Shown: piece by piece, positions 1-64,000 of the stretch | Layout of the letters: each line of letters begins with the position of its first letter | Position numbering within the stretch: the stretch's first letter is position 1 | Source: an uncultured Erysipelotrichaceae bacterium | GTDB lineage: Bacteria > Bacillota_I > Bacilli_A > Erysipelotrichales > Erysipelotrichaceae | NCBI GenBank assembly: GCA_902793635.1 | Contig: CADBEA010000005.1 | Location: forward strand, 1 to 64,000 | Direction: 5' to 3' | DNA length: 64,000 nt | Made by a program: the position numbers and the translations under genes | Notes under the pieces: generated by a model | The model's database searches: none | The model's input: only the letters and a program-made list of their open reading frames with translations | Told to the model about the DNA's origin: nothing

Positions 1-696
1 TTGTGTCATTCCCTGTACGGCAAGCATCTTTCGAAACACAGGATTTGTATACTGGTATCCTCTGTCACTGTGGAACAGCGGCTTCGCATCCGGATTGGCG
101 GCGATCGCTTTCCTGAATGTATCGAATACCAGATTGTTATCATTATGCTCACTTACTGCCCAGGAAACGACCGAACGGTCATATAGATCCATAAATGCGC
201 TGAGATAGATCTTTCCTTTTCCGCCTGGGATCTTGAACTCAGTGACATCTGTAGTCCATTTCTCATTCGGTGCAGATGCTTCGAAATTCCTTCCAAGAAG
301 ATTGTCTGCTTTCTGATCCTTCTTATTGCCTACCGTACAGCAGTTCCTCACTCTGCGGATCGAGGAGTGAATGCCCGTGATCCTCATGATCCTGCGGATC
401 CGTTTGGGCTTGTAGTCCGTTCCTTCTTCTCTGTTCAGGAAGATCGTCATCCGTCTGTATCCGAGGATCCCGCCATAACGCTCATGGCGTTCTTCGATCT
501 TTCCGGCGATCTCTATGTCTTCCAGTTCCTTGACCGGGATATCTCTGTTCAGCCATTTGTAATAAGCTGCACGGGTCACACCCAGTTTCCCGCACATCCA
601 GCTGATACTGTAATCCTGTTCCTCATGCAATTCTCTGATTGCCAGATACTTCACTTCGTTTTTTGCTTTTGAGAAGATCGCCTCCTTCGATTTCCT
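1..696 (-). CDS. IS3-family transposase OrfB (rve/DDE integrase), 3' part cut by window edge
   Basis: The minus strand stays open from just after a TAG at 697-699 to base 1, in a different frame from OrfA. The translation has the IS3 OrfB layout: an HTH_21-like stretch (YYKWLNRD, then RYGGILGYRRM), followed by an integrase core with the first two acidic residues visible in TTDVT and FHSDRGYQY. The third (Glu) lies beyond the left edge. OrfB would catalyse strand transfer of the element. No ATG start is present near the 5' end, so it must come from recoding or a non-standard start. The frame is +1 relative to OrfA rather than the usual -1. Family call is secure; whether the element is active is not. 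Confidence 0.85.
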
Positions 697-1357
697 CTAC
701 TTTTTTTAGTAGTACAGCCTCCATCTCAAGTTCCTTGATCCTTGCCTGAAGGATCTTGTTCTGTCGCTGCAGCTTCTCTACTTCCGTGAGCTCTGATTCT
801 TCTTTACGCTTGCCGCGTTTGTCAGTGAGTGCTTCATTGCCATTCTTCAAATACTTCTGTACCCAACTGTATACCTGGCTGTATGAAACGTCATATACTG
901 CCGCTGTATTCTTGTAATCATTATTGTTTTCGATACAGTACTTTACGATCTCTTCGCGCTCTTTCTGAGTTGTCTTTCTACGTGCCATCTTTGTATAGAC
1001 CTCCGGCTTGGGAATATAGTCCTTAAGCTCTTTGAGATCATTATACTTGGCTATCCATTTGAACAGGGTGCTTGTACTGGGTATTTGATACTTATTGCAT
1101 ATCTCTTCCTTTGATCTACCACCTGAAAGATAATCTTCAACTGCTTTGATTTTATATTCTTTGGTATACGAGTTGTTCTTCAGCTTTGGCATCAACGACT
1201 CTGGCCCATTCTCACGATACTTTTTTATCCATTCCATAACTCTTCTTTCGTTGACTCCAAGACTTTCTGCTGACTGTCTGGCACTGACTATACCGTTTAA
1301 ATAGTTGTTACATGCCTTGAGTTTATCCTCATAGGACACCTTTGGTTTCCTTCCCAT
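623..1357 (-). CDS. IS3/IS150-type transposase OrfA (helix-turn-helix protein)
   Basis: OrfA is a DNA-binding protein of 244 aa from the ATG at 1357; the same frame also opens at an upstream GTG (1384). It carries repeated helix-turn-helix units of the InsJ/IS150 kind (residues about 5-50, 60-110 and 120-170) and a C-terminal leucine-zipper-like coiled coil with LQRQNKILQARIKELEMEA, as in OrfA proteins that multimerise with OrfB. It overlaps OrfB by about 70 bases. An A7 run (701-707) followed by an AAGGAGG sequence lies in the overlap, but a -1 slip there enters a frame that stops after 16 codons, so normal IS3 frameshifting does not reach OrfB. Confidence 0.85.
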   Translation of the reverse strand: MGRKPKVSYEDKLKACNNYLNGIVSARQSAESLGVNERRVMEWIKKYRENGPESLMPKLKNNSYTKEYKIKAVEDYLSGGRSKEEICNKYQIPSTSTLFKWIAKYNDLKELKDYIPKPEVYTKMARRKTTQKEREEIVKYCIENNNDYKNTAAVYDVSYSQVYSWVQKYLKNGNEALTDKRGKRKEESELTEVEKLQRQNKILQARIKELEMEAVLLKKVEEIEGGDLLKSKKRSEVSGNQRIA

Positions 1358-1400
1358 GATAAAATCCCACCTCCATAGATACACGTTTCTATATTTCGTG

Positions 1401-1433
1401 TGTCTACTTTGGCGGGATCATATCAGTTCCGCA
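1401..1433. repeat. Probable right terminal inverted repeat of the IS3-type element
   Basis: Read from the outside in (minus strand), the bases run TGCGGAACTGATATGATCCC and continue into CCAAAGTAGACACAC, the style of IS150-group ends that begin with TG and contain a CAAAGTAGACA-like block. The end sits just upstream of orfA and about 20 bases from the stop of the PASTA lipoprotein gene. The other end is outside the window, so neither pairing nor target duplication can be checked. Confidence 0.45.
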
Positions 1434-1451
1434 TACATGCGTCTTCTTTTT

Positions 1452-3224
1452 TTAACCTCTATTGTATCTGCTGCAGAAGAACAGGATGCGGCTCAGGACA
1501 CGCAGTATGGACGCTTCCTCGTCTGCTTTGCTGTCTTCCGGTTCATCAGCCGGTTCGTCAGCCGGTTCCGGATCCGTTTCTTCGGAAGGGACAACTTCCT
1601 CATCCTCAGACGGTGCCAGCGGATCAATTTCCTCATCAGCCGGATCTTCGTCGCTGTTTTCCAGATAATGCATGACACGCACGTGGATCGTGCCGTCATC
1701 CATCGGACCTTCCAGCGAAACGATCAGATTATCCTTGCTTTCATCACCGGTATCGATATAGGACGGTGACAGGGTAACATAGGCACCCAGGCGGTTGGCG
1801 CTCTCGATCATGGCTTCCAGTTCGGAATAAGGTTTGTCTTCCCATTCATGTCCGTCAATGGTGAACTGGCCGAGACTGACGGTGTAATTGACTTCGGCGT
1901 TTTCGTCGAATTCACCGGTATCGTTCGAGATAATGTATTCCTTGGCAATGACGTTGCTGTACTGCTCTGTGCGGATGCCTTCGATCACGCCATAGGCATG
2001 CAGGGCATGTTTGAAATCGAATTCAGAGTAGCCGGTCATACGCGGAATGGTGATCTTTTTCGGTTCCGGTGTCGGTTCCGGTTTCGGATCCGGTTTCGGT
2101 TCCGGCTTCGGATCGACGTGGCGGGCGATCACAACAGCGATCGTGCTGCCCGGATTCAGGGTGCCGCTGCTTGGCGACTGTTCAAGAATGACGCCTGTCT
2201 CCTTGTCAGTCACTTCTTTTTCCGTGACGGTAACTTTCAGATTGGCGGTGCCGCTGAAATTCTGGTTGGTCTGTGTCAGCCATGGCGTAAAGGCTGTCTG
2301 ATAGTTCTTGCCGATAAAGCTCTGAACCGGAACAGCACCGGCTGACTGATATACTTTCATGATCGAACCCGGGTTCAGCATGCCGGTATTCGGCTCATTG
2401 CGGTAAATCTTGTCTTTCGGCTGATCACTGTAGCACTTGATCCAGGAGATCTGGATTTCATTTTCTTTGCCCCATGCTTCGATTTCCGCGGCTGTTTTGT
2501 TCGTCAGATCCACAGCCTGTACCTGCGGGCCTTTGGAAATGGTGACTTTCAGACCGTCCCGGCGGAAGACTTCCTTGCCGGCGGAAGGCTCGACAGCCAG
2601 CACGTAGCCGGCCTGCACCTTGGTGCTTCTGACTTCCGAATAAGTAACGGTGATCTTGTTGGTGTTCGCCCATTCTTCAACTTTGCCGCGGGTCCAGCCG
2701 GTCATGTCCGGCACGGTGAGGGCGACGCCGGCTTCTTCCGGACTGGCGGAGATCTGGATCACGATCTGATCGCTGCGTTTGGCCTTTCCGTCTTTGACAT
2801 TGATGCCGACAAACTGTCCTTCCGGAATCGTCGGATCATAGACATATTCAATACTGACACGCGCGAAATGCTCGTTGATAAACCATTTCTGGACTTCTTC
2901 GAGGGTCATGCCTTTGAAGTCGATCAATGTGATGAGGGCGTGCGGGTCAGGACCGTTGGAAAGCACGAAACTGATGTTTCCGTCGATTTCCTCACCGGCC
3001 GCCGGTGACTGGGAGACCACGGTATTCTGATTCAGGGTCTCGTGATATTCATATGAGTAGACGATATTTTCCGTACTGACGGAATGTTCACTCATCCACT
3101 GTTCAACGCTTTCTTTCGGCATACCTTCGAAGTTGATCATGACGGCTTTTTTCTGACAGCCGACCAGGACGAAGGCGAGGACAAAAGAGAGAACAGCAGT
3201 TAAGAATCGTTTCAGGTTTCTCAT
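1452..3224 (-). CDS. PASTA-repeat lipoprotein without a kinase domain
   Basis: A 590-aa exported lipoprotein. The start at 3224 has AGGAGG seven bases upstream; it begins MRNLKRFL and has a hydrophobic segment ending in the lipobox LVGC, giving a lipidated Cys near residue 23. About seven PASTA-like units follow, each starting with a short strand and a helix ending in a conserved Trp (GMPKESVEQW, GMTLEEVQKW, TGWTRGKVEEW, KTAAEIEAW and so on). After the fifth there is a Pro-rich spacer (PKPEPKPDPKPEP), and the C-terminus is strongly acidic. PASTA domains bind peptidoglycan or muropeptides, usually as the outer part of Ser/Thr kinases or PBPs; here they are alone. The last 20 residues (hydrophobic and basic after the acidic tail) look unnatural and end 20 bases from the IS end, so the 3' end may have been altered. 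Confidence 0.8.
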   Translation of the reverse strand: MRNLKRFLTAVLSFVLAFVLVGCQKKAVMINFEGMPKESVEQWMSEHSVSTENIVYSYEYHETLNQNTVVSQSPAAGEEIDGNISFVLSNGPDPHALITLIDFKGMTLEEVQKWFINEHFARVSIEYVYDPTIPEGQFVGINVKDGKAKRSDQIVIQISASPEEAGVALTVPDMTGWTRGKVEEWANTNKITVTYSEVRSTKVQAGYVLAVEPSAGKEVFRRDGLKVTISKGPQVQAVDLTNKTAAEIEAWGKENEIQISWIKCYSDQPKDKIYRNEPNTGMLNPGSIMKVYQSAGAVPVQSFIGKNYQTAFTPWLTQTNQNFSGTANLKVTVTEKEVTDKETGVILEQSPSSGTLNPGSTIAVVIARHVDPKPEPKPDPKPEPTPEPKKITIPRMTGYSEFDFKHALHAYGVIEGIRTEQYSNVIAKEYIISNDTGEFDENAEVNYTVSLGQFTIDGHEWEDKPYSELEAMIESANRLGAYVTLSPSYIDTGDESKDNLIVSLEGPMDDGTIHVRVMHYLENSDEDPADEEIDPLAPSEDEEVVPSEETDPEPADEPADEPEDSKADEEASILRVLSRILFFCSRYNRG

Positions 3225-3369
3225 AAAGCCTCCTTGCTGAATCCGGTCATCCGAATTCGTCAATTCATTATGCACCAAATGCGTAAAAAGTGAAACAGAA
3301 ATGTGAACTGATTCTCCGCGTCATCAGGATTTGATAAGATGATAACAGATAGATAAAAGGAGGCAGTTC

Positions 3370-3771
3370 ATGATCAGAGGGATTCACCATATTTCCATGA
3401 AATGCGGCAGTCCGGAAGTTTTCGCGGAAACAAAACGATTTTATACTGAGGTTCTTGGTCTGCCGGTTGTCCGGGAATGGGACAAAGGCATGATGATCGA
3501 AACCGGAAACTGCTGGCTGGAAATCGGCAATGACGAAACCGGCAGCACCGAACGGGGCGCGATCCGTCATTTCGCTTTCTTCGCCGATGAAATCGACGGG
3601 CTGGCTGAAAGGATCAGGGCGGCCAGCTATGACGTATTCATGGAACCGAAGGAAGTCTGCATACCCTGTGAACCAGCGGTTCCTGCCCGTATCGCGTTCT
3701 GCCGCGGTCCGCTCGGTGAAGAAATCGAATTCTTCTTTGATAAGTCAGTGAACGCTGAAAGATATCAATAG
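3370..3771 (+). CDS. VOC family (glyoxalase/bleomycin-resistance fold) protein
   Basis: 133 aa, one vicinal-oxygen-chelate domain. It opens MIRGIHHISMKCG, with a His in the usual first metal-ligand position, contains FYTEVLGLPVVREW, and ends with GPLGEEIEFFF, where the Glu matches the last VOC metal ligand. AAAGGAGG lies eight bases before the ATG. The substrate cannot be told from sequence; members include lactoylglutathione lyases, dioxygenases and antibiotic-binding proteins. It is transcribed alone and ends at a strong bidirectional hairpin. Confidence 0.8.
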   Translation: MIRGIHHISMKCGSPEVFAETKRFYTEVLGLPVVREWDKGMMIETGNCWLEIGNDETGSTERGAIRHFAFFADEIDGLAERIRAASYDVFMEPKEVCIPCEPAVPARIAFCRGPLGEEIEFFFDKSVNAERYQ

Positions 3772-3780
3772 CGGGTCTGA

Positions 3781-3809
3781 AAAAAGAGTCTCTGCGTGAG
3801 ACTCTTTTT
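3781..3809. terminator. Bidirectional rho-independent terminator
   Basis: Perfect 12-base arms (AAAAAGAGTCTC and GAGACTCTTTTT) around a 5-base loop lie between the convergent VOC and aldo/keto reductase genes, with T runs on both strands. Confidence 0.9.
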
Positions 3810-3834
3810 CATGTCGCTTATTCGATACTGTGGG

Positions 3835-4950
3835 TTATTCCATGCTGCGGCACTGTTCGAGCAGGGAAATGATCGGCAGGTGCTGCGGGCAGGCTGCTTC
3901 ACACTGGCCGCACTGGATGCAGTCAGACGCTTTGCCGCGGCCGACCGTCACAATGACATATTCTCTCTTGGTGCGGAATTCCGGACTGCCTTTCTTGCGG
4001 TTCTCGACGGCGAAGATTTCCGGAATCGGAATGTTCATCGGACATCCCTTGGTGCAGTAGTGGCAGGCGGTGCAGGCGATCGACTGATCTCTGTTCAGTG
4101 CTTCCTGCGCTTCTTTGATCACTTCTTCTTCATGGGCGTCAAGCGGTTTGAAGTCTTTCATGTAACTGAGGTTGTCCTGCATCTGTTCCAGGGAACTCAT
4201 GCCGCTCAGGACAGCCAGGAGGTTATCCTTGCTGGCGACAAAACGCAGCGCCCAGGAGGAGTAGGAGAGGCCGTTGTTCTCTCTGTCAAAAATGGCTTTG
4301 ACGGAATCGATCGGATTAGCCAGGATGCCACCTTTGATCGGTTCCATGACAACGACCGGCTTGCCGTACTGTTTGCAGATCTCATAGTTTCTGCGGGACT
4401 GCACGCCGGGATTCTCCCAGTCGGCATAGTTGATCTGCAGCTGGACGAATTCCGCGTCCGGATGCTTTTCGAGCAGTTCCACCAGCAGTTCGGGATCGGC
4501 ATGGAAGGAGAAGCCGTAATGCCTGATCAGACCTTCTTCCTTCAGCTTCTTTACATAATCCCAGATGCCGTATTCTTCATATTTCTGATAGTTTGTCCGC
4601 TGAATGGCATGGACCAGATAATAATCGAAATAACCAGCGCCGCTGCGTTCCAGACTGGTTCTGATTTCCTGCTTCGCTTCTTCTTCCGTGATATCACTGC
4701 CTGGTGAAATGATCAGTTTGGATGCCAGGGTGTAACGGTCACGCGGGTAACGCTCAACCAGTGCCTGGCGGATCGCTTCCTCACTTCCCGGATAGGCAAA
4801 GGCTGTGTCAAAATAGGTGCCGCCGGCCTCCAGAAAACTGTCGACCATCTGCGAAACCTGCGGGATGTCGATTGATCCGTCTTCGAGTTTGGGCAGGCGC
4901 ATCAGGCCAAAACCCATCTTCAGTTTCTCTTTTCCTGTAAACACACTCAT
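3835..4950 (-). CDS. Aldo/keto reductase with C-terminal 2x[4Fe-4S] ferredoxin domain
   Basis: 371 aa. An AKR TIM barrel covers roughly residues 1-280, with YFDTAFAYPGSEE (catalytic Asp/Tyr region), a Lys in LASKL and YYLVHAIQ. A bacterial ferredoxin-like tail follows, with CTACHYCTKGCP near residue 293 and CIQCGQCEAACP near 344, enough cysteines for two iron-sulfur clusters. This AKR-ferredoxin type is common in strict anaerobes; physiological substrates are mostly unknown, and electrons may come from the clusters rather than only NADPH. It is a single gene with a good ribosome site (GGAGAT) before the ATG at 4950. Confidence 0.88.
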   Translation of the reverse strand: MSVFTGKEKLKMGFGLMRLPKLEDGSIDIPQVSQMVDSFLEAGGTYFDTAFAYPGSEEAIRQALVERYPRDRYTLASKLIISPGSDITEEEAKQEIRTSLERSGAGYFDYYLVHAIQRTNYQKYEEYGIWDYVKKLKEEGLIRHYGFSFHADPELLVELLEKHPDAEFVQLQINYADWENPGVQSRRNYEICKQYGKPVVVMEPIKGGILANPIDSVKAIFDRENNGLSYSSWALRFVASKDNLLAVLSGMSSLEQMQDNLSYMKDFKPLDAHEEEVIKEAQEALNRDQSIACTACHYCTKGCPMNIPIPEIFAVENRKKGSPEFRTKREYVIVTVGRGKASDCIQCGQCEAACPQHLPIISLLEQCRSME

Positions 4951-5089
4951 GGTATTTCACATCTCCTTTACATTTAAATTATACAGGATTGAGCAGTCTG
5001 GTTTTTGTGATTTTGCACTGGAATTGTCGTTCTGAAACATATTCACGAAAATGAAAAATTATGAAAGAACTGTAAAATAATTGTAAAAA

Positions 5090-5103
5090 AGAAAACGCTT
5101 GCA
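5090..5103 (+). promoter_or_regulatory. cre-like (CcpA) box overlapping the sugar-acid operon -35
   Basis: AGAAAACGCTTGCA matches the catabolite-response consensus TGWAANCGNTNWCA at 12 of 14 positions and overlaps the -35 hexamer at 5099. This would let CcpA shut the operon down when a preferred sugar is present. Inference from one motif match. Confidence 0.5.
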
Positions 5104-5127
5104 AAAACCGGAAGGGGGCATGATAAT
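5099..5127 (+). promoter_or_regulatory. Sigma-A promoter of the sugar-acid/Liv-transporter operon
   Basis: TTGCAA (5099-5104) and GATAAT (5122-5127) are separated by exactly 17 bases and lie just upstream of the LacI-type operator and about 60 bases before the SDR start. Confidence 0.7.
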
Positions 5128-5138
5128 GTAATTAGTTT

Positions 5139-5157
5139 ACCGGTTTACCAAAACCGG
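5139..5157 (+). promoter_or_regulatory. Palindromic operator (LacI-type), operon copy
   Basis: ACCGGTTTACCAAAACCGG contains perfect 7-base arms CCGGTTT/AAACCGG around a 4-base centre. It begins about 12 bases after the -10 box, so a bound repressor would cover the transcription start. The same 19-mer with one change occurs upstream of the LacI gene at 13938. Confidence 0.75.
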
Positions 5158-5183
5158 ATCATTGGGAAAGAAAGAGGTTAGTT

Positions 5184-5987
5184 ATGTTTGATTCTAAAGA
5201 TTTCAGACTCGACGGCAAAGTCGCTCTTGTGACTGGTGCCAGTTACGGAATCGGCTTTGCGATCGCAAGTGCGTTCGCTGCTGCCGGTGCAACAATCTGC
5301 TTCAATGATATTAACGAAGAAAAGACAGAAAAGGGTATTCAGGCCTACAAGGAAGCCGGTATCGAAGCGCATGGATATGTCTGCAACGTCTGTGACGAGG
5401 AACAGGTTCAGGCTATGGTCAGAAAGATCGAAGAAGAAGTCGGAACGATCGATATTCTTGTCAACAACGCCGGAATTATCAAGCGTATCCCCATGCTGGA
5501 AATGAGCGCAGCTGATTTCCGTCAGGTCATTGACGTTGACCTGAACGCACCGTTTATCGTTTCCAAAGCTGTCATTCCGGGAATGATCAAAAAGGGCCAT
5601 GGCAAGATCATCAACATCTGCTCCATGATGTCCGAACTGGGCAGAGAAACAGTATCTGCCTACGCAGCTGCCAAGGGCGGTCTCAAGATGCTGACCAGAA
5701 ACATCTGCTCTGAATACGGTGAATACAACATTCAGTGCAACGGCATCGGCCCGGGCTACATTGCCACACCGCAGACAGCTCCGTTAAGAGAAAAGCAGCC
5801 GGACGGATCCAGACATCCGTTTGACCAGTTCATCGTTTCCAAGACACCGGCAGCCCGCTGGGGTAATGCGGAAGATCTGCAGGGTCCAGCCGTATTCCTG
5901 GCCTCCGATGCGTCCAATTTCGTCAACGGCCATATTCTGTATGTCGACGGCGGTATTCTCGCCTATATCGGCAAACAGCCGCAATAA
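5184..5987 (+). CDS. SDR oxidoreductase, gluconate 5-dehydrogenase / DhuD-like
   Basis: 267 aa, classical short-chain dehydrogenase: Rossmann motif TGASYGIG near residue 17, NNAGI in the middle, catalytic Ser in ICSMMSELG, and the YAAAK Tyr-Lys pair. From memory it closely resembles streptococcal proteins annotated gluconate 5-dehydrogenase, whose relatives (DhuD) reduce the diketo acid formed from unsaturated uronates to 2-keto-3-deoxygluconate (KDG). It is the first gene of an operon that also encodes KDPG aldolase and KDG kinase, so making KDG from a ketouronate or deoxy-diketo acid fits better than true gluconate oxidation. Expression should follow the LacI operator just upstream. Fold certain; substrate inferred. 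Confidence 0.85.
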   Translation: MFDSKDFRLDGKVALVTGASYGIGFAIASAFAAAGATICFNDINEEKTEKGIQAYKEAGIEAHGYVCNVCDEEQVQAMVRKIEEEVGTIDILVNNAGIIKRIPMLEMSAADFRQVIDVDLNAPFIVSKAVIPGMIKKGHGKIINICSMMSELGRETVSAYAAAKGGLKMLTRNICSEYGEYNIQCNGIGPGYIATPQTAPLREKQPDGSRHPFDQFIVSKTPAARWGNAEDLQGPAVFLASDASNFVNGHILYVDGGILAYIGKQPQ

Positions 5988-5999
5988 TACTCATTACAG

Positions 6000-6029
6000 C
6001 CGGTATTCCGGCAGGAATCGGAATACCGG
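6000..6029 (+). other. Intercistronic stem-loop between SDR and transporter genes
   Basis: Perfect 11-base arms (CCGGTATTCCG and CGGAATACCGG) around an 8-base loop, not followed by a T run. A processing or stability element, or a weak attenuator, is more likely than a full terminator. Confidence 0.6.
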
Positions 6030-6055
6030 TATCTTTAGTTAAAGGGGAATAGTTT

Positions 6056-6919
6056 ATGGATGTATTGTTACAGGCTATCGTAAACGGAATTCTGCTTGGC
6101 GGTTTCTATGCACTTATGGGCATGGGACAGAACATCATCTTCGGTGTTATGAAGATCGTTAACTTCTGTCATGGTGAAATGCTCATGGTAGGCATGTATC
6201 TGACATATATGCTGTATACCTATGCGGGAATCGATCCGTACCTCGCGCTTCCGCTGGTAGCTCTCATCATGTTCTTCCTTGGCGCAGTGATCCAGCATAC
6301 GCTGATCACGCCATCTCTGAAGACAAAGAGTTTCACGAACCTTCTGTTCCTGACAGTAGGTCTTGGCCTTCTGCTCTCGAACGGAGCACTGGTTCTGTTT
6401 GGATCTGATTACAAATCAATCAGAACTTCTTATTCTCAGACAACGATCCCGATCGGACCTGTTTCTGTGGCGCTGCCGCGACTGATCAGCTTCTGCGTAC
6501 TGATCGTCGTGACGATCGCTCTGTTTACTTTCCTGAAGTATTCGACAGTCGGAAAACAGATCCGCGCCGTTTCTCAGAACCCGGTCGGTGCTGAAGTCTG
6601 CGGTATCAATGTCAAGCGTATCTATCTGCTGACATACGGTCTCGGCATCGCTCTGGCAGGTATTGCCGGATGTCTGCTGACCCAGTTCTATTCGATCTTC
6701 CCGACGGCCGGTGCAGGATTTGGTTTCCGTGCTCTGATCGTAGTTGTTGTCGGCGGTCTCGGGTCGATTCCGGGAGCGTTCTTCGCCGGTATTCTGCTTG
6801 GCCTTCTGGAACAGATGAGCGCATTGTTTATCAGTCCTTCGTACAGTGACATGATCGTCTTCATCACATTTATTGTGATCCTGGTCGTACGTCAGCTCAT
6901 CATCATGAGGAGGAAATAA
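6056..6919 (+). CDS. Liv-type ABC transporter permease (LivH-like)
   Basis: 287 aa integral membrane protein of the branched-chain amino acid (HAAT) permease family, with about eight hydrophobic segments and typical stretches such as NGILLGGFYALMGMGQNIIFG at the N-terminus and VVVVGGLGSIPGAFFAGILLG near residue 235. It pairs with the LivM-like permease that starts 2 bases after its stop. The family moves amino acids and also urea, aromatic acids and other organic acids. Here it lies between uronate/KDG genes, so a sugar-acid substrate is suspected rather than leucine. Confidence 0.9.
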   Translation: MDVLLQAIVNGILLGGFYALMGMGQNIIFGVMKIVNFCHGEMLMVGMYLTYMLYTYAGIDPYLALPLVALIMFFLGAVIQHTLITPSLKTKSFTNLLFLTVGLGLLLSNGALVLFGSDYKSIRTSYSQTTIPIGPVSVALPRLISFCVLIVVTIALFTFLKYSTVGKQIRAVSQNPVGAEVCGINVKRIYLLTYGLGIALAGIAGCLLTQFYSIFPTAGAGFGFRALIVVVVGGLGSIPGAFFAGILLGLLEQMSALFISPSYSDMIVFITFIVILVVRQLIIMRRK

Positions 6920-6921
6920 CA

Positions 6922-7986
6922 ATGGATGTCAAAAAAGCAGTAGGTACATATCATCGCAATCTGGCAATTGTCATCGGCGCACTTATCTTGCTGTTCTGCC
7001 TGATTCCGGTGTTTGTGAAAACTCCTTATATCATTAATATCTTTGTCCTGGTGTTCTATATTTCAACAATGTCGATGGCATGGAATATTCTCGGCGGTAT
7101 GACCGGTCAGAATTCCCTTGGTCTTGCGGCATATATGGGCATCGGCGCATATACGGTATGTCTGGTCGTAACAAAGCTCGGCTGGAATCCGTGGGCTGTA
7201 TCAATTCTCGCCATGCTGGTGACAGGTCTGATCGCCGGTGTGATCTTCTTCCCTTGCTTTATCCTGCAGGGTCCGTATTTCACACTGGTATCTATCGCCT
7301 TCGCGGAATCGATGCGTCAGTTCATTATCAACTCCGAGTTCTTTGGCAGAGCCAGCGGCGTCGGTCTCCCGTTCGGCGGCGATTCCTTCGCTCAGTTCCG
7401 CTTCGCCAGCAAGGTTCCGTACTTCTATGTCGGTCTGATCATGATGATCGCCGTTTACGCGATCATGAAAACAATTGACCGCACAAAGATCGGTTTCGCC
7501 CTGAAGACGATCCGTGAAGATGAAGACGCGGCAGCAGCCATCGGTATCAACCCGACCAAATACAAGGTCATCGCAGTTGTCATCTCAGCGATGGTAGCCG
7601 GCTTCGTAGGCTTCTTCTATGCCAGCTATATCCGCTATGTCGACCCGGACCTGATGGTTCAGGCAAAATCGACAGAGTTCGTTCTGCCAGCCGTTGTCGG
7701 CGGTGCGGCTTATGTGGAAGGACCGCTGGTCGGCGGCCTGATCATGATCCCGCTGTCTGAATTCCTGCGTGCCAACTTCGCGAGAGTTCTGCCCGGCATC
7801 AACATGATCATGTACGCGATCGTGCTGCTGGTCGTCATCCGCTTCCGTCCGTCCGGCATTCTTGGCTGGTACATGGATTCGGACTTCAAGAAATTCATCG
7901 ATGAAAAGATCCTGAAGAAGCCGCCTCTGGACGTTCTTGAGGAATACCAGATGATGAATTACGAAAGCAGGAAGGGAGGGAAATGA
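6922..7986 (+). CDS. Liv-type ABC transporter permease (LivM-like)
   Basis: 354 aa, second HAAT-family permease, with a hydrophobic core, LGGMTGQNSLGLAAYMGIGAY in the first half, the EAA-like segment IREDEDAAAAIGINPTKYK (cytoplasmic loop for the ATPase) and VVGGAAYVEGPLVGGLIMI. A hydrophilic, Lys-rich tail of about 40 residues follows the last helix. Its last bases overlap the start of the LivG-like gene by 4, indicating translational coupling. It is one half of the membrane channel. Confidence 0.9.
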   Translation: MDVKKAVGTYHRNLAIVIGALILLFCLIPVFVKTPYIINIFVLVFYISTMSMAWNILGGMTGQNSLGLAAYMGIGAYTVCLVVTKLGWNPWAVSILAMLVTGLIAGVIFFPCFILQGPYFTLVSIAFAESMRQFIINSEFFGRASGVGLPFGGDSFAQFRFASKVPYFYVGLIMMIAVYAIMKTIDRTKIGFALKTIREDEDAAAAIGINPTKYKVIAVVISAMVAGFVGFFYASYIRYVDPDLMVQAKSTEFVLPAVVGGAAYVEGPLVGGLIMIPLSEFLRANFARVLPGINMIMYAIVLLVVIRFRPSGILGWYMDSDFKKFIDEKILKKPPLDVLEEYQMMNYESRKGGK

Positions 7987-8750
7987 GCATGTCTGAAAAA
8001 CCGGTAATCGAAGTTGTCGGTCTGACAAAGAGATTCAAGGGTCTGACAGCTGTAAACGACGTTTCCTTCTCAGTCCGCAAAGGCGGCATCACCGGCATGA
8101 TCGGTCCGAACGGTGCCGGTAAATCCACAACCTTCAATATGATCTGCGGATACTATCCGCCGACCGAAGGAAAGATTTATTACAACGGCGAAGATATCAC
8201 CAACAAACGGGCTTATGAATATACAAATATGAAAATCGCCCGTACCTTCCAGATCATGAAGCCTTTAAAGAATCTGACCGTTCTGGACAACGTCATCGCT
8301 TCCGCGTATTTCGGCCACGCTGCCGCAAAGAGTAAGGAAGAGGCGACCGAAAGAGCGATCGAGATTCTGAAGTTCACAGGTCTCTACGAAAAAAGACATG
8401 TCCTTTCCAAGGAAATGGGCACGCCTGACCAGAAGCGTCTGGAAATGGCAAGAGCTCTGGCAACCAAGCCGGAAGTGCTCTTCCTGGATGAAAACATGGC
8501 CGGTCTGAACCCGACCGAAACAGCTGAAGCGATCGAACTGATCCGCAAGATCAATCAGTCCGGTGTGACGATCCTGCTCATCGAGCACATCATGCAGGCA
8601 GTCGTCAGTCTCTGCGAAAAGGTCATCGTTCTGCACCACGGCGAGAAGATCGCCGAGGGCACACCGGAAGAAGTCATGAATGATCCGTATGTCATGGAAG
8701 TCTATCTTGGTAAGAAAGCAGAAGACAAACAGGAGAAGGAGGAGGCGTAA
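7983..8750 (+). CDS. Liv-type ABC transporter ATPase (LivG-like)
   Basis: 255 aa. Walker A GPNGAGKST near residue 42, a Q-loop region, and Walker B VLFLDENMAGLNP. Family members normally carry LSGGQQ, but here the signature position reads GTPDQKRLEMARALA, a LivG-type variant (L/GxxxQ). The His switch is in LIEHIM. The longest start overlaps livM-like by 4 bases; the ATG at 7989 is an alternative two codons later. It hydrolyses ATP with the LivF-like partner to drive uptake. Confidence 0.9.
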   Translation: MSMSEKPVIEVVGLTKRFKGLTAVNDVSFSVRKGGITGMIGPNGAGKSTTFNMICGYYPPTEGKIYYNGEDITNKRAYEYTNMKIARTFQIMKPLKNLTVLDNVIASAYFGHAAAKSKEEATERAIEILKFTGLYEKRHVLSKEMGTPDQKRLEMARALATKPEVLFLDENMAGLNPTETAEAIELIRKINQSGVTILLIEHIMQAVVSLCEKVIVLHHGEKIAEGTPEEVMNDPYVMEVYLGKKAEDKQEKEEA

Positions 8751-8752
8751 GT

Positions 8753-9460
8753 ATGCTGAAAGTCGAAAATCTGAACGCTGGTTACGGTCCTGTCAACATT
8801 CTCTGGGATGTCGCATTTGACATGAATGACGGAGAAGTCGTCGCGATCCTCGGCTCAAACGGAGCCGGAAAAACAACCATGGTCCGTGCCATTACCGGCA
8901 TGATCAGACCGACATCCGGTTCTGTCGTCTTCAACGGTGAAGAACTCTGCAAAAAGTCCTCCCGTGAGATCCTGGACAAAGGTATCGTTCAGGTTCCGGA
9001 AGGAAGACAGCTCTTCACGGAAATGACCGTTCTGGAAAACCTGCAGATGGGAGCTTTCAACAAGGAAACGAAAGCACACTTCCAGGAAAATCTGGAACGC
9101 TGCTACAAATGGTTCCCGAAACTGGAAGAAAGAGCCAAACAGGCAGCCGGTACATTATCAGGCGGTGAACAGCAGATGGTCGCTGTCGCCAGAGCACTGA
9201 TCGGCATGCCGAAGCTGCTGATCCTTGACGAACCGTCTCTCGGTCTTGCACCGAATATCGTCGACGACATTCTGAATGTCGCCAAGACACTTGCTCAGGA
9301 ATCGGGAATCTCCGTACTCCTGGTAGAGCAGGATATTACCAAAGCGCTCGCTACAGCTGACCGCGGCTACGTTATTGAAAACGGCAAGGTGTCACTGAGC
9401 GGCACGGCGGCTGAACTGGCCGCGAATGAACACGTCAAGAAAGCATATCTTGGCATCTGA
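8753..9460 (+). CDS. Liv-type ABC transporter ATPase (LivF-like)
   Basis: 235 aa, with Walker A GSNGAGKTT near residue 35, ABC signature TLSGGEQQM, Walker B LLILDEPSLGLAP and switch His/Gln region LLVEQDI. It starts 2 bases after the LivG-like stop. Heterodimerises with LivG-like on the cytoplasmic face of the permease pair. Confidence 0.92.
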   Translation: MLKVENLNAGYGPVNILWDVAFDMNDGEVVAILGSNGAGKTTMVRAITGMIRPTSGSVVFNGEELCKKSSREILDKGIVQVPEGRQLFTEMTVLENLQMGAFNKETKAHFQENLERCYKWFPKLEERAKQAAGTLSGGEQQMVAVARALIGMPKLLILDEPSLGLAPNIVDDILNVAKTLAQESGISVLLVEQDITKALATADRGYVIENGKVSLSGTAAELAANEHVKKAYLGI

Positions 9461-9470
9461 TGAGGCAGTA

Positions 9471-9493
9471 AGCGCCGTCAGCAGTTCGGCGCT
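9471..9493 (+). other. Intercistronic hairpin before the binding-protein gene
   Basis: Perfect 7-base arms AGCGCCG/CGGCGCT with a 9-base loop lie between the ATPase stop and the binding-protein ribosome site. No T run follows. Such hairpins often adjust the relative amount of binding protein made from a transporter operon. Confidence 0.5.
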
Positions 9494-9533
9494 AAAAGCA
9501 AAAATAAATATTTTGAGGAGAAAGGATAACCTA

Positions 9534-10829
9534 ATGAAAAAGTTTTTGAAAGGCCTTCTTCCGCTGGCTTTAGCAGCAACAATGTTTGCTGGCTGTGCAG
9601 GCGGAAGCCAGGGAACCGCTGAAGGCGGTGAAACAACCGGAACAGAAACATCCGGCGAAACAATCAAGATCGGTACGATTTATGCTATGTCCGGTGACAA
9701 AGCTGCCATCGGTGAAAACATCCTCCGCGGTATTGACTTCGCTGTTGAAGAAATCAACAAGCAGGGCGGTATCAACGGCCGTATGCTGGAAGTTGTCCGT
9801 GGCGACCACGCTGGTGATGCCGCAACAGGCAGATCCGAAGCAGAACGTCTGATCACACAGGAACATGTCGATGTTATGATGGGCTGCCATATGTCCACTG
9901 TAACCGAAGTTGTCGCTCAGGTATGCCAGCAGTATGGTGTTCCGATGATCACAGCCATCTCCACACTGGACAAGCTGTCTGATGAAGAACATGCTGCATA
10001 TGACTACTTCTTCCGTCTCTGCCCGCTGAACTCTATCTATGTTGAAGACATGCTGAAGTATCTGAAGGATTCCTCTCAGCAGACTGGCGAAGAAATCAAG
10101 ACAGTCGCTATCTTCACAGACAAAGCTGCCATCGGTCAGGAACTGATCCGCTGCGTCAACCTCTTCGCTGACCAGTATGGTCTGGAAGTTGTTGGTGAAG
10201 TTGACTACTCCGGCGGTGCTGCTGACCTGTCCGCACAGGTTCTGGCTCTCAAGCAGCTGAACCCGGATGCAATTCTCTGCGACTCTTATGTCAATGACGC
10301 TGTTCTGTTTGTCAACACTCTGAAAGAGCAGAACTACAAGCCGAAGATGATCGTTGCCAAGGCAAACGGCTTCACAGATCCGTCCTTCATCACACAGCTC
10401 GGCTCTGCTGCCAACGGTGTCGCTTCTGTTGTTGAATTCAACAGCGACCTGACAAACGGTGCAGAAATCAATAAGGAATTCAAGGAAGTCTATGGCGTTG
10501 ACATGAACGGTCACTCCGCAGAATCCTACACAGTCGTATGGCTGTTCAAGGCTGCAATTGAAAAAGCCGGCTCCACAGACGGCGAAGCAGTCAAGAAGGC
10601 TCTTGCTGAACTGGTTATTGACGGTGCGTTCGACGGCGGCCGCAATATCATCCTGCCGTATTCCAAGATTGACTTCGTTGACGAATATGATCTCGCCGGT
10701 TCAAAGCATTACAGAGATAACACATCCGCTTCTGTAGCGATCGCTCAGATTCAGGATGGCGCTTGGAAGACAGTATGGCCGTTTGAGTTCTCTTCTTCCC
10801 AGATCGCATTCCCGGCACCGTTAGAGTAA
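9534..10829 (+). CDS. Liv-type ABC transporter substrate-binding lipoprotein (LivK-like)
   Basis: 431 aa. The start at 9534 has GAGGAGAAAGGA upstream, and MKKFLKGLLPLALAATMFAGC gives a lipoprotein signal with lipobox FAGC, Cys near residue 21. The mature part is a periplasmic-binding type I (leucine-binding) fold: IKIGTIYAMSGDKAAIGENI, a ligand-pocket-like AISTLDKLSDEEH and AESYTVVWLFKAAI. It would capture the substrate outside the cell and deliver it to the LivHM-like permeases. Placement at the end of the transporter genes and before KDPG aldolase suggests an organic or sugar acid. Family sure; ligand unknown. Confidence 0.9.
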   Translation: MKKFLKGLLPLALAATMFAGCAGGSQGTAEGGETTGTETSGETIKIGTIYAMSGDKAAIGENILRGIDFAVEEINKQGGINGRMLEVVRGDHAGDAATGRSEAERLITQEHVDVMMGCHMSTVTEVVAQVCQQYGVPMITAISTLDKLSDEEHAAYDYFFRLCPLNSIYVEDMLKYLKDSSQQTGEEIKTVAIFTDKAAIGQELIRCVNLFADQYGLEVVGEVDYSGGAADLSAQVLALKQLNPDAILCDSYVNDAVLFVNTLKEQNYKPKMIVAKANGFTDPSFITQLGSAANGVASVVEFNSDLTNGAEINKEFKEVYGVDMNGHSAESYTVVWLFKAAIEKAGSTDGEAVKKALAELVIDGAFDGGRNIILPYSKIDFVDEYDLAGSKHYRDNTSASVAIAQIQDGAWKTVWPFEFSSSQIAFPAPLE

Positions 10830-10838
10830 TATTCGATC

Positions 10839-10873
10839 CATCTGAAAAACTAAACTGCTGAGTTTTGCAGATG
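10839..10873 (+). other. Long hairpin downstream of the binding-protein gene
   Basis: CATCTGAAAAACT and AGTTTTGCAGATG pair at 12 of 13 positions around a 9-base loop. There is no T run, so it may protect the 3' end of the transporter mRNA rather than terminate. Confidence 0.5.
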
Positions 10874-10912
10874 ATGGTAAAAATGACAGCTGAAAACTGT
10901 CGGAAAGAATAA

Positions 10913-10965
10913 AAAAGGGTGACCGGAGGCTGTGCATGCTAGCATATGCTTCAGGGCACCCTTTT
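10913..10965 (+). terminator. Possible terminator/attenuator between transporter genes and KDPG aldolase
   Basis: AAAAGGGTG and CACCCTTTT form the base of an extended stem; inside it CCGGAGGC/GCTTCAGG and GCAT/ATGC can also pair. The T stretch is only four bases. It may let part of the transcripts continue into the aldolase and kinase genes, since no clear promoter is seen before 11012. Confidence 0.5.
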
Positions 10966-11011
10966 CCTAAGACAGTTCTTATACGTATAATAATAAAAAA
11001 GAGGATTTATC

Positions 11012-11653
11012 ATGTACGAGAAAATGAATGAACAGATTGCATCCTACGGCGTTGTGCCGGTCGTTGTTCTCAATGACACGAAAGACGCACTGCCGCTGGC
11101 AAAAGCATTGGTGGAAGGCGGCCTGGCTGTCGCGGAAGTGACTTTCCGTACAGATGCGGCCGAAGAGTCCATCCGCATCATGACGGAAGCTTATCCGGAT
11201 ATGCTGGTCGGTGCCGGAACTGTGCTGACAGTTGAGCAGATCGAAAGAGCTGTCAAAGCAGGCGCGAAGTTTATCGTCTCGCCGGGCTTTGATCCGGAGA
11301 TCGTCGACTACTGTATCGAAAAGGGAATTCCGGTTTATCCGGGAACTGTCACACCGACTGAAGTCGCCATGGCAGTCAAGAGAGACCTGAAAGTATGCAA
11401 GTTCTTCCCGGCTGCTCAGTTCGGCGGACTCGATACGATCAAAGCACTGGCGGCACCGTATACAATGGTGAAATTCATGCCGACCGGCGGTGTCAGTCTG
11501 AAGAATCTGAGAGATTTTCTCAGTTGCGACAAGATTGCCGCATGCGGCGGTACATGGATGGTCAAGGGAAACCTCATCGCGGAAGGCAGGTTTGACGAGA
11601 TCAGACAGATGACAGCAGATGCGGTCGCAATCGTTAAGGAGATGAGAGGTTAA
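11012..11653 (+). CDS. eda: 2-keto-3-deoxy-6-phosphogluconate (KDPG) aldolase
   Basis: 213 aa class I aldolase, TIM barrel. Catalytic Glu in AEVTFRT (about residue 45), phosphate-site GAGTVLT, and Schiff-base Lys in VCKFFPA (about residue 130), followed by FMPTGGVSL and GGTWMV. It splits KDPG into pyruvate and glyceraldehyde 3-phosphate, the last step of uronate and Entner-Doudoroff catabolism. The KDG kinase gene begins 3 bases after its stop, so the two final steps are co-translated. AAAGAGGAT precedes the ATG. Confidence 0.92.
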   Translation: MYEKMNEQIASYGVVPVVVLNDTKDALPLAKALVEGGLAVAEVTFRTDAAEESIRIMTEAYPDMLVGAGTVLTVEQIERAVKAGAKFIVSPGFDPEIVDYCIEKGIPVYPGTVTPTEVAMAVKRDLKVCKFFPAAQFGGLDTIKALAAPYTMVKFMPTGGVSLKNLRDFLSCDKIAACGGTWMVKGNLIAEGRFDEIRQMTADAVAIVKEMRG

Positions 11654-11656
11654 GTC

Positions 11657-12754
11657 ATGAAGCTGGATTTAAAAGTTGAAGGCTCATATGTGTATGATGC
11701 GGTAAGTCTCGGCGAGATCATGCTGAGACTGGATCCGGGTGAAGGCAGAATCAGAACAGCCCGTTCGTTCAGAGCCTGGGAAGGCGGCGGCGAATACAAT
11801 GTCGTACGCGGTCTGAGAAAATGCTTCGGCCTGAAGACAGCCGTCATTACGGCGTTCGCTGACAACGAAATCGGCCGTCTGATGGAAGACTTCATCTGCC
11901 AGGGCGGTGTCGATACTTCCCTGATTAAATGGATGAAGACAGACGGCATCGGCAGAATCTGCCGCAACGGTATCAACTTCACCGAAAGAGGTTTCGGTAT
12001 CCGCGGCGCGGTAGGATGCTCCGACCGTGCCAACACAGCTATTTCCAAAGCAACAGCAAAGGATTTCGATTTTGATTACATCTTCGGCACACTGGGTGTC
12101 AGATGGCTTCATACCGGCGGCATTTACGCGGCTCTTTCCGAAGAAGCAAGCGAAACCGTCATAGAAGCAATCAAAACAGCCAAGAAGTACGGCACGATCG
12201 TTTCCTATGACCTGAACTACCGTCCTTCCATGTGGTCGGCGATCGGCGGCAAGGAAAAGGCCCAGCAGGTCAACCGTGAAATCGCCAAGTATGTCGATGT
12301 CATGATCGGCAATGAAGAAGACTTCACAGCCTGCCTTGGCTTCGAAGTTGAAGGCAATGACGCGAACCTGAAGGAACTGAATCTTGACGGTTATAAAAAG
12401 ATGCTCAATGAAGCAGTGAAGACCTATCCGAACTGGAAGGTCGTCGCCACGACACTGAGAACCGTCAAGACAGCGACGGTCAACGACTGGAAGGCCATGT
12501 GCTACGCGGATGGTGAAATCTATATGTCCAAGAGCTACGACGGTCTGGAAATCATGGACCGTGTCGGCGGCGGCGATTCCTTCGCTTCCGGTCTGGTTTA
12601 CGGACTGATGACGACCCAGGATCCTGAAATCGCGGTCAATTATGGTGCGGCACACGGCGCTCTTGCCATGACGACTCCGGGTGATACCTCCATGGTTTCC
12701 AAGAAGGAAGTGGAAGCGATCATGGGTGGTGCCGGCGCAAGAGTACAGCGCTGA
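11657..12754 (+). CDS. kdgK: 2-keto-3-deoxygluconate (KDG) kinase, PfkB/ribokinase family
   Basis: 365 aa sugar kinase. N-terminal AVSLGEIMLRLDPGEGRIRTA matches KdgK-type kinases, DLNYRPSMW is typical of the family, and the PfkB signature is DRVGGGDSFASGL, with Asp as catalytic base (about residue 300). It phosphorylates KDG to KDPG for the aldolase encoded just upstream. Together with the SDR this gives a short route from a keto-deoxy acid to pyruvate and triose phosphate. It is somewhat longer than typical KdgK (about 310-340 aa) because of an insert near residues 90-150. Confidence 0.88.
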   Translation: MKLDLKVEGSYVYDAVSLGEIMLRLDPGEGRIRTARSFRAWEGGGEYNVVRGLRKCFGLKTAVITAFADNEIGRLMEDFICQGGVDTSLIKWMKTDGIGRICRNGINFTERGFGIRGAVGCSDRANTAISKATAKDFDFDYIFGTLGVRWLHTGGIYAALSEEASETVIEAIKTAKKYGTIVSYDLNYRPSMWSAIGGKEKAQQVNREIAKYVDVMIGNEEDFTACLGFEVEGNDANLKELNLDGYKKMLNEAVKTYPNWKVVATTLRTVKTATVNDWKAMCYADGEIYMSKSYDGLEIMDRVGGGDSFASGLVYGLMTTQDPEIAVNYGAAHGALAMTTPGDTSMVSKKEVEAIMGGAGARVQR

Positions 12755-12767
12755 TCTGTCTGCTGAT

Positions 12768-12833
12768 AAAAAAAAAACTGCTGTTTGCAGAAGCCTGAAT
12801 TCATACACAGGTATCTGCATCAGCAGTTTTTTT
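12768..12833. terminator. Bidirectional terminator between KDG kinase and LacI genes
   Basis: A long interrupted stem (AAAAACTGCTG with CAGCAGTTTTT, plus inner TGCAGA/TCTGCA and CCTG/CAGG) separates the convergent genes and has T runs on both strands. Its right end overlaps the LacI stop codon. Confidence 0.85.
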
Positions 12834-13836
12834 ATTTCTTCAGAGCCGTCGAGTCGCGCTCCAGAAGGGTGGAACGCAGGACCTGAACATGTTCTGTCTG
12901 GTTTTCGTTCCGGATGACATCCAGCAGGATACGGCCAGCTGTGTAGCCTTCTTCATAAGCCGGCTGGCTGATCGTCGTGATCGCCGGCGTGACGTATTCA
13001 CACCATTTTTCATGGTCGAAACCGATGAGACCGATTTCCGGGAATCTTTCTTTGTACGGTTCCAGTGCCAGGTAGCTCAGCTGCAGAAGCGTGCTGTTCA
13101 TGGCGAACACACAGATTTTCTTATGGCTGTTCAGCAGGGATTGCAGCTTCTCAGCCAGCTGGGCTGAATCCGCATCAGGGCCAAGAATGATCTGGTCGTA
13201 ATCAATGTTCTTTTCTTCCAGGGCATCGATGCATCCCTTGTTGCGTTCAATACGGGTCTGCAGGATATATGGGTTGTAGGAAACGATAATGAAGTACTGA
13301 TAGCCTTTGCGGATCATTTTCCGGGTGGCGGAATGACAGGCATCATAGTTGTCTGTTTTCACATACATCTGGTCGTCGCCGGACGGGGCGGAATCGAAGA
13401 ATACGATTGGTTTATCGATGTCGATTTCCTTATACAGATCAACGAAATTGACAGTAGGCTGAATCAGAAAACCGTCAACACCCAGGGCAAGCATGGATTT
13501 GATATAGGACTTCTCGCGCTCGGGCTTGAACTCGGAAGAAGCAACGATCGTCATATAGTCATTTTCATTCGCATAGTCTTCTATGCCTTTGACGATCCGG
13601 TTGGCGAATGGTCTTGTGATATCACCGATGATGACACCAAAAAGGTGAGCGCTTTTGGAGTTCAGTGTGCGGGCGGCGACACTGGGCTGATAGCCTGTTT
13701 CTTCAATTACTTTCTTGATCCGTTCATATGTTTTGTCGGACATTTTTTCATGCTTTCCATTGAGATAAAAGGAAACGGTGGCTTTCGAAACATCGGCAAT
13801 ACGGGCGATATCATTGATTGTTACTTTTTGCTTCAT
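12832..13836 (-). CDS. LacI/GalR-family transcriptional repressor of the sugar-acid regulon
   Basis: 334 aa. N-terminal LacI helix-turn-helix (VTINDIARIADVSKATVSFY, residues 3-22), hinge helix with ARTLNSKS, and a periplasmic-binding type I effector domain (residues about 60-334, including GVIIGDITRPFANRI). The gene is convergent to the SDR/Liv/KDG operon. A palindrome lies about 100 bases upstream of its start (13938-13956) and is repeated at the operon promoter, which supports both autoregulation and operon control. The inducer is unknown; a uronate or KDG-pathway intermediate is the simplest guess. Confidence 0.9.
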   Translation of the reverse strand: MKQKVTINDIARIADVSKATVSFYLNGKHEKMSDKTYERIKKVIEETGYQPSVAARTLNSKSAHLFGVIIGDITRPFANRIVKGIEDYANENDYMTIVASSEFKPEREKSYIKSMLALGVDGFLIQPTVNFVDLYKEIDIDKPIVFFDSAPSGDDQMYVKTDNYDACHSATRKMIRKGYQYFIIVSYNPYILQTRIERNKGCIDALEEKNIDYDQIILGPDADSAQLAEKLQSLLNSHKKICVFAMNSTLLQLSYLALEPYKERFPEIGLIGFDHEKWCEYVTPAITTISQPAYEEGYTAGRILLDVIRNENQTEHVQVLRSTLLERDSTALKK

Positions 13837-13937
13837 AAGGATACTTTAACAAAGAAAAAGAGCCTGTTCAATGGATAAAAGCAGATGAAAACGGTCGAAA
13901 TTACTGTTTCGTTTCAAAAAGTCCGCATGATATTCAA

Positions 13938-13956
13938 ACCGGTTTACTAAAACCGG
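13938..13956. promoter_or_regulatory. Palindromic operator (LacI-type), regulator copy
   Basis: ACCGGTTTACTAAAACCGG is 18/19 identical to the site at 5139-5157, with the same 7-base arms. It lies upstream of the lacI-type gene. Confidence 0.75.
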
Positions 13957-14035
13957 GGAAAAGCATCGTTTTTTAGGAAAAATGACTGCCTGCCAGCATG
14001 TGGTGACGGTGTCATCAGAAGGGCTGAACAGACAT

Positions 14036-14070
14036 AAAAAACTCCTTTATGTGGATATGCATGAAGGAGT
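14036..14070 (-). terminator. Terminator of the beta-glucuronidase transcript
   Basis: On the minus strand ACTCCTTCATG and CATAAAGGAGT form a stem followed by TTTTT, 12 bases after the glucuronidase stop. Confidence 0.85.
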
Positions 14071-14081
14071 CTTTAATACAG

Positions 14082-15881
14082 TTATTTCTGTTCCCAGCGT
14101 TTTTTCAGAAGGAATGCGGCATCTTTCGGCTGTCTGTTTCTGGTGAAGATACCTTTCTTGTTGCCGTTGACACGCATAATGCCTTCCGTTGTCTGGAAGT
14201 CAGCGAAGTTCCATACCAGTTCGCCTTTGACGAAATCATAATCGTCCATGACGCGGAAGTTCATTTCGTAACATTCGTTCTGATATTCCTGGGCCCACAT
14301 GACACTGGGGAGCTTGTGCTCACCCGCATAGGTGTCAGCTCCGAATTCCGTGAAGATCAGCGGTTTGTTTTCACAGATCGGCCGCCATGCGTCCATCTCG
14401 GCACGGAAGGCCGCTTCCGCGTCTCTCAGATCCGGCCCGCCGAGAATATACCAGCCGTAATATCTGTTCAGTGATATAAAGTCACACAGTTCGCCGCAGG
14501 TATCTTTTCCCGGTGTGCTGTTGACGAGCAGGGCACCGGTGAGCGGTCTTTTCTGCACGTCCAGTTCTCTTGCCAGAGCGAACAGCGGGGCGAAGTATTC
14601 ACGTGCTTCCGGATAGGTGGTTTCCGGTTCGTTGAAGATGCTGAAGGCGATGACGGAAGGATGATTCTTGTCACGGATGATCATTTCCTCCAACTGCTCC
14701 TTGTGGTTCTTCTGCAGCTGCGGGACGGTATCCGCGGTGAAGAAACGGGTGTCTTTGCCGCCGGCTCCGGCCGCTGCGAAATTCATCAGGGAACGCATCA
14801 TACCGACAGCCGGCACTTCGTCAATGATCAGGAAGCCTTCTTCATCCGCCATCTGATACCATTCTTCCGCATACGGATAATGACTGGTACGGAAGCAGTT
14901 GGCATTGGTCCACTTCATCAGTTCGAAGTCTCGCTTGGCGACCGTCCAGTTAAACTGCCGGCCGATCACTTCAAAGTCTTCGTGTTTGCCATAGCCTTTG
15001 AGATACACTTCTCTGTTGTTCAGAAGGATCCTGTTTCCTTTCACTTCGACAGTGCGGACCCCAAGGCGGGCAGGGTATTTGTCAATCTCATTGCCGTCTT
15101 CATCGAGGATGCGGAAAACAAGGGTATAGAGATAGGCGTCACGGACATTCCAGAGGCGGGCGTCTTTGATCTGCAGTTCACCGTTCTTGCCGGTATTATC
15201 ACTGACGCGGTTTCCCTGATGGTCGAAGATTTCCGCGATGACGGAATGTTCACCGCTGGTTTTGACCTGATAGGAGATCAATGCGTCGCTGCCGTTCAGA
15301 GTGATCGCTGTATCGTAGTCGAGAATGGACTCTTTCGGAACTCTCAGCAGATGGACACTTCTCTGGATGCCGGAATAATTAAAGAAGTCAAAATACGGCT
15401 GCGCCAGACGGGAGCCGTCCTTTCTGACCTTCGTCGTTCCGCAGGGAATGGAAGTTTCGTTCAGTTCATTGTTGACCTTCACACTGATACGGTTCCGGTT
15501 TCCGAAACGCACAAATTCTGTGATGTTCAGAACAAACGGAGTGAAGCCGCCTTCGTGAAAGCCGGCACAGACACCGTTGATATAGACGTCAGCCCGGTGG
15601 GTGATACTGCCGAACCGCAGGATCACATCACGGCCGTCATCCGCTTCCAGATAGAATTTTGTTTCATACCAGAAATCACCGCAGTAGTCTCTTTTCTCTT
15701 TTTCTGTAAAGACATCTGCGAAGCTGGCGGGAACCGGCATGGAAAAGGGATCCGGCAGACCGTTCTGCCAGTTCTGTGCGATTCCATCCGAGGCAGGATC
15801 AAACTGCATTTTCCAGAGGCCGTCCAGACTTGTAAAAGTCCGGTGGGCATTGGTGCATGGATAGAGCATTGATTGTTTCAT
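14082..15881 (-). CDS. uidA: Beta-glucuronidase, GH2 family (cytoplasmic)
   Basis: 599 aa, full length for bacterial GUS, no signal peptide. A sugar-binding domain with CGDFWYETKFYL is followed by an immunoglobulin-like domain and a TIM barrel from about residue 280. Acid/base Glu418 is in FNEPE and nucleophile Glu512 in TEFGADT. NKKGIF (Asn574, Lys576) is the Asn-Lys pair that contacts the uronic carboxylate and separates glucuronidases from galactosidases. The loop at about 360-395 is long, like the Loop-1 class that accepts small glucuronides. Gap to the upstream membrane-protein gene is 15 bases, so they share a transcript. Freed glucuronate would feed the KDG pathway encoded nearby, though uxaC, uxuA and uxuB are not in the window. 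Confidence 0.95.
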   Translation of the reverse strand: MKQSMLYPCTNAHRTFTSLDGLWKMQFDPASDGIAQNWQNGLPDPFSMPVPASFADVFTEKEKRDYCGDFWYETKFYLEADDGRDVILRFGSITHRADVYINGVCAGFHEGGFTPFVLNITEFVRFGNRNRISVKVNNELNETSIPCGTTKVRKDGSRLAQPYFDFFNYSGIQRSVHLLRVPKESILDYDTAITLNGSDALISYQVKTSGEHSVIAEIFDHQGNRVSDNTGKNGELQIKDARLWNVRDAYLYTLVFRILDEDGNEIDKYPARLGVRTVEVKGNRILLNNREVYLKGYGKHEDFEVIGRQFNWTVAKRDFELMKWTNANCFRTSHYPYAEEWYQMADEEGFLIIDEVPAVGMMRSLMNFAAAGAGGKDTRFFTADTVPQLQKNHKEQLEEMIIRDKNHPSVIAFSIFNEPETTYPEAREYFAPLFALARELDVQKRPLTGALLVNSTPGKDTCGELCDFISLNRYYGWYILGGPDLRDAEAAFRAEMDAWRPICENKPLIFTEFGADTYAGEHKLPSVMWAQEYQNECYEMNFRVMDDYDFVKGELVWNFADFQTTEGIMRVNGNKKGIFTRNRQPKDAAFLLKKRWEQK

Positions 15882-15896
15882 GGAAGTTTCCTCACT

Positions 15897-17405
15897 TTAT
15901 ATCATCTGCATCAGCAGTAATACGATGACAATAACAGTCGGAACAGTGACGGTGTCATATTCACTTGGTGAAATCAGTTCCGTCAGGCTTCCGCAAATGG
16001 CACCAGTCAGCACGGCGGGCAGAGCCTGTGAAAGGGGAATGTTTCTGATCAGCAGCAAAAGGATGCCGCTGAAGGCAGAGGTAACGAACATGGCGGCCGT
16101 GCCTTCCCAGGACTTTTTGCCGTCTGTCAGTTTTGAGTGCACCTTGTGTTTTCCAAAAGGTATGCCGACGAGGGCCGCCGCTGCATCACCGGTTCCCCAC
16201 ATGAGGATGGCCGCCGCGGCAAGGTCGGGTCTGGCAAAACCGCCCCAGGCCAGGGTGATCAGAGCGGCGAACATCAGAAACAGCATCACCATGCTTTTCT
16301 TGATTTCACCCGGTTTCTTTTCGACGAACAGCCGGCTGTACCACGGTTCTCTTTCCGCCGCGGTAAGCAGGGGATAGATTACCGCCGCAAGCAGTACGGC
16401 AGTCAGGGCCGCTGCCTGCCAGCTGCCGGCCGCCAGGATCATCAGCGTGACACACGTGAAAGCGACCGCGTGCAGCAGTTTGCGGAAGATGAAACCCGGC
16501 AGTTTCGTGAACATCCGGATCGGAAACAGGATCAGAATACAGGGCAGAAGATACAGAACAAGCACGCCGATGCAGTGCAGCATGTGGCGGATCAGTTCAT
16601 ATTGGAACAGATATTCCCGGAAGTTCAGGATCAGCATGCATGCGCCAAGCACGGTCAGTACCAGACCGGTCAGAAGGCCGATGGAGCGGTTGCTGATGCG
16701 GTTGGCAAAACGGGCGGAATACAGGGAGGAAGCTGTCGCCACGGCAATGCATACCAACATGACATGCCATTTCTCCAGAATGATGGCCGGATGGATCAGG
16801 ATATGACTGACGGAAGCAATCAGAGCGGTAAACGTCATGATAAAGGTGCTGGTGCCGACTGCTGTTTTCAGTTCCATGCCGAGGAAAACGGTGAACACTA
16901 CCAGCATCATCATGCCGCCGCCGGTGCCGACAAACCCGGTGCCGAAGCCGATCGTCAGACCGAAGAACAGCGAGATCAGAACGCCTTTCCAGTCCAGTTT
17001 TTCGCCTTTGGGATGGGGATTCTCACGGCTGGTATCCGGTTTGATCAGAAAGCGGATGCCAATGAAAAATGTCAGAAACAGCGTGAAGCTGCCAAGGACG
17101 ACATTGCCTGCCAGAAAGGCCGCGTAACTGCCGGCGATACACATGGTCAGGATACATACCAGCATGATCCAGCCGCGTTTCAGGTCGATATTATGATTGC
17201 GGGCATATGTATATGCGGTAACGGCTGAACCGAGGATATCCGAGGCGAGGGCGATGGCGGTCGCCTGATAGGCTCCGGTTTCACCATAAAAAGAAGGGCA
17301 GAGAACGATCAGGATCGGTACCATGACGGTAGCCGCGGACAGACCGGCCAGACCGGTGCCGATACCGGCTCCCAGGGATGCGGCGATATACCAGAACCAT
17401 TCCAT
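15897..17405 (-). CDS. TauE/SafE-type exporter fused to a phytol/dolichol kinase-like membrane domain
   Basis: 502 aa. Residues about 1-265 form a TauE/SafE (sulfite/organic anion exporter) unit with its two inverted glycine-rich repeats, GAGIGTGLAGLSAATVMVP and GFGTGFVGTGGGMMMLVVF. Residues about 270-502 are a second polytopic unit with GTGDAAAALVGIPFGKHK and KKSWEGT, which is the CTP-dependent phytol/dolichol kinase signature, and SLTELISPSEYDTVTVP. I do not know this fusion from standard examples. It is encoded 15 bases upstream of beta-glucuronidase and 32 bases downstream of a hypothetical gene, so it is probably co-expressed with GUS. Anion export or uptake plus lipid-alcohol phosphorylation is only a domain-based reading. 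Confidence 0.75.
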   Translation of the reverse strand: MEWFWYIAASLGAGIGTGLAGLSAATVMVPILIVLCPSFYGETGAYQATAIALASDILGSAVTAYTYARNHNIDLKRGWIMLVCILTMCIAGSYAAFLAGNVVLGSFTLFLTFFIGIRFLIKPDTSRENPHPKGEKLDWKGVLISLFFGLTIGFGTGFVGTGGGMMMLVVFTVFLGMELKTAVGTSTFIMTFTALIASVSHILIHPAIILEKWHVMLVCIAVATASSLYSARFANRISNRSIGLLTGLVLTVLGACMLILNFREYLFQYELIRHMLHCIGVLVLYLLPCILILFPIRMFTKLPGFIFRKLLHAVAFTCVTLMILAAGSWQAAALTAVLLAAVIYPLLTAAEREPWYSRLFVEKKPGEIKKSMVMLFLMFAALITLAWGGFARPDLAAAAILMWGTGDAAAALVGIPFGKHKVHSKLTDGKKSWEGTAAMFVTSAFSGILLLLIRNIPLSQALPAVLTGAICGSLTELISPSEYDTVTVPTVIVIVLLLMQMI

Positions 17406-17437
17406 GGATCGTTTCCTCCTTCCTGATCAGATGCTGT

Positions 17438-18172
17438 TTATTTCGGTTCGTGCTGCGGAATGATGTATTTTTCTTTTTCTTTTGCCGGCATCTTTTCATA
17501 TTCCCGGCGGTCAAGCTGGACCGGGATGGAATCATGAAAAAGCGATTGCCGGAAGGCGAAGAAGATGATACCGGACTGTATCTCCGTCACATCGGTCCAG
17601 ATGTCTTCGTCTACGGCGGTCCATTTCTGTATCAGCCTGTCATGATGCCATGTGCTGATCAGAAAGCCGTGATCATTTTGTTTCCGGATTCTGATCAGGA
17701 TGTCTTCGGAAAACTGCCATAGAATCTCATGATCCGCATAGCGGACAGTCCCCCGCAGATCACTTTCTGACATTCTCTGATAAAGCATGTCAGTCTGATG
17801 AAATACGGCTGGCTCGATGGGGTTCAGAAGACAGCGCACAGCCGTCTGAAAGCGCGGATCCACTTCACCGGCATGTTCCTGCAGGATGGCAAACGGAAGC
17901 CATTCATAATCGGAAAGAAGCTGCAGACAGTCTTCTATGACATCCGGATCCGTTTCACACAGGATCATATTCTGCAGCAGATCTTTCAGTTCACTGCGCC
18001 AGCCGGCGATTTCCCTGCTGTGGCCGTAATACGGATCCATGAACCAGTCCAGACATAACAGTAGGGAGCGTTTCTGTTCATTGTCGCTGCCGGTCAGCAC
18101 AGCCTTTACAACTGCGAATCCGCTGCGTACGGTTTCCCGTTCCTGCTCTGTATATGCAATGAGTTTTCCCAT
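17438..18172 (-). CDS. Hypothetical protein, first gene of the GUS transcription unit
   Basis: 244 aa, soluble, no signal peptide or membrane segment. It is not recognised. N-terminal two thirds look helical (HEAT-like spacing of Leu pairs around residues 35-110: LLLCLDWFMDP, CLQLLSDYEWLPF), and the C-terminal third is mixed, ending in a Lys/Glu-rich tail. Its stop lies 32 bases before the TauE/SafE fusion gene, suggesting one operon with beta-glucuronidase. A TATAAT box lies about 25 bases upstream of the start. A link to glucuronide use is only by position. Confidence 0.6.
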   Translation of the reverse strand: MGKLIAYTEQERETVRSGFAVVKAVLTGSDNEQKRSLLLCLDWFMDPYYGHSREIAGWRSELKDLLQNMILCETDPDVIEDCLQLLSDYEWLPFAILQEHAGEVDPRFQTAVRCLLNPIEPAVFHQTDMLYQRMSESDLRGTVRYADHEILWQFSEDILIRIRKQNDHGFLISTWHHDRLIQKWTAVDEDIWTDVTEIQSGIIFFAFRQSLFHDSIPVQLDRREYEKMPAKEKEKYIIPQHEPK

Positions 18173-18251
18173 GTCATTCTCTCTGTGATACTTGTATTAT
18201 ATACGGAAACAGCCGGAAAAATGGTTAAATTCTTTGGCTGTTTACGATCCG

Positions 18252-18276
18252 AAAAAAGAGAAGGATATTCCTTCTC
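18252..18276 (-). terminator. Terminator of the MgtC-family gene
   Basis: Perfect arms GAGAAGGA/TCCTTCTC with a 3-base loop, followed on the minus strand by six T. Confidence 0.85.
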
Positions 18277-18310
18277 ATTTTAATCATCAGATTCAGATGC
18301 GGTCTTTGCG

Positions 18311-18964
18311 TTACTGAAGTTCCGCGGAAATGATTTCATCGGAATTGTTCAGGTCGGCAAGCAGCTTGTCCGGACTGATGTTCTGGCTTGTTCCCACATC
18401 CAGGGAGACATACCAGCCGCCGTCCTTGTCTTTCACGATTCTGTTTTCACCATTCAGATGAAACTGAGATTTCCTAATGATGTGGCTCAGTTCACGGACA
18501 CTGCAGCCCGGCTTCACCCGTATTTTCAGTTTCAGCGTCACACTGGTGGAATTATGGGGCAGAAACAGACGGAAAAAATGCTGGACGACCACCATCAGAA
18601 CAGTGCTGATCAGACCAATCAGATACATGCCTGAGCCAAAGCACAGACCAATTGCCGATATCGCCCAGATACCGGCTGCTGTTGTCAGTCCCTGCACAAT
18701 ATCGTGTCTGACAAAAATGACGCCGGCGCCAAGAAAACCGATGCCGGATACGACCTGTGCGGCAACCCGGGCGGGATCGCCGGTGCCGATGTCACGGAAG
18801 CCGTATTTGGAGATCAGGATCAGAAGACACGATCCAAGCGCGACCATTGTATGGGTGCGGATGCCGGCTTCCTTGGCGCGGTAATGACGTTCATAACCGA
18901 TAATGATGCCGGCACACATAGCCGCAAGAAGACGGAATACCCAGTCCAGTTCAAACATTTCCAT
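18311..18964 (-). CDS. MgtC/SapB family membrane protein
   Basis: 217 aa from the ATG at 18964 (GCAGGTG upstream; the longer frame to 19006 lacks a ribosome site). Four to five hydrophobic segments: LLAAMCAGIIIGYERHYRAK with the family Glu-Arg, HTMVALGSCLLILIS, GIGFLGAGVIF (MgtC core motif) and GLTTAAGIWAISAIGLCFGSG. A C-terminal soluble ACT-like domain (about 150-217) follows. MgtC proteins modulate the F-type ATPase or magnesium adaptation in some pathogens; in commensals the role is unclear. Single gene. Confidence 0.9.
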   Translation of the reverse strand: MEMFELDWVFRLLAAMCAGIIIGYERHYRAKEAGIRTHTMVALGSCLLILISKYGFRDIGTGDPARVAAQVVSGIGFLGAGVIFVRHDIVQGLTTAAGIWAISAIGLCFGSGMYLIGLISTVLMVVVQHFFRLFLPHNSTSVTLKLKIRVKPGCSVRELSHIIRKSQFHLNGENRIVKDKDGGWYVSLDVGTSQNISPDKLLADLNNSDEIISAELQ

Positions 18965-19125
18965 ATGATTCACCTGCTGTTTCTTTCTATCTATTATATA
19001 CTCCAAAACCTGATTCGTGCCGAACAGGAAAGAGAAGATATCCGGTTGTCAGCAGAATGGAAGAAACACTGCTGAAAATGAAAAACGCCAGCAGCAGAAT
19101 GGCTTCTGAACAGAATCATGGAATC

Positions 19126-19157
19126 AAAAAGCAGAATTTATGAAGAATTCTGCTTTT
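19126..19157 (-). terminator. Terminator after the Imm32-like gene
   Basis: AAAAAGCAGAATT and AATTCTGCTTTT flank a 7-base loop, 24 bases after the minus-strand stop at 19181, with T runs on the exit side. Confidence 0.8.
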
Positions 19158-19180
19158 ACGGTTATCGGGATTGGTCAGAG

Positions 19181-19393
19181 TCATTCCGGTATGCGTTCAA
19201 TGATCAGTTCCCGGGAACCGTCTTCGAGTGAACTGTATTCGTCATAGTGAATGTGGTCTCCCGTTTCTCCTTCGGCCAGGGTTCTCAGTTGATCGGAAAG
19301 AGAAAGCAGGCCGGCTTTGTTGGCCGAAATGATCACGGCATTTCCATCCTCTCTTACCCGGATTGAAAACCCGTCATGCCAGTTGATTTCCAT
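19181..19393 (-). CDS. Small Imm32-like protein
   Basis: 70 aa from the ATG at 19393, preceded by AGGATGG; the frame is open further upstream but inside the neighbouring gene. The pattern NKAGLLSLSDQLRTLAEG, then HIHYDEYSSLEDGSRELIIE, resembles the Imm32 immunity-protein family (conserved GLLSLA...HxHxDE...GSxELII). No toxin gene is seen nearby, so a housekeeping role is possible. It starts 19 bases after the stop of the double-GNAT gene and is probably co-transcribed with it. Confidence 0.55.
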   Translation of the reverse strand: MEINWHDGFSIRVREDGNAVIISANKAGLLSLSDQLRTLAEGETGDHIHYDEYSSLEDGSRELIIERIPE

Positions 19394-19412
19394 TGTTTTC
19401 ACCATCCTGTTT

Positions 19413-20780
19413 CTATCTGTGAATATACAGCCTTGACATTTCATCGCTGTCTTCATTCTGCGCCAGGCAGTAGAATTCCCATCCATATCGTTCGTAAAAG
19501 CCGCTGAGATCCGTCAGCAGATAAAGAGGGGAGATGCCTTTGCTTTTCATGTCGGCAGCAGCCATCCAGAGGAGTGTTCCGGCAATGCCCTGGCTGCGAT
19601 AAGCCTCTTCAGTATATACGGCACAGACGTTGGGCCTGAGATCTTTGCGGACATGAAAGTCGTTGTCGATGACACCGAGACCGCCGACGATCTCTCCTTT
19701 GTCCAGACAGAGATACCAGTCATAATCACTGACCTTGTTCAGACAGTCGTTCATGCATTTCAGATAAGCTTCTTCCGGTACATGCCACTTTTCATGGAAC
19801 CACCGGGCCGCCGCGTTTTTCAGCTGCGGATGATCAGTAAGTTTCACATACGTGAATGGCTTCAGAGGCTGTCTTTTGACAAATACGGGCATACCGTATT
19901 CATCCGTGCCCGCTTCCGCAAAACCGAGCGATTTCCAGAAACGGACCGAATCTTCTTTCTGGCTGTTCAGCGCATAATATGCAGCACCGTCCTTCCAGGT
20001 GTATTCCTCCAGTGCGTGAAAGCACTGATGGCCTGCCTGATCGCCGCGGTAGGGCGGAAAGACCCAGAAATCGAGGATAAAGCATTTTCCGTCTTCACTG
20101 TGGAAGGTACACCAGGATGCTGCGCCGATACGGATGTGGTTACGGACAAACCAGGCCATGTGCTGGGTGTCCGGCACTCTTTCCATATGGGCTTCCAGAA
20201 TATGCCGGTACGGATCGCCGGAAAAGTAATCGATATCCTCCTGACCGGTAATGATTTCATCCTCGATCAGGTACCGGAGATGGGCATCCCAGAAAGAGCC
20301 GATCTGATCAGGAGGAATTTCTTCCACGGTAATGGCTGTTTCCTGTTCTGCTTTCCACAGGAAGAAGCCGTTTGCTGTGGCCAGACGTTCCAGCAAGTCA
20401 AACTGTTCCGGATGCTCCGGGTATATCGTCAGCCAGGTGTCATCCCGGTCCAGATCGATCAGGATCTGCAGCCTGGGAAAGAGAACTCTGAGATTCCGGA
20501 AAGAAAGATCTTTCAGTTTTGCAACAAACCATTCCGGATCCGGATCGTCCTGCCATTCCGAGCTGTCAAAAGAAACGGACATGTTATCGTAACAGTTCAG
20601 TTTCAGAAGAATTTCCGCCTGTTTCTGATGCAGCAGGGACAGTCTGTCCGGATGACGGTAATAGTGTTCCACGGCCGAATACTGTCCGTTGTTTTTCGCC
20701 GGCACGCGCATCGGCAGAATATCCATGATCCAGCAGGGCTGGCTGATTCGTTGTTCGATGCGTGTTTCAAATTCTTCCAT
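19413..20780 (-). CDS. Tandem GNAT acetyltransferase protein
   Basis: 455 aa, soluble. Two GNAT domains follow a N-terminal region of about 145 residues of unknown fold. The first (about 150-300) has FILDFWVFPPYRGDQAGHQ and ALNSQKEDSVRFWKSLGF; the second (about 320-455) has VGGLGVIDNDFHVRKDLRP, VYTEEAYRSQGIAGTLL (Q/RxxGxA acetyl-CoA loop) and GFYERYGWEFY. Acetylates an unknown amine; one of the two domains may be only structural. The start is followed by ordinary codons and preceded by GGAGTC. It heads a two-gene unit with the Imm32-like gene. Confidence 0.8.
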   Translation of the reverse strand: MEEFETRIEQRISQPCWIMDILPMRVPAKNNGQYSAVEHYYRHPDRLSLLHQKQAEILLKLNCYDNMSVSFDSSEWQDDPDPEWFVAKLKDLSFRNLRVLFPRLQILIDLDRDDTWLTIYPEHPEQFDLLERLATANGFFLWKAEQETAITVEEIPPDQIGSFWDAHLRYLIEDEIITGQEDIDYFSGDPYRHILEAHMERVPDTQHMAWFVRNHIRIGAASWCTFHSEDGKCFILDFWVFPPYRGDQAGHQCFHALEEYTWKDGAAYYALNSQKEDSVRFWKSLGFAEAGTDEYGMPVFVKRQPLKPFTYVKLTDHPQLKNAAARWFHEKWHVPEEAYLKCMNDCLNKVSDYDWYLCLDKGEIVGGLGVIDNDFHVRKDLRPNVCAVYTEEAYRSQGIAGTLLWMAAADMKSKGISPLYLLTDLSGFYERYGWEFYCLAQNEDSDEMSRLYIHR

Positions 20781-20914
20781 CTTCGCTTCTGACTCCTTTG
20801 CTGTCTGCCATTATTATACATTTGTTTGCGTACGGCAAATACTGCGGTTTCCGGCGGTAATGCCAAAAATGCGGATTTTAAAGGATTTTCGGCAGTTTTC
20901 TGAAAAAAACCAAA

Positions 20915-20928
20915 GGCAAACGCTTACA
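20915..20928 (+). promoter_or_regulatory. cre-like (CcpA) box upstream of amylase
   Basis: GGCAAACGCTTACA fits the TGNAANCGNTNNCA pattern except at the first base. It lies 24 bases above the amylase -35 box. Confidence 0.5.
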
Positions 20929-20951
20929 TTTTCCAAATGCGGTGTTTTTAT

Positions 20952-20979
20952 TTGACACAGCCGCCGGAATGATTAAAAT
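20952..20979 (+). promoter_or_regulatory. Promoter of the alpha-amylase gene
   Basis: TTGACA (20952-20957) and TAAAAT (20974-20979) with a 16-base spacer, 22 bases above the start codon. Confidence 0.65.
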
Positions 20980-21001
20980 AGGCCGGGAGGAGGAAGGAAA
21001 A

Positions 21002-22462
21002 ATGAGTATCGAAAAAGGTGTAATGATGCAGTATTTTGAATGGTATCTTCCCGAGAATTCCGGTCTGTGGAATCAGCTCAGAGACAACGCTTCTTCCCTT
21101 GCGAAAAACGGAATCAGCGCTGTGTGGATGCCGCCTGCCTATAAGGGACAGGCCGGAGCAGCCGATGTCGGCTACGGCGTATATGATATATATGATCTGG
21201 GCGAATTCGACCAGAAGGGCAGTGTTGCCACAAAATACGGAACCCGCGAGGAATATCTTGCGGCAATTGAGGAACTGCATAAAAACGGCATACAGGTATA
21301 TGCCGATATCGTACTGGATCATATGATCGGTGCGGATATCAGGGAAACGGTCGTGGCGTCGGAAAGTGCCGAATATGACCGCAACCAGCAGGTCAGCGAC
21401 GAATATAAGATCAAGGCCTGGACCAAGTTCACATTTCCGGGCAGAAAAGGCAAATACTCAGACTTCGTCTGGGATGCCAGCTGCTTCAGCGGTGTCGACT
21501 GGGATGACAAGAAACACAGAAAGGCCATCTTCAACTTTAAAGGCGACGACTGGAGTGAAAATACCGACCATGAAAACGGCAACGCCGATTATCTGATGGG
21601 CGCGAATATCAATTTCTCCAATCCGGAAGTTGTCAATCACCTGAAGGAGTGGGGCCAGTGGTATATTGACACGACAAATCTGGACGGTTTCCGGCTGGAC
21701 GCTGTCAAGCATATTGACAGTGAGTTCTATCCGGACTGGCTGGCGACGCTCCGCAAAAACAATCACCGGGAATACTTTAGCGTCGGTGAATACTGGAACG
21801 GTGACGTAAATGTACTGAAGGAATATCTGAAAGCAGTGGACGGATGCATGTCGCTGTTTGATACGCCTCTGCATTTCAATTTCCATCACGCTTCCACATC
21901 GAACGGAACGTTTGACATGTCCAAACTGCTGGACAATACGCTGATGAAGGATGACCCGGAACATGCGGTAACGTTTGTCGACAATCACGACACACAGCCC
22001 GGCCAGGCTCTGGAGAGTACTGTCGCCGAATGGTTCGTGCCGCTTGCCTATACGACTATCCTGCTGCGCACGCAGGGCTATCCGTGTATCTTCTATGGTG
22101 ACTATTACGGACTGGAAGCCAGAGAAGGCAGAAACTTTCAGGAGACGATCAACCGGCTGCTGAAGATCAGAAAGAACAATCTGTTCGGTGAACAGCATGA
22201 TTACTTTGATCATCAGTATGTCGTCGGCTGGACGTACACCGGTGATGCCGAGCATAAAAACAGCGGTGTGGCGGTCATCATGAGTGACAACGCGGCCGGT
22301 CAGAAAACGATGTACGTCGGTGTCGAACATAAAGGCGAGATCTGGAAAGAAGCTCTGGGTGACTATGAAGCGGAAGTCAGGATCGATGACAACGGCAACG
22401 GCATCTTCTACTGTGACGGCGGTTCTGTCTCGGTATGGGTACCTGCTGCATCATTAAAGTAA
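21002..22462 (+). CDS. Cytoplasmic alpha-amylase, GH13 (subfamily 5-like)
   Basis: 486 aa with no signal peptide; GGAGGAGGAAGG lies before the ATG at 21002. GH13 regions are clear: YADIVLDHMIG (I), GFRLDAVKHID with nucleophile Asp (II), SVGEYWNGD with acid/base Glu (III) and FVDNHDTQPGQ with the third Asp (IV). Opening MMQYFEWYLPENSGLWNQL is typical of GH13_5 intracellular amylases. It hydrolyses alpha-1,4 glucans or malto-oligosaccharides inside the cell. Single-gene transcript with a cre-like box upstream, so catabolite control is likely. Confidence 0.93.
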   Translation: MSIEKGVMMQYFEWYLPENSGLWNQLRDNASSLAKNGISAVWMPPAYKGQAGAADVGYGVYDIYDLGEFDQKGSVATKYGTREEYLAAIEELHKNGIQVYADIVLDHMIGADIRETVVASESAEYDRNQQVSDEYKIKAWTKFTFPGRKGKYSDFVWDASCFSGVDWDDKKHRKAIFNFKGDDWSENTDHENGNADYLMGANINFSNPEVVNHLKEWGQWYIDTTNLDGFRLDAVKHIDSEFYPDWLATLRKNNHREYFSVGEYWNGDVNVLKEYLKAVDGCMSLFDTPLHFNFHHASTSNGTFDMSKLLDNTLMKDDPEHAVTFVDNHDTQPGQALESTVAEWFVPLAYTTILLRTQGYPCIFYGDYYGLEAREGRNFQETINRLLKIRKNNLFGEQHDYFDHQYVVGWTYTGDAEHKNSGVAVIMSDNAAGQKTMYVGVEHKGEIWKEALGDYEAEVRIDDNGNGIFYCDGGSVSVWVPAASLK

Positions 22463-22467
22463 ATGGA

Positions 22468-22502
22468 AACTGATCAGGTTTATAAACTGATCAGTTTTTT
22501 TT
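22468..22502 (+). terminator. Terminator of amylase
   Basis: AACTGATCA/TGATCAGTT arms (interrupted by a short loop) and eight T, 6 bases after the stop. Confidence 0.9.
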
Positions 22503-22520
22503 GTGTGTCCGAAGGTAATA

Positions 22521-22539
22521 AACAGAACGATATTCTGTT
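22521..22539. promoter_or_regulatory. TetR-type operator, upstream copy
   Basis: AACAGAACGATATTCTGTT, perfect 7-base arms AACAGAA/TTCTGTT with a 5-base centre, identical to the core of the second copy at 22579. Lies above the -35 box. Confidence 0.8.
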
Positions 22540-22545
22540 TATATA

Positions 22546-22574
22546 TTGAAAGGTGAAATATCGACATATATAAT
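22546..22574 (+). promoter_or_regulatory. Promoter of the hydrolase-TetR operon
   Basis: TTGAAA (22546-22551) and TATAAT (22569-22574) with a 17-base spacer, sitting between the two operator copies. Confidence 0.8.
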
Positions 22575-22603
22575 AATTAACAGAACGATATTCTGTTAAT
22601 TAT
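22573..22603. promoter_or_regulatory. TetR-type operator, downstream copy at the transcription start
   Basis: Core AACAGAACGATATTCTGTT (22579-22597) with arms extended to 13 perfect bases (ATAATTAACAGAA and TTCTGTTAATTAT). It overlaps the last bases of the -10 box and the start point, ideal for repression. Confidence 0.8.
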
Positions 22604-22619
22604 ACAAGGAGAAAAGATC

Positions 22620-23786
22620 ATGAAATTCAATGTCGGATTCTATAATTTCAGTACGGATGCGAGTATGAACTATCAGTTGAACCGGCTTTATTCAACCGGT
22701 GTCATGAAACAGGAAGAACTGTATGAAATCGGCCGCAAGGCAGTCGATTTCAGTGCCTGGATCAGACTGTTCACGGGACTTGCTGAAAAAGCCGAAGCGG
22801 CCGGCGAATATAAAAAAGCCGCATCGTGCTACCGTTCCGCGCAGTTTTATACGCTGAGTGATGGCAGGGATGCTTCGGGAGAAAGTCTCAAGAAGGTTCT
22901 GTATGAAAAATGCATGGCCAATTATGACCGCTGCTATGGTGACGGCAAGTTGATGAATTATGTCCGGGTGCCGTTTCAGAACGGTTATTTGCCGGTCTAT
23001 TACGCGGTATGTGAAAAGCCGAAAGGAATAATTGTTCTGCATGGCGGCTATGACAGTTTCATCCAGGAGTTTCTCGATTTTCTGCCGTATTTCAAAAGCT
23101 TTGGCTACGACGTGTATTTCTTTGAAGGATGCGGACAGGGAGAAGTGCTGCTGCGCTGCGGTATCCGGATGACACCGGAGTGGGAACACTGCACATCCGC
23201 GGTACTGGATCATTTTGATCTGCATGATGTCACATTGATCGGTGTGTCACTCGGCGGCTATCTTGCCCCGCGGGCGGCGGTATATGATCAGCGAATCCAG
23301 AGGGTCGTCATGTTTGATCTGATCTATGATTTCTACGGTGCCATTACCCATAAAATGGGACCGTGGAAAGCGAAACTGTTTGATTATATGACTGCTCATC
23401 CGAAAAGCTTTCTCTGGAAATGGCTGGAGAAAAAACTGGACGAGAATTATTTTACCCGCTGGCTGCTGGGCCAGGGGAAGGTCATTTATGAGAATGTGAA
23501 CAATGCATGTGATTACTTCAACTGCATCAAACAGTATAATACCCGGATCATCTCGCCATTGCTGAAACAGGACGTTCTGGTACTTGCAGGAAGCGAAGAC
23601 CTGTATACAATTTATTATGAGGATCAGCTGAATGCTTTGACGAATGCCCGCAGTGTGACCGGCCGGCTTTTTACCAAAGAAGAGTGCGCCGGCCATCACT
23701 GTCAGATCGGCAATCTGCAGCTGGCTCTGGATACAATAACAGAATGGATCGAGGCGAAAACGAATGGCGAGGAAACCGGTTCTTGA
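22620..23786 (+). CDS. Alpha/beta hydrolase (FrsA/peptidase S9-like fold)
   Basis: 388 aa, cytoplasmic. A helical N-terminal region of about 120 residues precedes the hydrolase core: GIIVLHGGYDSFIQEF (oxyanion HGG), nucleophile elbow GVSLGGYLAPRAA with Ser near residue 205, Asp region DVLVLAGSEDLYTIYYEDQ, and a final His in AGHHCQIGNLQ. The layout resembles 2,6-dihydroxypseudooxynicotine hydrolase and FrsA-type enzymes; substrate unknown. The TetR regulator gene overlaps its last 23 bases, so enzyme and regulator are translated together and controlled by the two palindromes upstream. Confidence 0.85.
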   Translation: MKFNVGFYNFSTDASMNYQLNRLYSTGVMKQEELYEIGRKAVDFSAWIRLFTGLAEKAEAAGEYKKAASCYRSAQFYTLSDGRDASGESLKKVLYEKCMANYDRCYGDGKLMNYVRVPFQNGYLPVYYAVCEKPKGIIVLHGGYDSFIQEFLDFLPYFKSFGYDVYFFEGCGQGEVLLRCGIRMTPEWEHCTSAVLDHFDLHDVTLIGVSLGGYLAPRAAVYDQRIQRVVMFDLIYDFYGAITHKMGPWKAKLFDYMTAHPKSFLWKWLEKKLDENYFTRWLLGQGKVIYENVNNACDYFNCIKQYNTRIISPLLKQDVLVLAGSEDLYTIYYEDQLNALTNARSVTGRLFTKEECAGHHCQIGNLQLALDTITEWIEAKTNGEETGS

Positions 23787-24327
23787 AGGCGGAAAAAGAG
23801 ATGAGATCATAGCAGCTGCCGCAAAGCTGTTCTTTACCGACGGATTTGAGAAGACTTCGGTCCGCCGCATCCTTGATGAAGTAGACGGTGAAGTCGGTAT
23901 GTTCTATCACTACTTCAAATCCAAGGATGAACTGTTTGACGTGGTGGCTGACCGCTTCTTCCACCAGTATGAAACCGACTTTGCCGAAATGGCCGCAGAA
24001 ATCAGCAGCGTAGAAGAATTCGCCGACCGGTTTCTGGTCATGTTTGAAACATCCATGGAACAGTATATGCTGATCCAGGGAAACATGCACTGGACAGTCC
24101 GCAGCGCTCTTCATGAACGCACAGTCGCAGCTCTGATCCCGGCAGCGGAAGAGATGCTGAAAAAATATGGCTATCATGGCAAATATCCGCTGGATATAGC
24201 CGCGGCGAAAACCATTGCCGGTATCTCAGCAGCCATTCATTCCAAAAGTTATGCGGAAATGAGCCGTGATGAAAAAAAAGAACTGATCATCGCACTGATC
24301 AGGGAAACAATCGGAGACGGACAGTAA
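23764..24327 (+). CDS. TetR-family regulator of the upstream hydrolase
   Basis: 187 aa. N-terminal HTH: IIAAAAKLFFTDGFEKTSVR, RRILDEVDGEVGMFYHYFKSKDEL, typical TetR helices 1-4; the C-terminal ligand domain is unremarkable. It begins inside the hydrolase 3' end. The pair of identical palindromes around the shared promoter strongly suggests autorepression lifted by a ligand that is probably a hydrolase substrate. Confidence 0.9.
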   Translation: MARKPVLEGGKRDEIIAAAAKLFFTDGFEKTSVRRILDEVDGEVGMFYHYFKSKDELFDVVADRFFHQYETDFAEMAAEISSVEEFADRFLVMFETSMEQYMLIQGNMHWTVRSALHERTVAALIPAAEEMLKKYGYHGKYPLDIAAAKTIAGISAAIHSKSYAEMSRDEKKELIIALIRETIGDGQ

Positions 24328-24329
24328 AC

Positions 24330-24359
24330 GGCCCCTGCCTGTGAAGGCAAGGGCCTTTT
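24330..24359. terminator. Terminator after TetR
   Basis: GGCCCCTGCCT and AGGCAAGGGCC pair (one mismatch) around GTGA, followed by TTTT. Confidence 0.85.
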
Positions 24360-24364
24360 CAATA

Positions 24365-24685
24365 TCATAAATGTTCGCTGATGCTGTAGGCTTCGATTTC
24401 ACCGGATGTGACAAGAACCGACTCCTGATGGAAGAAAACACAGAGGTCTTTGGCGATTTCCTCGATGATGTTCTTGTCTGCGTCGATCAGGGTAAGAACC
24501 AGGGTTTTCTCCTGCGTGTATTCACCGGAGTCATGAATATAACCGCCGTCAATGAGACTGAATGAGAAGGGCACTTTATAAGCGATGCAGAGACGTTTGA
24601 GAACGGAGACATACTTCTCTGTTTCAAACTTCTGCACTTTTGTGTCCTGGTCGTTCAGACCGATATAGATGTCTGTTTTTTTCAT
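24365..24685 (-). CDS. Small conserved protein, DUF3574-like
   Basis: 106 aa from the ATG at 24685 (GGAGGCAGTCACGG upstream). Beta-alpha-beta style sequence: KKTDIYIGLNDQDTKVQKF, YVSVLKRLCIAYKVPFSFS, EKTLVLTLIDADKNIIEEIA. It recalls DUF3574-type small proteins with a ferredoxin-like fold, but I cannot assign a function. Transcribed alone and convergent to the TetR gene. Confidence 0.6.
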   Translation of the reverse strand: MKKTDIYIGLNDQDTKVQKFETEKYVSVLKRLCIAYKVPFSFSLIDGGYIHDSGEYTQEKTLVLTLIDADKNIIEEIAKDLCVFFHQESVLVTSGEIEAYSISEHL

Positions 24686-24791
24686 CCGTGACTGCCTCCG
24701 GTTTCTATCAGCATTATAACCCATGCCGGAGGGGATTGATACAAATCCAGAGATGACCCTGACGGCCATCTCTGGATTTGTGATATTCTGA

Positions 24792-25400
24792 TTATTCCTC
24801 GTCCGGTTTCTGGCCGTCGTGCGCTTTCCAGGCGCATTCCGTCATCTTAAGATCGGTGAACACGGCCGTGAAACTGGAATCTTCCGGGCTGCAGGCATAA
24901 ATACCGAAGCGGATCGTGCCGGCACCTTCCCACATATGGCAGATACGCATCTGGGTGAAGTTTTCACCGTCCTGGGAACATTCGATGCAGTAGTCGTCTT
25001 CACGGCGGCTGAAGCGGTACCACATGACTTTGACGTCAGCCGGGATGGCGGTGGTTGCCCAGTCGGAATAGCCGTGATTGGTCGCTACCGAGCCAAGATG
25101 CTGGAAGGATTCGTTTTCGTATTCAACGGAACCTTTCAGCCAGTTCTCTGAATCAAGATACATGACGACACCGCACTGGTCAAAGCGGTGGCTGCTGCCG
25201 GAAAAATCGGTTTTGACAATGAAAGAGAAGAACTTCTCGTCTGTTTCCAGCTGCAGTGCCGGTGCGTTGTCGTTGCGGAAATGGTAATACGTTCTCTGCC
25301 ACAGATCGGTATGCGGCGCGGTAGTGATCTCGATGCGGTCCTCGCTGATGCTGTAACGGGCAGGCTCACGCGTCCATTTCATCTGTTTTGTAAGTTCCAT
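24792..25400 (-). CDS. DUF1349 (YesU/Regulation of enolase-like, concanavalin fold) protein
   Basis: 202 aa from the ATG at 25400 with AGGAGGAAAACC upstream. A lectin-like jelly roll: WQRTYYHFRNDNAPAL, FSFIVKTDFSGSSHRFDQC, GVVMYLDSENWLKGSVEYEN, VMWYRFSRREDDYCIECS and IRFGIYACSP. This matches the DUF1349 family, which includes yeast 'regulation of enolase' protein and B. subtilis YesU. Cytoplasmic, probably sugar-binding; role unknown. It follows the AraC/GyrI gene at 88 bases and may share its promoter. Confidence 0.8.
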   Translation of the reverse strand: MELTKQMKWTREPARYSISEDRIEITTAPHTDLWQRTYYHFRNDNAPALQLETDEKFFSFIVKTDFSGSSHRFDQCGVVMYLDSENWLKGSVEYENESFQHLGSVATNHGYSDWATTAIPADVKVMWYRFSRREDDYCIECSQDGENFTQMRICHMWEGAGTIRFGIYACSPEDSSFTAVFTDLKMTECAWKAHDGQKPDEE

Positions 25401-25488
25401 GATAGGTTTTCCTCCTGAAATACTTCCTGTCTTTCCTACAGAATACCACACAGAACACATACGGGCCTGCTCCATTTGGGACGGAATG

Positions 25489-26385
25489 TCAGGTCTTTCT
25501 TTTTACCGGGACCCAGATCGCGGTATGGTAGTTGGGATCGCTTTTTTCACCGTTGATGCTGTCATACCATTCGACGTTGGCGTTACCGCAGAGTTCATAC
25601 TCCGGATTGCCGGGCAGCCATTCGCGGAAGATGCGGGTATTCATGCTCTGCATCGCATCCGGAAGCGGTCCGTAACAGTTGAATATGGCCCATTCACATT
25701 GCGGGAATTCATAGAGTACCATGCCTTCCGGCACTTCGCCGCCCGTATAGCGGCCGGCAACCAGATAGCGGAACTGCCCGTTGCCGATATCGTCGATGCA
25801 GATACCGTATTCACCGATACAGTTGTCGACGATCGCTTTTTCGTAAGGATTTGCCGGCGGATTTCCGGCATATACATGATCCGCATATTTTTCACACAGT
25901 TCGTCCCAGAACTTCGGGATTTTTGCATATGCGGTTTCATTGTTGAAGATTTTCTGAAAGCCGATGACCCGGAACGGGAACATGGGGGTGATTTTACAAT
26001 TTATCATGTGATGTCCTCCAAATACTGAAATGTTGATTTTCAGAGGCAGAAAGTCCTGTATTTCAGCGCCGTCACGTACCTGTAAAGGGGTTGCCCCGTG
26101 AAAGCGCTGAAAGGCTTTGGAAAAGCTTTCCGGTGTCTCATAACCATAGCGCAGTGCGATATCGATTACTTTGCTGTCCGTCTTTTTCAGATCGAGAGCT
26201 GCCTGATACAGCCGGCGGTTTCGTATGTATTCAGCGATACCGTAACCGGTCATCAGCGAGAAACCTTTCTGCAGAAAGAACGGTGAGATATTCACCTGGC
26301 CGGCAACATCCTGCGCACTGATGTTCTCTTCCAGGTGCTTTTCTATATAATCGATTGTATTACGGATACAGGTCAGCCATTCCAT
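25489..26385 (-). CDS. AraC-family regulator with GyrI-like effector domain
   Basis: 298 aa. Two AraC HTH motifs in the first 105 residues (NISAQDVAGQVNISPFFLQ; VIDIALRYGYETPESFSKAF with the RFHG signature after it) and a GyrI-like small-molecule binding domain (about 125-298) ending YHTAIWVPVKRK. This is the Rob/SoxS-GyrI architecture used for sensing lipophilic compounds. The neighbouring DUF1349 gene is the obvious target candidate. Start at 26385 with AAGGAAGA upstream. Confidence 0.9.
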   Translation of the reverse strand: MEWLTCIRNTIDYIEKHLEENISAQDVAGQVNISPFFLQKGFSLMTGYGIAEYIRNRRLYQAALDLKKTDSKVIDIALRYGYETPESFSKAFQRFHGATPLQVRDGAEIQDFLPLKINISVFGGHHMINCKITPMFPFRVIGFQKIFNNETAYAKIPKFWDELCEKYADHVYAGNPPANPYEKAIVDNCIGEYGICIDDIGNGQFRYLVAGRYTGGEVPEGMVLYEFPQCEWAIFNCYGPLPDAMQSMNTRIFREWLPGNPEYELCGNANVEWYDSINGEKSDPNYHTAIWVPVKRKT

Positions 26386-26585
26386 GGTCGTTTCTTCCTT
26401 TCTCTGATGGTTTCAGTATACAGACGGCATAAACGCACTTCCTGTCATTTTTTGCCTGTTTCTGTCTTTATGATCTGCATTTTCTGTTGTGGGAGGAAAG
26501 CGGCTGTCATAAAATATTGGATCCTTCGGCTCCGGCAGTGTTGCCTCATTCGCGGTGTACTGTGTTCATTGTAACATTGAGGAAA

Positions 26586-26617
26586 TCAAAAAACCGCTGA
26601 TGCAGAAGTCAGCGGTT
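26586..26617 (-). terminator. Terminator of the DegV gene
   Basis: AACCGCTGA and TCAGCGGTT with an 8-base loop and a run of T on the minus-strand exit side. Confidence 0.85.
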
Positions 26618-26642
26618 CAGTATACATGAATGGATGTGAGAC

Positions 26643-27506
26643 TTATCTTTCTTTGCCGAGGAAGAACAGACCAAGCATGCCCGGTCCGACATGGGCGCCG
26701 GAGAACGGTTCATGCGGACAGACAACGACGTTCGCATCCGGTGTTTCCGCGAGGATCAGTTCCTTCAGTCTTTCGGCATCCGCCAGACAGTCACCATGTG
26801 AGATAAAGACGGTCGGGTTTGCCAGGTTCATGTGCTTTTCGTGATATTTGTCGGCCAGCATCTGAATGGATTTCTTACGGCCGCGGCATTTGGCACAGGA
26901 AACGATGTGGCCGGTATGGTCGCCGTAAAGGATCGGCTTGATATTCAGCGTTGTGCCGATGAGGGCGGTGGCGCCGCTGACTCTGCCGGTCCGTTTCAGG
27001 AAGTTCAGATCGTCGACGGTAAAATACTGACAGCAGTGGGGAACCATGTCATCCAGTATCTGTGCGGCTTCCCTGACAGGAATGTTCTCTCTGCTTAATT
27101 CCGCCGCTTTGATAGCCAGCATGCCGTTGCCGAAACCGCAGCCATGGGAATCGACGATATGGACAAAGCGCTCCGGATATTCTTCCATCAGCTGCTGTGC
27201 GGCGGTACGGGCGGCGTTATAAGTGCCGCTGATGCCGGAACTCATCGCGACGTATACAATGTCTGTTCCGTCTTTGAGGAGCGGTTCAAAATGAGTCATG
27301 AAGAGGGCGGAATTCAGCAGACTTGTTTTTACGACTACGCCGCCGCGCAGGCTTTCGTAATACGAATGCACGTCAAAATGCTCAATATCACCGCTGTAAA
27401 CACTCGGCACACCGTCTATGGTGTATTCACTGGGCAGAAGCGTGATGTCTTTCAGCAGAGTTCCCGGCAGATTCGCGGTGCCGTCCGCAAATACGGCAAA
27501 TGTCAT
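26643..27506 (-). CDS. DegV-family fatty-acid-binding protein
   Basis: 287 aa from ATG 27506 (CAGGAGGAATCAGTTT upstream). N-terminal TFAVFADGTANLP replaces the usual DSTSDLP motif; VKTSLLNSALFMTHFEPLL, YVAMSSGISGTYNAART, DSHGCGFGNGMLAIKAAEL and NLKRTGRVS-like FLKRTGRVSGATALIGT are all DegV hallmarks. DegV/FakB proteins bind a fatty acid for phosphorylation by FakA; FakA is not in this window. Single gene. Confidence 0.92.
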   Translation of the reverse strand: MTFAVFADGTANLPGTLLKDITLLPSEYTIDGVPSVYSGDIEHFDVHSYYESLRGGVVVKTSLLNSALFMTHFEPLLKDGTDIVYVAMSSGISGTYNAARTAAQQLMEEYPERFVHIVDSHGCGFGNGMLAIKAAELSRENIPVREAAQILDDMVPHCCQYFTVDDLNFLKRTGRVSGATALIGTTLNIKPILYGDHTGHIVSCAKCRGRKKSIQMLADKYHEKHMNLANPTVFISHGDCLADAERLKELILAETPDANVVVCPHEPFSGAHVGPGMLGLFFLGKER

Positions 27507-27565
27507 AAACTGATTCCTCCTGAAGCAAGTATGGATTCTGTTCGAGTCAGAATGACCATGTTTCA

Positions 27566-28717
27566 TTATACTCCCATTTTCGCGCGAGAAGCGGCGATAT
27601 CCATCAGTTCCCGTTCTGAGAGGATCTCCTGAGGATAAGGATACACTTCGGCCTGTTTTTCAAACTGCCGGCTGATTTCTTCCGCTTTTTCATGATTCTT
27701 CTCTGCCAGCAGGGCATAGGCATATCCGGTGCGCAGAACAGCCGGATTGTCTTTCATTGCCTGCATCAGTTTTTTGTATTCATCCGTCCGCATTTCCTGA
27801 AGTATGTCCTGCCTGTTTTCACCGATCAGTTCCACATAGATGCGGTCATTGACCAGCAGCGCGCAATGGAGCGGTACGATGCCGGTTTCAATGGACAGCA
27901 GATGCGCCATCAGAGCGTCTGCCTCCGGAAAACGGTGCTCGTCCATCAGGCGGCTGCAGGCAAAGACGGCCGGTACCGCGATGATACCGTTCTTCAGTTC
28001 TTCATCCGCCGGCACAGAAAACCATTCTTCCGGCATGTCTTTGGTGCGGATTCCTTTGGCTGTCTGTTCACTGACTTTCATCTGGATCCAGAAGGCTTTC
28101 CGGGCCTGCGGATCACGGGCAAGTTCCATCGCGTTCAGCCCATCATTGTTGACCGGTCCCATATGAAGCGGCAGACCGTTGATCAGTGCAAAAGCAATAC
28201 CGATGACGGTCATGACCAGGAAAAAAGTCCGCAGCAGGGAACCACCTGACAGTGACAGACCGGCTGGCAGGAAAAGCAGGGCGGAAATCACATTCAGTAT
28301 CGCGCCGCCGTAGTTATACAGCATGACCGGAAAATCTCCGCCGTTCATATCCGGCGGGGCCATCAGGCACTGGCCGCCGGTTCCGGCAAGATTCAAATGA
28401 CGCAGCCGGAGCTGGCCGCCTTCCTTCAGGATCATGAGACTGAAGACACGGAAGGAAACGAAGCGGTAGCCGGTCAGCAGACCGAAAAGCAGATGGCCGG
28501 ATTCATGAATGATGATCTGCAGGATCATGCAGAAATACATGAGCAGAGCCGCGCCAATAAAAAACAGCAGATAAGCATACCAGGGCAATCCGGCAGCGGA
28601 AAAGTACCGCAGATTTTCCAGCATCAGGATGCCGCAGGCTGCCCCGGTAATCATATAGATCATGACGCCGATCCACTGACCGGCTGTATTCTTTTTATCC
28701 GGTATACTTTTTGTCAT
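27566..28717 (-). CDS. M50-like membrane zinc metalloprotease
   Basis: 383 aa from the ATG at 28717. The start is uncertain: the frame is open to 28822 and neither candidate has a strong ribosome site. Six or more hydrophobic segments surround HESGH (residues 71-75), the HExxH zinc site, and a second motif GPVNNDGLNAM in the position of the M50 NxxPxxxxDG. A long cytoplasmic C-terminal region (about 190-383) with Leu/Ala helices resembles TPR-like repeats (LRTGYAYALLAEKNHEKAEEI). Possible regulated intramembrane or membrane-protein protease; substrate unknown. Confidence 0.75.
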   Translation of the reverse strand: MTKSIPDKKNTAGQWIGVMIYMITGAACGILMLENLRYFSAAGLPWYAYLLFFIGAALLMYFCMILQIIIHESGHLLFGLLTGYRFVSFRVFSLMILKEGGQLRLRHLNLAGTGGQCLMAPPDMNGGDFPVMLYNYGGAILNVISALLFLPAGLSLSGGSLLRTFFLVMTVIGIAFALINGLPLHMGPVNNDGLNAMELARDPQARKAFWIQMKVSEQTAKGIRTKDMPEEWFSVPADEELKNGIIAVPAVFACSRLMDEHRFPEADALMAHLLSIETGIVPLHCALLVNDRIYVELIGENRQDILQEMRTDEYKKLMQAMKDNPAVLRTGYAYALLAEKNHEKAEEISRQFEKQAEVYPYPQEILSERELMDIAASRAKMGV

Positions 28718-28790
28718 TTCAGAAACATTATACAGCAGACAGAAGAATACAGGTTCTTCGCAACAACATAACATCTGTCTTTGCATGCTG

Positions 28791-28847
28791 AAAAAAAAGG
28801 ACCTTTCCGCCTTTGGATACACTACAGCAGACGGAAAGGGTCCTTTC
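28791..28847 (-). terminator. Terminator of the SGNH hydrolase gene
   Basis: Arms GGACCTTTCCG and CGGAAAGGGTCC (one bulge) around a loop of about 22 bases, followed by T on the minus strand. Confidence 0.8.
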
Positions 28848-28848
28848 G

Positions 28849-29667
28849 TTATTTGCCGGCAGGACGGTTTTCAGATTCCGACAGTATACGGATCAGTTCT
28901 GATTCCATTTTCGGCATCCACCATTCCGCATAGCCGGCTTTGGTCGGATGAATGGGATCATACATGTACAGATCATAGGTTTCTTTGTCAATTGCATTGA
29001 AAACTTCGTCGGTATACAGATCAATGATGCCGATCTGCCATTTATCCTGCAGTTCATAAAGACGTTTCACCATCGCACTGTAGGCATCGCTTTCGTAATA
29101 TGAACCAGTATAAAAGACAACCGGACAGTTCCATCTGTCCATGCTGGAGCGGATAACGTTTTCCATCGCACCGGTTATTGTCGAAGTGTCGAAAGAGGAA
29201 AGATCACGGGAAGAACTGATTTCACCCAGCGGCAGTTTCTTTGTCGCGTCATTGGTGGAAAGCTGACAGACGACACAGTCGATGTCACTGACATTCAGTT
29301 TTTTCAGCCGGCTGACATAACTGGAGCCATTGCCGAAATAAAACAGTCCCGGCCAGGAAATCCGGTCAACAAGAGTTGTTCCGCTCCGGGCTTCTTTTAC
29401 GGCCTGCACACCATCCAGCTTTTCAAACAGTTCCACAAAAGACTGTCCTCCCGAAGCGGCTCCGTAGGTGACGCTGCTGCCCAGAAAAAGAATCTTTCTT
29501 CCGCTCAGCACAGATGGTTCATGCGCCGGAAAATGACGGAGATCATATTTTTCATCATTTCCGGCGGCTGCTGCTCGTTTGGCCGTCTCAGCAGAAATGA
29601 ATCTCTGCCGGACAAGATAAAGGGAAAGGGCTGTCATCGCCGGCAGAAGCAGTATCTTTTTATTCAT
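28849..29667 (-). CDS. SGNH/GDSL-type hydrolase with N-terminal membrane anchor
   Basis: 272 aa; the ATG at 29667 sits a normal 8 bases after AGGAGG (an ATG two codons earlier is too close). A hydrophobic N-terminus (ILLLPAMTALSLYLV) works as a signal or anchor. Catalytic blocks: FLGSSVTYG with Ser (I), QLSTNDATK (III) and DPIHPTKAGY with Asp-His (V). Extracytoplasmic esterase or carbohydrate deacetylase; substrate unknown. Single gene ended by a strong hairpin. Confidence 0.85.
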   Translation of the reverse strand: MNKKILLLPAMTALSLYLVRQRFISAETAKRAAAAGNDEKYDLRHFPAHEPSVLSGRKILFLGSSVTYGAASGGQSFVELFEKLDGVQAVKEARSGTTLVDRISWPGLFYFGNGSSYVSRLKKLNVSDIDCVVCQLSTNDATKKLPLGEISSSRDLSSFDTSTITGAMENVIRSSMDRWNCPVVFYTGSYYESDAYSAMVKRLYELQDKWQIGIIDLYTDEVFNAIDKETYDLYMYDPIHPTKAGYAEWWMPKMESELIRILSESENRPAGK

Positions 29668-29775
29668 ATTCATCCTCCTTTTCCGGTTTCAATACAGACA
29701 GAGATATCCTGTATGCGATCATCTCAATGCTGTATATATTGTACCATTGCGTCATCAGAAGCGCCGCATCCGGTC

Positions 29776-29809
29776 AAAAAAACGCCTGACTGTTACAGTC
29801 AGACGTTTT
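29776..29809 (-). terminator. Terminator of the GH1 gene
   Basis: CGCCTGACTG/CAGTCAGACG arms around TTA, T run on the minus strand, directly after the stop. Confidence 0.85.
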
Positions 29810-29819
29810 CGGGAACTTA

Positions 29820-31313
<1,494 letters not shown>

Positions 31314-31501
31314 TTACCAGTCCTTTTCTTGTTACTTTTATTATCTTTGAAAACAGGGCGAAAGAAAAGGGATGAAGTATACGATATCCATGCCTGGCCG
31401 TGTTTTTTGCCGGCCGTGAGCCGCATGCGGATACGAAAGTGGTTTTTTACAAATCAGGCAGAAAATTCTGTACAATAGGGAAAAGAAACAAGAGGTGTTT
31501 T

Positions 31502-32482
31502 ATGAGTATTGCGGATATCGAATTTATCAAAATGTGCAAAGATATTCTGGAAAACGGAACATCGACAGAAGGACAGAAAGTACGTCCGCACTGGCCGGAT
31601 GGAACGCCTGCCTACACGATCATGAAATTCTGCGAGATCAACCGCTTCGATCTCAGAGAAGAATTTCCGATGCTGACACTCAGAAAAACAGGTATCAAGA
31701 GCGCGACCGACGAAGTGCTGTGGATCTGGCAGAAGAAAAGCAACAACATCAATGATCTCGGACCGCATATCTGGGATGAATGGGCTGACGAGAGCGGATC
31801 GATCGGCAAAGCATACGGATATCAGATGGGCATCAAACATGCCTGCAAGGACGTGAACGAGGAAGGGCTGGTGCATGCCTTCCCGGAATATTATGAATTC
31901 ACTGTCAATGAAGAAGGGAAAGATATCTTCCGTGACAGGGAAACCGGCCGTGTCGCAGCTGTGAAGAAGAACGGCAAGTGGCATCTGGATCAGGTTGACA
32001 AAGTGATCTATGACCTGAAAAACACACCGTTCAGCCGCCGCATCATGACAACGATCTGGAATCCGGAAGATCTGGATGAAATGCATCTGCAGCCATGTGC
32101 GTACAGCGTGACCTTCGTCGTCAGCCAGGAAGAGGGCAAGGACAGACTGACGCTGAATATGATCCTCAATCAGAGATCGCAGGATGTGCTGGCCGCCTGG
32201 GCCTGGAATACATGCCAGTATGCCGTTCTGCAGCATATGATCGCTCAGGTGTGCGACATGGAAGCAGGTGAATTTGTCCATGTCGACGCCAACGCCCATA
32301 TTTACGCGCCGCGGCATATTCCAGCAATCGAAGAACTGATTCAGAGAACCCCGCAGCCGGCTCCGACCTTCTGGCTGGATCCGGAGATCCATGATTTCTA
32401 CCGTTTTACAAAAGACAGTGTCGCTTTGAAGGATTACAAGGTTGCCGGAGAACAGATCCGCAACATAGAAATAGCTGTGTGA
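31502..32482 (+). CDS. thyA: Thymidylate synthase
   Basis: 326 aa; the start at 31502 has AAGAGGTG upstream (the frame is open to 31400 but the extra part is poor). Active-site Cys in LQPCAYSVTF (about residue 198), SQDVLAAWAWNTCQYA for the folate site and VHVDANAHIYAPRHI at the phosphate/dUMP end. Converts dUMP to dTMP with methylene-THF. The DHFR gene follows after 10 bases, so the dihydrofolate produced is recycled by a co-made enzyme. Confidence 0.95.
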   Translation: MSIADIEFIKMCKDILENGTSTEGQKVRPHWPDGTPAYTIMKFCEINRFDLREEFPMLTLRKTGIKSATDEVLWIWQKKSNNINDLGPHIWDEWADESGSIGKAYGYQMGIKHACKDVNEEGLVHAFPEYYEFTVNEEGKDIFRDRETGRVAAVKKNGKWHLDQVDKVIYDLKNTPFSRRIMTTIWNPEDLDEMHLQPCAYSVTFVVSQEEGKDRLTLNMILNQRSQDVLAAWAWNTCQYAVLQHMIAQVCDMEAGEFVHVDANAHIYAPRHIPAIEELIQRTPQPAPTFWLDPEIHDFYRFTKDSVALKDYKVAGEQIRNIEIAV

Positions 32483-32492
32483 GGTAAAGAAG

Positions 32493-32981
32493 ATGATCGC
32501 AATTGCTGCAGTAGACAGAAACTGGGCGATCGGCAATCAGGGAAACCTGCTTGTCCATATCCCCGAAGACATGAAGAACTTCCGCCGGCTGACAACCGGA
32601 AAAACCGTTATCTACGGGAGAAAAACCCTGGAGACTTTTCCGCAGGGCAAACCGCTGCCGAACCGGGAGAATATTATTTTTTCCCGCAATACCGACTTTT
32701 CTGTGGAAGGTGCGAAGATCGTTCGCAGCGTTCACGAACTGAAAGAGCTTCTGCCGGAAAACACGGATGATTATGTGGTGATCGGCGGCGGTTCCATATA
32801 CCACACACTGCTTCCTTTATGTGATACCGCCATCATCACCAAAGTGGAAAGTATCTTTGAAGCGGATACCTGGTTTGACGATCTGGACGACGATCCTGAG
32901 TGGCAGTGTGTCGAACGGGGCGAGGATCAGGAATACGAAGGTCTGGTCTTCCATTTCGACAGATACGAAAGAGTCAGATAA
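32493..32981 (+). CDS. folA: Dihydrofolate reductase
   Basis: 162 aa, full-length DHFR: MIAIAAVDRNWAIGNQGNLL, PEDMKNFRRLT, GKTVIYGRKTLETFP, and YVVIGGGSIYHTLLP. Reduces dihydrofolate with NADPH. The catalytic acid position is occupied by Glu in IPEDMKNF. Forms a thyA-folA operon. Confidence 0.95.
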   Translation: MIAIAAVDRNWAIGNQGNLLVHIPEDMKNFRRLTTGKTVIYGRKTLETFPQGKPLPNRENIIFSRNTDFSVEGAKIVRSVHELKELLPENTDDYVVIGGGSIYHTLLPLCDTAIITKVESIFEADTWFDDLDDDPEWQCVERGEDQEYEGLVFHFDRYERVR

Positions 32982-33000
32982 CACAATTGTTCTGATAATG

Positions 33001-33030
33001 AAAAAAGTGAGTCTTGAACTCACTTTTCTT
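33001..33030. terminator. Bidirectional terminator between folA and the ion-channel gene
   Basis: AAAAGTGAGT and ACTCACTTTT around a short loop, T runs both ways, between convergent stops. Confidence 0.88.
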
Positions 33031-34853
33031 TATTCTTCACCGATCACGATCAGCTGGTCTGTTTCAGAAAGGGTAATGGGAGAGGTCTCCGCGGCAATGA
33101 TCCGGAACGGTTCTTTTCTGGTCCGGATTCCCATCAGGATGCCACCGTGCGCGTAGACTTCTTTCAGAAGCTGCTCGTAAGTGAACTCCGTATTGACAAG
33201 TCCCATCTCCGCAGCCGGTTTCAGATATGCCTCCGAACCTTTTTCGTCCAGCAGTTCGGTGAAAACCGGTGCTCTTCTGGTATCGGCGGTAACCTGGGCC
33301 AGCATCATGGAAGACAGATCCGTCGCCACGATGAAGTCTTCCGTATCTTCGGAAGTAATCAGCCGGCGGTTGTTTTCACAGCGCATCTCCGCGGTAATCG
33401 TAAAGAACAGATTGTATTGTTTCTTAATGTTGCGCAGCCGGATGATCCGCATCATCGTATCCGTATCAGAGTCTTCTTCTTTCTTGCGGTAATCGGACAG
33501 AATGCAGATATGTTCGGCATTGCCGATCATATCGGCCAGGTTATAGTTGGATTCCGTGCTTCTGAGATCCGTCACCAGCTTGGAAGCGAACTTCTCATCT
33601 TCCGGTATGTAGGACGCTTTGTCCGCGGCGGAAACACCGATGATCCGGATCTTTTCAATATTGTCAGGCAGCTCGTGCAGGATTGTGACAATGGATGAAT
33701 TGATACCGAATATGACGACTTCATGAATCGGTTTTAACGGTGGCCGTTCGAAGTTTTCCGGCAGTTTGCAGTTTTCGATTCCGTCCAGGATCAGATCGGC
33801 ACGGTCTTCTTCAAAGGTGATCAGCTGATCGTCAGGAAGGATAATTGTTTCCGGAGGCGGATTGATCATGGCCTGCTCATCACGGTAGATGCCGACCACG
33901 ATGCCTTTGCGGCCGGCCAGTACCGCCTTGCCGAAGGGAAGACCGGCTGTTTCAGGACGATGCTCGAAATAGAATTCGTAGTTTTCAAAGTCGATCATAT
34001 CCAGAAGGGCTTCGAAGATACCGGTCTGGGTCGTGGAATGAGCGATGATGCGGGCAACGATATCACCAGAATAAAGCATGGTTATGCCGTCTTCCTTCAG
34101 CATTTCACGGGAGAAAATCCGTGAGTTGGAATCGACGGAGGATACGATTTTCGGCCGCTTCTTGCTGCCCATCATGAGGATCTCCGCGGCCAGCAGTGTT
34201 TTGATCGTTCGACCTCTGGTCCGTGTGTGTATGACCAGCGTGGAACAGTCGGAAATTGCGCAGCACTGCAGGTCATTCGGACTGGTGGTGTCAGCCTTGA
34301 TGGTAATCAGGCGGATATTATTCGGCACTGTGACATTCTTCCGGATGGCCTGTTCCATTTCCTGACGTTCCATGTTTTCCGCGACAACGATCGTGCGCCG
34401 TTCTTTTTCGGTGGCCGCGATCATTTCTTTCAGCAAAGCATATTCACCAGTCCGGAAGCCGAGAATAACGGTATGATTCTGTTCGATGATCTCAGGATTT
34501 TCTTCCTGCAGAGCGATGATCCTGCCGCGGATCGTGCTTGAGAAAATACCGATCAGCATACCGGTAAAGACCATGCCGGTCAGACCGAGCAGGGTATAAA
34601 GGATAATGTACAGAAGCGGACCGGAATCAGAAGCGGGAAAAGAGGAGGACATGGCTGAGCGGAGATTGTCCCAGAATGCGGCAATGAGACTCTTACCTTC
34701 TGCAAGGTTGAACAGTCTGGTCAGAATCGTGACAAAAACAACGGCGGTCAGAACGAGGATCAGCAGCAGTTTGACCATGCTGACAGTGCCTCTTACCATA
34801 CGATAATCCAGCCAGTAGCGGAATCTTTGCCAGAGCGTAGTCTTCTTTTTCAT
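33030..34853 (-). CDS. CASTOR/POLLUX-type ion channel with RCK/TrkA-like domains
   Basis: 607 aa. An N-terminal pair of membrane segments (LLLILVLTAVVFVTILTRLF; ILYTLLGLTGMVFTGMLIGIF) with a pore-like loop between is followed by tandem RCK-like nucleotide-binding domains from about residue 120 (NHTVILGFRTGEYALLKEMI; HEVVIFGINSSIVTILHEL near 375). That is the plan of plant CASTOR/POLLUX/SYM8 cation channels and their bacterial homologues. Probably a gated cation (K+ or Ca2+) channel in the cell membrane. No partner gene beside it. Confidence 0.85.
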   Translation of the reverse strand: MKKKTTLWQRFRYWLDYRMVRGTVSMVKLLLILVLTAVVFVTILTRLFNLAEGKSLIAAFWDNLRSAMSSSFPASDSGPLLYIILYTLLGLTGMVFTGMLIGIFSSTIRGRIIALQEENPEIIEQNHTVILGFRTGEYALLKEMIAATEKERRTIVVAENMERQEMEQAIRKNVTVPNNIRLITIKADTTSPNDLQCCAISDCSTLVIHTRTRGRTIKTLLAAEILMMGSKKRPKIVSSVDSNSRIFSREMLKEDGITMLYSGDIVARIIAHSTTQTGIFEALLDMIDFENYEFYFEHRPETAGLPFGKAVLAGRKGIVVGIYRDEQAMINPPPETIILPDDQLITFEEDRADLILDGIENCKLPENFERPPLKPIHEVVIFGINSSIVTILHELPDNIEKIRIIGVSAADKASYIPEDEKFASKLVTDLRSTESNYNLADMIGNAEHICILSDYRKKEEDSDTDTMMRIIRLRNIKKQYNLFFTITAEMRCENNRRLITSEDTEDFIVATDLSSMMLAQVTADTRRAPVFTELLDEKGSEAYLKPAAEMGLVNTEFTYEQLLKEVYAHGGILMGIRTRKEPFRIIAAETSPITLSETDQLIVIGEE

Positions 34854-34976
34854 ATTGTGTTATTTCCTTTCCTGAACATCCACGGACAGCAGTATTCAAT
34901 GATGATCTGAAACCATACAGGTCGATATGAATCTATTATAACGTGAAGAACGGCATGTTTCTGCGGACAGGATAAA

Positions 34977-35012
34977 GAAAAATCCGTATATACATCATGC
35001 ATATACGGATTT
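34977..35012 (-). terminator. Terminator of the S9 peptidase gene
   Basis: AATCCGTATA/TATACGGATT arms with an 11-base loop, T run on the minus-strand exit. Confidence 0.85.
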
Positions 35013-35033
35013 ACGGTAGACCTTCGGAGAATA

Positions 35034-37019
35034 CTAATCTGTGTGCTTGTCGAACCAGCCGGTGATTTCTTCCAGGCGGCGGATCCGGTGCAGCGGTTTG
35101 CCGACCCGGGAGAGGCCGTGATGTTCGCCATGGAAGATGACCATTCTTGTTTCAACATCCTGATATGCCAGTGACTGCATCATCTGCATGCCTTCCGGCA
35201 GCGGGCAGCGGCAGTCCTGATCGCTGTGAATAAACAGGGTCGGTGTCTTGGCACCTTTCATGTATTTCAGCGGCGAATGTTTCCACATCGTATCGAAATG
35301 ATCGAACAGGCTGTCATTCAGCGGAATGCCCATTTCGTTGCCGTCAAACCATAAGCCGATATCGGCGATGAATGTCATCGAGATCCAGCTGGCGATGGAA
35401 CGCTGGGAAGCAGCTGCGCAGAAGCGGTCGGTATGGCCGATGATCCAGTTGGTCATGAAGCCGCCGTAGGATCCGCCGGTTACGCAGAGCTTTGTCTGAT
35501 CGATGGCCGGATATTTTTCGACGACCGCGTCCGTGAAGTCCATGACGTTCTTATAGTCGATGTCGCCGTATTTTCCGCGCAGATCACCGAACACGTCATC
35601 CCGGCCGTCGGAGCCGACGATGTTGGCGAAGAAGACGAAGTATCCTTTGGATGCCAGAACCTGCATCTCATGATAGAACGTCTCGCCGTAAGCAGCTCTC
35701 GGTCCGCCGTGGACTTCCAGAACAGCAGGATATTTTTTCTTCGGATCATAGTTGTATGGCTTCAGCACCCAGCCGCGCAGATCCCATCCTTCTGAGGTGA
35801 ATTCCACGGATTCCGGCAGGGCGGCATATCTGTCTTTCATGGCGTCTGTGTTCAGGTTGCTCAACTGTCTGACGTCTGTGCCGTCGGCATTCATTTCATA
35901 GATTTCCGTCGGAGCGGCCGCGCCGGTCCAGGCGAAAACGACTTTGCCGTTGCAGGCATCCAGCAGGGAAACGACACCCGGCTGTTCATGAACGACTGTG
36001 CAGTTGAAATCCCTGTCATATTTCCAGATGCCGGCATGATCATAATCCGTCACGATGGTGAACCATTCATCGTTTGTCTCAGCGGATACTGTGCCGGTTC
36101 CCATCAGCATGTCACTGGCGACATGGTTGCCGAACTGGCGGTGCGGATCAAGCAGCTTTGTGACTTTGTTCTTTTCCAGACGGCAGATATCCGCGGTCTG
36201 GCCGTAGCCCATTTCCTGCATGTCGGAAGCCATGGTGTATAACCTGCCGCCGCGGACGAACAGACTGCTGAAGGCGATATCGCCTTTGCCGTATACCGTG
36301 CTCCGGCGGCCGGTGCGGCTGAAGCTGTATACCGAATTCACCGGCACCGTGCTCTTGCGCTGGTATGTTTCCGAAATGATATAGATCGTTTCGTCACTGA
36401 CGATCATGCTCTGAACGTTTTCAAACGGATCGGTGAGACGCTTGACGGTATTCTTCGCGCGGTCGATCAGGAACAGAGCCGTTCTCTTCTTGTTAGTGAA
36501 GTAGGAGCCGTTGAACCAGTAGGGCACTTCGTCGACGACGGTGTAGTCCTTTTCCGCTTCTCTGGCAGCGGCCTTGCTGTCTCTTGTTTTTTCATCATCC
36601 AGGTAGGCATCCGGATCATTGGCATCGATCATGCCAAGAGCCGCATAAACACCTTCGCGGACCTTTTTGATCTGTTTTAAAGGGAAGGGCAGAACCTGCC
36701 ACGGCAGTGCTTCACCACCCTGCATGTCAATGGCGAACAGGGATGAAGTGCCGCCTGCTGCTTCCGGACACACGCGCTGCACAATCAGGGTTTCTTCGTT
36801 TTCCCAGAAAGCCACTGTCGTATCCAGGCTGTACGTCAGCTGTTTTGCTTTGCCGTCTCTGACCAGCCAGACATCCTGACGATAATCGTTTTTCACACCG
36901 TCGGGACGGCTGCACTGAAAAGCGATGTACTTTCCGTCAGGACTGTACTGCAGGTTGCCCGGGAACCGGTATGCCAGCAGGTCGTTGATCGTAATCGGCT
37001 GCAGTTTCTTTTTGGCCAT
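35034..37019 (-). CDS. S9C-type acylaminoacyl peptidase / prolyl oligopeptidase family
   Basis: 661 aa from ATG 37019 with TTTGGAGGAAAATATC upstream. A seven-blade beta-propeller (residues about 1-400, with GKYIAFQCSRPDG and FAWTGAAAPTEIYEMN) is followed by an alpha/beta hydrolase: VLEVHGGPRAAYGE, nucleophile elbow VTGGSYGGFMTNWIIGHT (Ser about 515), Asp in IHSDQDCRCP and His in HGEHHGLSRVG. Cleaves short peptides in the cytoplasm. Typical length; single gene. Confidence 0.92.
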   Translation of the reverse strand: MAKKKLQPITINDLLAYRFPGNLQYSPDGKYIAFQCSRPDGVKNDYRQDVWLVRDGKAKQLTYSLDTTVAFWENEETLIVQRVCPEAAGGTSSLFAIDMQGGEALPWQVLPFPLKQIKKVREGVYAALGMIDANDPDAYLDDEKTRDSKAAAREAEKDYTVVDEVPYWFNGSYFTNKKRTALFLIDRAKNTVKRLTDPFENVQSMIVSDETIYIISETYQRKSTVPVNSVYSFSRTGRRSTVYGKGDIAFSSLFVRGGRLYTMASDMQEMGYGQTADICRLEKNKVTKLLDPHRQFGNHVASDMLMGTGTVSAETNDEWFTIVTDYDHAGIWKYDRDFNCTVVHEQPGVVSLLDACNGKVVFAWTGAAAPTEIYEMNADGTDVRQLSNLNTDAMKDRYAALPESVEFTSEGWDLRGWVLKPYNYDPKKKYPAVLEVHGGPRAAYGETFYHEMQVLASKGYFVFFANIVGSDGRDDVFGDLRGKYGDIDYKNVMDFTDAVVEKYPAIDQTKLCVTGGSYGGFMTNWIIGHTDRFCAAASQRSIASWISMTFIADIGLWFDGNEMGIPLNDSLFDHFDTMWKHSPLKYMKGAKTPTLFIHSDQDCRCPLPEGMQMMQSLAYQDVETRMVIFHGEHHGLSRVGKPLHRIRRLEEITGWFDKHTD

Positions 37020-37112
37020 GATATTTTCCTCCAAAGTTGTATATGACTATTATATACACGCTGGCGGCTGAGACTTCCGCTGTTTTGCTTCAAAAGAAGG
37101 GAGAGCCGAAAG

Positions 37113-37147
37113 AAAAAAGTGCTTTCCGCATGTGATACGGAAAACAC
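37113..37147 (-). terminator. Terminator of the prephenate dehydratase gene
   Basis: GTGTTTTCCG and CGGAAAGCAC (one mismatch) on the minus strand with TTTTTT after. Confidence 0.75.
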
Positions 37148-37156
37148 ATAAATGCG

Positions 37157-38068
37157 TCAATGGACATCAAAACTGCCGAGATAACGGAAGGCAAACGGAC
37201 TGTTTTTGCTGACCTTCAGATATTTGTCATAATTGCCGTCGGCGCATTCGATCAGATAGTAATACTGACCGAGTTCGGTTTTCAGCGGCCGGTCATGGAT
37301 CGTGACCAGGGTCATTTTCTGCTTTTCCATTTCACTCATCAGAGCCGGCAGATCTTCCGCTTTGCCCATGGCGACAAACACGAGACGCTCACCCGGGGCT
37401 GTGGCAGGCTCCTGCAGGGATAGTACATAGAAACGGGTTTTGTTGCTGTCGTTGTTCTGAATGGCGGCAGCCAGGATCTCGAGGCTGTATACATCCGCAC
37501 AGGCAGCCGAAGCGACAGCCGCGCAGCTTTTGTCCTGTCCTTCGGATACCATGCGGGCTCCTTCCGCTGTGCTGGATACTTCAATGACTTCCGCATCCGG
37601 CAGATTCTCTTTCAGCCAGTCCTTTGCCTGAGCAAGTCCCTGCTTATGGGAGTATACCGTCCGGATATCGGAAAGGGCACTGCCGGGCAGTACGAGAAGA
37701 TTCTGGCTGATCGGCAGTTCGACCTCGCCGACGATGGAAACCTGATCCTGGGCAAGCAGCGTGTCAAGATAGTCGATGACGGCTCCGCCGATCGTGTTTT
37801 CCTGCGGAATGACCGCATAGCCGGTTTCCTTGCGAATCAGGGCTTCGATAGCTCCCTGAACCGTTTCATAAGGCAGATAGGAACCTTTCTTTTCGAAGAA
37901 CTGTCCGCATGCCTCCTGGGTATAGGTGCCTTCCGGTCCGAGATAGCTGACGACCGCTGTATCATAAACGATTTCCGCCGGTATGGTATTCTCACTGACG
38001 TTGCCGGCACAGCTGGCTGTCAGTAAAGCAACAGCAAACAGATACTTCACAAATGTCTTCTTTTTCAT
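37157..38068 (-). CDS. Prephenate dehydratase-like protein with a lipoprotein signal peptide
   Basis: 303 aa from ATG 38068 (GAGGATGCCGATC upstream). The N-terminus MKKKTFVKYLFAVALLTASC is a lipoprotein signal, with lipobox TASC and Cys at residue 20. The rest is a PheA-type prephenate dehydratase: VSYLGPEGTYTQEA, VIPQENTIGGAV (substrate-binding Thr/Ile), and the catalytic SNKTRFYVL (TRF motif). A C-terminal ACT domain carries HDRP where ESRP normally binds Phe. Normal PheA enzymes are cytoplasmic and make phenylpyruvate. Export and lipid anchoring outside the membrane is unusual, so it may act on, or only sense, an external aromatic precursor. Catalytic residues look intact. Confidence 0.88.
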   Translation of the reverse strand: MKKKTFVKYLFAVALLTASCAGNVSENTIPAEIVYDTAVVSYLGPEGTYTQEACGQFFEKKGSYLPYETVQGAIEALIRKETGYAVIPQENTIGGAVIDYLDTLLAQDQVSIVGEVELPISQNLLVLPGSALSDIRTVYSHKQGLAQAKDWLKENLPDAEVIEVSSTAEGARMVSEGQDKSCAAVASAACADVYSLEILAAAIQNNDSNKTRFYVLSLQEPATAPGERLVFVAMGKAEDLPALMSEMEKQKMTLVTIHDRPLKTELGQYYYLIECADGNYDKYLKVSKNSPFAFRYLGSFDVH

Positions 38069-38199
38069 GATCGGCATCCTCCCATACGGTATCAGGGATA
38101 TTATACCGTACCGCTCAAAGACACAGCAGATTCTTTCTCTTTGCATGAGGAGGGAATGGTATGATGAATAAAAGAAGCATTCGTTTGGGAGGATCATTT

Positions 38200-39225
38200 A
38201 TGGCAGAACAGCTGGACTTGAATCACGGTTATTATTATCAGTTTCTCAATCCGTCACAGAAGAACTGTTACGATGAACTGTTATTGCATATGCGGCAGTT
38301 TGAAACCCAGTTCTCGCTGACCCCTGTTTCTTCGTCTGATTATCTGGTTGCCAACCGCGCCGTTCTGGACGATCATCCGGAACTGTGGTGGGCGGATACA
38401 CCGGCAAGGTATCAGTTCAATCTGGCCGGCAAAGTCACTTCTCATACGTTCCTGCAGCTGAAAGGCAACGAAAAGCAGCTTACGGAAACGATTGCCCGGA
38501 TCGCCCAGGAGGTTCTTGACAAAGCATCCCAGCTGCGGGACGACTGGCAGAAGGCTCTGTTCTTCCATGACTATATCGTTCTGAAAACGTCCTTCAACAG
38601 CGGCCGGGACACGGATGGCTATTCTGATCAGAACCTCAGCAGTGTCTTTCTCGCCGGCAATTCCGTCTGTGCGGGCTATTCAAGAGCGTTCCAGCTGCTT
38701 TGCCGGAGCGCCGGAATTGAATGTGTATACGTGACCGGCAAGGCTGTGAAAAACAGAACGTCGATCCAGCATGCCTGGAATCTTGCCAGGATCAACGGCA
38801 GCTGGACATGGATCGACTGCACCTGGGATGATCTGCAGCTTGGCAGGGGAATGGAAAGCGCTGAGCATGATTACTTCTGTCTGAACGACAGCTGGATCAG
38901 CAAGGAACATTCGATTCCAAAGACACTTGAAACCGGCAACGCCAAAGCCAGACTGGCCATTCAGTTTCCGCCGGTAACACCTCTGCAGATGGAGTATTAC
39001 CATGTGAACGGCATCTATTTTGAAACCTATGACGCAAATGCCGTTTACGCTTCGGTGCAGACCCAGGAGAAAACCGGCCGGATCCGTCTGCGCTTCGGCA
39101 GCACGGCAGAACTGAAGAAGGCGGTGCAGGATATTGTGTACCGCAACAATCTCACATCGAATGCCGGGCTGCGCATTACTCTCGATGAAGTAATGTGTGT
39201 GCTGCGCATCGACAAAATCGCATAA
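38200..39225 (+). CDS. Transglutaminase-like (Transglut_core) cysteine-protease fold protein
   Basis: 341 aa from ATG 38200 with GGGAGGATCATTT upstream (frame open to 38161). No signal peptide is evident. Catalytic triad is recognisable: Cys in VCAGYSRAFQLLC (about residue 165), His in IQHAWNLARING and Asp in WTWIDCTWDD. Resembles transglutaminase-like peptidases of Firmicutes. Substrate unknown. Ends at a strong terminator. Confidence 0.85.
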   Translation: MAEQLDLNHGYYYQFLNPSQKNCYDELLLHMRQFETQFSLTPVSSSDYLVANRAVLDDHPELWWADTPARYQFNLAGKVTSHTFLQLKGNEKQLTETIARIAQEVLDKASQLRDDWQKALFFHDYIVLKTSFNSGRDTDGYSDQNLSSVFLAGNSVCAGYSRAFQLLCRSAGIECVYVTGKAVKNRTSIQHAWNLARINGSWTWIDCTWDDLQLGRGMESAEHDYFCLNDSWISKEHSIPKTLETGNAKARLAIQFPPVTPLQMEYYHVNGIYFETYDANAVYASVQTQEKTGRIRLRFGSTAELKKAVQDIVYRNNLTSNAGLRITLDEVMCVLRIDKIA

Positions 39226-39232
39226 AGAACGA

Positions 39233-39262
39233 AAGACACGCACCCTGGTACGTGTCTTTTTT
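39233..39262. terminator. Terminator after the transglutaminase-like gene
   Basis: AAGACACG/CGTGTCTT around a 10-base loop, then TTTTTT. Confidence 0.9.
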
Positions 39263-39296
39263 ACGAATGCTCCGTAACAGAAACTAAGCTGTTTTT

Positions 39297-40178
39297 TCAG
39301 CGTTCCGTCATCCGTTCGCTGACAAGCGCCGAACCGATGATCATGATCGCACCGATGACGTTTATCAGACTCAGCGGTTCTCTGAGAAACAGAGCTGAGA
39401 ACAGCAGGGCGGATACCGGATCGATATAACTGAATATGGCAATGGACTGCGCCTTCAGTCCGTCCATACTGCCGAAATAGAGAACATAGGCGATACCGGT
39501 ATGAATGATTCCGACAGCCAGCAGCAGAAGCACGGAAGAAAGAGTGAATCCGGTATGCGGAAACCCGTCGGTCAGCAGCAGATACGGAATCATGGCCAGT
39601 CCGGCGGCGAACAGCTGGATGACGGTTTTTTGATAAGCATCGATGCCCGGCACCTTTTTGTTCATGATGATGACACCGGCATAGAATACCGCCGCGCCAA
39701 GACCCAGCAGGATGCCTTTGAAGCTGTCAATTTGCATCCCGCCGTCCATGACACCGGACACCAGCACCATACCGGCGATCGCGGCAGCCGCGCACAGTGC
39801 CTTACGCACAGAGAGTTTTTCTTTGAACAGAAGCGGGGACAGCAGTATGACGATCGTCGGCTGCATGTAATAACAGAGAGTGGCGACTGCAACCGTCGTG
39901 TGATTGTATGCCTCAAACAGCAGGATCCAGTTGATGCCCATCACCGCGCCGGTAGCCGCAAGCCAAAGGACCTGCTTCAGCTGCAGTTTATCCGCCGCTG
40001 TTTTTCCTGTCAGTTTCATATAAACCAGCAGAAACAGACCGCCGAGGATACCTCTTGAAAATGCCAGAAACGCAGAAGAAAACGGAATATACTTTCGGAA
40101 GATGCCCACCGTTCCGAATATGAGCATGGCGCCAATGAACATCAGTAACGATTTCCGGTCATTCGTTTTGTTTTCCAT
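39297..40178 (-). CDS. EamA/DMT-superfamily transporter
   Basis: 293 aa from ATG 40178 with GGAGAATACAT upstream. Ten hydrophobic segments in two EamA repeats (LLMFIGAMLIFGTVGIFRKY; WILLFEAYNHTTVAVATLCYY; then GVIIMNKKVPGIDAYQ and SIAIFSYIDPVSALLFSALF). Probably exports an amino acid or metabolite. Single gene. Confidence 0.88.
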   Translation of the reverse strand: MENKTNDRKSLLMFIGAMLIFGTVGIFRKYIPFSSAFLAFSRGILGGLFLLVYMKLTGKTAADKLQLKQVLWLAATGAVMGINWILLFEAYNHTTVAVATLCYYMQPTIVILLSPLLFKEKLSVRKALCAAAAIAGMVLVSGVMDGGMQIDSFKGILLGLGAAVFYAGVIIMNKKVPGIDAYQKTVIQLFAAGLAMIPYLLLTDGFPHTGFTLSSVLLLLAVGIIHTGIAYVLYFGSMDGLKAQSIAIFSYIDPVSALLFSALFLREPLSLINVIGAIMIIGSALVSERMTER

Positions 40179-40491
40179 ATGTATTCTCCGTCTGATCATT
40201 GTATTCCGGTACGGAATCGGCCGATTTCACAGCTTTATTGCAGCGCGACAGTTTCGAATTCATTTCCTTCCGTCCGGCATCCAGTGTCTTCAGCTGACTG
40301 TTCCATTGCGATCCGAGTATTTCACGGTTATTCATCGTATTTGTTCTGACCTGTCAATTTACTTTGTATCCATTTTCCGCTGTGCCGTTCCGGTTTGTCA
40401 ACACAGCGCTTCGCTCAGAACAAACCGGGCGGATACAGAAAAAGCGCAGCTCCGGATGATCAGAGACTGCGCATGTGTCATACAGAGGAAA
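40179..40491. other. Intergenic region with candidate promoter and two hairpins
   Basis: No gene of credible length. On the minus strand TTGACA (forward 40352-40357) and TGAATA (forward 40329-40334) with a 17-base spacer could drive the EamA gene. Perfect arms CCGGTTTGT and ACAAACCGG (40390-40428) enclose a small AGCG/CGCT stem. The terminator of the lipoprotein gene sits at 40439-40472. Confidence 0.45.
40439..40472 (-). terminator. Terminator of the DUF5067-like lipoprotein gene
   Basis: GCGCAG/CTGCGC arms with inner pairing, followed by TTTTT on the minus strand. Confidence 0.7.
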
Positions 40492-41283
40492 TCAGCTGTT
40501 TTGCGGGAATTCCGCAAGATCGTTGATCAGTGTCCAGAATTCGGCGAAATTGCCCAGTTCGTACATATGTTCATGACCGTAAACACTGTATTCCAGATTG
40601 GTCAGATTCAGACTGATGAATACGGAAGTGCCGTCGGCGAAAGTAAATGTCACGGAGTTGTAATTGTCTGTCACCCATTCATTGGTCTCTTCAGCAATGG
40701 TGAGATCTGTGAAGGCATCGGTGACAGCCTGAATCGTCTCTGGATCTGTGATATCGGCGATTTCCTGAGCTCCCATATGATCGATGATGATATAAACCTG
40801 CACGGGAAGTTCCTTTTTCATATTCCGGATGTATTCGCTTTTGTGCACTTCATAAAGGTATTCTCCGGGCTGCGGCAGGTGGACCGGTGGCAGTTCATCT
40901 GATGTCTGCCACGAATCGACCGTCACGATCACGTTTTTGACGTCGTCTTTTGTCTCCTGCTGAAAAGCATAGGACGCGATGGCGGTCTGATGGGGATCGA
41001 GCGGTGTATCCTGTCCGTTCCATGTATCATGAACGGTGAATATCTCATTGCCCGCAGCGTCTTCTGCCCGTACGGTATAGCGGATCTCCATCAGGGAAAG
41101 GTTTTCCGACTGATTGCGGAATTCTGTTTCCAGACGGAATACGGTATTGCCGTTCTTTTTGTTTTCGGAAGTCAGATCGGTTACAGCCGTGATTTCACCC
41201 GGTTTTGGCTGTGTGCTGATAGCAGCGGGAGCACATCCGCCGAGCAGCAGAAGGGAAGAAAGGAATGTCAAAGTCTTTTTCAT
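40492..41283 (-). CDS. Lipoprotein with DUF5067-like immunoglobulin domain
   Basis: 263 aa. MKKTLTFLSSLLLLGGC gives a lipobox LGGC with Cys at 17. The middle (about 35-140: VFRLETEFRNQSENLSLMEI, RYTVRAEDAAGNEIF) resembles DUF5067, an immunoglobulin-like surface domain of Firmicutes lipoproteins. The C-terminal half (about 145-263) is a second, unassigned region with VTFTFADGTSVFISLNL, similar in style to DUF5301. Extracellular; role unknown. Confidence 0.75.
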   Translation of the reverse strand: MKKTLTFLSSLLLLGGCAPAAISTQPKPGEITAVTDLTSENKKNGNTVFRLETEFRNQSENLSLMEIRYTVRAEDAAGNEIFTVHDTWNGQDTPLDPHQTAIASYAFQQETKDDVKNVIVTVDSWQTSDELPPVHLPQPGEYLYEVHKSEYIRNMKKELPVQVYIIIDHMGAQEIADITDPETIQAVTDAFTDLTIAEETNEWVTDNYNSVTFTFADGTSVFISLNLTNLEYSVYGHEHMYELGNFAEFWTLINDLAEFPQNS

Positions 41284-41374
41284 GTTCTAAACCTCCTCAC
41301 CCATATAGTGTAAAAAACGGAAGAAATCTTACAAAAAAGATAACGGATATCCGTATCTGATACAGAAGGATCCG

Positions 41375-41767
41375 TTATTTCCTTTTCGAAAAAGCATATG
41401 CGTCTTTCAGCCAAGCCGTCAGTTTGTCATCGATTTCATCAATCCTGCCGATCACGATGTGGGTCGTCCATCTGCCCGGATACGGTTCACTCTTTACAGC
41501 GACCCGGTCCGATTCCAGCGGAAAAGGCAGGCCCAGTGTGACGGTAAGAAAGGGATCGGGCATTTCCGCTTTCCGCTTTACCCGCTGAAAAGAAACGCAT
41601 GCGTATATGTAACGGCTTGCGAAGGAAATCTGTGTCTTGTGAACAGTCTTCCGCGTGTCCGGAAACAGCCGGTAAATCACTGCTTCAAAAGCTTCGTACA
41701 GCGGCAGGGCGGCAAGCTGGCGGTCAAAGAAACGCAGCGTATCAGCGGTATTTCGTTCCTCACTCAT
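41375..41767 (-). CDS. DUF5655 domain protein
   Basis: 130 aa from ATG 41767, which overlaps the stop of the DUF1801 gene by 4 bases (ATGA). RRLFDRQL-like N-terminus, FPDTRKTVHKTQISFASRY and WTTHIVIGRIDEIDDKLTAWL are typical of DUF5655, a small domain often linked to DNA-binding or endonuclease-like genes. Third gene of a tight operon; function unknown. Confidence 0.75.
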   Translation of the reverse strand: MSEERNTADTLRFFDRQLAALPLYEAFEAVIYRLFPDTRKTVHKTQISFASRYIYACVSFQRVKRKAEMPDPFLTVTLGLPFPLESDRVAVKSEPYPGRWTTHIVIGRIDEIDDKLTAWLKDAYAFSKRK

Positions 41768-42171
41768 TTCTGATACTCCGCGTAACACCATCTGGCGATT
41801 TTCGTGATCAGTTCTTCCGGCAGTTCTTTGTCATAAGGCAGCCGGATCGTTCCTTTGCTGGTGTCAATGCCGCTCAGCTCCTCTTTGAACACGGCTGTTG
41901 CCTCACCGCCCGGGTATAAGCCGATATGTTTCTTCGATGCGGCGAAATGAATCAGATTTCTGCCCTTGCGGTAGGTTGGCATCGACCAGGAAATGCATTC
42001 TTCCGCCTCGGGAATTGCTTTTCGCAGGATCGCACGCATTTCTTCCAGCTTTGGCCGGATATTTTCATCTTGCGTCTGGATGTATTCGTCTATGGTCTGC
42101 GGCTTGCCGCAGTAATGGGGCTGGTTCTGTTTTTTGAACACACGGCCGCATTGAGGACATTTCCAGTTCAT
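41764..42171 (-). CDS. DUF1801 (YdhG/frataxin-like) protein with N-terminal zinc ribbon
   Basis: 135 aa. An N-terminal CPQCGRVF ... HYCGKP ribbon is followed by a DUF1801 core: TIDEYIQTQDENIRPKLEEM, EAEECISWSMPTYRKGRNL and HIGLYPGGEATAVFKEEL, with PYDKELPEELITKI at the end. DUF1801 proteins adopt a frataxin-like fold; some have been linked to iron handling. Overlaps both neighbours by 4 bases, so translation is coupled. Confidence 0.85.
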   Translation of the reverse strand: MNWKCPQCGRVFKKQNQPHYCGKPQTIDEYIQTQDENIRPKLEEMRAILRKAIPEAEECISWSMPTYRKGRNLIHFAASKKHIGLYPGGEATAVFKEELSGIDTSKGTIRLPYDKELPEELITKIARWCYAEYQK

Positions 42172-42515
42172 CTCAGCACCTTCTCCATGGCTTTTCCTTT
42201 TGCAAGTTCATCGACCAGTTTGTCGAGCTGCCGGACTTTCTTCATCAGGGGGTCTTCGATCGTTTCCACCTGCACACCGCAGATTTTTCCGGTGATTCGA
42301 TCAGCCCGGGGATTATAGTCCGGTGCTTCCGAAAGAAAAGCACCGTAGGTGATGTCTGATAAAAGATATTTTTCCAGCTGTTCCGGTGTGTATCCGGTGA
42401 GCCAGGCGGTTACTTCAAGGACTTCTGAGCGTGTCCTGCCTTTCTTTTCCGCTTTCTGAATCAGCAGGGGATATACACGGGAAAACGGCATATCAAATAT
42501 GGACTGTCTGGGCAT
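42168..42515 (-). CDS. DUF2200 protein
   Basis: 115 aa, starts MPRQSIFDMPFSRVYPLLIQ and contains KAEKKGRTRSEVLEVTAWLTGY and PRADRITGKICGVQVETI, all characteristic of DUF2200. First gene of the DUF2200-DUF1801-DUF5655 operon. GGAGGATCGATC precedes the ATG. Function unknown. Confidence 0.88.
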   Translation of the reverse strand: MPRQSIFDMPFSRVYPLLIQKAEKKGRTRSEVLEVTAWLTGYTPEQLEKYLLSDITYGAFLSEAPDYNPRADRITGKICGVQVETIEDPLMKKVRQLDKLVDELAKGKAMEKVLR

Positions 42516-42718
42516 GATCGATCCTCCTTATATGTACCGGCTGCTTCTGATCTGTCATATCTATCATAAAGCATTGCCGGCGGGAAGCCTAACGGAATCA
42601 GCACAAGGTGCAGATGTGTCAAAATCATGACTCAGAGCGGGAAGGATTCATAGTAGAATAAAAATGCAAATAGAAAACGATATCGGAGAATGCATGTGAT
42701 ATCGGAAAGGAAACCGCG

Positions 42719-43912
42719 ATGAGTACAATTAAGGAATTCAAAGATCAGCAGGGCGGAATTCTGGCTTATGCCGCAATTCCCGATCACTATATGATCGGCG
42801 CGTCACTGGTGGACAAGCGCCAGCATGAAGGCGTGCCTTTCTTCATTACCGCCCATGCCATCGATACCACCAGAAACATCATGATCTTCGGGCTCAGTGA
42901 CGAACTGTTTACGACCTATAAGAACCAGATGCTGAAAATGGCACTGAAATCCGTGCCGAGTGTCATCTGGTCTTCGATCCGTGATTTCGTGGAACCGGAA
43001 GTCTATCTTCAGCAGTTTTCCGAAGCGCTGTCACAGATGAAACTGACGCCGACGGCCACTGCGGACCTGCCGAGCGTGATCGGCCGGAATATCCAGAAAT
43101 ACTACAATGGCATGATGACCGAGTATCAGGCGGCATTTGACAGAGAAGCGGCGCTTGGCACTCCGACCAAGGCAAACAATTCTCTCTGCCGTTCATTCCT
43201 GGTCAGATATAAAGGAACAGCGAAGAGCGGGGCCGACTGTGTGGTTCTCGGCGGTATGGATTACAAAGGCATCGAGTACTATTCCACCGTGTCGATTGCC
43301 TCGGTCATGGGCCCCCTGGCCGGCATGCTCGGCAGTGCGATCAAGAGCCGCAAGCAGGCGGAGTCCTCCCGCCAGTTCGGCCATGGCACACCGTGTGATG
43401 CGATCGACTGGGGATCCGCCAACAAGTTCCTGCTGGTGACACCGGCGGAATACGAAAAGGAAGCGACGCAGGACTTCCTTGAATTCGTCCAGACGTTCTA
43501 TATGGAAGAAGGATTGAGAAACCAGTTCTATCAGCTGAACATGCAGCGTCAGCAGCAGAACCTCCAGCAGACTCTGCAGCTGCAGCAGATGGCCCAGCAG
43601 TCTGCCCAGAATCTGATGATGAACCAGCAGCGGCTGATGCAGACACTCCAGCAGAATTCCGCCCAGATGTCGGCCGGCATCATGGATTCCTGGAATAAAA
43701 AGATGGCTTCCGATGCCCGTATCTCACAGGCCAGAAGCGAAGCGACCATGGGTGTGAACGTCTATACGAACAGCTATGGCCAGAATGTGGATGTCAGTGT
43801 CAGTGCTGACCATGTATACCAGAATCAATACGGGGATGTATATGGGGTTTCCGGCAACGCGGTCGATGATGAAACACTGACGAAGCTGAACTGGACGGAA
43901 CTGAAGAAGTAA
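42719..43912 (+). CDS. Uncharacterised protein with a Gln/Met-rich coiled-coil region
   Basis: 397 aa, soluble, no signal peptide. Not recognised. Residues 1-255 look globular (MIGASLVDKRQHEGVPFFI; SGADCVVLGGMDYKGIEYYS). Residues about 270-330 form a long Gln-rich helix (many QQ and QMAQQ units, with QNLMMNQQRLMQTLQQ). The C-terminus (about 345-397) has an Asn/Tyr/Val-rich beta-type stretch. It lies 189 bases upstream of the lanthipeptide synthetase on the same strand but with its own terminator, so co-transcription is not expected. Possibly a scaffold or surface-handling protein; this is a guess. Confidence 0.65.
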   Translation: MSTIKEFKDQQGGILAYAAIPDHYMIGASLVDKRQHEGVPFFITAHAIDTTRNIMIFGLSDELFTTYKNQMLKMALKSVPSVIWSSIRDFVEPEVYLQQFSEALSQMKLTPTATADLPSVIGRNIQKYYNGMMTEYQAAFDREAALGTPTKANNSLCRSFLVRYKGTAKSGADCVVLGGMDYKGIEYYSTVSIASVMGPLAGMLGSAIKSRKQAESSRQFGHGTPCDAIDWGSANKFLLVTPAEYEKEATQDFLEFVQTFYMEEGLRNQFYQLNMQRQQQNLQQTLQLQQMAQQSAQNLMMNQQRLMQTLQQNSAQMSAGIMDSWNKKMASDARISQARSEATMGVNVYTNSYGQNVDVSVSADHVYQNQYGDVYGVSGNAVDDETLTKLNWTELKK

Positions 43913-43950
43913 CGCACAGAACAGGACATACGTATCAGAAATACTGAAAG

Positions 43951-43990
43951 ACAGGAAAGGATGATTCACGTACTTTCCTGTTTTCTTTTT
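43951..43990 (+). terminator. Terminator after the Q-rich protein gene
   Basis: ACAGGAAAG/CTTTCCTGT with a 13-base loop and T-rich tail TTTTCTTTTT. Confidence 0.9.
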
Positions 43991-44039
43991 AGGTCAGATG
44001 ATCCGGAAGGGAATCCGTACAGAGAAGGAATGTTTTTTT

Positions 44040-44068
44040 TTGCCACGGATAAGGTAACATAATATTAT
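44040..44068 (+). promoter_or_regulatory. Promoter of the lanM gene
   Basis: TTGCCA (44040-44045) and TATTAT (44063-44068) with a 17-base spacer, 32 bases above the start codon. This indicates the synthetase is transcribed by itself. Confidence 0.65.
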
Positions 44069-44100
44069 TGAAACCCATTGTTTTTCTGTGAGGTAGATGT

Positions 44101-46827
44101 ATGTCTGAAAGAGATGATCTGATAAAAAAAGAGATTGTTCAAAAAGTGCTTGCGGAGCTGAACTGCAAGCTGACGGAAATGCATGCGGAGCATTTTTCCA
44201 TCAGCCGGCAGGCAGAAGAGGACCTGCAGGCCGGACTGATCATCAGAGTTGCGAAAATCATGCATCCGACGCTGTTCCGCATGTTCCTGGAATACCTGAA
44301 CGAGCAGGACATGCTGGATCCATATATCAAAGACGACAATTCCGAAGAACTGGATCCCTGCCGGCAGAGTTTTGCAAAAACCGTGACTCTGTCCGTTCTG
44401 CAGCAGAAGGTGCCTTCTCTGATCGGACTGATCCACAGAACATTTGACACTTATCAGAACGTCATCCTGGAGATGGTACAGCGGATGGATCTTGCCTATG
44501 AAGACATCTGCAGAGATCTGCTGCAGAACGTGCATTTTCAGACTCTGACCGGTGCGAAAACGGACAGCGGTGACGTGCATAATTTTGGCCATACGACGAC
44601 GGTTCTGACGACCGATGCCGGAAAGTTCGTATACAAGCCGCATGATGTCAGAATCGACCTGAAATCAAAAGAACTGATCGACACCTTCTTCGCCGATGTC
44701 ATGCAGGCACCTGCCGTATGCTGCTATGATGGCTATGGTTTCGTGGAGTTTATCGACAGCGAACCGGCGGATACAGAAGAAAAGGCAAGACAGTACTGCT
44801 ATAACCTTGGCGGTCTGGCCACCATGGTACTGATGCTTGGCAGCAGTGACCTGCACCACAGCAACGTTCTCTCCCGGGGAATCTATCCGGTGATCATCGA
44901 TTATGAACTCATGATGACACCGGGCCGACCTGTCAAAGAGAACAGCCTGGGGCATGATCTGCGGTACTCGCTTCTTTACAGTTCTCTGATGCCGCAGAGA
45001 AGGGAAGAAATCGAAATGAGCATTCTTTTCGCCAAGGACGAGAAGAATCTCAGTTCACCGCTGGTCGACGGCGAAAGAAAATGCGTCACGGATTATCCGG
45101 ATGCATTCCTTGAAGGATTCCGAAATACCTACCGAAGATGCATGGAGCAGAAAGAAGAACTGAAGGAATTCGTCCGTTCCATGAAAGGCATCTTCGTCCG
45201 CCATATCTACCGCAATACCGGTGCCTACACGATCCTGAGGGATAAGACGCTGGAGCCCGCATGGATCGAAGATCCGTCCTTAAGAGACGAGGTGTTTCAG
45301 CAGATGTCGGTTGCCATGAAAAGAAGCGGCGCCGTGAATACTGACGAAATCGCGGCGGCTGAAACGGACGCGATCCTGCGCGGTGACATTCCCTATATGT
45401 ATATCCGAACCGACGCCGGTGATCTGTATATGGACGGCAGGATCGTACATCAGAACTTCTTTGCCCAGACCTGTATCGATCATGTCCTTTCCCGCATTGA
45501 CAATCTCAGTGACAAAGATCTTTCATTCGAGGAAGCACTGCTGAAGAAGGCGATGACCAGAATCATCCGGCGCAAGCGCCGGGGTTATGAGATCCGCGAG
45601 CGCATCATTGCCAGAAAGACGATCACGGATGAAGCTCTGCTTTCCCATGCGGAAACGATTTTCAGAGAAATCGCCGACGATGCCGTATATACACCGTCCG
45701 GTGATATCTGCTGGTTTGGTGTGAACTACTTCCTGGAAACCGGTATGGAACTTTACGGTCAGGGCCTGATCGGCGGTATCACAGGACTCGCGGTATTCTT
45801 CGCGGCACTGCACAGAATCACTTCTGATCAGGAGATTAAAAAGAAAACCGAAGAACTGGTCGAATATATCATGAAACGGATCGAGCATTCTGTGGACGGA
45901 CTCAGCGGTCTGGAAGTGATCTATCCCAATGTCGAAAGCATTGCCATGTCCGGCGGCCTCGGCGGCAAGCTGATTGCCTGCTATCTTATATCCGTGTATA
46001 TGAATAACAGTCAGTACCGCGAAATCTGCACAAAGATGATCCGGGTGCTGCCGAAGATGGATCTGCGGTTTGAAAAATCGGATGTCTATAACGGCACTGC
46101 CGGACTCCTGAAGATACTTTGCCGCTATGATGAATTCTTCAATGAACCGGGCGTAAAGGATTTCTGCAGCGCCCTGGCGGACAGGATCCTGGCTGATGCC
46201 AGCATTCCTTATAAAGACACAAAGATCTGGAGGACATTGTCCAATACCTGGGCGATCTCAGGCGCGGGACATGGCCAGTCCGGTGTCGCTTCTGCTCTGT
46301 ATCTGGCTGGGAAACGGCTGCAGAGAGAGGATCTGATCACGGCTGCCCAGGCTGGTTTTGACTTTGAAGCGGATACTTATTCCGTCCGGATCGGGGCCTG
46401 GCCGGACCGCAGAAGAAGTGAGAGAGCCGATGAATATCTGACCGGCTACTGCTCAGGTGCGCCGGGAATCGGCATGAACGCGCTGCTGCTGGATTATGAA
46501 GGTCATGAAGAGACTTTGAAGAGAGCCATCCGAAGCACCCTGAAAGAACCTCTGATGTTTAAGGATTTCCTTTGCTGCGGCAACAGCGCCATGGTGGAAT
46601 TCCTGCTGCTTGCCGGCACGAAACTGCAGCGGCCGGATCTTGTGGAAGAGGCAAGGACAAGAATGGCCATGATCATTGCCAGAGCGGAAAGAAACGGCTA
46701 TTATCAGTGCCTCAACAAGAGCATGAACAATGTGTTCAACTCGAGTCTTTTCTACGGTACAGCCGGCATCGGTTATGAAATGCTGCGGCTGATTTCACCG
46801 GATACGATCGAGTGCGTGTTCCTGTGA
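44101..46827 (+). CDS. lanM: Class II lanthipeptide synthetase (LanM), ProcM-like zinc site
   Basis: 908 aa, a little shorter than the usual 950-1100. The N-terminal dehydratase (DUF4135) shows GDVHNFGH (residues 157-164), VYKPHDVR and a kinase-like DLHHSNVL plus IIDYE (250-269) for Ser/Thr phosphorylation and elimination. The C-terminal LanC-type cyclase (about 560-908) has catalytic His in SGAGHGQSG (about 724) and zinc ligands in GYCSG (Cys784) and LCCGN (Cys825-Cys826). Three cysteines, CCG in place of the common CHG, is the ligand set of the promiscuous ProcM-type synthetases. No precursor peptide, LanT or protease is recognised within several kb, so substrates are probably encoded elsewhere. 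AGGTAGATGT precedes the start. Confidence 0.93.
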   Translation: MSERDDLIKKEIVQKVLAELNCKLTEMHAEHFSISRQAEEDLQAGLIIRVAKIMHPTLFRMFLEYLNEQDMLDPYIKDDNSEELDPCRQSFAKTVTLSVLQQKVPSLIGLIHRTFDTYQNVILEMVQRMDLAYEDICRDLLQNVHFQTLTGAKTDSGDVHNFGHTTTVLTTDAGKFVYKPHDVRIDLKSKELIDTFFADVMQAPAVCCYDGYGFVEFIDSEPADTEEKARQYCYNLGGLATMVLMLGSSDLHHSNVLSRGIYPVIIDYELMMTPGRPVKENSLGHDLRYSLLYSSLMPQRREEIEMSILFAKDEKNLSSPLVDGERKCVTDYPDAFLEGFRNTYRRCMEQKEELKEFVRSMKGIFVRHIYRNTGAYTILRDKTLEPAWIEDPSLRDEVFQQMSVAMKRSGAVNTDEIAAAETDAILRGDIPYMYIRTDAGDLYMDGRIVHQNFFAQTCIDHVLSRIDNLSDKDLSFEEALLKKAMTRIIRRKRRGYEIRERIIARKTITDEALLSHAETIFREIADDAVYTPSGDICWFGVNYFLETGMELYGQGLIGGITGLAVFFAALHRITSDQEIKKKTEELVEYIMKRIEHSVDGLSGLEVIYPNVESIAMSGGLGGKLIACYLISVYMNNSQYREICTKMIRVLPKMDLRFEKSDVYNGTAGLLKILCRYDEFFNEPGVKDFCSALADRILADASIPYKDTKIWRTLSNTWAISGAGHGQSGVASALYLAGKRLQREDLITAAQAGFDFEADTYSVRIGAWPDRRRSERADEYLTGYCSGAPGIGMNALLLDYEGHEETLKRAIRSTLKEPLMFKDFLCCGNSAMVEFLLLAGTKLQRPDLVEEARTRMAMIIARAERNGYYQCLNKSMNNVFNSSLFYGTAGIGYEMLRLISPDTIECVFL

Positions 46828-46880
46828 AAACGGCAGCTGTTCAAACCAGCTATCTTTGCGGCTAAGAAGAACAAGTTAAA

Positions 46881-46923
46881 AACTGCAGCAGTTTATCGCA
46901 AACCGCTGCAGTTTTCTGTTTTT
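46881..46923 (+). terminator. Terminator of lanM
   Basis: AACTGCAGC and GCTGCAGTT with a 15-base loop, followed by TTCTGTTTTT. Confidence 0.85.
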
Positions 46924-47032
46924 CATCATGGTGATCATCTGTCGGCAACTGCCGCATTGCCGGGATGATTTTTCGTTCTGTGCCTCTGTGAATTCTGTTA
47001 TCAATGTAGTGCCTGCGGGTGATCCATGACTG

Positions 47033-47464
47033 TTAAAACACCAGCAGTCCGTTTTCGTCAAACCAGAAGTCCGGTCCCCATACGACTTCCCAGTAGTAGC
47101 CGTCCGGATCCGAGAAATAGGCGTGATATCCGCCCCAGAATGCGTCCTGCGGTTCTTTCACGATGCGGCCGCCGGCTTTGCGCACCAGTTCGATCGTTTC
47201 ATCGACTTTCGCGCGGGAATCAACATTATAAGCCAGGGTAATGCCGCCGAAACCGTCGTGATAAACAGGCGGATCACTGGCGTCAATGTCCTTTGCCAGC
47301 AGGTCCAGCGGGTATAGTTCAAATTTCGTGCCGGGTGTATCAAAGAAGCAGACACGCGGATGATTGTCTTCGCTGTCGGTGTGAAAGCCCAGCTGATCAC
47401 GGTAAAAGATGACAGACCGTTCCATGTCTCTCACACCCAGACAGATACAGGTTATTTTATTCAT
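47033..47464 (-). CDS. VOC family protein (glyoxalase fold)
   Basis: 143 aa: NKITCICLGVRDMERSVIFY, FDTPGTKFELYPLD, GGITLAYNVDSRAKVDETIE and YHAYFSDPDGYYWEVVWGP, a standard VOC protein with a closing Glu. Not related closely to the VOC gene at 3370. Substrate unknown. Start at 47464 with AGGTACTCCT-region ribosome signal (GAGGTACTCCTATGA). Confidence 0.85.
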   Translation of the reverse strand: MNKITCICLGVRDMERSVIFYRDQLGFHTDSEDNHPRVCFFDTPGTKFELYPLDLLAKDIDASDPPVYHDGFGGITLAYNVDSRAKVDETIELVRKAGGRIVKEPQDAFWGGYHAYFSDPDGYYWEVVWGPDFWFDENGLLVF

Positions 47465-47515
47465 AGGAGTACCTCGTTATCGTTACATCGCCTCTGGAAG
47501 ACGATCTGTTTTTTG

Positions 47516-47920
47516 TTATGCACCGGTCCGTTCTTCGGACAGATTCTTTTCCTTTTCGAAAAAAGCCTTCTGCAGCATCGCATATTCTTCCGCTGTACAG
47601 ACCTTCCGGCACATCGGCCCGAAAGATTCCGTTACCCGGAAACAGTCTTGCAGGATGGAACATGGATATTCATCGCATTTGGCGCAGTTCGCGATATGTT
47701 TTTCTTCACAGCATGCAGCGATATGATATCTGCACCAGTTGTCTGCCTTGCATCCGGTGCAGGCGATTTCTTCCTTTGTGACGACATGATCACGATAGCC
47801 GATTTTAAACCACAGCCGTGCGGTATGCTGCAGCTGTTCCCCGGTTTTTTCGAATGGATGCTTCACATATCGCGGACATGCCGAGCAGTCGTTGCCGCAT
47901 GCCGCAAGTATTCTCTTCAT
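47516..47920 (-). CDS. DUF3795 Cys-rich protein
   Basis: 134 aa with many cysteines in DUF3795 order: AACGNDCSACPRY, ACTGCKADNWCRYH, AACCEEKHIANCAKCDEYPC. Probably binds zinc or an iron-sulfur cluster. Common in anaerobes; function unknown. It lies 51 bases upstream of the VOC gene and may share its transcript. AGGGAGGCGG before ATG 47920. Confidence 0.85.
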   Translation of the reverse strand: MKRILAACGNDCSACPRYVKHPFEKTGEQLQHTARLWFKIGYRDHVVTKEEIACTGCKADNWCRYHIAACCEEKHIANCAKCDEYPCSILQDCFRVTESFGPMCRKVCTAEEYAMLQKAFFEKEKNLSEERTGA

Positions 47921-48012
47921 GTTTTCCGCCTCCCTGAGAGATCGTTATCTGTTTGTGGTTATTATACATCAGCCACAAAGAGGGGAATCATGCTCTGAAT
48001 CCTGGAAATTGA

Positions 48013-48036
48013 AAAGATCCCGGTAACGGGATCTTT
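48013..48036 (-). terminator. Terminator after the glutaredoxin-like gene
   Basis: AAAGATCCCG/CGGGATCTTT with a GTAA-type 4-base loop, 18 bases from the minus-strand stop. Confidence 0.8.
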
Positions 48037-48053
48037 CAGCATGAACTTTCTGC

Positions 48054-48365
48054 TCAGCAGCCTTTTCTTCCGACTTTGTGATCTTCAATGGAGCAGGCTG
48101 CCGCTGATCCGTATTCGATCAGTCCGGCATCCGCCGGATCGATGGAAATTCTGCCGTCTTCAAATACAAAAGCCGGGATTCCTACGTCACCGATCGCCTT
48201 GCAGTGGTCAAACACAGGACTGGTGTCGCGCATTCTGGTAAAAGCACCCATGTTCCGGATGTTCTCGCCGATGTTGATGTATTCAAATTCATCCTCACGG
48301 CCTTTGATCTGTTCATAAATATAATCGCAATAAGGGCATGTTGGCATTCCGTAGATCTTAATCAT
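48054..48365 (-). CDS. Glutaredoxin-like protein
   Basis: 103 aa thioredoxin-fold protein. IYGMPTCPYCDYI gives the active-site CPYC near residue 10; VGIPAFVFEDGRI gives the cis-Pro loop. The C-terminus is longer than in a typical glutaredoxin (about 15 extra residues with a Cys-rich end). Reduces disulfides or handles glutathione-like thiols. Good ribosome site (GGAGGTACAG). Confidence 0.85.
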   Translation of the reverse strand: MIKIYGMPTCPYCDYIYEQIKGREDEFEYINIGENIRNMGAFTRMRDTSPVFDHCKAIGDVGIPAFVFEDGRISIDPADAGLIEYGSAAACSIEDHKVGRKGC

Positions 48366-48515
48366 TTTCTGTACCTCCAGATGATCCGTTTAACGTTTCT
48401 TCTGACTGTTATTATACAGCAGACGGCAGAGAAGTTGGCTTTTCAGGCACTTCCACATTTCCGGCACCGGTTTTTGACATGCTGTTACGATTCAGTCCCT
48501 GAGCACAGCTGTATG

Positions 48516-48544
48516 AAAAAGCAGAGTCCATTTTCGGACTCTGC
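48516..48544 (-). terminator. Terminator downstream of the small membrane-protein gene
   Basis: GCAGAGTCC/GGACTCTGC with a 6-base loop, T run on the minus-strand side. Confidence 0.85.
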
Positions 48545-48578
48545 TGTAATGAATCATATTGTTGCGGAAAAGCCGGGC

Positions 48579-48828
48579 TTATCTTGGAATTAAGAATATA
48601 ACAGCGATACCAAAGGAATAGATTGTGAGGATCGCGACAAGAACGAAGAGAATCCACCAGCCGATATCAGACGCTTTGCCGCTGACGACTTTTTTCTCCG
48701 TGGCTGCAGCAAGCCAGAAAAGCAGCGGGAATAATGCCGGACAGAGAAAGCACCAAAGCGGCGGCCAGCACATGAAATGTGGTGGCATGTAAGAGTTTGG
48801 ATTTTTTCTTTTCTGGTTGCTGGCTCAT
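48579..48828 (-). pseudogene. Frameshifted small two-helix membrane protein gene
   Basis: A strong site CAAGGAGGTAAC precedes ATG 48828, and the first frame reads MSQQPEKKKSKLLHATTFHV, then a hydrophobic segment LAAALVLSLSGIIPA, then turns to junk and stops. A second frame carries LLFWLAAATEKKVVSGKASD, a second helix WWILFVLVAILTIYSFGIAV and a clean stop at 48579. Joining them near 48722-48730 gives a natural protein of about 80 aa. So either a real frameshift, a sequencing error or recoding. The product is a small bitopic membrane protein of unknown role, still followed by a good terminator. Confidence 0.6.
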
Positions 48829-48922
48829 GTTACCTCCTTGAAAACAAAGCGGGAAACAGGTGTGTCATAATTTGTAAATCCCGCATTGGATGTGAGTACT
48901 GCGTGCCTCTTTCTGAATACAG

Positions 48923-48953
48923 AAAAAACTCTTTCCGAAATGAGAGTTTTTTT
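48923..48953. terminator. Hairpin terminator downstream of the MBL-fold gene
   Basis: AAAAAACTC/GAGTTTTTTT with an 11-base loop, T runs in both directions. The rest of 48829-49105 shows no credible gene. Confidence 0.7.
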
Positions 48954-49105
48954 GTCAGAAGAAGATTGCTTGCCAATAATTATAACCCAATTCATGTGGC
49001 ATGTCGTTGATATCTGAAAAACAGATGCAGGAAAATCTCTTTTTTCATACACGAAGAAGGCATTGTCAAAGTGCAGAAGAACTGTCGGAATCTGGTTGTA
49101 ATCTC

Positions 49106-49870
49106 TCAGATATGAATCTGGAAAGTGCCGAAATCAAATACGCCGCTTCCCTGTATCAGCTTTCTGGCCTGTTCGATCCGGCTAAATCCATCCGCGATAT
49201 CATCCATCAGAGAAAGAGGAATGTTCAGCTGATGATGTCCGGGCAGGATCCGGCTGATCCGGTAATTGCGGATCTTTTGCACGGAGGCATAGAAGAGTAC
49301 CGGATCGGTAGTCGGATAAAACGCGTCAAGACAGCCTTTGTATATCAGATCGCCACTGAACAGGTATTCGCGCTCCACATCATAAAAACAGCAGTGACCG
49401 GGTGAATGTCCCGGTGTGTGGATGACCTGAATGAGCCGGCCACCAAGATCCAGAATGTCGTTATGATGCAGAATTCTGTCCGGCTTTCCCTGAAAGATCC
49501 GATAGTTTTCAATATTGAATTCCGGCGGAAAATCACAGGGCTGTCGCATCAGGTTTTTCTTCACTGTTTCAAGGGGAAGGGGAAACTGTCTGTCGAGCCA
49601 GTCTTTTTCCGCTTCGTGCACGGCGATATTATCAAAGTGTCCGTGACCGCCGATATGATCCCAATGAACATGCGTGGTGACTGCTGTGACGGGCAGATCC
49701 GTCAGTTCATCGACAGCTTCACGGATATTCGCGACACCCAGCCCGGTGTCAATCAATAACGCTTTATCCATGCCGCATAAAAGATAGCAATGTGTTTCTT
49801 CCCAATGTCTGTATTCGCTGATGGCGAAAGTCCGGGAATCAATTTGTTCAACTGTAAACCAATCGTTCAT
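49106..49870 (-). CDS. Metallo-beta-lactamase-fold hydrolase
   Basis: 254 aa: VTTHVHWDHIGGHGHF (HxHxDH zinc motif, about residue 83), HTPGHSPGHCCFY (later His), and LFSGDLIYKG (bridging Asp). Typical glyoxalase II/MBL family size. Substrate unknown. Upstream genes of the same strand (P-loop, PAP2, dehydrogenase) are close, suggesting a loose cluster. Confidence 0.88.
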   Translation of the reverse strand: MNDWFTVEQIDSRTFAISEYRHWEETHCYLLCGMDKALLIDTGLGVANIREAVDELTDLPVTAVTTHVHWDHIGGHGHFDNIAVHEAEKDWLDRQFPLPLETVKKNLMRQPCDFPPEFNIENYRIFQGKPDRILHHNDILDLGGRLIQVIHTPGHSPGHCCFYDVEREYLFSGDLIYKGCLDAFYPTTDPVLFYASVQKIRNYRISRILPGHHQLNIPLSLMDDIADGFSRIEQARKLIQGSGVFDFGTFQIHI

Positions 49871-49917
49871 ATGAATACCGTTTATTTTGTAAGATGTGTA
49901 TCAGGAATGAATACGTG

Positions 49918-50550
49918 TTACTGCAGTCCGAATGCTTTTTCGACCAGTGCCAGAGTTTCTTCAACCGTTCGGCCGTCATCCCGGTGTATGACCGGAAATC
50001 CGGAATTCAGAAAGCGGTCATACTTTTCTTTTGAATTGATCTGAATCAAACCCTGACGGTAGTTCTCCATGGCTTTTTCCGGATCGAGCTCGTCCATGAT
50101 CAGCCTGTATAAAAACTGCTTTTCCTTGTCAGGCCGGTCGAAAAACCGGTTGACGGAAATCATCGGGTCCGCCAGCATGACCAGGACGTGGCCGGGTTCG
50201 GCGACTTCCCGCAATGTCCCGATGGAAATGTTCGTATCGACAAAGACCGGCTTTTTCCGGCCGCAAAGATCACGCAGTATCTGCAGTTCCAGTATTTCAC
50301 ATTCCCGGGCAGCACCGTCGATCCATGCCGCATATTCAGCCGGTGTTCTTCTGATGAAATCGTGCCAGTCTTCCAGATCGCGGGTGTATGTCAGACAGGG
50401 GAACTCTTCTCTGTCCAGTTCCGGGAAAAAGCGGTCCTGATAATTTTCTTCACACAGTATGCCGTTGTACTTTTCGGCAAGCATTCGGATCATCGTCGAT
50501 TTTCCGGCATAGGCGGTTCCGATAATGAAGTATGCATTGGTATAAATCAT
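49918..50550 (-). CDS. P-loop NTPase / shikimate- or adenylate-kinase-like protein
   Basis: 210 aa. Walker A IGTAYAGKSTM near residue 10; no clear Walker B text but KPVFVDTNISIG and HVLVMLADPMISVNRFF fit small-molecule kinases. A cytoplasmic protein that may phosphorylate a small metabolite; target unknown. Start at 50550 with GGAGGACACAATG upstream. Confidence 0.7.
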   Translation of the reverse strand: MIYTNAYFIIGTAYAGKSTMIRMLAEKYNGILCEENYQDRFFPELDREEFPCLTYTRDLEDWHDFIRRTPAEYAAWIDGAARECEILELQILRDLCGRKKPVFVDTNISIGTLREVAEPGHVLVMLADPMISVNRFFDRPDKEKQFLYRLIMDELDPEKAMENYRQGLIQINSKEKYDRFLNSGFPVIHRDDGRTVEETLALVEKAFGLQ

Positions 50551-50644
50551 TGTGTCCTCCAGTGGGAATTCGTGTTCTGTGATCTGTCAGCCGGTGATAC
50601 ACCGCTGTCCCCATTATACTTGATGGATGATCATTTGCTTAAAG

Positions 50645-50676
50645 GATAAAATAACTGCCGGCCTGAAAACCGGCAG
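50645..50676 (-). terminator. Terminator of the PAP2 gene
   Basis: CTGCCGG/CCGGCAG with an 8-base loop, T-rich tail on the minus strand, 11 bases after the stop. Confidence 0.7.
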
Positions 50677-50686
50677 CGAGGGGACT

Positions 50687-51532
50687 TTATTCTGAATCCT
50701 GCTGTGTATGGCGGCTGTTCAGAAACAGCAGAATGACAAAAATGATCGCGAAGATTCCCGCCCCGGCCATGACGTCGCTGATGAAATGCATGCCGCCCAT
50801 GATACGCGAAGCAGCCACGAAAACAGTGAAAACCAGCGGGCATATAAATAACAATGAAGAGTTCCTGGGATACTTTTCATATAACTCCGGCAGCAGAACG
50901 ATCAGGAAACTGCAGGCGGCATCGAAGGTATGGGCACTGGGAAAGGAATGATATAAATCGTTCTTAATGGCGAAGCCGTTGACCGTCCACCAGTTCTGAA
51001 ACTTTGCGCCTTCCTGAAGAATGGCAAGATAGCGGGGCCGGTTCCACACATACTTTATGACTTCCACGATCACGATGCCGATCAGCGGTGTCAGAATGCC
51101 AATCCATAATAAGCGGCGGCTGGAAGGAGTATCTTCGGGAAGGGGAATACGAATCAGAATAAGGAAGATGGCGATTGTCGCGGACAAAGTGACGCATCCC
51201 TCAACGAGATAATTGTCATGGGGAATGACGATGGTTAATGCGGCTGCGAAACAGAGCAGAAAGCAGATGATTTCCGAATACCATTTCCGTTCCTGGAACC
51301 GGCCAAGCGCATGGATACAGAAAGCCGGAACCAGCAGAGCGGGAAGCTGCCCGGTCCGCCGTCCCAGCTGAAAGAACCATTCTGACGCATGTGCCCTCAG
51401 TAAATCAGAAAACGGCAGATCATAAACGGAAAGCCACAGAAACAGAACAATGTAGGCGGCTGCCGCAGCCGCAAACCACAGTTTCTTTTGTACAGACAGA
51501 TTCAGAAATCCATTTGATCTTTCTCTGTTCAT
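50687..51532 (-). CDS. PAP2-family membrane phosphatase
   Basis: 281 aa with about six membrane segments and the three PAP2 motifs: KYVWNRPRY, SFPSAHTFDAA and SRIMGGMHFISDV. Dephosphorylates a lipid phosphate such as undecaprenyl pyrophosphate or phosphatidic acid. N-terminal 20 residues are basic and cytoplasmic. Start at 51532 with AAGGAGTAAC upstream. Confidence 0.9.
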   Translation of the reverse strand: MNRERSNGFLNLSVQKKLWFAAAAAAYIVLFLWLSVYDLPFSDLLRAHASEWFFQLGRRTGQLPALLVPAFCIHALGRFQERKWYSEIICFLLCFAAALTIVIPHDNYLVEGCVTLSATIAIFLILIRIPLPEDTPSSRRLLWIGILTPLIGIVIVEVIKYVWNRPRYLAILQEGAKFQNWWTVNGFAIKNDLYHSFPSAHTFDAACSFLIVLLPELYEKYPRNSSLLFICPLVFTVFVAASRIMGGMHFISDVMAGAGIFAIIFVILLFLNSRHTQQDSE

Positions 51533-51589
51533 GTGTTACTCCTTCGTTTTTACTGCCGTTGTTTACAGAAATTATTGATGATAAGCGGA

Positions 51590-52531
51590 TCAATAGCCGA
51601 GTGTGCGGTTTACGGTATGGACAGGTTCTTTTCCGTCCAGGACCAGCGAGAGGTTCTTAACAGCGACGTCGATTACCTGACTGTAATTCACACCGCTGCG
51701 ATAGCCGCCGGAAATGTGCGGCGTGATATAAACGCGTGGTGCTGTCCAGAGCGGATGGCCGGCCGGCAGCGGCTCGGGATCCATGACGTCCAGACAGGCG
51801 GCTTTGAGATGACCTTCTGCCATTACGGCAAGCAGATCTTCCGTGACGATGGAATTGCCGCGGCCGACGTTGAGCAGAATGGCGCTGTCTTTCATCAGCG
51901 AAAGTCTGCGTCTGTCAAACATGCCTTTCACATCCGCGGTGCCGGGAAGACTGAGAGCGACGACGTCCATCTCGGGAAGCAGGGCATCCATTTCTTCTGC
52001 TGTCACAAGCTTCTCGACGTAATCCGGTTTGTCATGCACGGTTCTGCGGACACCATAGCAGACGGCACCGAGGGCATTTGCTTTTCTGAGATATGCACCG
52101 CCGATCGCACCCATGCCGACGGAAAGAATCTTTGCGCCGGCGAACCGGACGATCTGATCGAGCAGTTCCCAGTCCTGTTCTTTCTGCATGGAAAGGTATT
52201 CCGGCATCCGTTTCATGGCCATCAGTGTCGTTGTGATCATGTGTTCGGCAATCGATTCGCCATAGGCGCCAAAGGCATTGGCAAGCACGATATGTTCCGG
52301 CAGCCAGGTATAGTTGTTCGCTCCGGCACTGAACAGCTGCACAAAACGCAGTTTCGGCATTTTCGCACAGATTTCTCTGGTAATGGAGCCGGCGAAAAAC
52401 TCCGCTTCCTCAAGTGCTTCAGCGGGAATACTGCCGGGATCTTCGCAGAAAACGATCTTTGCGGGCAGTTCTTTGAAACGGTCGATTCCGTATTGTCTGT
52501 GATGGCCGGTGATGATTACGGTTGCTGTCAT
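51590..52531 (-). CDS. D-2-hydroxyacid dehydrogenase (NAD-dependent)
   Basis: 313 aa. Rossmann motif SVGMGAIGGAYLRKA, catalytic Arg in ALSLPGTADVKGMFDR, Glu in DPEPLPAGHPLW and His in ITPHISGG. Reduces a 2-keto acid to the D-hydroxy acid with NADH; the exact acid is unknown. It overlaps no neighbour; the metallophosphoesterase gene is upstream. Confidence 0.9.
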   Translation of the reverse strand: MTATVIITGHHRQYGIDRFKELPAKIVFCEDPGSIPAEALEEAEFFAGSITREICAKMPKLRFVQLFSAGANNYTWLPEHIVLANAFGAYGESIAEHMITTTLMAMKRMPEYLSMQKEQDWELLDQIVRFAGAKILSVGMGAIGGAYLRKANALGAVCYGVRRTVHDKPDYVEKLVTAEEMDALLPEMDVVALSLPGTADVKGMFDRRRLSLMKDSAILLNVGRGNSIVTEDLLAVMAEGHLKAACLDVMDPEPLPAGHPLWTAPRVYITPHISGGYRSGVNYSQVIDVAVKNLSLVLDGKEPVHTVNRTLGY

Positions 52532-52571
52532 AATGAGTACCTTCTTTCCTGATCCGTTTTATGAAGCATGG

Positions 52572-53753
52572 TCATTGCCACGGGAATGATAATTGGGAAG
52601 AATCGGCCGGCGGGTTTTTCAAAAGCTCCTCGATCCAGGGACCGTAGTTTTTATCCCATAGCACAGACTGCATAAGAGCGTAATCCGGATGTGACAGGAA
52701 GGTATCCGCATCCTTACCCAGTTCGCCGCGTCCATAGGAGGCAAAGAACTGTTGTATCAGGCTGAGGACTCTTTCTGTTTCTTCCTCAGAAAGTTTCTTT
52801 TCCCGACACAGGTTTGCAAAGGTGGAGAGGAAAGCGGCTGACTGTTTTTCAATCAGTTCCATGGCTTTTTCATAGACACCCGGCGCGCCGTACGTCTGCA
52901 GATCGATTTCTTCAGTATGATAACTGACGCCGTTTTCGTCCATCCGGAGCAGTCCGAACGTATGGGCGGACTGGATCGGCATGCCGTTCAGTATTTCATA
53001 CATGCCGTCTTTCTGCCATAGGGCCTGATTGTGCTGGTGGCCGCTCATGCACAGTTGCACACCATACTCTCTGAGCATCTCTGAAAGACCTTCATTGCTG
53101 ATCAGATAACTGCTGTACATGGGGGATACTTCGCCGCAGAGCACATTATGATGGGAAAGAAACAGGATGCGGCTTCCGGCTGTTTTCGCCTGATCCAGCT
53201 GCTGTCGGAGCCACTGCATGGTTTCCGGAGAAAAATAACCGGAAGAATCGCCGGGATGCGAATCGTCCATGGCCAGGACAGTGACACCGTGACTGTCAGT
53301 CATATATGAGCAGGAAGCAGGATCTTTTTCCCGCATGTTCAGCAGAGGCAGGATGTAAGTCTTCCAGGCATTGATGCTGTGGGCCGCCTGGCCAAAGTCG
53401 TGATTGCCGGTCGTGACGATGACTTCAATACCGGCGTCCCTGACTTTCCGCAGCTTTGCGGCAAGGTCCTTGACATCTTCCTCCTTGCCGTTGTTTGTCA
53501 GATCGCCGGTCAGTATGAAAGCGTCCGGTTTCATGGCGATGACCTGATCAATCAGCGCGTCGGTGACTTCCTGCACCAGCGGTTCAAGCGCGACGATGCT
53601 GTTGAATTCGGAAGGGGAAACCGTATAGTGAAGATCGCTGATCACCACCGTGGTAAAATCAGGTGCTTCACAGGCTGTTTTCTCCGTGCTGAAAGGTTTT
53701 GCTGCGCATGCGGCAAAGAACAGTGACAGCAAGATGATCCACAATCTCTTCAT
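52572..53753 (-). CDS. Calcineurin-like metallophosphoesterase, lipoprotein
   Basis: 393 aa. Signal MKRLWIILLSLFFAAC gives lipobox FAAC with Cys at 16. Metallophosphoesterase motifs are all present: VISDLHYT, ILTGDLTNNGKEED, VTTGNHDFGQ, LFLSHHNVL and MSGHQHN. A C-terminal helical region of about 110 residues is extra. An extracellular phosphodiesterase or phosphatase; nucleic acid and wall teichoic acid are possible substrates. AAGAGA before the start. Confidence 0.88.
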   Translation of the reverse strand: MKRLWIILLSLFFAACAAKPFSTEKTACEAPDFTTVVISDLHYTVSPSEFNSIVALEPLVQEVTDALIDQVIAMKPDAFILTGDLTNNGKEEDVKDLAAKLRKVRDAGIEVIVTTGNHDFGQAAHSINAWKTYILPLLNMREKDPASCSYMTDSHGVTVLAMDDSHPGDSSGYFSPETMQWLRQQLDQAKTAGSRILFLSHHNVLCGEVSPMYSSYLISNEGLSEMLREYGVQLCMSGHQHNQALWQKDGMYEILNGMPIQSAHTFGLLRMDENGVSYHTEEIDLQTYGAPGVYEKAMELIEKQSAAFLSTFANLCREKKLSEEETERVLSLIQQFFASYGRGELGKDADTFLSHPDYALMQSVLWDKNYGPWIEELLKNPPADSSQLSFPWQ

Positions 53754-53819
53754 ATATGCATTTTAATCAAATTGAAACGCTGGTGCCATGATTTCACATT
53801 CGGATAGGGGTATGAACAA

Positions 53820-53852
53820 ACCCGCAGAACGGATATTCCGATCTGCGGGTCA
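53820..53852 (-). terminator. Terminator of the flavodiiron fusion gene
   Basis: ACCCGCAGA/TCTGCGGGT with an inner CGGA/TCCG stem and TTTGTT on the minus strand. Confidence 0.75.
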
Positions 53853-53905
53853 TTTCATCTGATGGATCATTGCATGTTTCGATCAGATCCATGGATGTCT
53901 GGCAT

Positions 53906-56422
53906 TTACAGTTTGATCACGTCACTGAATTTCGCGTGCTCCCTGACTTTTACCGTAAGTTCAGCCAGCCGGGAAGTATCACCGATCAGGATGACGCCGA
54001 CCAGACGGTTCTTGTCGAACGTGTATTTTTCATACTGGCCGCGTCGCAGATCGGTTGTATCAACGGTCTTGTAGAGTTTCGCGGGATCACTGCCGTTGTC
54101 GCCGATGGCGAAGAGGGAAGTGTTCATACCATTGAAGGAAAGCGCTCCGTCGACCGTTTCATACGTGACGTCGTCACCGGCCGCGTTCGCACCGGCTGTT
54201 TTACCCTGTTCGACGGACTGGCTCCAGAGAGCGTAGTTGATACCGTTGTACTCGGCACAGTCACCGGCTGCGAAGATGTCCGGCACGCTGGTTTCCATGT
54301 GGTCATTGACGATGATGGAGCGGCCAATGCTGAGACCGGCTGCCTGCGCTGCCGCAAGGTTGCCGCGCACGCCGGTGGAGACGATCACCAGTTCCGCCGG
54401 TATAAGCGTTCCGTCCGCCAGGAGGACACCGTCTTCGTTGATTTCCGAAGTATTCGCCGCTGTGTAGACTTTGACACCGCATTTCTCAGTCAGAGTTTTG
54501 ATCATTTCCGAAGCGGTCGGATTGAGCTGTCTGGCCATCAGGGCAGGGGCTCCTTCAATGACCGTGACGTCGATCTTAGCCCGGCGCAGTGCCCATGCAG
54601 CTTCCAGACCAAGTACACCGCCGCCGATGACAGCTGCTGTTTTGATGTTCGGAACCATTCCCTTTACCTTGGCCGCATCCTCGATCGTACGGATGGAAAC
54701 GACCTTGTTGAGATCATGTCCCTTGAAAGGCGGTACGAAACAATATGCGCCAAGCGCGTAAACCAGTTTGTCATACCGGAAGGTTTCACCGCCGGCTGAG
54801 ACGATCTTCGCATCCGGATCAATGGATTCAACTTTGATATTCCTGACGAAACGGATGTCGTTATCCGTAAACCATTCCGGTTTTTCGACGGCCATCTGAT
54901 CATCCGAGAAATCGGCGAGCAGTGCCTTTGTCAGCATCGGACGGTTATACGGCAGATGGTTTTCTTCGGAAAGAATCGTGATCTTGCCTGTTTTGTCACG
55001 TTCACGGATCGCCCTCGCTGCTTCAAGACCGGCAATGCCGCCGCCTAAAACGAGATACTGACGGTCGGTATTGTTCTGATAACCGGTGCCGGTATCGTCG
55101 GCCGGAACGAAATTCTCAGGACCGACACCGCAGACCGGACACTCCTCGACAGAAGCATCGAAGACAGCACCGCAGACCAGACACTTGACCTTCTGACTGG
55201 CTCCTTTGGCTGCCGGTTTCGGTTCCTTCTGCAGCAATACACAGCCGAAGTTGTAACCGAAGTCGTAGGCATCAGTCAGCTGGGTTTCATCCGGCTTGAA
55301 ACGTACCCGGAAACCGTCAAGGACTTTCAGGCGTACCTGCTTCAGTCTTTCGATGATGTGCGGAACACCTTCACCGGACCAGCCGTAACTGCCGAACGCA
55401 GAGGCCAGTCTTCCTTTGTAAACCGGCGGATACATGGCAAGGGTCAGATTGTAAACCGGCTCGAGTGCTTCACCGAGGATGGTAGGGGTACCGAACAGGT
55501 AGCCGTCCGCGGCCGCCATGTCTGCGGCAAGGCCTCTCTTGTCATCGAAGACAAGATCATAGCGGTGCACTTCCGCACCGGCATCCTCGACACCCTTCGC
55601 GATGACTTCGGAAAGCTGCTTCGTGTAGCCATAGGCACTGACGTACGGCATGACGACGAGTTTCTTCGCTTTCGGCGCTGGTGCTTTGCACCAGTCCCTG
55701 TACCAGCCGAAGATCTGATCGAAATGGGAATCCAGAACCGGACCATGACCGCAGCAGATGTGCTCGATCTCCAGATCCCTGATCCGCTCAAGAGCGTTGT
55801 ACATATACGGATATGCGAATGGTCCGATGATGCAGTCAAAGTAATACTTCGTCGCTTCCGCATAGCCTGCTTCATCCGTGACTGAAGATCTCACGATGCC
55901 TTCCGCTGCGTAATGCGAGCCGAAGGAGTCACAGGTGAACAGTGTTTTACACTCCGGTACATAGGTATACATCGTATCCGGCCAGTGCAGATTGGGAAGA
56001 ACCATGAATTCCAATGTTTTGTCACCCAGTGACAGGGTCATTCCGTCACTGACGGTGATGCTGTTGAAATCGGTGTTGATGATGTGTTTGAGGAACTGGA
56101 TCGCCGTTCCGGTCGCGACAATTGTGATATGCGGATTCAGATCGAGAAGTTTCTCGATCGAACCGGCATGATCCGGTTCCGTGTGATCCATGATCAGATA
56201 ATCGATCTCTGATACGGATGCCACGGATTCGATGTACCCGACCATCTCGTCAAAAAAGGCCAGTTTGGCAGTTTCGAACAGGGCTGTTTTTTCACTGCCT
56301 TCGAGAAGATAGGAATTATAGGAGGTTCCGTATTTGGTCTCCATAATGATGTCGAAAACCCGCAGTTCAGGGTCGAGAACTCCGGTCCAGAAAAGATCCT
56401 GCTTAATTTTGAACGCTTTCAT
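53906..56422 (-). CDS. Flavodiiron protein - flavodoxin - rubredoxin - NADH oxidoreductase fusion
   Basis: 838 aa from ATG 56422, AAGGAGTGATA upstream. Residues 1-250 are an MBL-type diiron oxidase with the full ligand set HTEPDH (80-85), His145, Asp164 and His225. Residues 253-395 are a flavodoxin FMN domain. About 417-445 form a rubredoxin (CLVCGAVF, CPVCGVGPENF). About 455-838 form an FAD/NADH pyridine-nucleotide-disulfide oxidoreductase (YLVLGGGIAGLEAARAI, EENHLPYNRPMLTKALL, FAAGDCAEYNG). The whole NADH-to-O2 (or NO) reductase chain is in one chain, a scavenger for anaerobes. Unlike E. coli, no separate NorW or rubredoxin gene is needed. Confidence 0.93.
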   Translation of the reverse strand: MKAFKIKQDLFWTGVLDPELRVFDIIMETKYGTSYNSYLLEGSEKTALFETAKLAFFDEMVGYIESVASVSEIDYLIMDHTEPDHAGSIEKLLDLNPHITIVATGTAIQFLKHIINTDFNSITVSDGMTLSLGDKTLEFMVLPNLHWPDTMYTYVPECKTLFTCDSFGSHYAAEGIVRSSVTDEAGYAEATKYYFDCIIGPFAYPYMYNALERIRDLEIEHICCGHGPVLDSHFDQIFGWYRDWCKAPAPKAKKLVVMPYVSAYGYTKQLSEVIAKGVEDAGAEVHRYDLVFDDKRGLAADMAAADGYLFGTPTILGEALEPVYNLTLAMYPPVYKGRLASAFGSYGWSGEGVPHIIERLKQVRLKVLDGFRVRFKPDETQLTDAYDFGYNFGCVLLQKEPKPAAKGASQKVKCLVCGAVFDASVEECPVCGVGPENFVPADDTGTGYQNNTDRQYLVLGGGIAGLEAARAIRERDKTGKITILSEENHLPYNRPMLTKALLADFSDDQMAVEKPEWFTDNDIRFVRNIKVESIDPDAKIVSAGGETFRYDKLVYALGAYCFVPPFKGHDLNKVVSIRTIEDAAKVKGMVPNIKTAAVIGGGVLGLEAAWALRRAKIDVTVIEGAPALMARQLNPTASEMIKTLTEKCGVKVYTAANTSEINEDGVLLADGTLIPAELVIVSTGVRGNLAAAQAAGLSIGRSIIVNDHMETSVPDIFAAGDCAEYNGINYALWSQSVEQGKTAGANAAGDDVTYETVDGALSFNGMNTSLFAIGDNGSDPAKLYKTVDTTDLRRGQYEKYTFDKNRLVGVILIGDTSRLAELTVKVREHAKFSDVIKL

Positions 56423-56569
56423 TATCACTCCTTCTAAAGTAATGATTTTTCCGTTTTACTGACTAACTTCACAATACCATAGAAGGGCGGAAAAGGGAAA
56501 GAACTGGAACATGCATGCAGTAGTACTGCCGGCTTTGTTGAACAGACGGCGGAGTTATTCTGTATCAGA

Positions 56570-56604
56570 GAAAAAAGACCGCGGCAGTTTTCCGCCGCGG
56601 TTTT
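56570..56604 (-). terminator. Terminator of the disrupted membrane-protein gene
   Basis: CCGCGGC/GCCGCGG with an 8-base loop, T run (TCTTTTTTC) on the minus strand. It sits directly after the stop at 56624. Confidence 0.88.
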
Positions 56605-56623
56605 GCTGTGAATGCCGTTGTTT

Positions 56624-57109
56624 CTATCCGTTCGTTTCCACTGTAAATCTGACTTCCGTATCCTTCAGAATCATCAGTCTCAGTTTGCGTAAACGAATGT
56701 GAGGCTTCTCAGAAATCCAGATATTAGCCGCTTCCCATACAGCAAAGGAACCGATGATGGAAAGCACCTCGACACTGACACTTTCCGTCTGCCGGGCGGC
56801 GAGCAGCCAGCCAGCGATAAAAGCGATTCCGATCATAAACAGTCTGATCTGTCTGAGCGTGCTGATATGGTGTTCTCTGGTTTGAAAGTCTATTTCATGC
56901 TGCATGTAAGAACGGATGTTTTCGCGGATCCGGTCTTCATTGACAGGTTTGTCACTGATGACGTGAATAAAGAACTTTTCAGTGCGTTCTTATTCCTGAT
57001 ACCTGCGAATGATAAAGGAAACCACATCGTCGGAATGCAGGGAACAGTCCGGGTCAAGCGGATTATATAGATCGTTTTCTTCATGGATTTTAATACTGAT
57101 TTCAAACAT
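56624..57109 (-). pseudogene. Small membrane protein gene broken by one in-frame TAA
   Basis: The ATG at 57109 (GAGAGGTACAGAGAC upstream) opens MFEISIKIHEENDLYNPLDP and runs 39 codons to a TAA at 56990-56992. The same frame then continues uninterrupted: ERTEKFFIHVISDKPVNEDR, then two hydrophobic helices (LFMIGIAFIAGWLLA; VLSIIGSFAVWEAANIWI) to the stop at 56624, followed by a clean terminator. The protein family (soluble N-terminus, two C-terminal helices) is familiar from Firmicutes but unnamed. A single-base change is enough to explain it, so it is a fresh pseudogene, a readthrough gene or a base-call error. Confidence 0.75.
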
Positions 57110-57352
57110 GTCTCTGTACCTCTCTGACATCGCAGTGATTTTTATTGCCAAGATCATCTTCTGACTGATCAGCTGTTGATTTCAGGGGTCAGCTGTTTTA
57201 TGCTTTCGCCCTCCCTGTATTTCCATAAAAGTATTATACTGCATGGAATAGATGCCTGTTTTCTATATGCGCAGGCCGGAGGATTTCCGGACTTCATTGG
57301 TGAAAAAACCGATAATTGTATAGAATGAAAGGGAAGAAAAGAGGAAATCATA

Positions 57353-58309
57353 ATGGAAGAAAGAAAATGGCCAGGTCCGAAAGGAATGATTCCGGAACCG
57401 GACAGAAACGCGGCGGATGCCAAAATGCACAACAGAAGATATCTGGATGAGCTGCTTGTCGAAATGAGAGTCATCGATGCCTTTGTACCGGATCTGACAC
57501 TGAAACTTTTTAATGAAACGTTCGCTTCGCCGATCATGATGCCGGCTTTCTCACATCTGAACAAGGTTGGTATTACCGGCCGGACACCGATGCAGGAATA
57601 TGCCGCGGCCGCGAAGGATCTGAATCTTGTCAACTGGGTCGGTATGGAATCGGATGATGAATACGCGTCCATTGCCAGTGAAGGAGCGAGAACTGTGCGT
57701 ATCATCAAACCGTTTATGGATCATGATGAAATCCTGAAACAGATTGCTTTCGCAAAAGAGCACAATGCCATCGCTGTCGGTGTGGACATTGATCATGTCT
57801 TTGGGAAAAACGGAAAATACGATGTGGTCGACGGCATTCCGCTTGGTCCGGTTACCCTGGACGATCTGACTTCCTATGTCAAAGCGGCAGGCAGCACTCC
57901 GTTTGTCGCAAAAGGAGTTTTATCCGTTCAGGATGCCCGCAAATGCGAACAGGCAGGATGCGCCGGCATCTTTGTCAGCCATCATCACGGCCGGCTTCCT
58001 TTCGGCATTCCGCCGGTCATGGCACTGCAGGAAATCCGCAGGGCCATGCCGCAAACCGCTATGAAGATCTTTGTGGACTGTTCAATTGAAACCGGTTATG
58101 ATGCGTTCAAAGCGCTGGCTCTTGGCGCCGATGCCGTATCGGTCGGCCGCGGCATTCTTCCCGGGCTTCTGAAAGAAGGAAAAGAAGGCGTCTTAAAGAA
58201 AGTGAACAGAATGAATGAAGAACTGTCGGAAATGATGGGCTACACGGGCATCAGAGACCTCAGTCAGATGGATTCTTCTGTCATTGTTCACCACGGCCGG
58301 CATTTATAA
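57353..58309 (+). CDS. FMN-dependent alpha-hydroxy-acid oxidase/dehydrogenase
   Basis: 318 aa TIM barrel of the lactate-oxidase family. ASPIMMPAFSHLNKV (FMN/N5 face), PFVAKGVLSVQDARKCEQAG, GIFVSHHHGRLPFG (catalytic His-Arg region), VDCSIETGYDAFKALALGA and DAVSVGRGILPG (phosphate site). It is short compared with standard family members (350-390 aa), lacking the N-terminal tail. Oxidises an L-hydroxy acid such as lactate. Divergent from the broken gene and ended by a terminator. Confidence 0.85.
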   Translation: MEERKWPGPKGMIPEPDRNAADAKMHNRRYLDELLVEMRVIDAFVPDLTLKLFNETFASPIMMPAFSHLNKVGITGRTPMQEYAAAAKDLNLVNWVGMESDDEYASIASEGARTVRIIKPFMDHDEILKQIAFAKEHNAIAVGVDIDHVFGKNGKYDVVDGIPLGPVTLDDLTSYVKAAGSTPFVAKGVLSVQDARKCEQAGCAGIFVSHHHGRLPFGIPPVMALQEIRRAMPQTAMKIFVDCSIETGYDAFKALALGADAVSVGRGILPGLLKEGKEGVLKKVNRMNEELSEMMGYTGIRDLSQMDSSVIVHHGRHL

Positions 58310-58349
58310 GAGGATCACGTACTTTTTTCAAAGAATCAGAACGGTATGG

Positions 58350-58377
58350 AAAAGGCTGTCAGATGTGACAGCCTTTT
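58350..58377. terminator. Bidirectional terminator
   Basis: AAAAGGCTGTC/GACAGCCTTTT with a 6-base loop between the oxidase and SUFU-domain genes. Confidence 0.9.
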
Positions 58378-58409
58378 GACTGAACTAGGTACTTCCTGGG
58401 GGAAACTGA

Positions 58410-59108
58410 TTATTGCCGGAAGGCGTTTTTCCTGTGGATGTCGAGTATTCTGTACTGGATTTTCTGTTCTGCCAGTTTTTCGAACAGCGTGTCCGCGTCG
58501 TTCTCGATTTTGAACTGCAGTTCTTCTGGATAAAGCGGAATGATCTCGTAGAAGTTGATGACTTTTCCGGATGACATGATCAGTCGGACGTCACCGTCTC
58601 TGTTTTCGGCGAATTTCAGCACGACGCTGTTGAATCCTGTATTTGAAGCGTATGCGGAACCTTCTTCATCAGACTGCAGGGTATGTCCGTAACAGAGCCA
58701 TGTATCGTTCCAGACCGGCAGCCGGGCTGTGTCTTTCAGAACCTGGATCGGCCAGTAGTCCGTCTCGTCGCTGCTGTTAAGATTCCAGTCAGCCGGCAGA
58801 TAGATCACATACTCGGCATAATCGAGCTGATACTTCTGCCACTGTTCGGGAATACTCATTTTATAGGCGCCGGCTCCCATCGTGACCAGTTTGTAATATG
58901 GATCATCTTCCGTCGGGTCCACGATACAGACATCAAGATGCACATCCGGGGATGCGATTTCGTGAAAAACATTCTGATAATTTCCGAACATGTCACAGAT
59001 AAAACTGTCCAGTTCGTTTATCTCAGATTCATCGTACAGATAGGGCGGCAGGTTCTCTGTTATTTCAGTTTGCTTTTTATCTTTTTTCAGCCAGTCAAAT
59101 AATCCCAT
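58410..59108 (-). CDS. Suppressor-of-fused (SUFU) domain protein
   Basis: 232 aa from ATG 59108 (GTGAGGAACCAT upstream; the frame opens to 59231). N-terminal MGLFDWLKKDKK tag precedes a SUFU-like domain: HLDVCIVDPTEDDPYYKLVT, MGAGAYKMSIPEQW, YVIYLPADWNLNSS and NFYEIIPLYPEELQF. Bacterial SUFU-domain proteins often occur as immunity-type proteins in polymorphic toxin loci; no toxin gene is seen here. Function unknown. Confidence 0.85.
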   Translation of the reverse strand: MGLFDWLKKDKKQTEITENLPPYLYDESEINELDSFICDMFGNYQNVFHEIASPDVHLDVCIVDPTEDDPYYKLVTMGAGAYKMSIPEQWQKYQLDYAEYVIYLPADWNLNSSDETDYWPIQVLKDTARLPVWNDTWLCYGHTLQSDEEGSAYASNTGFNSVVLKFAENRDGDVRLIMSSGKVINFYEIIPLYPEELQFKIENDADTLFEKLAEQKIQYRILDIHRKNAFRQ

Positions 59109-59286
59109 ATGGTTCCTCACAGACGACGTTCTGCTGAAACTGATTGTCAGCAGTTCTCTGCCATCATTATACTGTCTGAATGAACAGAAAGACATTGATC
59201 CGTAATGACATTCAGGAAGCGGGAACTTCAATCAACGGAATGATTCCGACGTTCTTTCTGCTATGATGGTTAAAAGGAGGCGTCTT

Positions 59287-60153
59287 ATGGATCTGAGAGT
59301 GTTGAGTTTCTTTCTGGCCGTTGCCCGGGAAGAGAGTTTTTCAAAAGCAGCTGCCGCCATTCACGTTTCCCAGCCGACTCTGTCCAGACAGATCGCTGAA
59401 CTTGAAGCGGAACTCGGCAAACAGCTGTTTGTCCGCGGAACAAGAACGCTGAGTCTGACCGCGGAAGGGCAGTTTTTAAAGAAGCGGGCGCAGGAACTGC
59501 TTTCCCTTGCCGAAAAGACAGAAACAGAGATCCGCGGCGACATGGATGAAATCAGCGGCAATATCTATATCGGCGCCGGTGAAACGTACGGCATTCATAC
59601 GATTACCCAGGCATTCAGAAATCTGCAGGAAACCTATCCGGATATCTATCTCCATTTCAGCAGCGGTGACGGCCGCGATCTTGCCTATCAGCTGGACAAC
59701 GGCCTGATCGACATGGCGGTCGTTTTCGGTGACTTTGATCATTCCCGTTATGAAAGCATCGAGCTTCCGTTCCGCGACAGGATGGGTATCTATCTGCGTA
59801 AAGACGATGCGCTGGCCAAAAGAAAACAGATCTTTCCAGAGAAAGATCTGATTGACAAACCAATTATCGTCAACCGGGAAAGCAGCGGTGATCTGATTCC
59901 CGGCATTCGTCTGCATCGGTTCCGTATTATCGGTACCTATAACCTGCTGTACAACGCTTCACTTATGGCAGAGGACGGTCTGGGTTATGTGGTCGGTCTG
60001 GAACACATTATTCATACTGAAGGCACGGGTCTGGTTTTTATCCCGTTTGCGCCGGAGTATAGACTGAAGATGCATCTGATCTACAAGAAATTCCAGGTCA
60101 TGCAGAGACATGTCATCCTGCTGATCGATGAAATCAGGAAGATAGCTGATTAA
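59287..60153 (+). CDS. LysR-family transcriptional regulator
   Basis: 288 aa from ATG 59287 with AAAAGGAGGCGTCTT upstream. Winged HTH: DLRVLSFFLAVAREESFSKA, AAAIHVSQPTLSRQIAELEA, LFVRG; effector domain from about residue 90 (NIYIGAGETYGIHTI). Convergent with the MFS gene, whose stop is only 10 bases away; regulation of that exporter is plausible but not shown. The target operator is not identified. Confidence 0.9.
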   Translation: MDLRVLSFFLAVAREESFSKAAAAIHVSQPTLSRQIAELEAELGKQLFVRGTRTLSLTAEGQFLKKRAQELLSLAEKTETEIRGDMDEISGNIYIGAGETYGIHTITQAFRNLQETYPDIYLHFSSGDGRDLAYQLDNGLIDMAVVFGDFDHSRYESIELPFRDRMGIYLRKDDALAKRKQIFPEKDLIDKPIIVNRESSGDLIPGIRLHRFRIIGTYNLLYNASLMAEDGLGYVVGLEHIIHTEGTGLVFIPFAPEYRLKMHLIYKKFQVMQRHVILLIDEIRKIAD

Positions 60154-60163
60154 GCTGTCTTTT

Positions 60164-61300
60164 TTATTCGCCGATGGCAAATCCGACAGCGGCAAGAAGC
60201 ACATACAGCATACCGCAGATCATAAACTGTGAATTAAGTGATGATGTAAACAGGGAGAGTAAGGTTCCGGCATAAGGAGCGATAAAGGCGCCAAGACCCT
60301 GGAAGACGAGAATCACGGTCGTGCCGGCGGCACCGAACGAAGCGAACTTCGTGGAGACTCTTTCCTGCAGGAACGGTACAAAGGCAAGATAGCCGAAGCC
60401 AAGCAGAAACGCGGCAGCCATCATCGGTAAAGCCGTGCCGGATGCGTAGGCCAGGATAAAGCCGGCGGTGCAGATCAGGTAGAAGACCGGTAGACTGAGA
60501 CGCTTCAGGCTGCTTTTCATATTGCCGTAAACGAAACCGGCAAGCAGAGAACCGGCGGAAATGCACATGACAAGCAGGGAACCGATGGAAGAACCGCCGA
60601 TTTCCTTCAGAGTCGCAAGACTTGAGCACTTGACGACGAAGACCGTTGCCAGCGCTACCGAAACAAATGTCAGAAGACCCAGGGCAATCAGTCTGAACCA
60701 TTCCGAACCGCTGTGTGTTTCATTGCTGCCGGCGGTGTTTGTGCGGATGGATCCGACATGAGGAATAAAGAACAGGACAGCGAAGAATACCAGGAAACCA
60801 AACAGGTAAACCAGGAAAGACGCATGCCAGCTGATGGCCAGCAGACGGCCGCCGATAAACGCGGTGACCAGGGAGGCCAGACCGCCGGCACTGCCCTGCA
60901 GACCGATCATGGAAGAACGCTCGTCGCCGGTAAAGAAGAAGATGATCAGAATCAGCATCGCCGAAGTAATCAGACCGCAGCCGAAGCCGAAGACGCCTCT
61001 GGCCAGCAGAATCAGCCAGATATTATTCAGGATCACCGGGACGGTGCCGAAGATGCCGGCAATCAGAGAACCGAGCAGAACGATTTTTTTATAGCCGATG
61101 GCAGAAGCGATTCTGGATGAAAACAGAACCGCAAGCATGGAAAACAGGGAAGGAATCGTTGTGACCAGTTCGATCAGTGAAAGAGGAATTTCTGGCATAT
61201 CCGCAGCCATGGCAGGAATATTGCCGGCAATCGCATTGAGGGAAGCGGTCACAAAGCAGCAGGACAGGATCGCGAGTTTCAGCACCAGGTTGTTTTTCAT
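60164..61300 (-). CDS. MFS transporter
   Basis: 378 aa from ATG 61300 (AAGGAAGGTATGA upstream; a second ATG two codons earlier is too close). Twelve hydrophobic segments; motif A-like SRIASAIGYKKIVLLGSLIAG between helices 2 and 3, and repeat LAGFVYGNMKSSLKRLSLPVF in the second half. Single-component exporter or uptake system, substrate unknown. Divergent to TetR with a 180-base spacer. Confidence 0.88.
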   Translation of the reverse strand: MKNNLVLKLAILSCCFVTASLNAIAGNIPAMAADMPEIPLSLIELVTTIPSLFSMLAVLFSSRIASAIGYKKIVLLGSLIAGIFGTVPVILNNIWLILLARGVFGFGCGLITSAMLILIIFFFTGDERSSMIGLQGSAGGLASLVTAFIGGRLLAISWHASFLVYLFGFLVFFAVLFFIPHVGSIRTNTAGSNETHSGSEWFRLIALGLLTFVSVALATVFVVKCSSLATLKEIGGSSIGSLLVMCISAGSLLAGFVYGNMKSSLKRLSLPVFYLICTAGFILAYASGTALPMMAAAFLLGFGYLAFVPFLQERVSTKFASFGAAGTTVILVFQGLGAFIAPYAGTLLSLFTSSLNSQFMICGMLYVLLAAVGFAIGE

Positions 61301-61397
61301 ATTCATACCTTCCTTACAGGCAAAGTATAAAAGGGATTCAATGATATTTGAAATATTAATAAAGTATATTGATATATCCACAAAATGAATACATATA

Positions 61398-61452
61398 GAA
61401 AAAGAGAAAACGGATCACTGAAGACCGGTTCAGCCATGCAAGAGATCCGTTT
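61398..61452 (-). terminator. Terminator of the TetR gene
   Basis: AAACGGATC/GATCCGTTT with a long loop, T-rich exit on the minus strand. Confidence 0.65.
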
Positions 61453-61480
61453 CAACTGTCAGACAATGTCTGGAAATCAT

Positions 61481-62026
61481 TCATTGAAAAGGAGTCGTGC
61501 TGAGAAAGAAACCGGAAATATCTTCCGGTGAATACTCCGGGTGATTCATCCACCAGCGCACCGTTTCCGCGAAGTCACATACCATATGGTTCAGCAGATA
61601 ATCTTTCGGAATATCCGTTTTTTTCTTTTTAAGCTCGCCGGCGAAGATCTTGGAGAGATATTCCTTGAAGTACTGCATGAACATTTCACCGCTTTCACAG
61701 GACAGGATCCGGCTGATATAACGGCTGCTGTCCTGCAGGTGATACAGAATATGCGTGAGTTCCGCAGACAGATCATTGCGCCGGGATGAAAAATCGTGGG
61801 TGTTCTCTTTTGTCAGTTTTTCAGCAAAGACATGCTCGAAGATTTCCGTGCATAGGGCTTTGAGCAATTCGTCTTTTGTTTCGAAGTGGGAATAGAAAGT
61901 GCTTCTTCCGATATCCGCTTCATCGATGATATCCTGCACTGTGATATTGGAATAGGTCTTTTCTTCCAGCAGGTGCGTGAAGGCGTCAAATACCGCCTGT
62001 CTTGTTTTTTTCTGTCTTCTGTCCAT
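61481..62026 (-). CDS. TetR-family regulator next to the P1B ATPase
   Basis: 181 aa: RQAVFDAFTHLLEEKTYSNI, TVQDIIDEADIGRSTFYSHF and ETKDELLKALCTEIF are a textbook TetR HTH. A C-terminal TetR_C_33-like domain follows (HILYHLQDSSRYISRILSC). It is divergent from the ATPase gene and two GTTC/GAAC palindromes lie between them, so it likely represses the ATPase and itself. Confidence 0.9.
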   Translation of the reverse strand: MDRRQKKTRQAVFDAFTHLLEEKTYSNITVQDIIDEADIGRSTFYSHFETKDELLKALCTEIFEHVFAEKLTKENTHDFSSRRNDLSAELTHILYHLQDSSRYISRILSCESGEMFMQYFKEYLSKIFAGELKKKKTDIPKDYLLNHMVCDFAETVRWWMNHPEYSPEDISGFFLSTTPFQ

Positions 62027-62055
62027 GGCTGTCTCCTGTACATTTTTCCGAAAAT

Positions 62056-62073
62056 GTTCAGTAACGAACGTTC
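62056..62073. promoter_or_regulatory. Candidate TetR operator next to the TetR start
   Basis: GTTCAGTAACGAAC (62056-62069) and the overlapping palindrome GAACGTTC (62066-62073). It shares the GTTC/GAAC half-site with the 62124 palindrome and lies within 50 bases of the TetR start. Confidence 0.45.
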
Positions 62074-62088
62074 CGGCTGATCTGCTTA

Positions 62089-62117
62089 TTGTTTGTATAA
62101 ATAGAGAACAATATAAT
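62089..62117 (+). promoter_or_regulatory. Promoter of the P1B ATPase gene
   Basis: TTGTTT (62089-62094) and TATAAT (62112-62117), 17-base spacer; the CGAACA palindrome starts 7 bases downstream. Confidence 0.7.
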
Positions 62118-62123
62118 CAAAAC

Positions 62124-62138
62124 CGAACAAAGTGTTCG
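62124..62138. promoter_or_regulatory. Palindromic operator at the ATPase transcription start
   Basis: CGAACAAAGTGTTCG, perfect 6-base arms around AAG, seven bases after the -10 box, which would block transcription when occupied by the divergent TetR. Confidence 0.65.
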
Positions 62139-62188
62139 ATAACTGGATTATAGGTTTCGAAGAAGTATTATGTCAACAGGAGCATTTA

Positions 62189-64000
62189 TGATAAAAAAGA
62201 TCAATGATTTTCTGGCCGGCTGGCCGATGACGATCGTCGGCGGTATCTTCCTGATCGCGTCGTTTGTTCTTCCCCGCATCGGATATCCGGCCGGAGAGAA
62301 CTGCGCGTGGGTGTGCGTGATCATCTGCGGCATTCCGCTTTTGTATCTGGCGATTTGGAGAGTTATTTATAACGAAGGCATCAGCAAGATTTCTTCCGCA
62401 CTTCTGATTTCCATCGCAATGATCGCGGCGGTTCTGATCGGTGATCTGTTTGCGGCAGGGGAAGTCGCGTTCATTATGGAAATCGGCGCTCTTCTGGAAG
62501 ACATGACGACGGAACGTGCGAAGAAAGGACTGAAGAATCTGATTGCCCTGGCACCGGAAACTGGCCGTATCATCAGAGACGGAAAGGAAACGATCGTTCC
62601 GGCGGATGAAATCCGGACAGGGGACATCCTGCGTATCCTTCCCGGTGAAACCATACCGGCAGACGGCGTTATTGTGATGGGAGAGACTTCTGTCGATCAG
62701 TCTGTCATGACTGGTGAAAGTCTGCCGGTGGATAAGGCACAGGGGGATCCGGTATTCAGCGGCACCATCAACCGTTATGGATCGATCGATATTGAAACGA
62801 CGAAAGCCGGCAGCGACAGTTCGCTGCAGAAGCTGATCCGTATGGTGGAGGATGCTGAGAAGAATCAGGCTCCCAGCCAGCGGATCGCTGATAAATGGGC
62901 AAGCTGGCTGGTTCCTGTCGCTTTGTTAATCGCTGTTCTTGCATATGTCTTTACCGGCAATATCGTAAGAGCGGTGACAGTCATGGTTGTCTTCTGTCCG
63001 TGCGCGCTGGTTGTTGCAACACCTACGGCCATCATGGCAGCAATCGGTCAGGCGACAAAGCACGGTGTCATTATCAAATCCGGTGAAACACTGGAAAAAA
63101 TGGGTAAGGTCGATACGATTGCTTTCGACAAGACCGGCACCCTGACCCAGGGCAATCTGGAAGTCAGTGACATTCTTTCGTTCACGGATATGAGTGAAAA
63201 GGAACTGCTGACGATCGCCGCATCGGCGGAAAGCAGAAGCGAACATCCGCTTGGTAAAGCCATAACGGAGAAAGCCGTTTCTGATGGCATCGCATTGCCG
63301 GAGATCTCTGATTTCAGGATGAGTGCCGGCAAGGGCATATCCGCTTCAATCGGCGGCAACGGATACAGTCTGGGAAATGAGAAATATATTCAGGATGCCG
63401 GTATCACCCTGAGTGAACAGGCAGCTGAAGCCTTGGAAAAACTGCGGAATGAAGGCAAGGCATCGGTCATTGTCGCAGATGAAGATTCTATCATCGGTGT
63501 GATCGCCCTGTCTGATACCGTACGGCCGGAAGCGGTGGATGTTGTGAAGCGTCTGTCCGGCATGAATACAAAATCCGTTCTTCTTACCGGTGACAACCGG
63601 AAGGCAGCTGACTTTCTGGCCGGCAAAGTCGGTATCACGGATATCCACGCCGATCTTCTCCCCGAACAGAAAGTCGAGAGTATCAATCTGCTGAAGCAGT
63701 CCGGTACTGTCTGCATGATCGGTGACGGCGTCAATGACGCCCCGGCACTGAAGACGGCCGATGTCGGTGTGGCGATGGGAGCCATGGGCAGCGATATCGC
63801 TGTGGAAGCGGCAGATATTGCTCTGATGAGCGATGACATTTCCCGGCTGCCGTATCTGAAATGGCTGTCCAACACGACGGTAAAGACCATTAAAACAGCA
63901 ATCACATTATCCATGATCATCAATTTTGTGGCAGTTACTCTGTCAGTCCTTGGCAAACTGACTCCGACAACCGGAGCATTGGTCCACAATGCCGGTTCCT
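62189..64000 (+). CDS. P1B-type (heavy metal) ATPase, 3' end outside the window
   Basis: 604 codons visible, no stop before the edge. ATG at 62189 with ACAGGAGCATTT upstream (an in-frame ATG lies at 62171). No N-terminal heavy-metal-associated (CxxC) domain. Membrane segments MTIVGGIFLIASFVL and ISIAMIAAVLIGDL, actuator TGESLPVD, metal-site CPC in VVFCPCALVVATP, phosphorylation DKTGTLTQG, ATP-binding SEHPLGKAI and hinge GDGVNDAPALKTADVG are all present. The CPC type exports Zn, Cd, Pb, Co or Cu; the missing HMA domain and CPC leave the metal open. Repressed by the divergent TetR, judging from the operators. Confidence 0.93.

Follow-up and report, generated by a model that had tools for sequence, protein, structure and literature searches.

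We found that an uncultured, Solobacterium-like Erysipelotrichaceae of the ruminant gut very probably possesses a dispersed lanthipeptide system, in which a single CCG-type synthetase (LanM) would modify several precursor peptides encoded far from it and an NHLM-type ABC transporter pair on another contig (C30) would export them. This reading was built on sequence comparison. The synthetase gene lies in the window (the whole stretch of DNA analysed, 64 kb), which makes up the first part of the 83.6-kb contig C5 in a MAG of 79 contigs (2.43 Mb, 95% complete, 3.6% contamination); at this degree of fragmentation, parts of the system may be missing from the assembly. A first-pass annotation of the window had proposed a distributed system with precursors still to be found, and five candidates have now been located on four other contigs.

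The gene, lanM, is an open reading frame on the (+) strand encoding 908 amino acids, with its ATG at 44101 and a stop codon ending at 46827. By its domains and its match to TIGR03897 (492 bits; cut-off 304), the product is classed as a class II lanthipeptide synthetase, with DUF4135 (residues 105-315) and LANC_like (residues 554-907) in a single chain and both Pfam domains scoring above cut-off. The nearest solved relatives found by phmmer were LicM2 and CylM. The following features were located in the window:

44101-46827, + strand: lanM, class II lanthipeptide synthetase (TIGR03897, DUF4135, LANC_like, phmmer, dN/dS)
44413-45045, + strand: dehydratase part matched by DUF4135, residues 105-315 (motifs aligned with LicM2/CylM-type LanMs)
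45760-46821, + strand: LanC-like cyclase domain, residues 554-907 (PF05147, 142.7 bits)
46450-46452, + strand: predicted zinc ligand Cys784 (GYCSG), invariant in orthologues and aligned with WCHG of CHG enzymes
46573-46578, + strand: predicted zinc ligands Cys825 and Cys826 (LCCGN, CCG motif), invariant in orthologues
44040-44068, + strand: possible promoter TTGCCA-N17-TATTAT, 10/12 consensus match, 33 bp 5' of the ATG
46878-46916, no strand: hairpin with T-runs, 18 base pairs, between convergent genes

It was noted that the dehydratase motifs GDVHN (157-161), VYKP (177-180), DLHHSN (250-255) and IIDYE (265-269) are intact in LanM and kept across orthologues, part of the DLHHSN stretch being absent from the orthologue in genome G075. 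VRHIYRNT (366-373), which orthologues likewise keep, comes after the part matched by DUF4135. The cyclase carries the CCG motif at residues 825-827, with Cys as the third zinc ligand, and its His724 (GHG) is also conserved. The three-Cys zinc site that the annotation had read at Cys784, Cys825 and Cys826 is found at exactly these positions. Zinc ligands were assigned by alignment; the AlphaFold model of LanM is poor (pLDDT 59). The CCG motif was found in all gut orthologues, G043c and Nostoc ATCC 53789, and CHG was found in Priestia, Streptomyces, NukM, G143 and G024.

Only one LanM is encoded in the host genome, and its neighbours are ordinary (a glyoxalase-like protein, a DUF3795 protein and a glutaredoxin-like protein). 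Inspection of this neighbourhood agreed with the annotation, which had reported no leader-like peptide, LanT or protease around lanM; all three were looked for near the gene and none was found. A precursor cluster directly beyond the window, named beforehand as an observation that would count against a distributed system, is absent, and a precursor profile search of the whole of contig C5 returned no precursor. One weak match on this contig at 48741-48833 (E 0.09) was rejected as a chance hit, being out of frame and containing an internal stop. Transcription of lanM from its own promoter to its own terminator, as had been proposed, is plausible but unevenly backed. The gene is set apart from the preceding gene by an upstream hairpin at about 43950-43995, and the hairpin downstream is probably a bidirectional terminator; the case for the promoter is weak, with promoter-like matches showing no excess over chance (5 observed, 4.2 expected in shuffles).

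Orthologues of LanM were found in nine genomes of the genus, the host genome included, and in one Saccharofermentans MAG. The relatives that bear names are Solobacterium sp. and Erysipelotrichaceae MAGs, for which the stated hosts include goat, roe deer, reindeer and cattle. Beside the orthologous LanMs, a small peptide recurs with a leader ending in VNGG or VSGG and a core containing NPN(S/T), W or Y, (S/T)S and two Cys. Nine aligned precursors adjoining the LanMs of relatives, with no sequence from the host genome among them, made up a profile (A1), and the host genome was searched with it; a search of this kind would miss any precursor whose leader and core are both quite unlike these. Five precursors were recovered at E values of 8e-35 to 3e-20, and the next match stood at E 0.09. 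Each of the candidate precursors below rests on the A1 profile:

C36:17646-17870, - strand: candidate precursor
C36:17389-17604, - strand: candidate precursor
C1:87875-88093, + strand: candidate precursor
C62:7552-7785, + strand: candidate precursor
C34:23629-23820, - strand: candidate precursor, start probably at an ATG four codons upstream

These five make up four loci, all on contigs other than C5, and a Shine-Dalgarno sequence precedes each of them. The genome-wide precursor search that the annotation had recommended, run here by profile, yielded five candidates whose conserved leaders end in Gly-Gly. A leader-only profile recovered these five again; applied to the Saccharofermentans genome, it added two more dispersed precursors to the LanM-adjacent one.

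The precursor leader spans about 39 residues (consensus MEKxLLESLKGKSREERxxYFxxHKSELLDxxLxxVNGG) and the core 33-40 residues of the form NPx[S/T]...[W/Y]x[S/T/A]S...C...C, in which N, P, S, C and C are invariant and which gives all cores one scaffold. Within the host genome, mean identity is 56% among leaders and 40% among cores; the cores are pairwise 27-66% identical, differ in length and contain 2-3 Cys. The dN/dS of LanM against its relatives is 0.09-0.18, and pooled values for the precursors are 0.20 in the leader and 0.13 in the core, so that orthologous cores are constrained at least as much as leaders. By these ratios, both LanM and the precursors are under purifying selection. The precursors matched no family among the Pfam and NCBIfam models, and a search of the host genome for the Nif11 leader (TIGR03798) gave no match at E<=0.01; they are an undescribed family of small genes. 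Their loci are syntenic between species, with conserved flanking genes. We also observed peptides with VSGG/VAGG-type leaders, long tails and Cys paired as in a zinc ribbon (L019 9210-9542(+) and G043:C151:4937-5095(+)), which by their sequence are not lanthipeptide-like.

The distribution of enzyme and precursors was assessed across a family sample of 273 genomes, of which nine carry a full-length or nearly full-length LanM orthologue. Precursors at E<1e-15 were found in eight of these nine genomes and in none of the 264 others, and in the ninth (G079) a precursor at the edge of a contig is truncated. The Fisher value for this co-occurrence (5e-17) ignores shared ancestry, and such values overstate the case because related genomes are not independent. 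The clostridial order of Saccharofermentans is a separate test of the association: of its 188 genomes, the two with LanM are also the two with precursors, and the other 186 have neither. Both of these genomes carry precursor(s), LanM, ABC1 and ABC2 in a row, an arrangement that links the parts to one another. Fragments of LanM of about 100-150 residues were noted in two genomes with no strong precursor match (G078:C54:14146-14421 and G135:C42:3792-4232) and are possibly remnants. A LanM family search of 392 genomes of the phylum gave matches only in the host genome and G024. A consensus-like precursor had no match in the phage and plasmid collections, a LanM scan of viral contigs gave none, and LanMs found on plasmids are only distantly related, the closest at about 24% identity.

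Dispersal was also encountered within a single contig of a relative. In genome G068, seven precursors are on the 99-kb contig that carries LanM, two of them at distances of 32 and 64 kb from the enzyme gene, and contig C15 holds one more. A 3.2-kb stretch with one precursor, 93% identical between species, was shared by L094 4904-8101 (G000:C1) and L104 (G068:C15). The precursor dS in this stretch is 0.02 against a LanM dS of 0.68, a contrast that points to a probable recent horizontal exchange of the precursor locus. A promoter-like block, TTGAAA-N-TA.R.GAT...RTGCT, is common to L093 7895-7931(-), L098 2207-2243(+) and L036 13624-13660(+). Blocks of this type stand 5' of the C36 precursor pair and of the array downstream of LanM in G068, which suggests that the precursor array may have moved away from LanM.

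The sole C39-peptidase transporter found in the host genome is on contig C30. Its two adjacent genes are classed by curated cut-offs as an NHLM-type ABC transporter pair, with ABC1 at 936 bits against 853 for TIGR03796 and ABC2 at 718 bits against 709 for TIGR03797. The Cys, His and Asp of the C39 peptidase are all intact, and the HlyD-like gene upstream encodes 168 aa and matches TIGR03794 weakly. This transporter adjoins neither LanM nor any precursor found in the host genome. Its type occurs in all nine genomes with LanM against 8 of 61 other genus members, and the pair is the only exporter candidate of the C39 kind in the host genome; its link to the peptides is a statistical one. A second transporter type, with a degenerate C39 site, occurs in seven of the nine genomes with LanM and is absent from the host genome. 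In the clostridial genomes, the LanM-adjacent transporter is likewise not of the C30 type: the Cys of its C39 domain is replaced, leaving this domain degenerate, and it has no counterpart in the host genome; the degenerate type of the genus is closer to the transporter beside the Saccharofermentans LanM (about 46% vs 34% identity). NHLM-like ABC1 genes with the catalytic C39 Cys replaced were observed at L102 4543-6723(-), L107 6464-8644(+) and L022 12730-14934(+), the first two adjoining a methyltransferase-like gene.

We then compared the synthetase with characterized systems, using a LanM tree that included the Nostoc CCG enzyme and left out the ProcM sequence. The gut CCG LanMs form one clade (support 100/99), and placement with ordinary CHG enzymes, which the annotation had said would contradict its reading, was not seen. 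The Nostoc enzyme stands apart in the full tree and groups with the gut clade (78/80) only when a single long branch has been taken out. The CHG synthetases LicM2, CylM, NukM and the Priestia mersacidin-type enzyme share the domain order, dehydratase motifs and cyclase family of the host LanM, but their third zinc ligand is His rather than Cys, they fall outside its clade, and the host LanM lacks an adjoining precursor or LanT. CCG LanMs have been associated with high natural promiscuity, and dispersed precursors number 29 for ProcM and 79 for SyncM (PMC10027976). The system appears to work like these two, to judge by the analogy: as with ProcM and the prochlorosins of Prochlorococcus MIT9313 and with SyncM, there is one CCG-type LanM and a set of peptides whose leaders are conserved, whose cores differ and whose genes are scattered across the genome. 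However, there are five precursors here rather than dozens, no NCBIfam/Pfam model, Nif11 (TIGR03798) included, matches their leaders, their cores keep a single residue scaffold where those of prochlorosins are hypervariable, and they belong to a gut Bacillota. Roseocin-type and cyanobacterial two-LanM clusters also have more than one precursor per synthetase, but theirs are clustered and have NHLP or N11P leaders (PMC10027976). Relative to the NHLM export system (TIGR03796/TIGR03797), the C30 pair passes both cut-offs with an intact triad but has a weak HlyD-like gene and stands apart from LanM and the precursors found. A third, distant CCG LanM was noted in G043 (L029 6659-9262(-), contig C184) near a Nif11-type precursor at 4806-5081(-) (TIGR03798, E 6e-4), and this genome seems to have two lanthipeptide systems.

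From the genes, loci, conserved motifs, co-occurrence and purifying selection observed, we infer the pairing of enzyme and substrates, ring formation, the exporter assignment and a role for the product. Small genes at four or more separate loci would each encode a leader and core, and LanM would recognise the leader that they have in common. It would dehydrate the conserved core Ser/Thr (NPx[S/T] and [S/T]S), and its three-Cys zinc site would close thioether rings on the two conserved C-terminal Cys. The C30 pair would then export the peptides, its C39 peptidase probably cutting the leader after Gly-Gly. Co-occurrence suggests that LanM modifies all five precursors, and the enzyme would in that case be promiscuous.

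Because the assembly is in 79 contigs and about 2.5 kb or less separates the C62 and C34 precursors from a contig end, the apparent dispersal could in principle reflect fragmentation of an ordinary compact cluster. We give this explanation hardly any weight: lanM is 44 kb from the start of its contig and the C1 precursor is 88 kb from the start of one of 167.5 kb, the precursor loci keep their flanking genes in other species, and the spread within a single contig in G068 shows that dispersal is no assembly artefact. It is also very unlikely that LanM is a dead-end remnant of a former compact cluster, the dispersed peptides being unrelated survivors or served by another enzyme. Precursors do lie directly 3' of LanM in G068, G075 and G079 and are gone from that position in the host genome and G025, and the promoter block common to the G068 array and the C36 locus indicates that genes have moved; but the dN/dS of LanM and of the precursors (0.13-0.20) indicates continuing selection, the dehydratase and cyclase motifs are intact, no second LanM exists in the host genome, and high-scoring precursors never occur without LanM.

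A closer contender, to which we assign somewhat under an even chance, is that the system is dispersed but its enzyme is not broadly promiscuous, tolerating changes within one scaffold, with CCG marking a lineage and saying nothing of substrate range. The fixed places of NPx[S/T], Ser and two Cys in all cores and the strong constraint on orthologous cores favour it, whereas the divergence of the host-genome cores in identity, length and Cys number means that the enzyme must have some tolerance under any ring pattern. This alternative overlaps with the preferred reading of one LanM serving several dispersed precursors, and the difference is one of degree.

To our knowledge, dispersed arrangements of LanM and precursors are otherwise known only from cyanobacteria, and none of the papers searched describes such a system in gut Firmicutes/Bacillota. 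We consider it an evenly balanced proposition that this is a dispersed system that originated independently in gut Bacillota and has a leader family of its own, variants on a single scaffold and loci that move between species independently of the synthetase. A genome-mining survey sought precursors within seven genes of the synthetase (PMC7268733), and a survey of rumen isolates required a core peptide near LanM (PMC13289728); limited to the synthetase neighbourhood, such surveys would therefore call the host LanM an orphan or drop it. The present analysis names likely substrates for this orphan-looking enzyme and provides a profile usable to find more. The system would offer a second setting, anaerobic and gut-dwelling, for asking why a single synthetase should act on precursors from scattered chromosomal loci, and its conserved scaffold with variable residues may be used as a natural library for testing the tolerance of CCG-type LanMs.
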